From positions 1-38,646 of the IMG/VR virus record IMGVR_UViG_3300017745_000023: a stretch of DNA of 38,646 nucleotides; one strand, written 5' to 3'. Shown here one piece after another: positions 1 to 38,646 of the stretch. This stretch comes from a virus. Numbering within the stretch: the stretch's first letter is position 1; each line of letters begins with the position of its first letter. Under the pieces are notes generated by a model that saw only the letters and a program-made list of their open reading frames with translations, was not told the origin of the DNA and did no database searches. Position numbers and translations under genes: made by a program.

Positions 1-937
1 ACAAAGCTCTGTTACAGTATCTGTTAGTGGATTATCTACAACAACAGCATTAGGCACTGAGTCTTTTGTTGGTGATGTCACAATTACACTTGATTCACTT
101 CAAGTAACTTCTGCTTTAGGCACTGCAGAAGGTGTAAACGAACATAGAATTTTTCCAACGGGTGTTTCATTTGAAACACAGTTATCAGGTAGTTTAGTAA
201 TTAATGAAGGTACAGGTGTTGTACTACCTAGCCTTTCTATGGCCTTTACTGCAGGTGACGAAACAGGTTCAGGTACAGTAGACGCAGGTTGGGGTAGAAA
301 TACATGGGGTTCATTCGCATGGAATGAAAACATAGAATTTATTCATGACCTTACAGGGGTCTCAATGTCAACTTCTTTGGGTACAACCACACAAGAAGTT
401 GGAACAGGAGTTATTGTAAGTCCAACAGCAGTTACAATGACAAGTGCGTTAGGCACTACATCTCAAACAGGAACAGTTGTAGAAACATTAGATAGCTTAA
501 CTGTAGGAGTCGCTTTATCAGGAGTTACTGTTTCAGGTGAGGGTAGTGTTGGTGTTATTGCACCTTCGGATCAACTTGATTTTGCTATTGGCACACCTGT
601 TATTGATATTTTCACACAAGTAGATCCTACAGCAGTTACAATGACAACTGCTCTAGGTTCAGTTACTCCACAAGCTGATGCACTAGTAACCCTTGGTAGT
701 TTATCTTCTAGCTTTAGCCTTGGAACTGAAACTGTAGAGGTAGGAACAGGAGTTACAGTAAGTGTATCTACTGTTGCTTTAAGTTTTGCTCAAGGCACAC
801 CAACTCCAATAGCTGAGGCTGTCGTAAATGTTACAGGATTAGATTTAACAATAGTCACAGGTAATCCTTTTGCAACACCTTGGGCAAATGTAGTAACAGG
901 TGCAAGTAATACTTGGACAGAGGTAGACGCAGCCTAG
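1..937 (+). CDS. Repetitive virion (tail-region) protein, left end missing
   Basis: The frame is open from base 2 to the TAG at 935-937, so this is the C-terminal part (311 residues) of a longer protein; the internal ATG at 239 need not be a start. The chain is rich in Thr, Ser, Val and Gly and is built from imperfect repeats centred on ALGT, each followed by a beta-strand-like VxxxLxSL segment. A Trp-Gly patch (GWGRNTWGSFAWNE) lies near bases 286-330, and a similar GWGTDGWGSGSWG patch occurs in the gp10-like protein at 8491. Repetitive beta-rich chains of this kind are common in phage tail and decoration proteins, and the neighbours are tail genes. The exact role cannot be read from the sequence. 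The final stop is followed one base later by the TTG start of the carbamoyltransferase. Confidence 0.8.
   Translation, partial: QSSVTVSVSGLSTTTALGTESFVGDVTITLDSLQVTSALGTAEGVNEHRIFPTGVSFETQLSGSLVINEGTGVVLPSLSMAFTAGDETGSGTVDAGWGRNTWGSFAWNENIEFIHDLTGVSMSTSLGTTTQEVGTGVIVSPTAVTMTSALGTTSQTGTVVETLDSLTVGVALSGVTVSGEGSVGVIAPSDQLDFAIGTPVIDIFTQVDPTAVTMTTALGSVTPQADALVTLGSLSSSFSLGTETVEVGTGVTVSVSTVALSFAQGTPTPIAEAVVNVTGLDLTIVTGNPFATPWANVVTGASNTWTEVDAA
422..657 (+). repeat. Imperfect coding repeats (ALGT units)
   Basis: Bases 422-453 and 626-657 are near-identical, 204 bases apart, and encode PTAVTMTSALG and PTAVTMTTALG. More diverged ALGT units lie on either side. This is an internal protein repeat rather than a mobile or CRISPR repeat. 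Confidence 0.6.
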
Positions 938-938
938 T

Positions 939-2426
939 TTGTCAAAAATTTTAGTAGGGCTATATATATGTAGACATGATGCAAACATGTGTACATTTGA
1001 TGGAAAAAATTTTAAATACTTACAATTAGAGAGATACTTTAATGTTAAGCACTATTCTAATCCCAATCTTTTTGAATGGAAAAAAATTTTAAAAGATGTA
1101 TTTCATTATGATACATCTGATATTAAAGCCATAGGTATCTCCTTAAACAATAATTATAATGGCAACTATCATCAAAACAAAAGCGATGTTGTTGAACAAA
1201 AAAATATTTTTAATTTAGACATACCTACCTTTAATGTTGATCATCATTATGCACATGCATTATCTTCTTTAAATAAAACTAAAAATCATTTTGTATCTGA
1301 CTGTCAGGGTAATCATAGAAGATGGATATCTGTACTACATGATAAAGAAATTATAGACACAAAACACGATCCTATAGATGGTAAGTCTTTTGGTTTAGCT
1401 TTGGATGAAATGGGTTTTTTCATGGGGGTAGGACCTGCTTATCATTTTGATAATGCAGGTAAAATCATGGCTTTCAATGGCTACGGTGAACTTAATCAAA
1501 CCTATCTTAATTTTATGAATAAGTATGGATTAGAACATTCTCATATAACACTTGAATACAATAACTTAGAGAATGTATTAAATAAATTTTTGACTCCAAA
1601 AGATACATGGGATTTTGTTAAAACCTTTCATTATAGATACTCTAATTTATTTAAAGACTATTTGTCAAATTTTTTTAAAAATGATGATAGCTTCACATAT
1701 TCAGGTGGTGTAATGCAAAACATTGTTATCAATACCAAATTAAGAGAAAAGTTTTCAAACATTGAAATTAATCCTGTCGGATATGATGGAGGACTATCGA
1801 TAGGAGCTCTTGAAGCAGTAAGACAAATATACGATTATCCTCCAATTGAAATATCTAATTATCCTTTTATTCAAGAAGACGAGAGTCCTGAAGACCCTAC
1901 ACAAGATACAATAAATAAAACTGCTGAACTATTGGCACAAGGTAAAGTTATAATGTGGTATCAAGGTAAGGGAGAGGCTGGTCCAAGAGCCTTAGGTAAT
2001 AGATCAATATTGGTAAATCCAAATGTTAGATACGCAAAAGAAATGGTTAATCAAAAAGTAAAAAAAAGAGAATGGTATAGACCTTATGGGGCTAGTGTAA
2101 AATTAGATAAGTATAAAGATTATTTTAAATTGGATTGGGAGAGCCCATATATGTTATATCAGGCTCACTGTCTTGATCCTTTTAATTTGCAGTCAATTAC
2201 TCATGCAGATGGCACTTGTAGAATACAAACGGTTTCATCTGATAATAAAATATTTTATAGTTTATTAGATAGTTTTGATAAAATTACAGGTTTTCCAATA
2301 TTATTAAATACTTCTATGAATTTACCTGGATATCCAATAACAGGAAGTTTTGAGGTTACCAAAAAAATGTTTGACAATTCTCAATGTGACGCTTTAATAT
2401 TAGGCAATAATATATTTACAAAATAG
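939..2426 (+). CDS. Carbamoyltransferase, NodU/CmcH family
   Basis: This 495-residue protein matches the two-domain architecture of O-carbamoyltransferases, which use carbamoyl phosphate and ATP to carbamoylate hydroxyls of sugars or antibiotics. The N-terminal Kae1-like domain has HDA at residues 13-15, DHHYAHA at 101-107 and SGGVMQN at 255-261. The C-terminal domain has the family hallmark GPRALGNRSI at 348-357, followed by KKREWYRPYGASV and, near the end, PILLNTSMNLPGYPI. Family members run 500-600 residues, so it is close to full length. The start is TTG, one base after the upstream stop, so translation is probably coupled. Its acceptor is unknown; in a tail gene block, a glycan or modified virion protein is plausible. 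Family assignment is strong; substrate is inference. Confidence 0.9.
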   Translation: MSKILVGLYICRHDANMCTFDGKNFKYLQLERYFNVKHYSNPNLFEWKKILKDVFHYDTSDIKAIGISLNNNYNGNYHQNKSDVVEQKNIFNLDIPTFNVDHHYAHALSSLNKTKNHFVSDCQGNHRRWISVLHDKEIIDTKHDPIDGKSFGLALDEMGFFMGVGPAYHFDNAGKIMAFNGYGELNQTYLNFMNKYGLEHSHITLEYNNLENVLNKFLTPKDTWDFVKTFHYRYSNLFKDYLSNFFKNDDSFTYSGGVMQNIVINTKLREKFSNIEINPVGYDGGLSIGALEAVRQIYDYPPIEISNYPFIQEDESPEDPTQDTINKTAELLAQGKVIMWYQGKGEAGPRALGNRSILVNPNVRYAKEMVNQKVKKREWYRPYGASVKLDKYKDYFKLDWESPYMLYQAHCLDPFNLQSITHADGTCRIQTVSSDNKIFYSLLDSFDKITGFPILLNTSMNLPGYPITGSFEVTKKMFDNSQCDALILGNNIFTK

Positions 2427-2428
2427 AG

Positions 2429-2459
2429 TTGAATATAAGGTTAAAATATATATATTTTA
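2429..2459 (+). promoter_or_regulatory. Candidate promoter overlapping an 18-bp palindrome
   Basis: The only sizeable gap (46 bases) in this part of the late block holds TTGAAT (2429-2434), a 16-base spacer and TATATT (2451-2456), a fair match to a sigma70-type promoter. Overlapping it is the perfect palindrome TAAAATATATATATTTTA at 2442-2459, which could be an operator or a weak AT hairpin. A ribosome binding site (GTGAGG) follows, then the tail fibre ATG at 2473. AT-rich DNA throws up such matches easily. Confidence 0.35.
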
Positions 2460-2472
2460 GTGAGGTTTAAAC

Positions 2473-3798
2473 ATGTCAAGTAATTATTCAGATAGACTTA
2501 AATTAGAGTTAATGGCAACAGGTGCCAATGCTAATACTTGGGGCACAAATACTAATAATAACTTAGATGTCATTGACGCTTTCGTGTCAGGTTATCTTTC
2601 AAAGTCAGTTGCAGGATCAGCTAACATTACACTTTCTACAGCAAATGCTTCAGATACAGCAGAATCATCAAATAGAACAATAGAATTAACAGGTGCCTTA
2701 ACAGGCGACATTGTTGTATTTATTCCTGCCGCAGAAAGTAAATATTCTTTTTTTAACAATACATCAGGTTCTCAAACTCTAACAATTGCAGCAACAGGGC
2801 ATACTGCAAATGGTATTGCTATTGCTCAAGGTGCAAAAACCACAGTGTTCTGTGATGGTGCATCAAACTTTAACGTAGAAATTCTTTCTTCCACAGATGC
2901 AGGAGCATTAGGCTCAGGTACTTTAGCAGACGCTAGATTTCCAGCAACCTTACCAGCAGTAAGTGGAGCAAATTTAACAAATTTAGACGCAGCAGATTTA
3001 GCATCAGGAACAATTCCTGACGCAAGATTTCCTGCAACCTTACCAGCACTTAATGGATCTGCACTTACAAATTTAGATGGAGATGACATTGCAACAGGAA
3101 CAGTAGCAATCGATAGATTACCTACAATAACAACTGCTAAGGGTGGTACAGGATTAACCTCACTAGGATCAGCAGGACAAGTTCTTAGCGTTACAGCACC
3201 AGGTGCGGCTTTAGAATTTGCTGATGCAGGTGGTGGAGCAGTAGGTAACGTAACATCTATAACCCAACTTACAGGATCAGGTAATATTTCGACTAGAGCA
3301 GATACTTTATTTGCTATCGCAATTGCTGTTGGTGGTGGCGGATCAGGTGGCTGTGGTGGACACGGTTTTGGTCAAGGGCAAGGACAGCCCGGTGGTTCAA
3401 CTTCAGGGTTGGGCATGACAGGTGCCGCAGGATCACAAGGTGCCGCAGGTTTTCCAAATCCAGGATCAAACGGTGGAGCAGGTGGATCAGGTGGTGGTAT
3501 GCTAGGTGGTGCTCCAGGAAATAATGGCTCTCCAGGTATCGGTGGTAATAGTGGTGGATCAGGAGGAACAAATCCTTTCTCTCCATTAGGCAACGGTGGA
3601 ACAGGTGATCCAGGATCTAGTGAGAATGGTGGTGGTGGTGGAGCAGGTGGTGCTTTCAGTGATATCACAGGACCTTTCACAAGGGGTGCAACAGTTTCAG
3701 TAACAGTAGGAGCAGGTGGTATTGGCAGACCAGGAAATAGAGGATCAGGTCAACCGGGCACTGCAGGAATGTTTAGATATGCGGAGTATTATACATAA
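2473..3798 (+). CDS. Glycine-rich tail fibre / adhesin-like protein
   Basis: This 441-residue protein has three parts. The N-terminal ~150 residues begin with LMATGANANTWGTNTN, a head common in phage tail fibre proteins of this kind and probably the virion-attachment region. Next come two tandem 30-residue repeats starting DARFPATLPA (residues 153-212) and a TAKGGTGLT segment typical of fibre shafts. The last ~155 residues are dominated by glycine, with several exact Gly-X-Y triplet runs carrying Pro in the Y position (GFP, GAP, GSP), and end in a VTVGAGGIGRPG motif seen in glycine-rich phage adhesins. It is followed immediately by a tail assembly chaperone gene, which supports a receptor-binding role. 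The Gly-X-Y part is a possible substrate for the prolyl-hydroxylase-like enzymes next door; that is inference. Confidence 0.8.
   Translation: MSSNYSDRLKLELMATGANANTWGTNTNNNLDVIDAFVSGYLSKSVAGSANITLSTANASDTAESSNRTIELTGALTGDIVVFIPAAESKYSFFNNTSGSQTLTIAATGHTANGIAIAQGAKTTVFCDGASNFNVEILSSTDAGALGSGTLADARFPATLPAVSGANLTNLDAADLASGTIPDARFPATLPALNGSALTNLDGDDIATGTVAIDRLPTITTAKGGTGLTSLGSAGQVLSVTAPGAALEFADAGGGAVGNVTSITQLTGSGNISTRADTLFAIAIAVGGGGSGGCGGHGFGQGQGQPGGSTSGLGMTGAAGSQGAAGFPNPGSNGGAGGSGGGMLGGAPGNNGSPGIGGNSGGSGGTNPFSPLGNGGTGDPGSSENGGGGGAGGAFSDITGPFTRGATVSVTVGAGGIGRPGNRGSGQPGTAGMFRYAEYYT
2929..3108 (+). repeat. Tandem 90-bp coding repeat in tail fibre
   Basis: Two tandem 90-base units (2929-3018 and 3019-3108) encode DARFPATLPAxxGxxLTNLD-type repeats. 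A decayed third copy (IDRLPTI) follows. This is a typical fibre-shaft repeat. Confidence 0.75.
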
Positions 3799-4145
3799 TG
3801 GCTAAGTGGTGTAAGATTAATGATATTAAAGTAATAGAAGTTTCTGACACAGAGGTTGTAGGTTGGCATGAAACAACAAATGACAGTGTTGTACAGGGTT
3901 GGTGGTTTCAAAATGGTGATGTTGCTAACTCATATACTTATGGCATCGATGATTTAAGAAAAGCTAGAGACTTAGAATTATCAGCTTGTGATTGGACACA
4001 ATTAGCTGACTCACCTTTAACAGATTCAAAGAAAGCAGAATGGGCAACATATAGACAGGCATTGAGAGATTTTCCTGCAAGTAACACAACATTTACTGTA
4101 ACCTTAGATGGTTCAGATACAGCATGGCCTACTAAACCTTCCTAG
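3798..4145 (+). CDS. Phage tail assembly chaperone-like protein
   Basis: This 115-residue protein has a C-terminal half with the signature RKARDLELSACDWTQLADSPL, then WATYRQALRDFP, characteristic of the phage tail assembly chaperone family (Phage_tail_APC, Pfam PF16778 from memory). Such proteins usually lie directly downstream of a tail fibre gene and help fold or attach the fibre. The ATG overlaps the fibre stop codon (TAATG), so the two are translationally coupled. The N-terminal half (KWCKINDIKVIEVSDTE) is a small beta-rich region of unknown role. The family call rests on the conserved DWTQL/YRQALRD pattern. Confidence 0.8.
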   Translation: MAKWCKINDIKVIEVSDTEVVGWHETTNDSVVQGWWFQNGDVANSYTYGIDDLRKARDLELSACDWTQLADSPLTDSKKAEWATYRQALRDFPASNTTFTVTLDGSDTAWPTKPS

Positions 4146-4753
4146 TGTTTTTAGAAAATAATTATTGGTTCTACGACAGAGCACTTAATCCAAAAGTGTG
4201 CCAACAAATAATTCAGTATGGTAATTCTTTAAAAGAAAATGTCGGTGTTACATCTGATACAAGTGAAGGCACTGAGGAAAATAAACAGAAATTAGCAAAA
4301 ATTAGAGATTCTAGAATAGCTTGGATTCCACAACTAAGATGGCTTAATATTTGGTTTTGGAATTGTGCTATGGATGCAAACAAATTTGCAGATTGGAATT
4401 TCAATATTGATACATCCGAACAGTATCAATTTACAAAATATAAAGAAGGTCATTTTTATGGTTGGCATCAAGATTGTGGACCTGATACCATTGGAGATGG
4501 TTTACAAAGAAAATTATCTTTAGTTTGCACGTTAACTGACTCTTCTGAGTATGAAGGTGGACAATTAGAAATATGTAATCCACAAATGTCTCCCATTAAA
4601 AAGTTGGAAGATAAAACAGATAGTGAAGAAAAATGGTTTAATCAAGGAACTATAATTGTTTTTCCTAGTCATATGTGGCATCAAGTAAAAAAAGTCACTC
4701 AGGGGACTAGATATTCTTTAGTAACATGGTTTAGAGGAAAGGATTTTGAATGA
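4145..4753 (+). CDS. Fe(II)/2-oxoglutarate oxygenase, PKHD/PiuC-like
   Basis: This 202-residue protein has the double-stranded beta-helix pattern of 2OG oxygenases: the iron-binding H108-x-D110 in GWHQD, RKLSLVCTL, YEGGQLEI, the distal ligand H179 in FPSHMWHQV, and the 2OG-binding Arg at 189 in GTRYSLVTWFRG. The spacing and the phrases EGGQLE and FPSHMWHQVxxVTxGxRYSLVTWFRG match PiuC-type PKHD hydroxylases and the wider P4H family. The start is GTG, overlapping the last base of the chaperone stop codon; the end overlaps the next gene by 4 bases. It is the first of many 2OG enzymes in this block. A prolyl or other peptide hydroxylase is likely; the substrate is unknown. Confidence 0.88.
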   Translation: MFLENNYWFYDRALNPKVCQQIIQYGNSLKENVGVTSDTSEGTEENKQKLAKIRDSRIAWIPQLRWLNIWFWNCAMDANKFADWNFNIDTSEQYQFTKYKEGHFYGWHQDCGPDTIGDGLQRKLSLVCTLTDSSEYEGGQLEICNPQMSPIKKLEDKTDSEEKWFNQGTIIVFPSHMWHQVKKVTQGTRYSLVTWFRGKDFE

Positions 4754-5403
4754 GCAAATTTGAACAAGATAATTACATTATAATAAACAAAGCTATTAGT
4801 GAGGAGATAGCTAGTTTTGTATGTGAATATTTTAATATGAAAATGAAAGTCACAGCAAAAATGTTTGAGAGTGGAATGATATCACCTTATGAGGAAAACT
4901 ACGGAGTGTTTGATGATGGCCAAGTTCCAGGTGCTTTTTCTGCTTATGCAGATATAGCCATGGAAGTTTTACTCAACGCCTTACATCCTTTAATGGAAAA
5001 AGAAACAGGTATTAAATTAACACCTAATTATTCTTATGCTCGTGTGTATTTAAAAGGTCAAAAATTACCAAGGCATAAAGACAGATTTGCATGTGAAATA
5101 TCTACCACTCTTAATTTAGGGGGAGATTCATGGCCAATTTATTTAGAGCCTGATGAAACAAAGGGCACAGATGATGGTACTAAATATATTTCTGAAGATA
5201 CTAAAGGTATTAAGGTAGATTTAGGACCTGGTGATATGTTGATATATAAAGGCAACTTATTAGAGCATTGGAGAGAGCCTTTAGAAGGAGACAGGTGCTC
5301 ACAAGTATTTCTTCATTATAATAGAGCTGATCAAAAAGAACCACCATTTGATGGAAGAGATTTTTTAGGTTTACCAAGTTGTTTCGTATTAGGCAAAAAA
5401 TAA
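4750..5403 (+). CDS. Fe(II)/2-oxoglutarate oxygenase-like protein
   Basis: This 217-residue protein has a recognisable 2OG-oxygenase core: LPRHKDRFACEISTTLNLG holds the H109-x-D111 iron ligands. It is followed by an acidic insert and then VDLGPGDMLIYKGNLLEHWREP with the distal H173, and CSQVFLHY as the last strand. The phrases PGDMLIYKG and EHWR are typical of phage and cyanobacterial members. It begins with an ATGA overlap on the preceding oxygenase gene, suggesting paired expression. The reaction is probably hydroxylation; substrate not known. Confidence 0.82.
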   Translation: MSKFEQDNYIIINKAISEEIASFVCEYFNMKMKVTAKMFESGMISPYEENYGVFDDGQVPGAFSAYADIAMEVLLNALHPLMEKETGIKLTPNYSYARVYLKGQKLPRHKDRFACEISTTLNLGGDSWPIYLEPDETKGTDDGTKYISEDTKGIKVDLGPGDMLIYKGNLLEHWREPLEGDRCSQVFLHYNRADQKEPPFDGRDFLGLPSCFVLGKK

Positions 5404-6086
5404 AATTTTATAGTAAGCATTTTTCTCTTTTAGAAAAACCTATACCTTCCAAGAAGAAAGTGCCTCTGTGGTATAAGAAAATGCAAAATTTTCCAATGGG
5501 TAAAAAAGAAAGTGGATCTGTTAAAAGATGTGTTCCTTTTTTGGATGCTCTGACATCAGGATATTATATTGTAAACAACTTTGAAGTATTAATAACATGG
5601 CGTGAACCTGGTGTTTTAGATATAAGATACAATCAAAATTTAGAAAAAGGAGAGGCTTATGAACTTGACTCAGGTATTAAAACTCATTTGGCTTGGCAAG
5701 TGAATGATGATTTTTATAATGACAATGAAATAAAACATCCTTTAAAATTTGATAATCCGTGGAGAATAGAAACTCCTAAGGGATATAGTTGTATGTTTTT
5801 GAACCCCCCAAATAATCCATCACCTTTTAGATTAGCAGAAGGTGTTGTTGATACAGATCAATACAAAATGAATATTAATTTTCCCTTCCTTTTAAAAGGA
5901 TTTGAAAAAGAAGTATCAATACCTGTTGGCTTACCTATAGTATGGGTAGTGCCTTTTAAAAGAGAGTCATGGCAAATGGAGACACATGATCATGATTTAG
6001 AATCAAAGGATTATCATACAAATTTTTTTAAAGAGTTTGCTGATAATTATAGAAATAAAATATGGAGTAAAAAAGAATATGATTAA
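5379..6086 (+). CDS. Uncharacterised phage protein (DUF6065-like pattern)
   Basis: This 235-residue protein has no recognised catalytic motif. Conserved-looking blocks are VPLWYKKM near the start, KRCVPFLDALTSGYYI (residues ~50-65), PWRIETPKGYSCMFLNPPN, then GVVDTDQYKMNINFPF and a closing PVGLPIVWVVPFKRESW. I have seen this block order in hypothetical proteins of marine phages, and it loosely resembles DUF6065 (TPxGxxL, a GVVxTD step, a beta-rich end); this is from memory. The start is TTG, overlapping the upstream gene by 25 bases. Its place between oxygenase and glycosyltransferase genes suggests membership of the same modification cassette. Confidence 0.7.
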   Translation: MFRIRQKIKFYSKHFSLLEKPIPSKKKVPLWYKKMQNFPMGKKESGSVKRCVPFLDALTSGYYIVNNFEVLITWREPGVLDIRYNQNLEKGEAYELDSGIKTHLAWQVNDDFYNDNEIKHPLKFDNPWRIETPKGYSCMFLNPPNNPSPFRLAEGVVDTDQYKMNINFPFLLKGFEKEVSIPVGLPIVWVVPFKRESWQMETHDHDLESKDYHTNFFKEFADNYRNKIWSKKEYD

Positions 6087-6900
6087 ACCTGAAGAACTAA
6101 AAGAAAAAAACTTTAAAATATTTTTAGGAATGCCTATGTATGGTGGAATGTTATCTGAGGCTACATTACACGGTTTATTGGAACTACAACAATGGTCGAT
6201 GTCAAAAGAAAAAGATGTTCAAATGAGAATACAGACCATGGGTAATGAAAGCTTAATAACTAGAGCAAGAAATACACTTGTGTCAATGATGATGGATGCA
6301 CAAGATTATGTTGCAACTCATTTACTTTTTATAGATGCAGATATTGGATTTAATTGGAGAAATGTTGAGAGACTGATTTGTGCTGATAAAGACATTGCTT
6401 GTGGAGTATATCCTAGAAAACATTTACATTTGGAAAAGGCTAGTAAATGGATTCAAGAAGATCCTAATATAAGTCCTGATGACCTAGAGGCTAGAATACT
6501 AGGTTATAATATTAACTTTGATGATCCTAAAAATATAAGAGGAGAGAATGGATTTTTCAAAGTACAAGAAGCCGCTACAGGAATGATGTTAGTAAAAAGA
6601 GAAGTCATAAGAAAAATGATGAAAGCTTATCCTGAGAGAAAGTATGAGTCTGATCAAATTGTAAACGGTGGCTCTTATAAGTCAGATAATTGTTATGATT
6701 TGTTTGCAGTTGGTCCTTACGAAACTTTAGGTCAAAAAAGATACTTATCAGAGGACTATTACTTTTCGAGATTATGGCAAGAACTTGGTGGAGAAATTTG
6801 GGCAGATTTAGCAAGTCCATTAACTCATTTTGGAAATAGAGCATTTAAAGGGCATGTTGGTACTTTAGTAGCAAAAGCAGATGATCAAAATAATAAATAA
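6079..6900 (+). CDS. Glycosyltransferase-like protein
   Basis: This 273-residue protein resembles GT-A-fold enzymes that transfer sugars from nucleotide donors. After the N-terminal strand FKIFLGMPMYGG come GNESLITRARNTLV and the metal-binding DxD candidate in THLLFIDADIGF. A conserved AATGMMLVKREV follows, and RYLSEDYYFSRLWQELGG in the C-terminal half, an acidic motif typical of glycosyltransferase acceptor loops. The reading frame is open further upstream, but the ATG at 6079, overlapping the previous stop by 8 bases and preceded by GGAG, is the natural start. It could glycosylate a hydroxylated residue made by neighbouring oxygenases, or a lipid or surface sugar. Fold call fairly confident, acceptor unknown. 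Confidence 0.75.
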   Translation: MIKPEELKEKNFKIFLGMPMYGGMLSEATLHGLLELQQWSMSKEKDVQMRIQTMGNESLITRARNTLVSMMMDAQDYVATHLLFIDADIGFNWRNVERLICADKDIACGVYPRKHLHLEKASKWIQEDPNISPDDLEARILGYNINFDDPKNIRGENGFFKVQEAATGMMLVKREVIRKMMKAYPERKYESDQIVNGGSYKSDNCYDLFAVGPYETLGQKRYLSEDYYFSRLWQELGGEIWADLASPLTHFGNRAFKGHVGTLVAKADDQNNK

Positions 6901-7390
6901 TTTTTTTAGTGTATACAGTAGAGATTACTATTTATTTGCAAAACAACTTACTTTTCATGAGTCATCGGATTATAAAAATCTCATGGGATTTACTAGTAAG
7001 TATGTAGATTTTCCAGGGCGAAGAACTTTACAACTAAGCAAAGAGTCACCTTTTTTTTATCTAAATATTGTAAACAATGTTTATGATAAGTTTGGCATAA
7101 AGTTAGATGATCAAGCAGGAGTATATTGTCATGTTAGATTTCAAGATGATAGAGATGATTGGATACACACTGATAGAGGAAAAACAATATTAGTATTTTT
7201 ATCTGAAACTAATTTAGAGTCAGGAACGTGTTTTTTTGATAATAATGAGAATCTTACTGATAATATAAGTTTTATACACAATAGAGCTGTAATGTTTGAT
7301 GGTAACATAAAACACATGTCAAAAAAAAATTATGGATCTTCGGTAGAAGATGGAAGAATGACAATTAATATATTTATTGAAAATGCTTAA
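6881..7390 (+). CDS. 2OG-Fe(II) oxygenase-like protein (DUF6445-like)
   Basis: This 169-residue protein has the minimal oxygenase triad: H96-T-D98 in WIHTDRGK, then a GTCFF strand, a distal H145 in MFDGNIKHMS, and R159 in GRMTINIF. The pattern HxD, GTxFF, FDGxxxH resembles DUF6445-type proteins, which I recall beside tryptophan-halogenase-like genes on bacterial chromosomes. It overlaps the glycosyltransferase gene by 20 bases and the next gene by 8 bases. Function beyond probable oxidation is unknown. Confidence 0.75.
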   Translation: MIKIINNFFSVYSRDYYLFAKQLTFHESSDYKNLMGFTSKYVDFPGRRTLQLSKESPFFYLNIVNNVYDKFGIKLDDQAGVYCHVRFQDDRDDWIHTDRGKTILVFLSETNLESGTCFFDNNENLTDNISFIHNRAVMFDGNIKHMSKKNYGSSVEDGRMTINIFIENA

Positions 7391-7922
7391 TTCTATCAAA
7401 GAAGGATCTATATTATTAAAGCCACAATTTTTACCGTTAGAGGTTTACAACTCCACACTTAATTTATTCAATAATAATAAATTTTATGCAACATACCAAC
7501 CTACAGAAATATTCTATGGCAATAGATTACAGGCATATCCTTGTTATCAATATGTACTTAAAGAAAATGAAAATATAATATTTGAAAAATTGTTATCTGA
7601 CTATTTAGACACCCCTGTTGATGTCTTAACTATTGCAAGAAAGATTATAACATCAGAAATACAACAATCAAAATGCAACACAAAATATGGGTACATACAT
7701 CAGGATTCTCATTGTGATTTAGCAGCAGTATTACCTTTTGATCAAACAATAGATGGAGGAACAGCTTTCTTTGAAAATATTTGGGATAAGTATCCTGACA
7801 TAACCGTGGGAGCGTATCCCAATAGACTTGTTATATACAACTCACAAAGACCTCATGCACCCTCACATGATTTTACATTTGTAGAAAGAAAGGTTTTAGC
7901 CTTTATGATAAAGATAAAATGA
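7383..7922 (+). CDS. 2OG-Fe(II) oxygenase-like protein (DUF6445-like)
   Basis: This is a 179-residue protein. A TTG at 7377 would add two residues, but the ATG at 7383 overlapping the upstream stop fits the local pattern better. The triad is visible: H106-Q-D108 in YIHQDSHCDLAAVL, GGTAFFENIW, then NRLVIYNSQRPHAP with distal H158, and R169. The general plan is like the preceding gene (HxD, GTxFF, NRxVxxxxxxxH), so the two may be diverged duplicates. The 4-base overlap with the next gene continues the coupled series. Confidence 0.74.
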   Translation: MLNSIKEGSILLKPQFLPLEVYNSTLNLFNNNKFYATYQPTEIFYGNRLQAYPCYQYVLKENENIIFEKLLSDYLDTPVDVLTIARKIITSEIQQSKCNTKYGYIHQDSHCDLAAVLPFDQTIDGGTAFFENIWDKYPDITVGAYPNRLVIYNSQRPHAPSHDFTFVERKVLAFMIKIK

Positions 7923-8470
7923 AACTAGAAGTAATACAGTTTTCTATTCATAGTTTATACTCTGCCTATATTATAAGAGATTATTTATCTCAAGAAGAGT
8001 TGTACAAACTTGATAAGGTCCTTAGAGATAAAACAAAAATAGATGAGATGAATAAGTCTACCAATGTAAAAGGTAATATGACCTCTTATTCTGCTTTACA
8101 GGACGTACAAGAGTGTGCAGATCTGATTAGCAAAGCAATCTTTACTATTGATTCAATAGTTAAATTAAGAAGTTCTCATGGAAGAGATAGCTTCATATAT
8201 CGTGTGACTGATGCTTGGGGAATGAGACACAATACAAATGATTATTCTATAAATCATGCTCATTATCCGTCTCATTGGTCTGCTGCTTTCTATACCACTG
8301 TGCCTGATCCTAAACCTATCATGAAGCTTATTGAATTTAATGATAAAGTGGAGCTAGACAATAATATGTTAGTTATATTTCCTGCTATGGTAAATCACGA
8401 GGTATCTATTAATAAATCTGATAAAGAAAGAATATCAATGGCTTTCAACATTGATGTGGAAAAACAATAA
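7919..8470 (+). CDS. 2OG-Fe(II) oxygenase-like protein, HxH type
   Basis: This 183-residue protein has a C-terminal half matching 2OG-FeII_Oxy_5-type proteins (Pfam PF13759 from memory): H113-A-H115 in NHAHYPSHWSAAFY, then NNMLVIFPAMVNHEV with distal H160, and KERISMAFNID with R171. The first metal motif reads H-x-H rather than H-x-D, as in the other members of this subfamily in the window. The N-terminal ~100 residues are not recognised. It closes the first oxygenase island; 20 bases separate it from the structural gene that follows. Confidence 0.75.
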   Translation: MKLEVIQFSIHSLYSAYIIRDYLSQEELYKLDKVLRDKTKIDEMNKSTNVKGNMTSYSALQDVQECADLISKAIFTIDSIVKLRSSHGRDSFIYRVTDAWGMRHNTNDYSINHAHYPSHWSAAFYTTVPDPKPIMKLIEFNDKVELDNNMLVIFPAMVNHEVSINKSDKERISMAFNIDVEKQ

Positions 8471-8490
8471 AACTGTAGTATATTAGACAA

Positions 8491-10317
8491 ATGCCCCTAG
8501 TAAATTTTAGACCAGCCGCAGGTATTAATAAAGAAGTCACCGATTATACAGGTGCAGGTAAGTGGACTGATGGCGATATGGTTAGGTTTTTTCAAGGATT
8601 ACCACAGAAAATAAAAGGTTGGGAAAAATTTATATCTACAACTCTTGTTGGTGTGGCAAGAGATCAACACTCTTGGGTAGCATTAGATGGCACAAGGTAT
8701 AATGCCATAGGAACAGACAGAAAATTATATGTAATAGAAGAGGGTAGTGCATTTGATATTACTCCTTTAAGAAGAACACAGGCTCGTACAAATCCTTTTA
8801 CTACCAATGCCACAACTTCAGTTGTTGTTACTGATACAGGTCATGGTGCTTCAAAAGGTGATTTTGTTACCTTTGACAGTTTTAGTGCAATAGATGGATT
8901 GGACATGAATAAAGAGTTTGAAGTAACTTCTATTGTAAACACTGCGGCATATGTTGTAACTCATACAAGCACTGCTTCAGGATCCACTGCTTCAGGTGGT
9001 GGCACAGGAAATATGAAGTATCAAATAAACGTTGGTCCTTCTTTATCAACTTCAGCTTTCGGTTGGGGTACAGATGGTTGGGGATCAGGTTCATGGGGTA
9101 CACCCTCCACCACTTCAAACGTAACATTGGAGGCTAGACAGTGGTCATTAGATAATTTTGGTGAAGATCTAATAGCTACTGTTTTAAACGGTGGTGCTTT
9201 TAAATGGGATACTTCTTTAGGTGTATCAACAAGATGCACTGCAATCACTAATGCTCCAACAGCTTCTAGATTAAGTTTGATATCTACTCCTGATAGACAT
9301 CTAATGTTTATGGGCACTCAGGCCACTATCGGAGCAGGAAATGCTCAAGATGATTTATTGATTAGATTTTCCGATCAAGAAGATATTAACACGTATCAAC
9401 CAACAGCAGAAAATACTGCTGGTTCTTTAAGAATAGCAGACGGATCACGAATAGTGGCCGCAGAAAGATCAAGAGGTCAGATACTCGTATGGACCGATAC
9501 TTCTTTGCACTCTCTACAATTCATAGGTCCACCATTTACTTTTGGTTTAAGACAGTTAGGTCAAAACTGTGGTATAGTCGGAAGTCATGCTGGTGTCGAT
9601 ATTAATGGTGTAAGCTATTGGATGTCACAAGACTCATTCTTCTTATTTGATGGTTCCGTTAAAAAATTACCGTGCACCGTGGAACAATTTGTATTTGATA
9701 ATTTAAATCAAACAGGAGCAGAAAATGCTTTTGCTGGACATAATGGTGAGTTTAATGAAATTATGTGGTTTTATCCTAGAACAGGATCCGATCAAATAAA
9801 CGCTATTGTAGCCTATAATTATTTAGAGGGAACTTGGTGGACAGGAACATTGGCTAGAACAACTTGGACAGATAGAGAAGTTTATGATAGCCCTATAGCT
9901 ACTGAATTTTTAGCTTCAACAACAGCTAACAATGAAGTTATTCTTGGACTAACAGCAGGAGCTACTCAATCATTTATACATGAAACAGGTAATGACGCTG
10001 ACGGTTCTGCAATCACTGCCTTTGTAAAATCAGGTGCAGTAGAAATAGGAACAGGAGATGAATTTTCTTTTGTATCAAAATTAATTCCTGACATACAAAA
10101 TCAAGAGGGAACTTTAAACGCAAAGTTAGAATTTAAAAACTATCCAAATAATAGCACAAGTGTTATAAAGACTGCTACCTTTACTGACAGCACAGAGTTT
10201 GTTAGTTTAAGAGGTAGAGGCAGAGAATTTACTGTTAATCTTGTGTCCAACACTACAGGCACAGCTTGGAGAGCAGGCACTCAAAGATTTGACATACAAC
10301 CTGATGGTAGAAGATAA
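8491..10317 (+). CDS. Phage stabilisation / tail-tube-like structural protein (P22 gp10-like)
   Basis: This 608-residue beta-rich protein begins FRPAAGINKEVTDYTGAGKWTDGDMVRF with GLPQKIKGWEKF after it. This head is shared by a large family of phage structural proteins related, as I recall, to the P22 gp10 packaged-DNA stabilisation protein. Several blade-like repeats with Trp and Gly follow (GWGTDGWGSGSWG near residues 190-205), as do NCGIVGSHAGVDINGVSYWMSQDSFFLFDG and EGTWWTGT, all fitting a propeller-type adaptor beneath the portal. It lies between the two oxygenase islands, so the cargo genes are embedded in the virion block. Confident as a virion protein; gp10 equivalence moderate. Confidence 0.78.
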   Translation: MPLVNFRPAAGINKEVTDYTGAGKWTDGDMVRFFQGLPQKIKGWEKFISTTLVGVARDQHSWVALDGTRYNAIGTDRKLYVIEEGSAFDITPLRRTQARTNPFTTNATTSVVVTDTGHGASKGDFVTFDSFSAIDGLDMNKEFEVTSIVNTAAYVVTHTSTASGSTASGGGTGNMKYQINVGPSLSTSAFGWGTDGWGSGSWGTPSTTSNVTLEARQWSLDNFGEDLIATVLNGGAFKWDTSLGVSTRCTAITNAPTASRLSLISTPDRHLMFMGTQATIGAGNAQDDLLIRFSDQEDINTYQPTAENTAGSLRIADGSRIVAAERSRGQILVWTDTSLHSLQFIGPPFTFGLRQLGQNCGIVGSHAGVDINGVSYWMSQDSFFLFDGSVKKLPCTVEQFVFDNLNQTGAENAFAGHNGEFNEIMWFYPRTGSDQINAIVAYNYLEGTWWTGTLARTTWTDREVYDSPIATEFLASTTANNEVILGLTAGATQSFIHETGNDADGSAITAFVKSGAVEIGTGDEFSFVSKLIPDIQNQEGTLNAKLEFKNYPNNSTSVIKTATFTDSTEFVSLRGRGREFTVNLVSNTTGTAWRAGTQRFDIQPDGRR

Positions 10318-10487
10318 TGGCTAAATTAATTATACAAAGATTTCCTGACCCAGGAGAGGAATATGAAAGACAACAATTTTCAACTCTGATAAGACAATTG
10401 GAATTTATGATACAACAACTAAATAGTTCTTACACTAACGATACTCAAGAAGAGGCAACAAGAAGGGCATGGTTTTTAAGTGGCTGA
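10317..10487 (+). CDS. Small 56-residue protein
   Basis: This short gene fits exactly between its neighbours. Its ATG overlaps the preceding TAA (TAATG) and its TGA overlaps the GTG start of the next gene by 8 bases. The product begins MAKLIIQRFPDPGEEYERQQ and is mostly helical and charged, with a middle segment FSTLIRQLEFMIQQLNSSY that could form a short coiled coil. No known domain is recognised. The tight coupling on both sides and absence of internal stops support a real gene, probably a small virion or assembly factor. Confidence 0.72.
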   Translation: MAKLIIQRFPDPGEEYERQQFSTLIRQLEFMIQQLNSSYTNDTQEEATRRAWFLSG

Positions 10488-10836
10488 CGTATTTAAAAGA
10501 TTTATAACAAATGTAACTACAACAGATTTGACCACTGTGTTTACAGTCCCTGTGGCCAACGTTGCAGCATCACCACCAACACCTGTTTCAACTTTTATTG
10601 TTAAAACAATTAATACTCATAATTATGATGGTAGTAATGCAGTAACCGTAAACTTTGATCACAACAATGGTAGTTCTGATTTACAAGTATTTCAGGTTGA
10701 TGTGTCTGCCTCAGATACAAACACTATTAGCACAAGCATGGTATATCAGGAAGGTGACAGCATGAAGGTTCAAGCTAATGCTGCTTCTAGAGCCATGGTA
10801 GAAGTTTCCGTATTGGAGATTAAACAACAGCTATAA
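10480..10836 (+). CDS. Small beta-rich virion-associated protein
   Basis: This 118-residue protein has a GTG start. It is rich in Thr, Val and Asn with alternating hydrophobic residues (DLTTVFTVPVANV, STFIVKTINTHNYDG, AVTVNFDHNNG, AMVEVSVLEIKQQL), consistent with a single beta-sandwich. Small proteins like this are common between connector and tail genes in podoviruses. No enzyme motif is seen. It overlaps the 56-residue gene upstream and shares one base with the ATG of the next oxygenase gene (TAATG). Confidence 0.65.
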   Translation: MADVFKRFITNVTTTDLTTVFTVPVANVAASPPTPVSTFIVKTINTHNYDGSNAVTVNFDHNNGSSDLQVFQVDVSASDTNTISTSMVYQEGDSMKVQANAASRAMVEVSVLEIKQQL

Positions 10837-11330
10837 TGAGATTAATACAGGATGGCATGTTGGATAAATCAGCCTGTGATACATTAATTAATTTATATCA
10901 AGACAATAGGCCACTGACAAAATTGTGGCATAGCACAAATACATTAAATTTAGCACAAGTAGAAGATCAACACGATCAGTTAGCTAAAAAAATAATATTT
11001 GGTATGACAACTTTTTTAAGCACAAAAGGAGCAGTAGCTTTTCCTGAACTTTGTCAAGTAGTTCATAGACCTGAAGGCACTTCACATGGTTTACACATGG
11101 ATGATGCAAGAACTTCAACGGTAATGACATCCATAACATATCTTAACGATGATTATGAGGGTGGAGAAACATTTTTTGAAGATGGTCTTACAGTGGCACC
11201 TAAGCTAGGTAGGTCTTTGTTTTTTGATGGAAGAGCTTTCAGACATGGTGTAAACGAGATTAAAGGTAATAGATTTACATTGGCAATATGGTACGCATCT
11301 GACATAAACGACTTTTATGGAATTAGTTAA
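10836..11330 (+). CDS. Prolyl-4-hydroxylase-like 2OG-Fe(II) oxygenase
   Basis: This 164-residue protein shows the clearest P4H-type signature in the window. H87-M-D89 (GLHMDDARTST) is followed by MTSITYLNDDYEGGETFF, a hallmark of prolyl/lysyl hydroxylases, then GRSLFFDGRAFRHGV with distal H137, and R146 for 2-oxoglutarate in NRFTLAIWY. It starts with a TAATG overlap on the structural gene upstream and opens the second oxygenase island. Peptidyl-proline is the classical substrate of this subfamily; here the target is unknown. Confidence 0.88.
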   Translation: MRLIQDGMLDKSACDTLINLYQDNRPLTKLWHSTNTLNLAQVEDQHDQLAKKIIFGMTTFLSTKGAVAFPELCQVVHRPEGTSHGLHMDDARTSTVMTSITYLNDDYEGGETFFEDGLTVAPKLGRSLFFDGRAFRHGVNEIKGNRFTLAIWYASDINDFYGIS

Positions 11331-11982
11331 ACCTTCACTTCCTAAAGCTATAGAAAAAAGAATTGTAGAGAAACAAGCTCTTAGTTATCAGTTTGTTACT
11401 TATCTACAGGATCTTATGAAGGCTATTATTAACAATGAGGACATTGTTAGATATCAGTTCTCTAAACTAGCCAAATATAGAGTTTTAAAAATAAACGAAA
11501 AAGATGTTCTAGAAAAAGTAGCAGACAGATACAGGTGGCCTAGAGAGTATGAGGAAAAACAACCCTCAATGGAAGTTATAACCTTAAGTGGTAAGGTAAT
11601 AAAAAGTGATTTTAAAGAAGATAACTTTGCTGATTCTTTTGAAAATACTTGTAGATACCTTGCAGGAGAGGAGTTGGTCCTACATCGCTGTCAGACTTTA
11701 ACAAAAAATTTAACATTTGCCTGTAATCTTTTTTCATCAATACTAGGTAGAGATTTAAACTTTAGTGGATATCTTAGATTGGGCAGTAAACCAATAAAAC
11801 CAACAAGTTTTTCTTACAAATACAACATTATAATAAAAAATGCTTATGGCCTTTTAAAATGTAGTTTAAATGGTAAGATAAAAATATTAAAAAAAGAAGG
11901 TGCTATCTTTGTTCGCAAAGGTACGAAAGTTAGAATAGAAGAAATTAAAGAACCAACGTTTTATATAATTTATCATTTATGA
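11317..11982 (+). CDS. Probable degenerate JmjC/Cupin_4-like protein
   Basis: This 221-residue protein is not recognised at first sight. Its C-terminal half tracks the ROXA/JmjC cupin layout: GEELVLHRCQTLT corresponds to the conserved entry strand, LGRDLNFSGYLRLGSKP to the strand before the metal site, and then PTSFSYKYNIIIKN sits where active members have PHYDxxDxFxLQ. The expected His and Asp ligands are therefore replaced (Ser, Ser), and no distal His follows (KKEGAIFVRKGTKVRIEE). If the alignment is right, this is a non-catalytic cupin, perhaps a partner of the active enzyme at 16152. It overlaps the P4H-like gene by 14 bases. The alignment was made by eye. Confidence 0.5.
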   Translation: MELVKPSLPKAIEKRIVEKQALSYQFVTYLQDLMKAIINNEDIVRYQFSKLAKYRVLKINEKDVLEKVADRYRWPREYEEKQPSMEVITLSGKVIKSDFKEDNFADSFENTCRYLAGEELVLHRCQTLTKNLTFACNLFSSILGRDLNFSGYLRLGSKPIKPTSFSYKYNIIIKNAYGLLKCSLNGKIKILKKEGAIFVRKGTKVRIEEIKEPTFYIIYHL

Positions 11983-12497
11983 ATATTTTTAAGGCACAGA
12001 TAAAAAAAGACATTATAGATCTTTCTCTAGACACAATACAAAATATGAAAAAGTCTATGAACGAAGTAAGTTGGAATTGTGATATACGAACATCATACAA
12101 TCTTACTGACAACATTTTAAATGTTAAAGAATTATGGCCATTAAAATTTTCTATTCTTGAAAGCATACACGAATACATGCTTAATAATAATAAGTTCTTT
12201 GAAGGATTTATAAAAAAGTCTTGGGTTAATATATATGAAAAAGGTTTTTATCAAGAGTTTCACAATCATAAAGACGAAATTGCAAAATATATTTGTGGTG
12301 TGGTTTATTTTACACCCATGTCAAGTTCAATAGAGTTTGGTATTGAAGAAAGAATAGAACATAAACCTGAAGTTGGTGATATTTTAATCTTTAATGATGA
12401 TCAATTACACAGAGTTTTACCACACAAAGACAGTGATTTAAGAATAAGTTTAGCTTTTAATTATCAAAAGATAGACACATGGAATGGACTTAAGTGA
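11979..12497 (+). CDS. 2OG-Fe(II) oxygenase-like protein, HxH type
   Basis: This 172-residue protein's C-terminal part matches the 2OG-FeII_Oxy_5-type fold: SWVNIYEKGFYQEFHNHKDE with H95-N-H97, CGVVYFTP, then GDILIFNDDQLHRVLPH with distal H144, and DLRISLAFNYQ with R155. The H-x-H first motif is shared with the genes at 7919, 12494 and 15578. It overlaps the preceding gene by 4 bases and the next by 4 bases (GTGA), so it is part of a tightly coupled run. Substrate unknown. Confidence 0.82.
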   Translation: MNIFKAQIKKDIIDLSLDTIQNMKKSMNEVSWNCDIRTSYNLTDNILNVKELWPLKFSILESIHEYMLNNNKFFEGFIKKSWVNIYEKGFYQEFHNHKDEIAKYICGVVYFTPMSSSIEFGIEERIEHKPEVGDILIFNDDQLHRVLPHKDSDLRISLAFNYQKIDTWNGLK

Positions 12498-13108
12498 TAA
12501 TAGAATCACATACATTACCGTTATTTCCAACAGTGGTTCAAAAGATAGTTGTTGACTATGATTTTAAAGAATTAAAAGAAACAGTTCAAAGCTTAGAATA
12601 TAGAGACATAGAAACAGACTTACCTAATCCTCCTCAAGTATCACATGATTTTTATTTATTAGATAAGCATCAAAAAGAAAAGAGTTTGTTTAAGGACATA
12701 TTTGATAGACACTATAAAGAAGATGTTTTTCAATATCACAGCACTGATTTTAAGATAACAACCTCTTGGTCCACCAAGACAGGTCAAGGAGCATACGGAG
12801 GTCATTATCATAGACATAAGAATTGTATGTTCTGTGGTGTTTTTTATTTTGATAATTTAAAGACTCCAATAATATTTAACGGACAAAATATAATAGATGA
12901 GGATATATTGGTCAATGAACCTACCTCTTGGAATGTTTATAATTCAAGAGAAATAAAAATTTTTCCCACAGCTAATACTTTGTATTTATTTCCTAGTTAT
13001 TTACAGCACAGGATAGGAAAGAACGAAGAGGACCAAGTAAGATATTCTTTAGCATTTAATCTTTTTCCTGTAGGAGTTTTTGGTAAACTAGATTCGGAGT
13101 TAAAATGA
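12494..13108 (+). CDS. 2OG-Fe(II) oxygenase, 2OG-FeII_Oxy_5 type
   Basis: This 204-residue protein has a GTG start (GTGA overlap). It carries the N-terminal LFPTVV motif of the family, then SWSTKT, a His-rich metal strand HYHRHKN (residues 104-110) before CGVFYF, the late strand LYLFPSYLQHRIG with H172, and DQVRYSLAFNLFPVG with R183. It is clearly related to the gene at 15578: both share LFP near the start, GVFYx, FPSxLxH, DQVRxSLAFN and a GKxD-type end. It is the last oxygenase before the halogenase, joined to it by an ATGA overlap. Confidence 0.86.
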   Translation: MIIESHTLPLFPTVVQKIVVDYDFKELKETVQSLEYRDIETDLPNPPQVSHDFYLLDKHQKEKSLFKDIFDRHYKEDVFQYHSTDFKITTSWSTKTGQGAYGGHYHRHKNCMFCGVFYFDNLKTPIIFNGQNIIDEDILVNEPTSWNVYNSREIKIFPTANTLYLFPSYLQHRIGKNEEDQVRYSLAFNLFPVGVFGKLDSELK

Positions 13109-14595
13109 AAATTTGTATACTAGGTGGTGGCACAGCAGGTTTTATGACTGCAGCAACATTGGTCAAATTATTTCCACAACATGAGATAAAACTAATAGAG
13201 TCCCCTCAGGAAAAAACTGTCGGTGTTGGAGAGAGCACAATATTAGGTTTTAAGGCATGGCTTAATCTTTTAGATATTAAAGACGAAGACTTTATGAAGG
13301 ATTGTAACGCAATTTACAAACTTAGTATAAAATTTACTGATTTTTATAAAAAAGGTGAGAGCTTTCATTATCCATTTGGAGAACTTAAATATCCATTGGA
13401 CGATTGGTGGCTATGTAAGATAGCTAATCCTGATTTACCCAACGATACTTATGCCTCTTATAACTATGAAGCTATGACTCAAATAGAACAAGGCTTGATG
13501 TATGAACACTCTGATTTTAAAAATGAGACTGCTTATCATTTTGATGCAAAACTTTTTGCAGATTGGCTTAAAAACAAATACTGCATACCTAAAGGATTGA
13601 AATATGTCTCTGAACATATCGAAGATATAAAACAAGATGATGATGGAATAAAATCACTAAATGGAAAACACGAGGCTGATCTATATATAGACTGTACAGG
13701 TTTTAAATCTATGTTACTTGGAGAAACTCTTAAGGAACCATTTGAATCCTATGAAGATTTACTACCAAATAATTCAGCTTGGGCAACTAGAATACCTTAC
13801 AAAGACAAGGATAAAGAATTATTACCCTACACAAATTGCACTGCTTATAACAATGGATGGATATGGAATATACCTTTGTGGAATAGAATTGGTACAGGTT
13901 ATGTTTATTCAGATAAGTTTACTAGTGATGAAGATGCACTGTCAGACTTTCACAATTATCTAGGCATAAAAACAGATTTAGAATTTAACAAAATAAAAAT
14001 GAGAGTAGGTATACACAAAAGACTTTTTGTAAAAAATGTATGTGCTGTTGGTTTGTCTGCTGGTTTTATTGAACCCTTGGAGAGCAATGGTTTATACACT
14101 GTTCATCAATTTTTAATTAAACTTGTAAGACAAATGCAAAGAGAAAAAATAAGTCAATGGGACAAAGACAATTACACATTCGGTTGTAAAAAAATATTTA
14201 AACCTTTTGCTGATTTTGTAGCTCTACATTACGCTTTATCTCATAGAACTGACACACCTTATTGGAAAGCTAATTTCAACAAAACTTGGGAGGAAAGATT
14301 ATACACGCTAGAACCTACATCGGTCTATACGCTTCTTAATCACGCTTTTTTAAGAGACGAAAACTTCTCTTTTGACACACAGGGTGGTGCACACTGTATA
14401 GCAACAGGTATGAATTGGAAACCAAATGATGAAAATATGGCAAAGCTACAGAACAATATACAGTTGAGTGAGATAGTAGACAAAGCAAAAGACGTATTAG
14501 GTGAATTACAAAACAGAAAAGAAAAATGGAAAGAGGAATGTGAAGAAGAGGGCGTGTCTTTTCATGACTTTCACAAACACAATGTTTATTACTAA
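13105..14595 (+). CDS. Flavin-dependent tryptophan-halogenase-family enzyme
   Basis: This 496-residue protein has the full signature of FADH2-dependent halogenases. Present are the dinucleotide-binding GGGTAG (residues 7-12), GVGEST (40-45), the catalytic-Lys region CNAIYKLSIKF with K72 (equivalent to PrnA Lys79), the diagnostic WxWxIP motif WIWNIP (252-257), and GLSAGFIEPLESNGL (316-330), which holds the conserved Glu near the active site. Length is close to the usual 500-540. Such enzymes make hypohalous acid that is channelled to the Lys to halogenate indole or other substrates; a flavin reductase, not seen here, must come from the host. It is ATGA-coupled to the oxygenase before it. The real substrate may be a peptide rather than free tryptophan. 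Confidence 0.92.
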   Translation: MKICILGGGTAGFMTAATLVKLFPQHEIKLIESPQEKTVGVGESTILGFKAWLNLLDIKDEDFMKDCNAIYKLSIKFTDFYKKGESFHYPFGELKYPLDDWWLCKIANPDLPNDTYASYNYEAMTQIEQGLMYEHSDFKNETAYHFDAKLFADWLKNKYCIPKGLKYVSEHIEDIKQDDDGIKSLNGKHEADLYIDCTGFKSMLLGETLKEPFESYEDLLPNNSAWATRIPYKDKDKELLPYTNCTAYNNGWIWNIPLWNRIGTGYVYSDKFTSDEDALSDFHNYLGIKTDLEFNKIKMRVGIHKRLFVKNVCAVGLSAGFIEPLESNGLYTVHQFLIKLVRQMQREKISQWDKDNYTFGCKKIFKPFADFVALHYALSHRTDTPYWKANFNKTWEERLYTLEPTSVYTLLNHAFLRDENFSFDTQGGAHCIATGMNWKPNDENMAKLQNNIQLSEIVDKAKDVLGELQNRKEKWKEECEEEGVSFHDFHKHNVYY

Positions 14596-15115
14596 AGATA
14601 ATTTTTTATCAAAAGACAGCATTGATTTTATTGAAAATCAAATATTGAGCAGTTCTTTTCCATATTATTTTAATGCACATACAATACACGATCCACCTGA
14701 TAACAACGCATATATGGGCCATGATATACTTAGAAGACCTGAGGAGAGAAATGAGGGGGAGACATTTAACTCCAATTATGGAGAACAATTTTTAAAAATA
14801 TTAAAAGAGTTTACAGACTTAATTAACTATAATCTTACAGATATATACAGGATATCAGTAAATATCACCTTTGCAGGAGCTACAGGGAATTGTCCTATAC
14901 ACATAGATCATCCTTATTCTCATCATCAGTTATTAGTATATTTAAATGACTGTGATCCTGTATCTAAGACTGTTGTTTTATCACAAGATAAATCAGAAGT
15001 TGAACATATAATATCACCAAAAAAATATATGGGAGCTTGTTTTAGTTCTGCACCACACTATATGATTTTTCCTAAAAAAGGAGCTAGGGCAGTAATTGTC
15101 TATACATTTAAATGA
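14582..15115 (+). CDS. 2OG-Fe(II) oxygenase-like protein
   Basis: This 177-residue protein is called from the ATG at 14582, which overlaps the halogenase stop by 14 bases; the frame is open upstream to a GTG at 14501, but that would overlap by 95 bases. The metal motif is H107-I-D109 in CPIHIDHPYSHHQLLVYL, with a distal H159 in SSAPHYMIFP and R169 in GARAVIVYTF. The late strand is compact and resembles the DUF6445-like proteins at 6881 and 7383. Substrate unknown. Confidence 0.74.
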   Translation: MFITKDNFLSKDSIDFIENQILSSSFPYYFNAHTIHDPPDNNAYMGHDILRRPEERNEGETFNSNYGEQFLKILKEFTDLINYNLTDIYRISVNITFAGATGNCPIHIDHPYSHHQLLVYLNDCDPVSKTVVLSQDKSEVEHIISPKKYMGACFSSAPHYMIFPKKGARAVIVYTFK

Positions 15116-15585
15116 TTCAATTTGTAAATAATGTTTGGTATGGCGATGACACTTACAACTCAAATGAATTAAAAAAAATTTCACAAGAAATAAGAGAGGG
15201 GAATTGGCAATACAAAGGTAGCTCAGGAACAATTGGAGATGATAATAAGTTTTGGTATCAACCATTAACAGAGCAACACACAAATTTTTTTAGAACCATA
15301 ACAAATAATAAAGTTATAAGAGCTTATGCAAACGGTCAGACAATGACACAGCACAGTGGTTTTCACGCAGATGATGGTGACATGACTTATTTGATATATG
15401 CAGATGAGTGGAGTTTAGCTGATGGTGGAGGTACTGAGTTTCTTCTTAATGACAATACCACTTGTAGCGTTTATCCTAAATTTAATAGAATAGTAAAGTT
15501 TAAAGCAGACATATCTCACAGAGCTTTACCTAATATAAAACAACATTCTTTTAGAATGACTATAGCGTTGAAGACACATGAGTGA
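15112..15585 (+). CDS. Prolyl-4-hydroxylase-like 2OG-Fe(II) oxygenase
   Basis: This 157-residue protein is compact and complete. RAYANGQTMTQHSGFHADDGD carries H85-A-D87, followed by the MTYLIYADEW strand, GGGTEFLLND, then NRIVKFKADISHRALP with distal H136, and R148 in SFRMTIAL. The SGFHADDGDMTYLIYxxxxW pattern is typical of short bacterial P4H relatives. It overlaps the preceding gene by 4 bases (ATGA) and the next by 8. Confidence 0.86.
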   Translation: MIQFVNNVWYGDDTYNSNELKKISQEIREGNWQYKGSSGTIGDDNKFWYQPLTEQHTNFFRTITNNKVIRAYANGQTMTQHSGFHADDGDMTYLIYADEWSLADGGGTEFLLNDNTTCSVYPKFNRIVKFKADISHRALPNIKQHSFRMTIALKTHE

Positions 15586-16180
15586 AGTTATAAGTCTATT
15601 TCCCATAGCTATTAGCGTACATAATATTGACATTAATTTTTCTGATGAAGATAAAAAATTTATAAATCTATGTCTAAATGATCAATATGAAAACACAGGT
15701 AACACTACTTCATACGATACTTATGTTTTGGAAAAACTACCAAGCTTAAAAGAAAAATTAATGAGTAAAGTTAATTTTCATTTTTATGAAACTTTGAAGC
15801 ATGTCAAAGAAAGTGAAATATATATTACACAGTCTTGGTTAAATCTTACAAAGAAAGATCAATTTCATCACACACATAAGCATCCCAATTCTATTTTAGC
15901 AGGTGTATTTTATCTGCAAACAGTAGACGATGATTGTATTTCTTTTGATAACACATTAAGAGTAGATCAAGTTAGGCCATCAATTGAGTCTTTTAATTCT
16001 TGGAACTCTAGTTTGTATAATTTACCTGTTCATAAAAACATGTTAGTAATATTTCCATCTAGTTTAATGCACAATGTGCCAACTGTAAAATCAGATCAAG
16101 TTAGAATTAGCCTAGCATTTAATACATTTGTGAAAGGAGTTTTAGGTAAAGATGATCAATTATCAAGAGTCAATTTGTAA
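15578..16180 (+). CDS. 2OG-Fe(II) oxygenase, 2OG-FeII_Oxy_5 type
   Basis: This 200-residue protein has the family N-terminus ISLFPIAIS, then SWLNLTKKDQFHHTHKHPN with the His-rich metal strand (H98, H100, H102), LAGVFYL, SFNSWNS, NMLVIFPSSLMHNVP with distal H165, and DQVRISLAFN with R176. It is the closest relative in this window of the gene at 12494, suggesting duplication. The next gene starts 29 bases inside it, preceded by AAAGGAG. Confidence 0.88.
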   Translation: MSEVISLFPIAISVHNIDINFSDEDKKFINLCLNDQYENTGNTTSYDTYVLEKLPSLKEKLMSKVNFHFYETLKHVKESEIYITQSWLNLTKKDQFHHTHKHPNSILAGVFYLQTVDDDCISFDNTLRVDQVRPSIESFNSWNSSLYNLPVHKNMLVIFPSSLMHNVPTVKSDQVRISLAFNTFVKGVLGKDDQLSRVNL

Positions 16181-16760
16181 ACAAGTAGCTGAATTTAAAC
16201 CTTTTGCTTATAAGAATAAAATAAATAATATTTTTTCTTGGGAGGAGTTAGCCTATATATTAAATACTCCACTAAGCACAGAAAAATTTCATGCAACAGG
16301 CATTGATTGTAAACCAACTGATGTGCCTTATGAGTGGCAAACTACTCCAAACATTATATCTCCCTCCAATATTTACAATTATGCAATCAACAACGTGTGT
16401 TTCATACAAGATTGTAGTAGAGTAAATAAAAGAATTAACAAAATTGCTCATGATCTAGAATGGGCCACAGGTTATTCATGTGATGCACATATCTTTTTTT
16501 CTGTTTTAGATAACGAAAAGGATACTGATGGCTTTGGTATGCATAAGGATGTATGTCACAATTTAATTATTCAAGTTGAGGGCAAAACTAATTTTACCGT
16601 CAAGGATGAGTTTGAAATAGTATTAGAACCAGGAGATTGTGTTTTTGTACCACTTGGCGTGTATCATCAAGCTAAATCTATAGAAAAAAGACTCTCAGTT
16701 AGTTTTCCAATGAACCCTGAACATAAGACAAAACAAGACAGATTTTGGATTGATTTCTAG
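16152..16760 (+). CDS. JmjC/Cupin_4-type 2OG oxygenase
   Basis: This 202-residue protein has the ROXA/MINA-type cupin core: GFGMHKDVCHNLIIQVEGKTNF with H131-x-D133, then the canonical LEPGDCVFVPLGVYHQAKS with distal H172, and LSVSFPM. Known relatives hydroxylate ribosomal proteins (for example arginyl hydroxylation by YcfD/RoxA), so a protein side chain is a reasonable substrate class. It closes the second oxygenase island. The ATG at 16152 lies 12 bases after AAAGGAG and overlaps the upstream gene by 29 bases. The protein at 11317 looks like a ligand-less relative. Confidence 0.85.
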   Translation: MINYQESICKQVAEFKPFAYKNKINNIFSWEELAYILNTPLSTEKFHATGIDCKPTDVPYEWQTTPNIISPSNIYNYAINNVCFIQDCSRVNKRINKIAHDLEWATGYSCDAHIFFSVLDNEKDTDGFGMHKDVCHNLIIQVEGKTNFTVKDEFEIVLEPGDCVFVPLGVYHQAKSIEKRLSVSFPMNPEHKTKQDRFWIDF

Positions 16761-16784
16761 TATTTTCGCCTATAAAACTATAAT

Positions 16785-17036
16785 ATGGCAAAAATTGTAG
16801 ATGAACCAAAACTTCTACGGTACGATATGTTGGATGGGGTCAAAATACCTGTCTATAGTGCTAAAGTAGAAACAACAGTAACTAATATTAAAACAGGTCA
16901 AGAGTATAGTTCTCATGAAGAATGTCAGGCAGACATCGATAATCCTGAAACAGAAACAACAGAGGCAGATATTAAAAGAGACGTGCATGTAACAGCTCCG
17001 AGTATATTTGCTGGTGCAACCACATTAGAGGAATAA
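16785..17036 (+). CDS. Small uncharacterised protein (83 aa)
   Basis: This short acidic protein starts MAKIVDEPKLLRYD and contains a repeat-like middle (VETTVTNIKTGQEYSSHEE). No domain is recognised. The 24-base gap upstream includes TATAATATGG, so a TATAAT lies against the ATG and is unlikely to be a -10 for this gene. It is followed one base later by the first internal virion gene and is probably a small virion or scaffolding factor. Confidence 0.6.
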   Translation: MAKIVDEPKLLRYDMLDGVKIPVYSAKVETTVTNIKTGQEYSSHEECQADIDNPETETTEADIKRDVHVTAPSIFAGATTLEE

Positions 17037-17037
17037 A

Positions 17038-18021
17038 ATGAAACAAAGGGAATATGCACAGGTAAGCGAGTTTGGTCTTGGATCTTTGGTCGGTGATTTT
17101 TTTCAAAACGTTAAAGACACCGTCACAGGTGTGGCTAAAACAGTAGCTCCTATCGCCCCCTTTGTTCTACCTTTTCTTCCAGGTGGACCATTACTTAAAC
17201 TAGGAATAGGAGCAGGTATAGGAGCTTTAGCAGGACAAAAGCCTTCTGAGATTGCAAAAAATTTAGCTATTCAAACTGCAACTTCAGGTGTCGCAGGAAT
17301 ATTAAAAAGTAATGCAGCACAAGGCACTCTTGGTGAAAGATTTATGAGTGGAATTAAAGGGGTGAACTTACCTAAAGTTGAAGGTGTATCTTCAGATAAA
17401 AATTTTTTACAAAAAGCTATTTCTTCTATTAATCCAGCAGATAGATCTGTCAATCCTGATTTTGTTAAAACTAAAAGATTTGCAGAGCTGTCAGGAAACC
17501 CTATGTCTGACGAAATGATTGAAGCTTTAGGAGTTCCTAAAGATTCTAGTTTTACTTATCAATATGGTCCTGCTTTATACACAGGATTAACAGCAGCACC
17601 TATAGCTGAACAGTTTTTAAAAAAACCTGAAGAGGAAGAAGAATATGTAAGTGAAGATTTATATAGTCCAAACTATGCTCAATATCAGTTGTTAGATATC
17701 ACAGGTCCTCAAGGTATTGCTCCGTCATTTGCTGCAGAGGGTGGTGAAGTTACAGGATTTGCAGAGGGTGGTGGTCAAAAAATACAACATCCTGATGGGG
17801 ACACAAAAGAACACCCTAAACGTATTGGAGAGATCGTGGGTCGTGGAACAGGGACCTCGGATGATATTCCTGCGATGTTAAGTGATGGTGAATTTGTAAT
17901 GACTGCTAAAGCTGTTAGAAACGCGGGCAGTGGATCGAGAAAAGAAGGAGCAAAAAACATGTATAAAATGATGAAAAGTTTGGAAAAGGGTGGTAGTTTA
18001 TCACAAATAGGAATGGCATAA
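17038..18021 (+). CDS. Internal virion / ejection-type protein
   Basis: This 327-residue protein has an N-terminal hydrophobic, glycine-rich stretch (VAPIAPFVLPFLPGG and LGIGAGIGALAG, residues ~37-66) that could insert in a membrane. The C-terminal module AEGGEVTGFAEGG is followed by GRGTGTSDDIPAMLSDGEFV and MTAKAVRNAG (residues ~269-297), a block I recognise from internal or tape-like proteins of many marine phages. Membrane-active N-termini are typical of proteins ejected with the DNA. It starts the set of five large coupled virion genes; the ATG of the next gene overlaps its stop (TAATG). Confidence 0.7.
   Translation: MKQREYAQVSEFGLGSLVGDFFQNVKDTVTGVAKTVAPIAPFVLPFLPGGPLLKLGIGAGIGALAGQKPSEIAKNLAIQTATSGVAGILKSNAAQGTLGERFMSGIKGVNLPKVEGVSSDKNFLQKAISSINPADRSVNPDFVKTKRFAELSGNPMSDEMIEALGVPKDSSFTYQYGPALYTGLTAAPIAEQFLKKPEEEEEYVSEDLYSPNYAQYQLLDITGPQGIAPSFAAEGGEVTGFAEGGGQKIQHPDGDTKEHPKRIGEIVGRGTGTSDDIPAMLSDGEFVMTAKAVRNAGSGSRKEGAKNMYKMMKSLEKGGSLSQIGMA
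17835..17845 (+). repeat. CGTGGNNCGTG motif, copy 1
   Basis: Reads CGTGGGTCGTG on the + strand, inside a virion gene. One of five exact matches, all in this orientation; near-matches lie at 9671-9681 and 31294-31304. Confidence 0.6.
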
Positions 18022-18902
18022 TGAGTATAACTGAACAGATAGTAAGAGAAGCACCTGAAGTAGAAGCTAGGAAATTAGGGTTATTAGATACTGCCAAAGC
18101 TTTAGCAGATAAGCCTATAGTTTTACCTGAGCAACAAGTTGCTGGTTTGACTCCTCAACAATTACAGGCCATACAACTAGGTGATACAGGTATTGGTGCT
18201 TATCAAGATTATTTAACAAATGCTCTTCAATCTCAAGCGGCAGGTCTATCTTCATTAGGACAGGCGGCACAACAGTTTGTAAGTCCTACACAACAAAATA
18301 TTAATCAGTTTATGAATCCTTTTCAGGACGCTGTTAGAGATGAAATTAACAGGGCCTATGATATTGCTCAGACAGGGGCAGATGCTCAAGCAGTCGCCGC
18401 AGGTGCCTTCGGTGGTGATAGACAGGGAGTTCAAAGAGCAGAATTAGAAAGAAATCGTGCTTCAGCTTTAGCTCAGGCACAGGCTCAGTCTTTTATTAAT
18501 GCTCAAAATAGACAGTTGGCAGGTGCTTCAGGATTAGCTTCTATAGCACCACAGTACGCAACTTTCGCAGGTCAACAAGGTCAGTTAGGAGCTCTAGGTC
18601 AGCAACTAGGAGCTCAAGATATTAACACATTATTAGGTTTAGGATCTTTAGGACAGCAACAAGCTCAAACTCAATTAGATGTAAACAGACAAAATCAAAT
18701 GTCTCAAATGTATGAGCCATATCAAAGAGTTGGTTTCTTATCGGACATCTATCAAGGAGCTCCAACTAGTTCTCAAGTTATTCAAAGTCAGATAGGATCT
18801 ACACCGTCTGCCTCACCATTACAGCAAATTGCAGGCTATGGTATAGCAGGTCTTAGTGCTCTAAACGCCTTTGGTGGTGGAGGAGGAGGGTTATTCGGAT
18901 GA
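18021..18902 (+). CDS. Virion protein, Gln/Ala-rich (possible ejection protein)
   Basis: This 293-residue protein is helical and rich in Gln and Ala. The conserved block FMNPFQDAVRDEINRAYD leads into AVAAGAFGGDRQGVQRAELERN (residues ~95-150), a pattern repeated in many phage internal proteins, often next to gp10-like and lysozyme genes. The C-terminus is GGGGGLFG. No enzymatic site is visible. It is coupled at both ends (TAATG before, ATGA after). Confidence 0.68.
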   Translation: MSITEQIVREAPEVEARKLGLLDTAKALADKPIVLPEQQVAGLTPQQLQAIQLGDTGIGAYQDYLTNALQSQAAGLSSLGQAAQQFVSPTQQNINQFMNPFQDAVRDEINRAYDIAQTGADAQAVAAGAFGGDRQGVQRAELERNRASALAQAQAQSFINAQNRQLAGASGLASIAPQYATFAGQQGQLGALGQQLGAQDINTLLGLGSLGQQQAQTQLDVNRQNQMSQMYEPYQRVGFLSDIYQGAPTSSQVIQSQIGSTPSASPLQQIAGYGIAGLSALNAFGGGGGGLFG

Positions 18903-21118
18903 TGAATACAGTTTTACAACGACCAATGTTTGCGATGCCTGTTAGAAGACAGGTAGGATCTTCTGAAAGAGGAGAGACAACCTCTACTACTCGTGTTATG
19001 CAAGGTCCTATAGATTCTTTTAAATTTAATTTACTAGATAAGTTAGGGGTTATTAGTAATAAAACTTTTAAGCCTGATGTTCCTGACCAAGATTTTCAAA
19101 TTAATATTGATGATGCAATGTCTAATCCTCAGTTATTAAACGATGTTTATGATATGATTATACAGTCAACAGGTTTTGATATGGATCTTTTTATGAACAT
19201 GGGGGGATCACAGCAACAAGATTATCTTAACACCATTAAGGGAAAATTAATTTTTGGTAAAGCTGAGGGTGGTGAAATAAAGTCTGATGCTGTTGGCATC
19301 GCTGATGGCTTAGATCAAGAAGAGGAGACCGTGGACCGTGATCCGTCAAAAGATGGTATTGCTAAGGTTTCTCCTGAGCAGTATGTTCAGTTAATGAACG
19401 AAGTTCGTGGTGACGAGGTTCCCATGGAAGGAAGAGTTCAAGAACTAGCAACAGTTGTAGGAAAGCAAGATGCCACAGATACACCTCTATCCGTATTAGC
19501 ATTAGTGCAACCTGTCTTTGAAATGAAAGAACAACAAGGTATTGCACAAACACAACAAGCTCAACAAATGGGTCCACCAATGGCCTCTACTCAGTTAGCT
19601 AACCCACAGAATATGGGCATTGTTAGAGCCAACACAGGACTGATTGTCGATGCACCTTTTGATTTTGGTAGTACAAACATGAGAACAACAATACCTAATT
19701 TTGATAGCAATCCTTTGTCGATGCCATCACAATCTGCTTCAAACACATCAGCGTCTTTGGTTTCTGACTTTATGGAAAAATTTTTAAATAAAGATGATGC
19801 ACAACTTACTGCTAGTAATTTGGCAAGAGAAAAAGAATTATTAAGAAGTATCTATGGTGATACAAAAGGAGATACAAGAAAAGCCTTAGCTTTTTCAGGA
19901 ATAGATAAGGGTTTAAGATTAGCGGCAGGAGAAGATCCTTTAAACTTAGTTCGTGAAACTGCAGGAGATTTTTTCCAAGCCATACAAGCAAACAATAAAT
20001 TTGAACAACAATTGGGATTACAGGCTTACAAAACTTTATTAGCTAAGAAAACTCAAATGAGTGATAGAGAGTTTGATATTGCTAAAATGAATTTAGAAAA
20101 TGATTTAAAAATTGTTTTTGAACAATCAAAGGGTATGCAAGATCCTGTAATATTAAGAAACCCTGCAACAGGCACTGTTACAGTTCTTGATGAGAAAAAA
20201 GACGCAGTAAAAATAGCAAACTTAATAGCAGGGGGTTATGAACCCGTTGGCTTAGGCACTCCGACTGTCTCCATAACTAACATTGGACCTTCAAATATGG
20301 AAGGTCGAAAGGATGGTGGGCTTATAGTTAAAAGATCAAAGGGATCTCCTGAAGGAGGAGAACAACTTTTATTCGCAAAAAATGAATTACCCACATATAA
20401 AACTTATGAAGAGATAATGGAGTTAGGTGATGCTGAGAGAATAGACCCTGAACAAAAATTGGGGCAAGGTGGAATGGAGATTATTCAAGATAAAGCCACT
20501 GAAACAAAATATCAAAATAGGATTATCACCGCTGTTGAGTTGGATAGTTTGATAACTGAAGCCATAGGATTAATGGAAAACAATCCTAAATTAGCAGGAC
20601 TAGTGGGAGATATGTTACAAGTTGGTCAGAAGGCAGTGTTACCTATAAATCAATTTTTTGATTTATTTGGAGGAGGAAGTCCAATACCTGACAGTGTGAC
20701 TCAGTATTTATCTGATCCTGATATTCAAAGACTGGCCACATTAGAGCAACTAATACCTGAAAAACTTATAAACTTTCAAAAAGATATTTCCTCATCTCGT
20801 ATTCCAGCCATGAACAGAATTGCTGATCAAAGAGGTAAGTTAAATATTTCAGGGCTTAGTGATGCCACTAGAGCTATTAATACTTTAAAAGGTATTTTAT
20901 CAGATGTTAGAGAAGGGGCTAACTTAATGAGAGAGGCTATTGCTAGACCTACAATTGAGTATGGTAATCCTATTAACAAAATTATAGAAGAGTTTAATAT
21001 AGATCAAAATGATGAGTTAGTGCAACAGGCACTTCAGGCAATAGAATTAAAGCCTGAGTTAACACAAAAAATATTAGAGTCATTAAGAAAAAAATTAGAA
21101 CAACGATCAGGTAATTAA
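18899..21118 (+). CDS. Large internal virion protein (739 aa)
   Basis: The start at 18899 follows GGAGGAGG and overlaps the previous stop; a second ATG follows at once. After ~125 residues comes AEGGEIKSDAVGIADGLDQ and SPEQYVQLMNEVRGDEVP, reminiscent of the GTGTSDDIPAMLSDGEF block in the protein at 17038. The C-terminal half is strongly charged and predicted helical (long runs of Glu/Lys/Leu), consistent with an internal core or ejection protein. No catalytic motif such as a transglycosylase EGGxxN was found. Confidence 0.66.
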   Translation: MMNTVLQRPMFAMPVRRQVGSSERGETTSTTRVMQGPIDSFKFNLLDKLGVISNKTFKPDVPDQDFQINIDDAMSNPQLLNDVYDMIIQSTGFDMDLFMNMGGSQQQDYLNTIKGKLIFGKAEGGEIKSDAVGIADGLDQEEETVDRDPSKDGIAKVSPEQYVQLMNEVRGDEVPMEGRVQELATVVGKQDATDTPLSVLALVQPVFEMKEQQGIAQTQQAQQMGPPMASTQLANPQNMGIVRANTGLIVDAPFDFGSTNMRTTIPNFDSNPLSMPSQSASNTSASLVSDFMEKFLNKDDAQLTASNLAREKELLRSIYGDTKGDTRKALAFSGIDKGLRLAAGEDPLNLVRETAGDFFQAIQANNKFEQQLGLQAYKTLLAKKTQMSDREFDIAKMNLENDLKIVFEQSKGMQDPVILRNPATGTVTVLDEKKDAVKIANLIAGGYEPVGLGTPTVSITNIGPSNMEGRKDGGLIVKRSKGSPEGGEQLLFAKNELPTYKTYEEIMELGDAERIDPEQKLGQGGMEIIQDKATETKYQNRIITAVELDSLITEAIGLMENNPKLAGLVGDMLQVGQKAVLPINQFFDLFGGGSPIPDSVTQYLSDPDIQRLATLEQLIPEKLINFQKDISSSRIPAMNRIADQRGKLNISGLSDATRAINTLKGILSDVREGANLMREAIARPTIEYGNPINKIIEEFNIDQNDELVQQALQAIELKPELTQKILESLRKKLEQRSGN
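19330..19340 (+). repeat. CGTGGNNCGTG motif, copy 2
   Basis: Reads CGTGGACCGTG on the + strand, inside the 739-residue virion protein gene. Confidence 0.6.
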
Positions 21119-21119
21119 A

Positions 21120-23693
21120 ATGGTCGATAAAAATGTTTTTTTAGATGAACTAGACAACGTCACAGATAAGAAAGATAAAAGAATAGAAGAGTTACAAGAG
21201 TTTAAAACTACAGAACCTACTCTTAATATATTTGAATTACTTGCACCTAAGGGTTTATTGGGAGTTGAAGAAGCTTTATTGAGAGAGGACAGTTTTTTTA
21301 ACTCAACTGACTTAAAAGAAATTTTTTCTCAAAGGGAGGGTCTAGAAAGATTTGGTTTAAATGAAGAAACATTTGAGGCTTTGGGTGGTATATCAGGATT
21401 GGCTGTCGCCACTAGAGCAGGCGTAGCTAGAGCAATTCCATATGTCCCTAGTGTTTATGGAAAATTATTAGCTTTAATTTTATATGATGCATTAGGATCT
21501 GTGACAGGTGCACAAGCCTTTGATTATTTACAAAAAAACATGACAGGTGATGAATTTAGTTTTTGGGAACAATTAGAAAAATTACCTGAAGATATAAAAC
21601 AGGGAATTACTTGGGGAATGGTTGGGCCCATGAGTGAGTCAGCCATACAGGGTTTTAGAGTATATTTATCAAAGGGAGTTAAAGGAAGTGAAGCTTTAAA
21701 AGAAGCATTTCAAAAATCAAGAGAGTATTTAGGTGATAGGTTAGCTTTTAATATAGCTGATTTAAATCCTGAAACAGGAGCAGGTAAATTTATCAATATA
21801 TTGAGAACAGGTTTTGCTCAAATTCCTTTTTTGGGTAGTAAATTAAAAGGTGTTAATGAGGAGAGAGCCACCAAGCTATTCGGTTTATTAGGAGACTTTA
21901 CTAGCAAATTAGGTAAAGGAGTGGATGAATTAACTTTAGCTAATATGATTTTTGATAAATCAAAAAAAGCTTACGGTGTTTTTAATAAAACCATGGGAAG
22001 AATTAGTGATGAAATACTTGCAACAGAAAAAACCATTGTAAACAATGGTAAGGTAATTCCTGTTAATAGTTTTAGAAGTTTTTTAGAAGAGTTTGTAACA
22101 AAATTTGAAAAACAGTACGGTAAGGGAGTACAAAAAACAACAGATCCAGGATATAATGAGTTTTATAATTTTGCTCAAAGATTTTTAACAACCTATCCTA
22201 AAAACTCAAAAATTAATTACTCAGGTTGGAAAACTGTATTTGAGCAATTAGAAAATGCAGTAAGAACTTCTAAAGGTAAACCTGGAACTGATAAAAAAAC
22301 TCTAGGGTCATCATTTGACGAAATGAGAAAATTATTTGACGGTGCCAATGCTGATGATTTTTTAGCTAAATTTCCAAAAGACGAACAAGCAAAAATTCTA
22401 AGCTATATTTCTCAAATTAAAAATTTTAGACAAATATATTCTACTGCAAAAGAACCTTTTGAAAGAGTGGTGGCGGGACAAATAGAGAGTGTTGATGATA
22501 TATTTACAGCTTTAAGTGGAAAATTTAGGGGAGAACAAAAAAAGTATATTGATGAATTAGTAAGACCTTTACTACAGAGAATGACACCCTCAGCAGTTGA
22601 CGATTTAATAAGAATAACAGGAGGAGATAGAAAGTTAGCAGGAGAGGTAGTCAGAATGTGGTTCTATGATGCCTTTGCAGCATCCACTAAACAACTTGAT
22701 GGTTCAGGAGGCTCAGAGGTTATATTCAACACAACCACATTTTTAGAAAAGTTAGGACTAGGTGGAACAGGGAAAAAGGTAAAGGGCACAGCTTTTAATA
22801 AATTATTAAAACTAGCAAACGAGGGTCTTCCTGACTCTCAAAAAATTCCTGAAGGTTACTTTGAAGATTTAGTCTCGATGATAGCAAGACAACAAAATAT
22901 TAATATTCCAACTACCAAAGCCTTTCTTCAAAGAAACATAGCTTTGGGTGGTAGTGCAGGAATGAATTTTATTCAAAACAATGTTCTTACTAGAGGTCTT
23001 AAATTTATTATTGGAGGAGTTCCAGGAGCAGTTAGTTCTATTGTGGGTATAAGAGGTTTCAGTGATTTTCTTACTAGTCCTGACACTCTGAGATATGCCA
23101 TTGATGGTTTTGATTCCACTCTACCAAATATAACAAGAAAAACTTCTATAGTTCAATTTTTGAGAGCTAGTTTAGGTGAATTAGAACAGAGAGCAAAAGA
23201 TGCCTCTATTAATACAGAATTAAAAGCTTTAAATCCCTCTTTTAATCCTGACAACATTAATGATGCTAAAGAAAAAATAGAAAATGTTTTAGACAGTATA
23301 AATTTATTTGATCAAGAGGATGGAGAAAGAACTCCTGATATTATTGATCAGATAATAGAAGAAATAGATAATCAAAAGCAAGATGGTGATTCAAATATAT
23401 TTTTAGATGAGCTCCAAAATTTAGAGGACACAGGTCCCATAGTCCCTTCAGATCCACCACAGGGTGGTGGCACAGTAACTTTTACTGAGCCACAAGTTCA
23501 AAGAGGAGATACAGGAACAGATATTATTAAACCTCTATCGGTGCCACAATTAAATTTAGCCTCTATCAGTGGTTCTCCTAATCCACAAACAATCGCTGGT
23601 TTAGAGTCAGTTGGATTACCTTTCTTTAATGCTAAAGATGGTGGTATTGTTGATGTTTACAAAAATTTTAAAAGACCACAGGTGGTAGCATAA
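21120..23693 (+). CDS. Large internal virion protein (857 aa)
   Basis: This 857-residue protein is the largest product in the window. The N-terminal half has a hydrophobic patch (residues ~96-125, GISGLAVATRAGVARAIPYV and LLALILYDALG) that could be membrane-active. The middle is helical and Lys/Glu-rich. A second hydrophobic region around GSAGMNFIQNNVLTRGLKF and IIGGVPGAVSSIVGI lies near residue 640. The C-terminus ends AKDGGIVDVYKNFKRP. Size, position before lysozyme and hydrophobic patches fit an ejection protein analogous to T7 gp15/gp16 or P22 gp16, but no homology is claimed. One base separates it from the upstream stop. Confidence 0.66.
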   Translation: MVDKNVFLDELDNVTDKKDKRIEELQEFKTTEPTLNIFELLAPKGLLGVEEALLREDSFFNSTDLKEIFSQREGLERFGLNEETFEALGGISGLAVATRAGVARAIPYVPSVYGKLLALILYDALGSVTGAQAFDYLQKNMTGDEFSFWEQLEKLPEDIKQGITWGMVGPMSESAIQGFRVYLSKGVKGSEALKEAFQKSREYLGDRLAFNIADLNPETGAGKFINILRTGFAQIPFLGSKLKGVNEERATKLFGLLGDFTSKLGKGVDELTLANMIFDKSKKAYGVFNKTMGRISDEILATEKTIVNNGKVIPVNSFRSFLEEFVTKFEKQYGKGVQKTTDPGYNEFYNFAQRFLTTYPKNSKINYSGWKTVFEQLENAVRTSKGKPGTDKKTLGSSFDEMRKLFDGANADDFLAKFPKDEQAKILSYISQIKNFRQIYSTAKEPFERVVAGQIESVDDIFTALSGKFRGEQKKYIDELVRPLLQRMTPSAVDDLIRITGGDRKLAGEVVRMWFYDAFAASTKQLDGSGGSEVIFNTTTFLEKLGLGGTGKKVKGTAFNKLLKLANEGLPDSQKIPEGYFEDLVSMIARQQNINIPTTKAFLQRNIALGGSAGMNFIQNNVLTRGLKFIIGGVPGAVSSIVGIRGFSDFLTSPDTLRYAIDGFDSTLPNITRKTSIVQFLRASLGELEQRAKDASINTELKALNPSFNPDNINDAKEKIENVLDSINLFDQEDGERTPDIIDQIIEEIDNQKQDGDSNIFLDELQNLEDTGPIVPSDPPQGGGTVTFTEPQVQRGDTGTDIIKPLSVPQLNLASISGSPNPQTIAGLESVGLPFFNAKDGGIVDVYKNFKRPQVVA

Positions 23694-24433
23694 TGGCTAA
23701 AAAATCTTTTCAAGATTTGCAAAAAAGCATGGTGGCTTTTGATAGAGGTAGCTCTCCAAGAGTTAGAGAGATGACTCGTGATGCATTTTTTGATGGTCGC
23801 CAAGATGTGAGTGCAGATCGATTAGCGAGAAGAGCTTTTCAAGAACAAAGAACAACTGATTTTAAAAATAAGTATACAAAACAAGTTCCTAATACAGGAG
23901 GTACATTGTTGGAGATGACTCCTGATGCTCCTCGTAGTCTTGCCGCTGAAAGAGAAAGACTCGCTAAAGCTTATGGACCCACATTTAAAGAAATTGGTTC
24001 TGATATAGGATTTGGATTAGGTAGAATAGCTCAAGATTTACAAGAAAGAGGAGCTCCTTTATTTAGATTATTAGGAGGCTTAAAAAATACTTTTTTTCCT
24101 CCAAAACCAACAGTGACTTATGGTGGTAACACAACAGCGGAAGTTATTGATGAAAGTCCTCAGTTTGTGCCACCAACTTTTAATGATCAAAAAATTAACA
24201 TCAATCGTTTGGACAGTATTTTTCCTCCAAGTGAAATGGATGATGAGACTTTTAATAATGAAATTTTAAGGTACTTATACCCTGAGATAAGTTTTGCTCC
24301 TTTTAGAATTCAAAATATGAACTTGACAGGTGATGGACTGCCTCAACTGTACGCTAATCTTAATCCAAATAGAATGTTTAAAAAAGGTGGACCTGTAGAC
24401 AAATACAGTGGCTTAGGGTATAAACTTAGATAA
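23693..24433 (+). CDS. Virion-associated protein (246 aa)
   Basis: Begins MAKKSFQDLQKSMVAFDRGSS and is basic in its first third. It ends with MFKKGGPVDKYSGLGYKLR, a short C-terminal tag (KGGxVxxYSGLGYKLR) I have seen at the ends of virion genes in related marine phages. The stop overlaps the lysozyme ATG (TAATG). No known domain; grouped with the ejection-type proteins by position. Confidence 0.62.
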   Translation: MAKKSFQDLQKSMVAFDRGSSPRVREMTRDAFFDGRQDVSADRLARRAFQEQRTTDFKNKYTKQVPNTGGTLLEMTPDAPRSLAAERERLAKAYGPTFKEIGSDIGFGLGRIAQDLQERGAPLFRLLGGLKNTFFPPKPTVTYGGNTTAEVIDESPQFVPPTFNDQKININRLDSIFPPSEMDDETFNNEILRYLYPEISFAPFRIQNMNLTGDGLPQLYANLNPNRMFKKGGPVDKYSGLGYKLR

Positions 24434-24882
24434 TGATAGAATTAACAGACTCACTGAAAGACAGGGTCCGTATCCATGAAGGCATCCGCACAACTATGTA
24501 CTTGGATACGCTGGGAAAGGCCACCATCGGCATCGGCCATCTTATAAAACCACATGAAAGAGAAAGATACGCTGAGGGCGTGGAAATAAGTATGGATGAG
24601 GTAGAAGAATTATTTGAAATGGATTTAAATAGAGCCGCAGCAGGAGCTGAGTCTCTTATACAAGAGTGTATTGGTCACGACTTACCTCCCCACGTAGAAG
24701 AGGTAATTCTTGAGATGGTATATCAGCTTGGAACTCAAGGTGTTCGCAACTTCTCCAAAATGTGGAAAGCCATGAGAGTCAAAGATTGGAAAAAAGCTTC
24801 CGAAGAAATGAAAGACTCACGTTGGCATAAACAGACCACAAAAAGATGTGAGTCTCTTGCTGAAATTATTGCTAATACTTAA
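24433..24882 (+). CDS. Endolysin, T4-type lysozyme (GH24)
   Basis: This 149-residue protein has the T4 lysozyme catalytic triad in the right spacing: E16 in RIHEG, D25 in MYLDTLGKATIGIGH and T31, equivalent to T4 Glu11/Asp20/Thr26. It hydrolyses the MurNAc-GlcNAc bond of peptidoglycan. No signal peptide or SAR segment is present, so it needs a holin, which is not recognisable nearby. The first ~120 bases use GC-rich codons (CGT, ATC, CGC, GGC, CTG, GCC) unlike the surrounding AGA/ATA/GGT usage. Its TAA overlaps the TAA of the convergent gene within one TTAA. Confidence 0.93.
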   Translation: MIELTDSLKDRVRIHEGIRTTMYLDTLGKATIGIGHLIKPHERERYAEGVEISMDEVEELFEMDLNRAAAGAESLIQECIGHDLPPHVEEVILEMVYQLGTQGVRNFSKMWKAMRVKDWKKASEEMKDSRWHKQTTKRCESLAEIIANT

Positions 24883-25046
24883 AGAGTTTTTCTTGGAAAA
24901 TTAGGTAAGGTACCTTCTTCTAAATACCAAAGATAGGCTGCTTCCCAATCTTTTTTATATTCAGTTTTCAAAAATTCTTTCATAGCCTTATCAGAGTTGT
25001 GCTCCAAAGTAATAAAGTTTGTAAGTTTTTTTAATAATTCTATCAT
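24879..25046 (-). CDS. Small 55-residue protein
   Basis: Reading leftward, MIELLKKLTNF leads to DWEAAYLWYLEEGTLPNFPRKTL, an uninterrupted frame ending in a TAA that shares TTAA with the lysozyme stop. An ATG at 25052 is also in frame, but AAAGGA lies one base before it and an ideal seven bases before the ATG at 25046, so 25046 is chosen. The Trp/Tyr-rich middle (DWEAAYLWYLEEG) suggests a small folded protein. It is the last gene of the replication block. Confidence 0.65.
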   Translation of the reverse strand: MIELLKKLTNFITLEHNSDKAMKEFLKTEYKKDWEAAYLWYLEEGTLPNFPRKTL

Positions 25047-25077
25047 TGTCATATCCTTTCGAAAAAGAATATAACGA

Positions 25078-25308
25078 TTATTTTTTTGATTTAGATTTGT
25101 TTTTATGAGACTTCAGGTGCTCTTCTATTGCATCCCAAACCTCTACGTTGGACCAATGATTTAAAACAGCTTTCGATATATCTTCATGCAATACTTTCAA
25201 CATTTTAATATCCATTTTAACAGGTGTTCCTTTGTTTTTACTAACGTGATCCACTTCATCCCTTGTAAGACTCAACAATAATTCACCATTTTGATACATT
25301 ATTCTCAT
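25078..25308 (-). CDS. Small protein downstream of DNA polymerase (76 aa)
   Basis: The frame is open to a TTG at 25323, but the ATG at 25308 overlaps the polymerase stop as ATGA and has GGAG seven bases upstream, so that start is used. The product MRIMYQNGELLLSLTRDEVD ends in a very basic tail (SHKNKSKSKK). The basic tail is consistent with nucleic-acid binding, but no domain is recognised. Translational coupling to the polymerase suggests a replication accessory role. Confidence 0.68.
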   Translation of the reverse strand: MRIMYQNGELLLSLTRDEVDHVSKNKGTPVKMDIKMLKVLHEDISKAVLNHWSNVEVWDAIEEHLKSHKNKSKSKK

Positions 25309-27185
25309 TTTGCTTCTCCCCAATTATTTCCTGTTGCTACATCTACTTTAGATGGAACACTCATTTCAATTGAGTTTTCCATTACACTTACTATTTTTTC
25401 TTGCATTTCTTTATCTCCGTTAAAGCTTATGGCCAATTCATCATGAATTTGAATCATTGGTATAATGCCCTCTTTATATAAGTCTACCATTGCCTTCTTT
25501 GTTTGATCAGCGGCAGACCCCTGTATTAACCTATTTAATGCTTTATAGGTCCCTGATCTTTTTAGAGGAGTATATTCACCATACTCTTCTTTAGCTCTAT
25601 CTAATGGATAGGCACGATAAGAACCAAAAGCCTTTGGCTCCCATAATTCAAAACGACATCTTCTACCTAAAAAAGTTTTTACAGCCCCTTTTTTTTGAGC
25701 GTGATCAGACACTGCATCAGCCAATTGTCTAACAAAAGGAACTCTCTCATTATACTGTTTGATTAATCCTTTACCTTCCTCAGGATCAATACCTAGTTGA
25801 TCAGAAAGCTTACCCACACCCATACCATAAAATAGCCCTAAATTTATCGTTTTAGCACTCTTACGAGGTATATTACCTATCTCAGCCATGATTGTATGAA
25901 AGTCTGTTTCTTTGTCTTCATTGTAAGCTTTAACAATTTTTTCAGCACCCTCTAACTTAACGATATTAGCATAGTGACTGACAAGTCTTGGCTCTTGCTG
26001 TGAATAGTCAAAAGAACCCCACTGCTCTCCCTCCTCAGGTAAAAACAAACCCCTGATTAAAGAACCTATTTTTATATCTGACTCAGCGTCATCCTTAGCA
26101 GGAATTTGTTGAAGGTTAGGATTAGAATAACTAAATCTACCTGTCAATGTCCCACCATTTTCTGTTCTTAGCTGATTAACATTGGCATGTATTCTACCCT
26201 TATGCTGATACTTTTCTATCGTATGGAGAAACGTGGTCCGTGCTTTGTTGAAGTTTCTAGCTTGAACAATTGCCTTTGGAATAGGATGAGGATGAAACTC
26301 CAAAAAACTTTTTGTAAAGGATGGATTACCTTTATCTGTTTTAGGATACTCTATTTTACATTGATCAAATATAGTAGCTATAGACCTAGCCGCCCATATA
26401 TCACATTTTAAATTAGTTTCACCGAATACATATTTTAATAATTCGTTTTCTTTTTTAATAAAAGATTTCTCAGCTTTCTTTAATTTTTCTAAATCAACCC
26501 TGACACCTTTTTTTCTCATCTTCATAAGAATAGGAATTAGATCTGTTTCTAAATCAAAGACAGTCTGTAAGTCTTGTTGAGTAACTTCAGGCTTCAGTCT
26601 ATCCCAAAGCTTTAAAGATAGTACAGCGTCTTGTTCTGCATACTCACCAACATATTGAGACGGTATCTTAAACATCTCACTCTTGGCATCGACACCCCAC
26701 TGAGCAGCAGTTTCGTTTAATAAAAATTCACTTTTACTTTCAGCTAAATATTCTTTTGAAACTGCGTTAAGAGAATAGCTAAATTTATTTTCATTAATAA
26801 GAGGAGCGACAATCATTGTATCAATGATACGACCATTCCACTTAACTCCCTCAGCCTCTAACCAACCAAAATCATAGGTGGCATTGTGAGCTATTTTCTC
26901 TCCCTCTCCTGAGAGCATTTCATTTAGCCAATCAAACACGACCCGTGGATCGTGATTAAAACCTGTTTCATGACGAATTGGATAGTATCCCTTCCAACCA
27001 TCCACAGCTATAGCTACGCCAATTATTTCTCCATCATTAGTTGCCCACCCTGGGCCTTTCTCCATAATGTTAGGATCTTTAGTTTCTAAATCTATTGCAA
27101 TTTTTTCAGCGTCTTTAATGTTAGGAAAATCCATGGGTGGAACCCATTCTGATTTAGGTTTAAACATACCTATTTGTTTACTCAT
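25305..27185 (-). CDS. DNA polymerase, family A, with 3'-5' exonuclease
   Basis: This 626-residue replicative polymerase has an N-terminal DnaQ-like exonuclease with D32-x-E34 (AIDLETKD), the Exo II strand IAHNATYDFGW (98-108) and Exo III YAEQDAV (182-188). The polymerase domain has motif A FDYSQQEPR (392-400) with the catalytic D393, motif B RKSAKTINLGLFYG (441-454) and motif C QIHDEL (579-584) with D582. At the position of E. coli Pol I Phe762 it has Leu (L449). Compared with T7 gp5 (704 residues) it is somewhat shorter. It overlaps the helicase gene by 4 bases (ATGA). The AEP primase upstream presumably primes for it. Confidence 0.97.
   Translation of the reverse strand: MSKQIGMFKPKSEWVPPMDFPNIKDAEKIAIDLETKDPNIMEKGPGWATNDGEIIGVAIAVDGWKGYYPIRHETGFNHDPRVVFDWLNEMLSGEGEKIAHNATYDFGWLEAEGVKWNGRIIDTMIVAPLINENKFSYSLNAVSKEYLAESKSEFLLNETAAQWGVDAKSEMFKIPSQYVGEYAEQDAVLSLKLWDRLKPEVTQQDLQTVFDLETDLIPILMKMRKKGVRVDLEKLKKAEKSFIKKENELLKYVFGETNLKCDIWAARSIATIFDQCKIEYPKTDKGNPSFTKSFLEFHPHPIPKAIVQARNFNKARTTFLHTIEKYQHKGRIHANVNQLRTENGGTLTGRFSYSNPNLQQIPAKDDAESDIKIGSLIRGLFLPEEGEQWGSFDYSQQEPRLVSHYANIVKLEGAEKIVKAYNEDKETDFHTIMAEIGNIPRKSAKTINLGLFYGMGVGKLSDQLGIDPEEGKGLIKQYNERVPFVRQLADAVSDHAQKKGAVKTFLGRRCRFELWEPKAFGSYRAYPLDRAKEEYGEYTPLKRSGTYKALNRLIQGSAADQTKKAMVDLYKEGIIPMIQIHDELAISFNGDKEMQEKIVSVMENSIEMSVPSKVDVATGNNWGEAK
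26232..26242 (+). repeat. CGTGGNNCGTG motif, copy 3
   Basis: Reads CGTGGTCCGTG on the + strand, inside the leftward DNA polymerase gene, so its orientation is opposite to the gene. Confidence 0.6.
26944..26954 (+). repeat. CGTGGNNCGTG motif, copy 4
   Basis: Reads CGTGGATCGTG on the + strand, also inside the leftward DNA polymerase gene, opposite to the gene direction. Confidence 0.6.
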
Positions 27186-28786
27186 ATTCTGTAAGCCTCT
27201 CTTGATTGTGGTGTTATTATGTAAAGGTTCTCTTTAGCTCTTGAAAACGCCACATAGAAAAGTCTGTGTTCACTTACAGGATTAATCCTGTATTCCTCAT
27301 ACGCCATTTTTCCTATGTCTAGAGACACAATAACATTCTCAGCTTCTCCACCCTTTTGTTGATGAATAGTTGATAAAGTTACTCGTGGCTCTAAAGCTAA
27401 ATTCTCCCCTCTTGACTCTAGGTTTTCTAAGTATGCAACAGTCTCAGTATTGATTGTTGTCATAACCTCTGTCCAAGAAGTTCCGAACTCAGCTTGTAAT
27501 CCAAAATTATCTTTGAGTTCTAAAAAAGATAATTTTTTATCAGGTAAAGCTTTTCTTTGCTCAGATATTTTTTTCTTATTACCTCTAGCAACAAACTCTT
27601 TACCAAGACACTTATATAAATTTTCTACCAATCTAATCGGTACCTCATTTTTCTCTTCTCTCATCAAATCTTTCCAAGTGAGTATAGCATTTCTTTCTTG
27701 GGTTTTAACTGAATATCTATATTTATTATCTTTTAACTTGACTCTAAAAAAAATATTTTTCTTTCTCATAACCTCTTCCATGTTATCACGTATGGTTCTT
27801 GTTCTACCCATGATAAGCCAAGTTCCTTCATCCATATTTAAATGATAAATGCCTCTTATAAATTCTACTGCTCCATCTCTATTTGCTGGTGACCATTTGA
27901 TATCATCGTATCCAACGATTTGCTCTTCAACACGATTTACAATCTCCCAAACTTTTCTAGGTACTCTTTTGGATTGATCTAAAACAATTAAATTTTTTGC
28001 TTCTTCTTTTACTTGAATAGCCTTCCCAACATCAGCATCTGCCCAAGTATAAATAGCTTGATTAGGGTCCATAGCTAAATAAGATTTATCAGAATTTTTC
28101 CAAATCTTTTCTGCCATTTTCCATTGTATGGTGGACATGTCCTGAGACTCATCAAAGAAGACAACTGTAAATGCCTTATAAAAACTACCCTCAACATACT
28201 TTTTTATTAGGTCTGTAAAGTCTATTTTAGGCCCTTGATCTTTTACGAGATATCCTGTTGTACCCCCTGTAAACTTCTCATATCCGAAATTTTTATAGTC
28301 TTTTAGGCCCTTATCTATGTATTCTAGCTTATGCCAAATTATATCCTTGGCAAACATAGCCCAACAGTCACGTAAAGAAATATCTCTCCTTTTTGATTTT
28401 TCTATAAGATCAACATATTTGTCGTCATAGTTGTTGAAAAATATGTCATCATCATTATTAACGTTAATATTAATCCTAAGTTCATTTGATATGTTCCTCC
28501 AATCATTGTTACTCATTATGTGCTCTCGTGTTAGTCCCATCTGTCTTAATGCAAACGAGTGCATTGTGCTAAAATGTTCTAGCTGATTCATTGGCACCTT
28601 AAATTTTTGTGATGCTCTTTCCTTGGCCTCATCCACTGCTTTATTAGAAAAAGAAAAGAAAGCTATTTGATCTATGCTAACACCACTGTCTAAATATTCT
28701 TCTATCTTATTTAAAATGTAAGTTGTCTTACCTGTCCCAGGAGGACCTATGACAACTGTGGGTATTTTTCTATCCAATATACTCAT
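27182..28786 (-). CDS. UvrD-like SF1 DNA helicase
   Basis: This 534-residue protein from the ATG at 28786 has the SF1 motifs in order: Walker A GPPGTGKTT (14-22), AFFSFSNKAVDEAKERA (motif Ia), VVFFDESQDMSTIQW (motif II), YLAMDPNQAIYTWADADV (motif III), LSTIHQQKGGEAENVIV (motif V) and HRLFYVAFSRAKENLYIITP (motif VI). It moves along ssDNA using ATP to open duplex DNA, and in this replication block is likely the fork helicase. The frame is open up to 28873, but that start would overlap the upstream gene by 104 bases; the ATG at 28786 overlaps by 17 and places Walker A near the N-terminus as in relatives. Confidence 0.92.
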   Translation of the reverse strand: MSILDRKIPTVVIGPPGTGKTTYILNKIEEYLDSGVSIDQIAFFSFSNKAVDEAKERASQKFKVPMNQLEHFSTMHSFALRQMGLTREHIMSNNDWRNISNELRININVNNDDDIFFNNYDDKYVDLIEKSKRRDISLRDCWAMFAKDIIWHKLEYIDKGLKDYKNFGYEKFTGGTTGYLVKDQGPKIDFTDLIKKYVEGSFYKAFTVVFFDESQDMSTIQWKMAEKIWKNSDKSYLAMDPNQAIYTWADADVGKAIQVKEEAKNLIVLDQSKRVPRKVWEIVNRVEEQIVGYDDIKWSPANRDGAVEFIRGIYHLNMDEGTWLIMGRTRTIRDNMEEVMRKKNIFFRVKLKDNKYRYSVKTQERNAILTWKDLMREEKNEVPIRLVENLYKCLGKEFVARGNKKKISEQRKALPDKKLSFLELKDNFGLQAEFGTSWTEVMTTINTETVAYLENLESRGENLALEPRVTLSTIHQQKGGEAENVIVSLDIGKMAYEEYRINPVSEHRLFYVAFSRAKENLYIITPQSREAYRI

Positions 28787-29867
28787 GTGCGTAACAAACT
28801 CTCTCCTTATGTTTTTCTCTGAGCTCTTTAGAGTAACCCCCAAAGTTAGGAGACTTTTTTTTACCTGAAGCAATTCTATTTAATTCTTTTTCGTAGTCTT
28901 CTTTTCTGTTTTGTTTGTTATGTGTAGTAGGTCTCCACTTCTCAGGGTGAGCCTCTCGATATTCACCAAACCTAGGATGAGCTGTTTTAGAAAAGAAACG
29001 ATGACCGATGTTCGTGAATTGTTGTGCAACTGCCTCTGATAATCTAACCCCTAAACCTAAACCTTGAAAATCAGGAAGTATCACTGTCCTGTGTTCCCTC
29101 CATGCTTTTTCTTTGATTGTTCCTGAGGGGAAGAAGATGACTGAAGCAAATCCAACTGTAGTTCCTTCCCATGTTCCAAGCCAACATCGTGATGCGTTAC
29201 TGATGTCTGCTGTGAGATAGTGATGGTCAGCGAAGTATGGCCATATTTTAGGGGAACAAGGAACGACTTCCAAAACGACCTTGGGTCGCCTAAGTAACCC
29301 CCTTGTCACAACTTTGCTTGAGTTTGTGTCATAAACCCAATCAGGTTGTAACCAATCAATGATGTCATAATGACAAGAAGCAAAGACAACATTTTTAATT
29401 TTTTTATTTCTTATAAATTTTTGTAAGGCATTGGAACAAGACTTAGCTACATTACGATCAACTACACTAGTAAACTCATCTATAACTGCGTTGTCCTTTA
29501 CACGTCTAGCCAAGTCAGACCTAAACTTTTCTCCTGTACTCAAAACATGATAGGGCCTCATCCAAGAGGGTATAGTATTAAAACCAACACAAGATAATCT
29601 CTCCTGAGCCTCCTCAGGACTATCAAAATGAGAACAAACTGCTTTGTTTTTATCCCAAACAATATTTTCTTCCTGACCAAACTCTTTCAACAAACTTGAC
29701 TTACCACTTCCTGAAGCTCCCACTATGAGTCCTATGTTAAAGTCCTGTGTGGGTTTTTGAAAGTCAGGTAAAGTAAATTCTGTTTGACCATTAAATTCAT
29801 AGTCAAACATTCTACTAATCTCACTAGTGATATTATCTACTTGAACTTGTGATGTTAATTTTTTCAA
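28770..29867 (-). CDS. ABC-type ATPase fused to a GNAT-like acyltransferase
   Basis: This 365-residue protein is a two-domain fusion. Residues ~45-180 are an ABC ATPase: Walker A GASGSGKSS (50-58), signature LSTGEKFRSDLARR (109-122), Walker B AVIDEF (127-132) and an H-loop His166. Residues ~200-315 look like a GNAT acyltransferase: HHYLTADISNASRCWLG, VGFASVIFFPSGTI, then an acyl-CoA-binding QGLGLG loop (268-273) and a closing SKTAHPRFGEYR...W block. The HYL and HPRxGxYR patterns recall Mom-like DNA-modification acyltransferases, from memory. It sits between primase and helicase with overlaps of 4 and 17 bases, so a role on replicated DNA, such as base modification, is plausible. There are no membrane segments. 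Confidence 0.82.
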   Translation of the reverse strand: MKKLTSQVQVDNITSEISRMFDYEFNGQTEFTLPDFQKPTQDFNIGLIVGASGSGKSSLLKEFGQEENIVWDKNKAVCSHFDSPEEAQERLSCVGFNTIPSWMRPYHVLSTGEKFRSDLARRVKDNAVIDEFTSVVDRNVAKSCSNALQKFIRNKKIKNVVFASCHYDIIDWLQPDWVYDTNSSKVVTRGLLRRPKVVLEVVPCSPKIWPYFADHHYLTADISNASRCWLGTWEGTTVGFASVIFFPSGTIKEKAWREHRTVILPDFQGLGLGVRLSEAVAQQFTNIGHRFFSKTAHPRFGEYREAHPEKWRPTTHNKQNRKEDYEKELNRIASGKKKSPNFGGYSKELREKHKERVCYAHEYIG

Positions 29868-31423
29868 AACGGTATATCCTCCTCTATATCTTTCTGTTGC
29901 TTCATGTCAGGAACCTCAAGGTCAACCTCATCGATTGTTAACTGTTTTATTTTCCAAAGCCTGACTCTACTATTTTTAATGCTCCTAATTAAGTCTTCTG
30001 CATTATACTCTTCTTTAAGTCTCATTGTCACCCAAGGTCTTGTCTCTTTGAAATCATTTCTCTTCAAGTGGTCCATCAAATCTTTTAAAGCAAAATATGT
30101 AAAGCCCTCTTCGGTATATGACTTACCTAAAAATATGTCAGCTATAGTCAGAGCCTCTCCTTGATGTAAACAAAACTCTTCTAGTAATTCTTTGAACTCA
30201 CCTTTTTTTGTAACCTCTTCAGGTGGATAGTCTATTGATATTGACTCGAATAAATCACTATAAGTTTGATTCCACTCAGCGGCACTCATGTTCATAATAC
30301 CTGAGTTGAGTTGTTCTAAACAAGCCTGAATAATTTTTTTATGAGTCATTAAATCTTCGGTATTACCTATCTCAATTCGTCTATCATCTACGTTAAGAAA
30401 ATATCTAGGTGGATCAGACTTATAAACTTTTAAATCGGAGTAAACAGGATGATCTCTATCTCCTTCACTGCCAACACCAAACTTTCTTTTTTTGCATAAT
30501 CTTTTATTACATAGAGACTCAATCGGTGGTTGTGAACACCTATACATGTATTTAGGTGCACCGTTATTATCGCTCTGACTTACTTGTTTAATTACAATTA
30601 AAACTTCATCAGATTTCAAAGGTGGAACTATATAACTTCTATTGTACTCCTCGATTAATTCTTTGTAATTATCAGGATCTGCTTTACGATAATATACGCC
30701 TACGTTGAACAAGGCATTATTCCGGGAGCCATCGGAAACACCCTGTTCAGTTAGTATTTGTAGGCATGGAGGTCCGTCTTTAATAACCTCGTTCTTGAAA
30801 TCGGTTTTAATCGATTTAATAGAAGCAACAACAAGGCCATCGTAGTAAGAAAGAAACTGTTCTAAACTTAATGCATCACCCACATCATTTAATCCATAAC
30901 GACTTCTGCCATGATAGGGTAGATTAATCCAACTTCCTGTATCTCTTTTTTCCTCTCCCTCTCTTTGATACAGTTCTATTTGTTTTGGAAATACTTCAGC
31001 TTTAGGATAGCCAATGGCAGTTGCCATCTCACTTAGTTTAGTCTGCATGTCCTTAGCTGAAACATATTGTTTAGTGAATAAGTATAAATGTGCTCCACCA
31101 CTTTTAGATAGACACATTACTAAAGGAAACTTTTTTTGTTTTATTTTTTTAAGTAATAGTTTGTGGTCAAGTGGATAAACATCAATATCTATCGCACCAA
31201 ACTTACATTGATCATCATCGTTTATAGGAACTATTCCCATTGCGGGATATTCTCCATTTAAATGTAATTGAAATTTTTCTATTGACGGTGGCTCGTGGAC
31301 CGTTTTCATATGAGCCTCGACCTTTACGCCTTCTTGTGGCTCATTTTTTTTCTCGAATACTCCATGGGCTCTCTCTAGCCCTGTGAATATATCTTTAAAT
31401 TTAGTTACTAATTTTAGCTCCAT
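29864..31423 (-). CDS. Archaeo-eukaryotic-type (AEP) DNA primase
   Basis: This 519-residue protein has the AEP catalytic core: FGAIDIDVYPLD with D79-x-D81 and LSKSGGAHLYLF (105-116) with the S-x-H motif, then a GSWINLPYHGRSRYG strand. A Cys cluster (CSQPPIESLCNKRLCKKRKFG, about residues 300-320) forms a likely zinc-binding knuckle, and the C-terminal third is helical. The last residues, KDIEEDIPF, copy the acidic tip of bacterial SSB. It synthesises primers for the polymerase. The ATG has TGAGG six bases upstream; that ribosome binding site sits right at the foot of the folded spacer at 31434-31549. It overlaps the ABC-GNAT gene by 4 bases. Confidence 0.85.
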   Translation of the reverse strand: MELKLVTKFKDIFTGLERAHGVFEKKNEPQEGVKVEAHMKTVHEPPSIEKFQLHLNGEYPAMGIVPINDDDQCKFGAIDIDVYPLDHKLLLKKIKQKKFPLVMCLSKSGGAHLYLFTKQYVSAKDMQTKLSEMATAIGYPKAEVFPKQIELYQREGEEKRDTGSWINLPYHGRSRYGLNDVGDALSLEQFLSYYDGLVVASIKSIKTDFKNEVIKDGPPCLQILTEQGVSDGSRNNALFNVGVYYRKADPDNYKELIEEYNRSYIVPPLKSDEVLIVIKQVSQSDNNGAPKYMYRCSQPPIESLCNKRLCKKRKFGVGSEGDRDHPVYSDLKVYKSDPPRYFLNVDDRRIEIGNTEDLMTHKKIIQACLEQLNSGIMNMSAAEWNQTYSDLFESISIDYPPEEVTKKGEFKELLEEFCLHQGEALTIADIFLGKSYTEEGFTYFALKDLMDHLKRNDFKETRPWVTMRLKEEYNAEDLIRSIKNSRVRLWKIKQLTIDEVDLEVPDMKQQKDIEEDIPF

Positions 31424-31433
31424 AGTACCTCAT

Positions 31434-31549
31434 GTTAATAGCTTGTAGGCCAAGACACGAACCGAAAGGAGGCCGGAAAAGTCATGTCTTGGCCAAGTGA
31501 GAGCGTTAGAGGAGGAAAGAATCCACGCTCTCGTTACGCGGCTATTAAT
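31434..31549. other. Three-way-junction element filling the SSB-primase spacer
   Basis: The spacer folds as three perfect helices. P1 pairs TTAATAGC (31435-31442) with GCTATTAA (31541-31548). P2 pairs GGCCAAGACA (31448-31457) with TGTCTTGGCC (31485-31494). P3 pairs GAGAGCGT (31499-31506) with ACGCTCTC (31525-31532). Junction strands are 5, 4 and 8 bases; loops are 27 and 18 bases. P1 ends one base from the SSB-like stop codon and directly abuts the primase ribosome binding site. G+C is well above the surroundings. On the transcribed (-) strand both loops carry CCTCC, one as CCTCCTTT. This could be a structured mRNA leader, a small RNA or a replication-origin structure; strand and role are not determined. 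Confidence 0.6.
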
Positions 31550-32379
31550 CAGAACGGAATGTTATCACCGTTCTGAGAGGACTCCCCTTGCGGGGAACTT
31601 GTTTCATCTTCCTGAGGAGCAACTTTTAACTCCCCACTGTGAATTGTTTTTTCGAATTGACTAGCGTCAGCTAAAATGTCCTCAATCTTAACTAAACCTA
31701 GTTCGTCAATCCATTTATTTTGACTGACAACCCAACCGTGCCAACTACCCTGATCATTTTTTTCAGGTCTACCTGACAAGTTGTACGACATTGCAAAGTC
31801 TTTTGGTTGGTAAATCTCATCACCATCAACTCTTCTTTGATTTGACATGATTGAGTTCCACTGCTTTGACTTCTTAAGTTGTGAACCCTTCATTTTTATT
31901 AGGGCCTTGTACCAACTCTGACCATCAATAACGATAACATAATGCTCAGCAGTGTTCTCAACATAAGTATCACCTTTCCCAACAAAGCGATCTTTCTTAT
32001 CGTCACCACGAACAATTTTACCTTCCTTTTGAAAAGTTTGAAACTCTTCAGGGAGATATTCATTTACAGGGGCCTTATTTTTAGTTCTGTCATTATACCA
32101 TTCTACATATCTCCTTCTATAGTAGACAGGCAACACGGTTAATACATCACTACAGTTCTCTGTAACGGTATTAAATATTTGTCCCTTCTTAGCTTCTTTT
32201 ATAAATTTATCGTTCTCCTCATCAACTTGAGGTGAACCCTTACTTAACATATTTAAATAAGGTATTGAGTAATCCTCAGCTTCTCTTTTTGAAAGTGGAG
32301 CTGATTTTAAAACTGCACTTAATTGTGCAACTGCCTTAGTTTCGCTTTTCGCTACTTGCTTTTTTACTGTCTCTGTCAT
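31549..32379 (-). CDS. SSB-like single-strand DNA-binding protein
   Basis: This 276-residue protein has a core beginning YSIPYLNMLSKGSPQVDEE, then KKGQIFNTVTENCSDVLTVLPVYYRRRYVEW, a pattern shared by a widespread family of phage proteins often placed at the ssDNA-binding position. A further basic and aromatic block is HYVIVIDGQSWYKALIKMKGSQLKKSKQWN. The last ~40 residues are low-complexity and acidic and end NGDNIPF, matching the protein-docking tip of bacterial SSB (DDDIPF). The gene order (next to primase, in a replication operon) supports the call. The 3' end also contains a short hairpin (CAGAACGG at 31550-31557 with CCGTTCTG at 31568-31575). No OB fold can be proven by eye. Confidence 0.68.
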   Translation of the reverse strand: MTETVKKQVAKSETKAVAQLSAVLKSAPLSKREAEDYSIPYLNMLSKGSPQVDEENDKFIKEAKKGQIFNTVTENCSDVLTVLPVYYRRRYVEWYNDRTKNKAPVNEYLPEEFQTFQKEGKIVRGDDKKDRFVGKGDTYVENTAEHYVIVIDGQSWYKALIKMKGSQLKKSKQWNSIMSNQRRVDGDEIYQPKDFAMSYNLSGRPEKNDQGSWHGWVVSQNKWIDELGLVKIEDILADASQFEKTIHSGELKVAPQEDETSSPQGESSQNGDNIPF

Positions 32380-32922
32380 TTATTTACCTTTCTTGATATT
32401 GACTTTGTGTCCCACATAAACTCCAAAAGTTTCTGTAGGAATATCTTTACCACCCTCAATCATTTCACGTATGAAACCTCTAAGGGTAGATGGCTCGACT
32501 TTGATTGCTCTATCAGTGTCAAGCCCTTGGTGAGCTAGGTCTTTGAAAAGCTTTACAGCTTTATGATCCTCTGCTCTGCCAAACTTTATAATGACTTGAT
32601 TTTTTATCAAGTCTTCATATCCATGATCACGCAACCATGCAAAGGCTTCGTCTTGATTATCTTTGGATATTGATCCTGTGTAAAACGGTTTTATTTCTAC
32701 ATTAGAACCGTCTCTCATTTTAATTGAAGTGACACCACGCTCTTCAAACAACTCAACTAAATTTTGATTTGCTTTGCGTACTGCTTCTTTTTTTACTTTA
32801 AGTAAAGCTTCTAGGTCCTCTACTTCTTTTTCAGCTTTCAGGTAATCCTGAGCACCTTTTGATATTGGATCTACTTCAGTTACCTGAAAATCCTTCTCTT
32901 CACGTCTTAAGTTAATAGCCAT
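32380..32922 (-). CDS. Coiled-coil replication-module protein
   Basis: This 180-residue protein has a good ribosome binding site (AAAGGAG, 6 bases before the ATG). Residues ~25-60 form a heptad-like helix (KAEKEVEDLEALLKVKKEAV). Then follow VTSIKMRDGSNVEIKPFYTGSI and a helical block AFAWLRDHGYEDLIKN with VIIKFGRAED. The order coiled coil, SIKxxDGxxxxxKPFYTGSI, WLxxxGxxDLIK is recurrent in phage replication modules, beside SSB-like genes. Its biochemical role is not known to me; a DNA-binding or SSB-partner function is inferred from position. Confidence 0.72.
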   Translation of the reverse strand: MAINLRREEKDFQVTEVDPISKGAQDYLKAEKEVEDLEALLKVKKEAVRKANQNLVELFEERGVTSIKMRDGSNVEIKPFYTGSISKDNQDEAFAWLRDHGYEDLIKNQVIIKFGRAEDHKAVKLFKDLAHQGLDTDRAIKVEPSTLRGFIREMIEGGKDIPTETFGVYVGHKVNIKKGK

Positions 32923-32943
32923 ATTATTCTCCTTTGTTTATTC

Positions 32944-33291
32944 TTAGTTATAAATGTCAACTCTGATAGGAAAGTAATCTTTTTCTAATCTATCATATTT
33001 TAACATATTATATCTACCACTAGTAATACTTGATACGACTGAGCAAGTCAAACCAATAAGTGCGGGGTCGCCAACTAAAAGTAAATAATCGTTGTCTTTG
33101 AACCCTTTTAGAAGAGATTTGAGTTTCCTTATTGTTGGTTGTGGAGACATAACCACTTGCTTTTGACCATCAAATAAAAAAACTATTTCTCCAAATCTTT
33201 CTGCCTGAGCATAGTTTAATGCTCTTATCGTTCCGTCAGGATGTTTTCTCATTACATTCTGAATAACATAGACTTTGCTTTTCTCACTCAT
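32944..33291 (-). CDS. Conserved small protein, first gene of the replication operon (115 aa)
   Basis: The frame is open to 33354, inside the divergent helicase gene, but the ATG at 33291 (MSEKSKVYVIQNVMRK) gives a divergent layout with a 37-base gap. Blocks are DGTIRALNYAQAERFGEIVFLF, a DYLLLVGDPALIGL strand-turn, and MLKYDRLEKDYFPIRVDIYN at the end. No Walker or zinc motif is present. No ribosome binding site is evident before the ATG; TATAAT lies one base upstream of it. As the first gene of the operon it could be regulatory. Confidence 0.65.
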   Translation of the reverse strand: MSEKSKVYVIQNVMRKHPDGTIRALNYAQAERFGEIVFLFDGQKQVVMSPQPTIRKLKSLLKGFKDNDYLLLVGDPALIGLTCSVVSSITSGRYNMLKYDRLEKDYFPIRVDIYN

Positions 33292-33328
33292 TATTATATT
33301 CTGCGATACTAGAATAAAAACTCTACAT
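33292..33328. promoter_or_regulatory. Divergent intergenic region
   Basis: This 37-base AT-rich gap separates the replication operon (-) from the SNF2 helicase gene (+), so promoters for both must lie in it or inside the neighbouring genes. AGAATA (33311-33316) is a weak -10 candidate for the + side. TATAAT read on the - strand is too close to the ATG to serve as its -10. No convincing -35 pair was found. Confidence 0.25.
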
Positions 33329-34789
33329 ATGTTGGTTAATAAATACAAGTTCAAAACAAAGCCTATGGAACATCAATTGGTTGGTCTTGCGGGTATGATG
33401 AATTCATTTGAAAAAGAAACTCCTGAGTATGCTTTATTCATGGAGATGGGTTGTGGTAAAACTAAAGTTCTTATCGATGGTGTTTCTATTTTATTTGATA
33501 ACGGAAAAGTAAATAATCTTTTAGTAATTTGTCCTAATGGAATTAAATACAATTGGCGAGAAGAATTAGGAAAACATTTAGCAGAACATATAGAGTATGA
33601 TGTTCATGTTTGGGAAGGGGCCAAGACAAAGAAAGAACAAAAAGAAATAAAAGAAAAACTTTTTTCTACTGATAATAAATTAAAAATTTTAGTAATGAAC
33701 ATTGATGGAATAATAACAAAGAACGGAAGTATGGTTGCAGAAAAATTTTGTTATACAGATAAAACTTTAATGTGTGTAGATGAGTCTACGATTATAAAAA
33801 ATGGTTCAGCTAAAAGAACTAAGAGATGTATTAAGATAGGGTCCTATGCTCGTTATAGAGCCATATTGACAGGCTCTCCCATAACTAAATCTCCTGAGGA
33901 CTTATATTCTCAGTGTGCTTTTTTAAATGAGGACCTATTAGGTTTTAGTTCTATCTATACTTTTAAAGCAAGATACTGTGATCAAGTTAAGATGAGCTTT
34001 GGTGGTAGAAGTTTTAATAAGGTGACAGGATACAAAAGACTCGATGAGTTGACAAAGCAAATACAAAAATTTTCTTATCGTGTAACTAAAGACGAGGCGT
34101 TGGATTTGCCTGATAAAATTTATTTAAAGAGACGTGTACCGATGACCGAGAACCAATTGAAAGCTTATGTGATGATGAAAAAATTAGCATTAGCTGAGAT
34201 AGATGGTGAGCAATTAACTACTGCAACCTTAATCGCTCAGTTAAAAAGATTGCATCAAATAGCTTGTGGTTACATGACAACCGATGAGGGAAAACTAATT
34301 GATTTTTCAGAAAATAGAGTCAAAGAATTATTGGATACTGTGGAGGAGACCGATGGTAAGGTTATTATATGGTGTTCTTATAGACACAATATTCGAACAG
34401 TTATTGAAGCTTTAGATAAAAGATATGGACAGGGATCAGCAGAGGGATTTTACGGTGAGACACCATCAACTGAAAGACCTAAAATTTTAGAAAAATTTAA
34501 AAACCCTGATCATCACATGAGATTTTTAGTAGGCCACCCAAGAACAGGGGGATACGGTCTTACTTTAAATATAGCCAACACTATGATATTTTATTCTAAC
34601 GATTATGATCTTGAAATAAGGGAACAAGCTGAAGCTAGAAATCATAGAATTGGTACAGAGAAGAAAGTGACATACGTTGATCTTATCTGTGAGGGAACTG
34701 TGGATGAAAATATAATTAAAAGTCTGCGTTCTAAAATTAACATCGCCACTGAAATAATGGGTGAACAATTTAAGGAGTGGTTAATATGA
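33329..34789 (+). CDS. SNF2-type SF2 helicase
   Basis: This is a 486-residue protein from the ATG at 33329; the upstream open frame to 33275 would overlap the divergent gene. SF2 motifs are KPMEHQLVGL (Q-like), EMGCGKTK (39-46, Walker A), MCVDESTIIKN (motif II, D151-E152), AILTGSPITKSPEDLYSQ (motif III), IIWCSYRHNI (IV), GHPRTGGYGLTLNIAN (V) and EQAEARNHRIG (VI). The last block is characteristic of the SNF2 branch. Phage members are widespread beside replication genes; they may strip proteins from DNA or help recombination. It starts the rightward block and is ATGA-coupled to the next gene. Confidence 0.92.
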   Translation: MLVNKYKFKTKPMEHQLVGLAGMMNSFEKETPEYALFMEMGCGKTKVLIDGVSILFDNGKVNNLLVICPNGIKYNWREELGKHLAEHIEYDVHVWEGAKTKKEQKEIKEKLFSTDNKLKILVMNIDGIITKNGSMVAEKFCYTDKTLMCVDESTIIKNGSAKRTKRCIKIGSYARYRAILTGSPITKSPEDLYSQCAFLNEDLLGFSSIYTFKARYCDQVKMSFGGRSFNKVTGYKRLDELTKQIQKFSYRVTKDEALDLPDKIYLKRRVPMTENQLKAYVMMKKLALAEIDGEQLTTATLIAQLKRLHQIACGYMTTDEGKLIDFSENRVKELLDTVEETDGKVIIWCSYRHNIRTVIEALDKRYGQGSAEGFYGETPSTERPKILEKFKNPDHHMRFLVGHPRTGGYGLTLNIANTMIFYSNDYDLEIREQAEARNHRIGTEKKVTYVDLICEGTVDENIIKSLRSKINIATEIMGEQFKEWLI

Positions 34790-34971
34790 TCTTAAGTCCT
34801 AATGGAGAAAAGATAGACCGTAGAAAGTTAAAAGAGGCTTGTGAGTGTTTTAATGAATTAATTAAAATGCAAGAAAGCTTAGATAAATATGAAAAGTGGT
34901 CCATGGCCAATACTATTCATGAGACTGCAGTAGAATTAGCTGAGTCCATAACGGAGAGGTTAAAACAATGA
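34786..34971 (+). CDS. Small helical protein (61 aa)
   Basis: A GTG three codons upstream is possible, but AAGGAG lies eight bases before the ATG at 34786, which overlaps the helicase stop (ATGA). The product MILSPNGEKIDRRKLKEACE continues as one long charged helix (NELIKMQESLDKYEKW, ETAVELAESITERLKQ). No domain is recognised. It is coupled to both neighbours. Confidence 0.68.
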   Translation: MILSPNGEKIDRRKLKEACECFNELIKMQESLDKYEKWSMANTIHETAVELAESITERLKQ

Positions 34972-35591
34972 AACATAGCTATTTTAAAATCCCAGGATGG
35001 TTTAATTATGCAGAAACATATGACACCATAGTTGATAAAATTCCTAATGATGGAGTGATATTAGAGATAGGGTCATTTATGGGTAGGTCCACACATTATT
35101 TAGCCACATCGCTTTATAATGCAGAGAAATTTGACGTTAAAATATATGCCTTAGATACTTTTGAAGGATCATCAGAACATGTTAATTTAAAGATGCCTCA
35201 AGATTTTAGTCACTTGTTCAGAGAAAATTTAAAATTTTTTATTGGTAGAGACATGGTTAGAGTTTGTCAGGGTAGATCAGATGATAAAGAAATATTAGAT
35301 AAGTTTGAAAATAACTTTTTTGATTACATTATGGTGGACGGAGCCCATGAGTACGAGGCAGTCAAAGATGATATGGAGAATTGGTGGCCAAAATTAAAAG
35401 ACGATGGAGTCATGTTTGGAGACGATTTTTACTTGGAGTCAGTAGCTCAGGCAGTTAAAGAGGGCTCAGAGAGTCTAAAAACTGTAGGATACTCTGTTAA
35501 TGGAAGCACCGAAAGAACTTGGTTTTTAAGTAAAAATGGTAGACATCAAGAGTTTGAGAGACTAGTTCCCGGCCAAAATACCTTGGTTTAA
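34968..35591 (+). CDS. Class I SAM-dependent methyltransferase (Methyltransf_24 type)
   Basis: This 207-residue protein has the SAM-binding motif I VILEIGSFMGRST (30-42), motif II IYALDTFEGSSE (59-70), and FDYIMVDGAHEYEAVKDDM (118-136), the signature of the Methyltransf_24 group, which resembles sugar and catechol O-methyltransferases. GVMFGDDF follows. Such proteins usually act on small molecules or sugars rather than DNA bases; no DPPY-type DNA methylase motif is seen. It could act on a surface sugar together with the late cassette, but the genes are 18 kb apart, so that link is speculative. Confidence 0.86.
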   Translation: MKHSYFKIPGWFNYAETYDTIVDKIPNDGVILEIGSFMGRSTHYLATSLYNAEKFDVKIYALDTFEGSSEHVNLKMPQDFSHLFRENLKFFIGRDMVRVCQGRSDDKEILDKFENNFFDYIMVDGAHEYEAVKDDMENWWPKLKDDGVMFGDDFYLESVAQAVKEGSESLKTVGYSVNGSTERTWFLSKNGRHQEFERLVPGQNTLV

Positions 35592-35616
35592 ATACTATTA
35601 AAATACTGTAAAATTT

Positions 35617-35633
35617 AGGCGTGAAAAACGCCT
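35617..35633 (+). promoter_or_regulatory. Hairpin enclosing a GTG start codon
   Basis: AGGCGT (35617-35622) pairs with ACGCCT (35628-35633) around a GAAAA loop. The GTG start of the next gene (35621-35623) lies in this hairpin. The 29-base gap upstream is AT-rich (TACTGTAAAAT), a possible -10 region. No ribosome binding site is visible, and a TAA at 35609-35611 blocks any earlier start. Confidence 0.45.
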
Positions 35634-35872
35634 TAGGAAATAAAGTAGAAATAGAGTGGATTGATGCCTATGAGTTAGGCAGTGGATGGCATGACTTAGA
35701 GGATGCCATAAAAATAACTCCACCAAAAATTTTTAGTCTTGGATATGTAGTAAAAGAAACAAACGACTACATAATAATTTCTGCTGACAAGGGTCGCAAG
35801 GGAGACTCTGACTGTGGTAGGGTTCAACTCATTCCCAAGCCTTGGATAAAGAGAGTTGATTTTTTTGAATAA
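35621..35872 (+). CDS. Small conserved-looking phage protein (83 aa)
   Basis: GTG is the only possible start. The product has KVEIEWIDAYELGSGWHD, then IFSLGYVVKETNDYIIISADK and QLIPKPWIKRVDFFE, a pattern of a small five-stranded barrel such as an SH3-like fold (VxIxWxDA...GW...GYVVKExxDYIIISAD). I have seen this arrangement in hypothetical phage proteins but know of no function. It overlaps the nuclease gene by 17 bases. Confidence 0.65.
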   Translation: MKNALGNKVEIEWIDAYELGSGWHDLEDAIKITPPKIFSLGYVVKETNDYIIISADKGRKGDSDCGRVQLIPKPWIKRVDFFE

Positions 35873-36224
35873 AGTTTTTTTAAATAAAAAACATTTGTCA
35901 GGAACTGTTTCCGAATATGTGGCCATCAATAAATTATTAGAGTTAGGTTTTTTAGTTTTTAAAAATGTATCTGCTCATGGCTTCATTGATATAATAGCCA
36001 TATCTCCTGACGATGAAACATTTAGAATTGATATTAAAACTGCCTCACGAAGAGTAAGTAGTAAAACGATGTCCGTTGGATACTATCGGAGGAGTGGGGA
36101 AATGATATACAGAGTCCCCACCCAAGAGCAAAAAAAATATGATGTCATACTGATGATCGTGGACCGTGGTGATAAATTTAAAATATTACCTAGGAGATCA
36201 AGACTCGCTAAATGGTTTGATTAA
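35856..36224 (+). CDS. PD-(D/E)XK-type nuclease, resolvase-like
   Basis: This 122-residue protein has LSGTVSEYVAINKLLELGF with E20, then AHGFIDIIAIS with D45 and ETFRIDIKTASRR with D59-x-K61. This is the core of PD-(D/E)XK nucleases, and length and order fit Holliday-junction resolvase-like or small Vsr/RecB-type members. It could resolve replication intermediates or degrade host DNA, a role like T7 gp3. The start is TTG (35856) or a second TTG at 35865; neither has a clear ribosome binding site. The stop shares TTAA with the convergent gene. Confidence 0.8.
   Translation: MIFLNKVFLNKKHLSGTVSEYVAINKLLELGFLVFKNVSAHGFIDIIAISPDDETFRIDIKTASRRVSSKTMSVGYYRRSGEMIYRVPTQEQKKYDVILMIVDRGDKFKILPRRSRLAKWFD
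36158..36168 (+). repeat. CGTGGNNCGTG motif, copy 5
   Basis: Reads CGTGGACCGTG on the + strand, inside the nuclease gene. Confidence 0.6.
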
Positions 36225-36424
36225 AGATTGTCTTCTACGATATAGGCTTGTACGCAGTCAAATTGTAGGGTGATGTTAGGTGCACGTAACTCCTCTGCTA
36301 TAACACCATAATATTGATCACATTGATCAAAGTTCTCATGAATAACCTCTGAGGCCATTCTTAAACATACTTTTTCTTGTCCAACACCTGTGCACATCCA
36401 ACCAACTAATAACCATTTCAGCAT
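36221..36424 (-). CDS. Small, probably exported Cys-containing protein (67 aa)
   Basis: Starts MLKWLLVGWMCTGVGQEKVC: a hydrophobic N-terminal stretch with one basic residue, resembling a short signal or anchor sequence. Four cysteines (11, 20, 35, 57) are spaced so that disulfides are possible after export. The rest (HENFDQCDQYYGVIAEEL, NITLQFDCVQAY) is a small folded domain of unknown type. It ends within TTAA shared with the nuclease stop. A periplasmic or envelope role is inferred only from the N-terminus and cysteines. Confidence 0.65.
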   Translation of the reverse strand: MLKWLLVGWMCTGVGQEKVCLRMASEVIHENFDQCDQYYGVIAEELRAPNITLQFDCVQAYIVEDNL

Positions 36425-36542
36425 GGAACAAGGCTATCATAAAAGTCAAATTATTTATTTATCAAAATGCAAAATAAATATGTGGCTTTTTAACCACGAA
36501 GTTTGATATAGTTATCGTTCGGAAAAAATAAAGGAGATTTAC
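36425..36542 (+). promoter_or_regulatory. Divergent spacer with strong ribosome binding site and possible promoter
   Basis: This 118-base AT-rich gap separates the leftward 67-aa gene from the rightward 49-aa gene. It holds a small inverted repeat (GTGG at 36482-36485, CCAC at 36494-36497), a TTGATA (36503-36508) that could be a -35, and AAGGAG (36531-36536) six bases before the ATG at 36543. No good -10 at 17 bases was found, so promoter assignment is weak; the ribosome binding site is clear. Confidence 0.4.
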
Positions 36543-36692
36543 ATGACAGAAGAACAAGAAAACAAACTCATCATAGCCTTTTTACAGGATGTTATAGCTC
36601 AAATGAGTGCCTACAAAGAGTATAAGGAAGAGGATAGTCAAACAGATGAGTGGTGGAATAAAATTCCACATGGACCGAGTATGGGAGATTAA
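36543..36692 (+). CDS. Small acidic protein (49 aa)
   Basis: ATG with an excellent ribosome binding site (AAGGAG, six bases). The product MTEEQENKLIIAFLQDVIAQ continues as an acidic helix and ends DEWWNKIPHGPSMGD. The final TAA shares TTAA with the stop of the leftward gene after it. It is the only rightward gene in an otherwise leftward run; its own ribosome binding site argues that it is real. Small acidic early phage proteins often inhibit host factors; that is speculation here. Confidence 0.68.
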   Translation: MTEEQENKLIIAFLQDVIAQMSAYKEYKEEDSQTDEWWNKIPHGPSMGD

Positions 36693-36895
36693 ATTCTCCT
36701 TCTCTCCAAGATTTCTTTTCCCTTCATTACTATCTTTTTCCAAGCATCAAATTCATAAAATTTTTCGGTACCGTCAGTAAATTCAACTAAGACTCGTTGA
36801 ACCATATTCTCCTCTTCGTCAGGTACGTCAACGTACTCGACTCTATATACAGTCTTCTCAAAGAAGTGTGGATGATCTTTTAATATCTCCAACAT
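36689..36895 (-). CDS. Small hypothetical protein (68 aa)
   Basis: Product MLEILKDHPHFFEKTVYRVE with a beta-hairpin-like middle (QRVLVEFTDGTEKFYEFDAW) and a basic C-terminus (KGKEILERRRI). AGGA touches the ATG, so the ribosome binding site spacing is poor. No known domain. Its stop is in the third shared TTAA. Confidence 0.6.
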   Translation of the reverse strand: MLEILKDHPHFFEKTVYRVEYVDVPDEEENMVQRVLVEFTDGTEKFYEFDAWKKIVMKGKEILERRRI

Positions 36896-36930
36896 TCCTA
36901 GAATTTAGCATAAAATATCCTGAAATAATA

Positions 36931-37095
36931 CTAAACTTTTTCTAATTTATCGTAATATTCTTTTACAATCATGTGTAATTGAGTTGGTTTTGTTCTCATT
37001 GTGTCTCTACATATTCTTTCTAAAAGCGTCTGAGTATCCTTTGATATGATCTGAGACACCCATTTCTGATTTTCTTTTTTTGTTGGCGTTGCCAT
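36931..37095 (-). CDS. Small basic helical protein (54 aa)
   Basis: An uninterrupted frame from the ATG at 37095, with AAGGGA upstream at proper spacing, gives MATPTKKENQKWVSQIISKD, then TLLERICRDTMRTKPTQLH and VKEYYDKLEKV. It is basic and helical, with the look of a small DNA-binding or regulatory protein, but no helix-turn-helix can be claimed. It is the first gene after the terminator at 37163-37183, so it probably has its own promoter in the AT-rich gap 37096-37162. Confidence 0.62.
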   Translation of the reverse strand: MATPTKKENQKWVSQIISKDTQTLLERICRDTMRTKPTQLHMIVKEYYDKLEKV

Positions 37096-37162
37096 AATAA
37101 TTCCCTTCATAAAATAAGTTATTTATTTATATAATATATTAATTAATTTTAAAATAGATTAA

Positions 37163-37183
37163 ATGGGGGGAAAATCCCCCCAT
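37163..37183 (-). terminator. Intrinsic terminator-like hairpin
   Basis: ATGGGGGG (37163-37170) pairs with CCCCCCAT (37176-37183) around a five-base loop: eight perfect pairs, six of them G-C. Read leftward it lies seven bases after the stop of the gene at 37191 and is followed by a U-rich tract (ATTTAATCTATTTT), so it most likely ends the leftward small-gene operon. Confidence 0.75.
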
Positions 37184-37190
37184 CAGGAGC

Positions 37191-37382
37191 CTACATTACG
37201 TCTTGTAGCTTGTTGATAGTGGTTAGTTCGTCACGAAGTTTTTGTATTTGATATTCGAACTTCTGATTTATTATATCAATTTTAGAGACACCTCTAACTT
37301 TGACATACTTTTCTAAGAGACCAATTATTTCAGTTTTTCTCTTAGCATGACGATTAGCCCAATACTCTTCTAAATTATCCAT
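37191..37382 (-). CDS. Small helical protein (63 aa)
   Basis: ATG with GAGGA seven bases upstream. The product MDNLEEYWANRHAKRKTEII is followed by a heptad-rich helix (INQKFEYQIQKLRDELTTIN), suggesting a short coiled coil. Last gene before the terminator. No domain known. Confidence 0.62.
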   Translation of the reverse strand: MDNLEEYWANRHAKRKTEIIGLLEKYVKVRGVSKIDIINQKFEYQIQKLRDELTTINKLQDVM

Positions 37383-37385
37383 GAA

Positions 37386-37649
37386 TTAATCCTCCTCATG
37401 ATACCAAGTAATATTCTTTTTGGCATCTTGTATTATTGCAGTCTCACGAGCTTTTTTAAGCTCACGAGCACTGCTGACATACTTTACATCTACCCTTGGT
37501 ATTCTAGTAGAATATAAATAAGTACCGTGATCATAAACGTTGACCTCTTCCTTATTGGTCTGAACCACATGAATATCATATGGTCCCTCAATGTATGTCA
37601 TATTTATGGTGTTGTTAAACCCATAGTCCTCTTCTGTTGGTCTAGTCAT
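37386..37649 (-). CDS. Small hypothetical protein (87 aa)
   Basis: ATG preceded by GGAGAAAGACA. The product MTRPTEEDYGFNNTINMTYI is beta-rich (YDIHVVQTNKEEVNVYDHG) and ends with a helix and KKNITWYHEED. It overlaps the preceding gene by 8 bases and is followed by the 63-aa gene after 3 bases. Function unknown. Confidence 0.6.
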   Translation of the reverse strand: MTRPTEEDYGFNNTINMTYIEGPYDIHVVQTNKEEVNVYDHGTYLYSTRIPRVDVKYVSSARELKKARETAIIQDAKKNITWYHEED

Positions 37650-37833
37650 TGTCTTTCTCCTTTTTTACTCTAGTCACGTTAACAACTGCATGATCTTTGT
37701 TATCTACAACCTCAACTTTAATTTTTTCGTCAGGTTTTAGTTTAGCAGTCTCCATCTTTATGCCTTCATTAATAGCCTGAACTATATTATGCATGGCATC
37801 CTTCCAACCGTATTGATCCATTGGCCTCTTCAT
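37642..37833 (-). CDS. Small hypothetical protein (63 aa)
   Basis: Product MKRPMDQYGWKDAMHNIVQA with VEVVDNKDHAVVNVTRVKKE at the end. The start could instead be the ATG at 37821 (MDQYGWKD): AAAGG sits only one base before the ATG at 37833, whereas GAGG lies three bases before 37821. It overlaps the upstream gene by 47 bases, or 35 with the shorter start. Unknown function. Confidence 0.55.
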   Translation of the reverse strand: MKRPMDQYGWKDAMHNIVQAINEGIKMETAKLKPDEKIKVEVVDNKDHAVVNVTRVKKEKDND

Positions 37834-38155
37834 CCTTTCTTATTTCTGACTCTAGGTAGCTTTTAACTTCTAAAGTTCTATTGTTCTTGTTAAGTATTCT
37901 ATGCATAAAACCTGTGTTGTTATACATAAACATTTTTATCTTATCTATCTCCCACTCTAATGGATCAGATAAATAATTAAAAAGACTGTCTTTGTCTTTT
38001 TTGTAGACGTTGCGATGCTCTCCTGTAAAGATTGCTATCGCTTCGTAACTTCTCTCTTTGTGTTTAACAAAGATTAAAGTATCAGCTATTGGTAAACCCT
38101 TTGTATCTCCCAAATAGCCTCTGTGTATAGTCCACTCACTTGAAGTATGAGTCAT
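37787..38155 (-). CDS. Hypothetical protein (122 aa)
   Basis: The ATG at 38155 has GGAGG seven bases upstream, a strong site, and overlaps the previous gene by 20 bases. The product MTHTSSEWTIHRGYLGDTKG has ADTLIFVKHKERSYEAIAIFTG (mostly beta), then a helical half (LFNYLSDPLEWEIDKIKMFM) and a charged C-terminus. No motif is recognised. Confidence 0.62.
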   Translation of the reverse strand: MTHTSSEWTIHRGYLGDTKGLPIADTLIFVKHKERSYEAIAIFTGEHRNVYKKDKDSLFNYLSDPLEWEIDKIKMFMYNNTGFMHRILNKNNRTLEVKSYLESEIRKDEEANGSIRLEGCHA

Positions 38156-38387
38156 TGATTACCTCCTTTTTTCTATCATCTAATTCATGACGATAAAACT
38201 TTCTATCAAGGCCATCTATTTTTACTTTAATAGTTGCCTTACCACTGTACTTAGTGTGAGTAAAATCTAGCAGTAAATATCCACTAGACTCTCTAATCAC
38301 ATCTAATTTTAGTTGAGGGTTATTGGTCCTGTAATTTACTTTTTTACCCTGAACTAATCTCCTTTTAGCCTGAACATCAGTTGCCAT
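38136..38387 (-). CDS. Hypothetical protein (83 aa)
   Basis: The frame extends to a TTG at 38426, but the ATG at 38387 overlapping the upstream stop by 11 bases fits the local gene packing. The product MATDVQAKRRLVQGKKVNYR has a beta-rich middle (YLLLDFTHTKYSGKATIKVK) and a charged C-terminus. Function unknown. Confidence 0.58.
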   Translation of the reverse strand: MATDVQAKRRLVQGKKVNYRTNNPQLKLDVIRESSGYLLLDFTHTKYSGKATIKVKIDGLDRKFYRHELDDRKKEVINDSYFK

Positions 38388-38646
38388 TCTCAGCCACCAA
38401 TCTGTAAGACTCCGAACAAAGATCAATGAGCTGTATATTTTCTCTCAATGACTTTCCTCTTTTTTTGATAACTACCTTTGCATATTTAGTAGCACAAGAC
38501 TTGCCACAAAATGGTGCATCAAGCTTCCAATAACTTTCACCATCCCATAACATTACACTCTTACTTACTGAGTTTGTTGTTTCCTTAAGAACAATCTTAT
38601 TACCTTGATAAGTTTCGTGTAACTTTAGGTAAACAGTTTCTGTTAC
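38377..38646 (-). CDS. Putative zinc-binding protein, 5' end cut by window edge
   Basis: Reading leftward from the right edge, the frame is open for 89 codons to a TGA at 38377-38379, so the gene starts beyond the window unless the internal ATG (MLWDGESYW) is used. The block APFCGKSCATKYAKV contains C-x3-C with aromatic residues, resembling half of an FCS/MYM-like zinc knuckle; the partner cysteines would lie upstream or in another chain. The C-terminus is SLRENIQLIDLCSESYRLV. Confidence 0.55.
   Translation of the reverse strand, partial: VTETVYLKLHETYQGNKIVLKETTNSVSKSVMLWDGESYWKLDAPFCGKSCATKYAKVVIKKRGKSLRENIQLIDLCSESYRLVAENGN

Follow-up and report, generated by a model that had tools for sequence, protein, structure and literature searches.

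The stretch of DNA analysed here, called the window throughout, is the whole of IMG/VR virus record IMGVR_UViG_3300017745_000023 (38,646 nucleotides). Its minus strand carries a gene for an SSB-like protein and, downstream, one for an archaeo-eukaryotic-type primase, separated by a spacer of about 116-125 nt. For the upstream, Pam3_Gp34-like protein the PHROGs annotation is unknown function, and a search against the sequences of solved structures gave no match. However, the protein ends in a PF tip of the SSB C-terminal type, present in most relatives examined, and the top PDB matches of its AlphaFold model, although weak (best E 1.4e-3, probability 0.91, low TM), are chains of RPA and T4 gp32. 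On the strength of the tip and these model matches, the upstream protein is likely an SSB. The primase itself also carries an SSB-like tip, ending in EEDIPF, and the PF of this tip is nearly invariant in ten relatives.

Read on the minus strand, which is the mRNA strand, the spacer forms a three-way junction whose helices P1, P2 and P3 have 8, 8 and 10 perfect pairs, at the place where a first, sequence-only reading had marked three perfect helices (Table 1). That reading had also described boundaries that meet a stop codon and a ribosome binding site. This is borne out: the 5′ side of P1 lies directly 3′ of the SSB stop codon (31551-31549), and its 3′ end lies about 11 nt upstream of the primase ATG (31423) and adjoins the GAGG Shine-Dalgarno sequence. 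As further proposed, the block is GC-rich (about 0.51 against about 0.35 around it) and its folding exceeds chance; the GC skew also flips at the spacer. The plus strand folds at -45.9 kcal/mol (z -6.2) and the minus strand with flanks at -47.5 kcal/mol (z -5.4), each value being matched by none of 200 dinucleotide shuffles. Folding of the single sequence does not distinguish the two strands; it is the comparative evidence that points to the minus strand as the structured one. A perfect small hairpin, UCCCCGCAAGGGGA, is found at 31583-31596 within the C-terminal codons of the SSB gene and is kept in several relatives.

Table 1. Genes and structural elements at the SSB-primase junction of the window
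Feature	Position	Strand	Remarks
Upstream gene, SSB-like protein	31549..32379	-	PF23977 Pam3_Gp34, phrog_2402; C-terminal tip NGDNIPF
P0, small hairpin, last SSB codons into stop codon, CAGAACGG/CCGTTCTG	31550..31575	-	third-base covariation; moderate evidence
P1 5′ strand UUAAUAGC	31541..31548	-	31548-31541 pairs with 31442-31435, 8 bp; core pairs invariant in 19/19 sequences
P2 5′ strand GAGAGCGU	31525..31532	-	31532-31525 pairs with 31506-31499, 8 bp; both-side changes in 8/11 pairs among relatives
L2, pyrimidine-rich loop with UUUCCUCCUC	31507..31524	-	CCUCC in about half of lineages; pyrimidine-rich in all
P2 3′ strand ACGCUCUC	31499..31506	-	pairing kept in comparative alignment
P3 5′ strand GGCCAAGACAUGA	31482..31494	-	31494-31482 pairs with 31460-31448, 10 perfect pairs, 13 when extended including one U-G; both-side changes in 10/14 pairs among relatives
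L3, CUUUU and mini-stem CCGG...UCGG presenting GCCUCCUUUCG	31461..31481	-	complementary to Shine-Dalgarno sequences
P3 3′ strand UCGUGUCUUGGCC	31448..31460	-	pairing kept in comparative alignment
P1 3′ strand GCUAUUAA	31435..31442	-	core invariant in 19/19
Primase Shine-Dalgarno GAGG, just outside P1	31428..31431	-	GAGG in 19/19 sequences
Downstream gene, archaeo-eukaryotic-type primase	29864..31423	-	AEP-TOTE, weak PriCT-1; phrog_21866; ends in IPF

A search with the primase gave 44 viral loci. Those with a primase identity of at least about 88 % and a spacer sequence share the same three-way junction architecture, and they yield a set of 19 distinct sequences, namely the window and IMG/VR relatives, the close relatives being all metagenomic. 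MAFFT misaligned P2 and the resulting RNAalifold consensus lacked this helix; hand segmentation and a covariance-model alignment were used instead. By hand segmentation P1 is nearly invariant, with 131 of 133 pairs Watson-Crick, while P2 has 186 Watson-Crick, 5 G-U and 3 other pairs and P3 has 201, 33 and 1. The constant parts are P1 (UAAUAGC/GCUAUUA), J12 (GCGUAA or CACAAA) and the loop of P3, with P2 and P3 rewritten around them.

A covariance model built from seven members (R1) recovers all 19 sequences at E <= 1e-7. In its alignment, which is fitted to the structure and so leans towards it, 95.8 % of helix cells are paired and 20 of 36 pairs show changes on both sides. Cells with double changes number 64 against 17.0 in shuffles, a count reached by none of 500 shuffles, and sliding the partner strand lowers pairing to 36-42 %. 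The hand-made table agrees, nearly every P2 and P3 position showing two to five standard pair types across ten lineages. Many of the loci are related, so that sequence counts overstate the independent events and the covariation rests on about ten lineages. The compensatory changes that the sequence-only reading proposed to look for in phages with the same flanking genes are thus present, and the spacer is a real three-armed RNA structure that is kept while its sequence changes.

Which strand folds can be read from the wobbles. On the mRNA strand P2 and P3 together hold 38 G-U pairs and no A-C pair; taking the helices from sense-strand folds somewhat favours G-U over A-C, yet no A-C occurs inside the helices. 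Were the opposite strand the folding one, its G-T wobbles would show up here as A-C, and therefore it is the mRNA strand that is under selection. On this comparative evidence the mRNA (minus) strand is the folding strand. Hairpin P0, in the last SSB codons, appears to be kept as well: across 23 sequences its synonymous third bases are T-A in 14, C-G in 5, T-G in 4 and C-A in none, a covariation that is moderate evidence when taken by lineage (Fisher p 0.018).

The junction is confined to one genomic context. Model R1 finds exactly one copy in 9 of 16 viral records, always between the SSB-like and primase genes, and no match in the records behind L028, L031, L034 and L035 or in phages DSL-LC04, 023Pt_psg01 and HTVC027P. 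Further scans gave only the SSB-primase spacer context plus chance matches. Candidate copies elsewhere were discarded: 21 pattern matches in bacterial genomes include none that forms the junction, and the single viral matches outside the SSB-primase context, L100 from a scan for the L3 motif and L099 from a looser P1 pattern, fold otherwise. A scan of the window against Rfam found no family match, with only sub-threshold, chance-level matches at 31400-31600, and no description of such an element turned up in the literature searches. The junction is a well-supported addition to the structured RNA families, one that Rfam lacks, and comes from phages known here from environmental sequence only.

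The SSB-primase spacer carries structure well beyond this clade. A wider set comprised 66 spacers, of which 7 belong to the junction clade and the others reach down to about 38 % primase identity. Their median z is -2.9, compared to -0.4 for 39 spacers elsewhere in the same loci (p 2e-9). A z of -2 or lower is reached in 44 of the 66; for the remaining 22 the gain over shuffled sequence is not significant. The sense RNA gives the better fold in 40 spacers and the antisense in 15. The distant relatives have a different hairpin, of unrelated sequence and shape, in a spacer of 38-136 nt. Outside the junction clade the median distance from the SSB stop to the start of the stem is 7 nt (middle half 5-9.5) and that from the end of the stem to the primase ATG is 18 nt (middle half 15-20.5), and in most relatives the structure stands between co-oriented cistrons, after the stop codon and before the ribosome-binding site. 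HTVC027P/HTCC1062, a cultured relative for which transcriptomes are published (PMC12753301), likewise has a hairpin in its spacer. About a third of the hairpins in distant relatives look like terminators, at least five of the eight bases after the stem being T in 18 of 56 sense cases and in 1 of 56 antisense equivalents. What is conserved in the spacer, as these sequences tell it, is the position and presence of a structure and not its sequence; thus the junction of the window is one clade's version.

The spacers of loci L112, L113, L119, L133, L136, L142, L144, L156, L165 and L174 share a stem of the GGGGCC...GGCCCC type with a conserved GAAAG/GAGUA internal loop. This loop resembles the bulged-G (loop E, sarcin-ricin) motif, and these spacers are possibly a second RNA family at the same position.

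The rule that emerges is that phages with the SSB-primase pair generally keep some RNA structure between the two genes, with varying sequence and architecture, a pattern that suggests selection, acting through RNA, on the dosage of SSB relative to primase. We infer, with a probability of roughly one half, that the spacer of the window is the clade-specific form of a conserved cis-acting intercistronic mRNA element that keeps primase expression below that of SSB. The junction folds in the SSB-primase mRNA, after the stop codon of SSB and ahead of the ribosome-binding site of primase, where it could cap the SSB message against 3′ nucleases, might mark a processing site, and would separate SSB translation from primase initiation. 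The outcome would be much SSB and little primase per transcript, in keeping with an SSB presumably needed in bulk and a primase needed in few copies. In many relatives partial termination may be a further means of dividing expression. The sequence-only reading had suggested a structured RNA controlling primase: the structured RNA in the SSB-primase message stands, on covariation, sense-strand wobbles and the same flanking genes, and the control of primase is plausible.

Comparable arrangements are known. Intercistronic stem-loops set operon stoichiometry in the cip-cel operon, and processing of rpsU-dnaG-rpoD is a further example, as cited in PMC10311766. Like the stem-loops of cip-cel and rpsU-dnaG-rpoD, the phage elements are strong, sequence-unrelated stem-loops between cistrons of one transcript and, as in rpsU-dnaG-rpoD, they lie upstream of a primase gene. 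Unlike those, the phage element covaries as a three-way junction, its P1 is invariant and it displays an anti-Shine-Dalgarno loop; it is known from sequence alone. Intrinsic terminators and attenuators are matched by the third of distant relatives that have a GC hairpin and a U tract in the same place. In contrast, the three-way-junction clade lacks a U tract behind P1, which in the window is followed by CAUGAGG, and therefore the element of this clade, unlike that of many relatives, is not a plain terminator.

An unspecific barrier leaves the near-constant sequences of P1 and L3 unexplained. L3 holds CCUCCUU in all ten lineages and GCCUCCUUUCG in eight of them while P2 and P3 change, and displays it on a mini-stem of 3-4 bp, in which pair 101-116 is C-G, U-G or U-A. 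The anti-Shine-Dalgarno end of 16S rRNA is CCUCCUUU(C) in many bacteria, and we take GCCUCCUUUCG to equal this end. The anti-Shine-Dalgarno loop is a clade-specific addition. Within the proposed cis-acting element, the exposed loop may compete with 16S rRNA for the GAGG close by and so further reduce initiation at the primase gene. A bolder and rather doubtful extension is that the junction displays a copy of the 16S 3′ end (CCUCCUUUC) as a decoy or competitor, either in cis, where it would compete with ribosomes for the Shine-Dalgarno of primase, or in trans once processed, capturing Shine-Dalgarno sequences or factors that bind the 16S tail. Complementarity of L3 to the Shine-Dalgarno is always present but without covariation. 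In a sub-clade (L010, L011 and L016-L021) J31 contains AGGAGG or GGAGAGG, which can pair with CCUCC of L2 or L3 over up to 7-8 bp, for example AUAGGAG with CUCCUAU in L018; this possible pseudoknot is absent from the window. As a general feature, pairing of L2 CCUCC with J31 AGGAG was rejected, as it fits only lineages F-I.

The same motifs could also serve translational control in cis, which we consider unlikely. Here the CCUCC loop (L3, sometimes L2) would form a pseudoknot with the primase GAGG, or SSB codons would sequester GAGG, such that primase is translated only during SSB translation. GAGG and CCUCC are both found in 19 of 19 sequences, P1 touches the stop codon and the ribosome-binding region, and GAGG is predicted to be mostly paired in 17 of 19 full-context folds, usually with CCUC in SSB codons. 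However, when synonymous SSB codons were randomised in 12 sequences they sequestered GAGG about equally in most lineages (mean 0.71-0.94, with L002 and L005 as the only exceptions); pairing with SSB codons is therefore not evidently selected, and this form of the explanation was set aside. Moreover, bases beside GAGG change without the loop following, and an anti-Shine-Dalgarno loop matches any Shine-Dalgarno.

The sequence-only reading had also named a processed small RNA. In this improbable alternative the mRNA would give rise to a trans-acting sRNA with anti-Shine-Dalgarno loops that block ribosome-binding sites or act as mimics of the 16S 3′ end, in the manner of alpha-r14 and cuckoo RNAs. 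The stems differ but their loops retain CCUCCUU(UCG), which is the pattern of the alpha-r14 sRNAs, with a conserved anti-Shine-Dalgarno loop motif on stems of changing sequence (PMC10746234). The likeness extends to the alphaproteobacterial trans-sRNAs alpha-r14, NfeR1 and cuckoo in general, and several window genes have a long complementary Shine-Dalgarno, the best being AAAGGAGG of the gene at 37787-38155. Unlike these RNAs, the phage element is no stand-alone gene: it is a three-way junction closed by P1, its intercistronic position is always the same, P1 abuts the stop codon, and it has no terminator. Promoter-like matches are as many as in shuffles, and none makes a convincing promoter of its own. 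Its motif is also CCUCCUUU and not CCUCCUCCC; where alpha-r14 and cuckoo have CCUCCUCCC in each loop, the phage L3 has CCUCCUUUCG and L2 has CCUCCUC or none.

The T4 SSB, gp32, is autoregulated through an mRNA pseudoknot in its leader. By analogy the spacer might be where SSB, primase or a ribosomal protein binds to autoregulate the operon, although we regard this as quite doubtful. An invariant P1 with near-constant J12 (GCGUAA) and L3 is the expected look of a protein site, both flanking genes encode nucleic-acid-binding proteins and, as in T4, a structured RNA lies in a phage SSB message. However, relatives with similar proteins have unrelated hairpins, and the phage element stands after the SSB stop and before primase instead of in the leader.

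Strong hairpins form in DNA too, and the sequence-only reading had also offered a DNA structure that serves as an origin or as a landing site for primase. Although the spacer adjoins the primase gene and same-strand single-stranded DNA tolerates G-T wobbles, which makes the G-U over A-C bias compatible with it, this is very improbable, because the relatives keep RNA-like, sense-oriented hairpins at fixed distances from the stop codon and ATG, with sense-oriented U tracts, and these hairpins turn over to unrelated sequences.

For the reading that we prefer, an intercistronic element dividing expression, the relatives offer a natural series (simple hairpin, terminator, looped stem and three-way junction) for testing intercistronic RNA and protein ratios. 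Elsewhere in the window, on the plus strand of the opposite genome arm, lie genes for a tryptophan halogenase (PF04820, E 3e-102) and for a Nol-like carbamoyltransferase, the pair being found at 13105-14595 and 939-2426.
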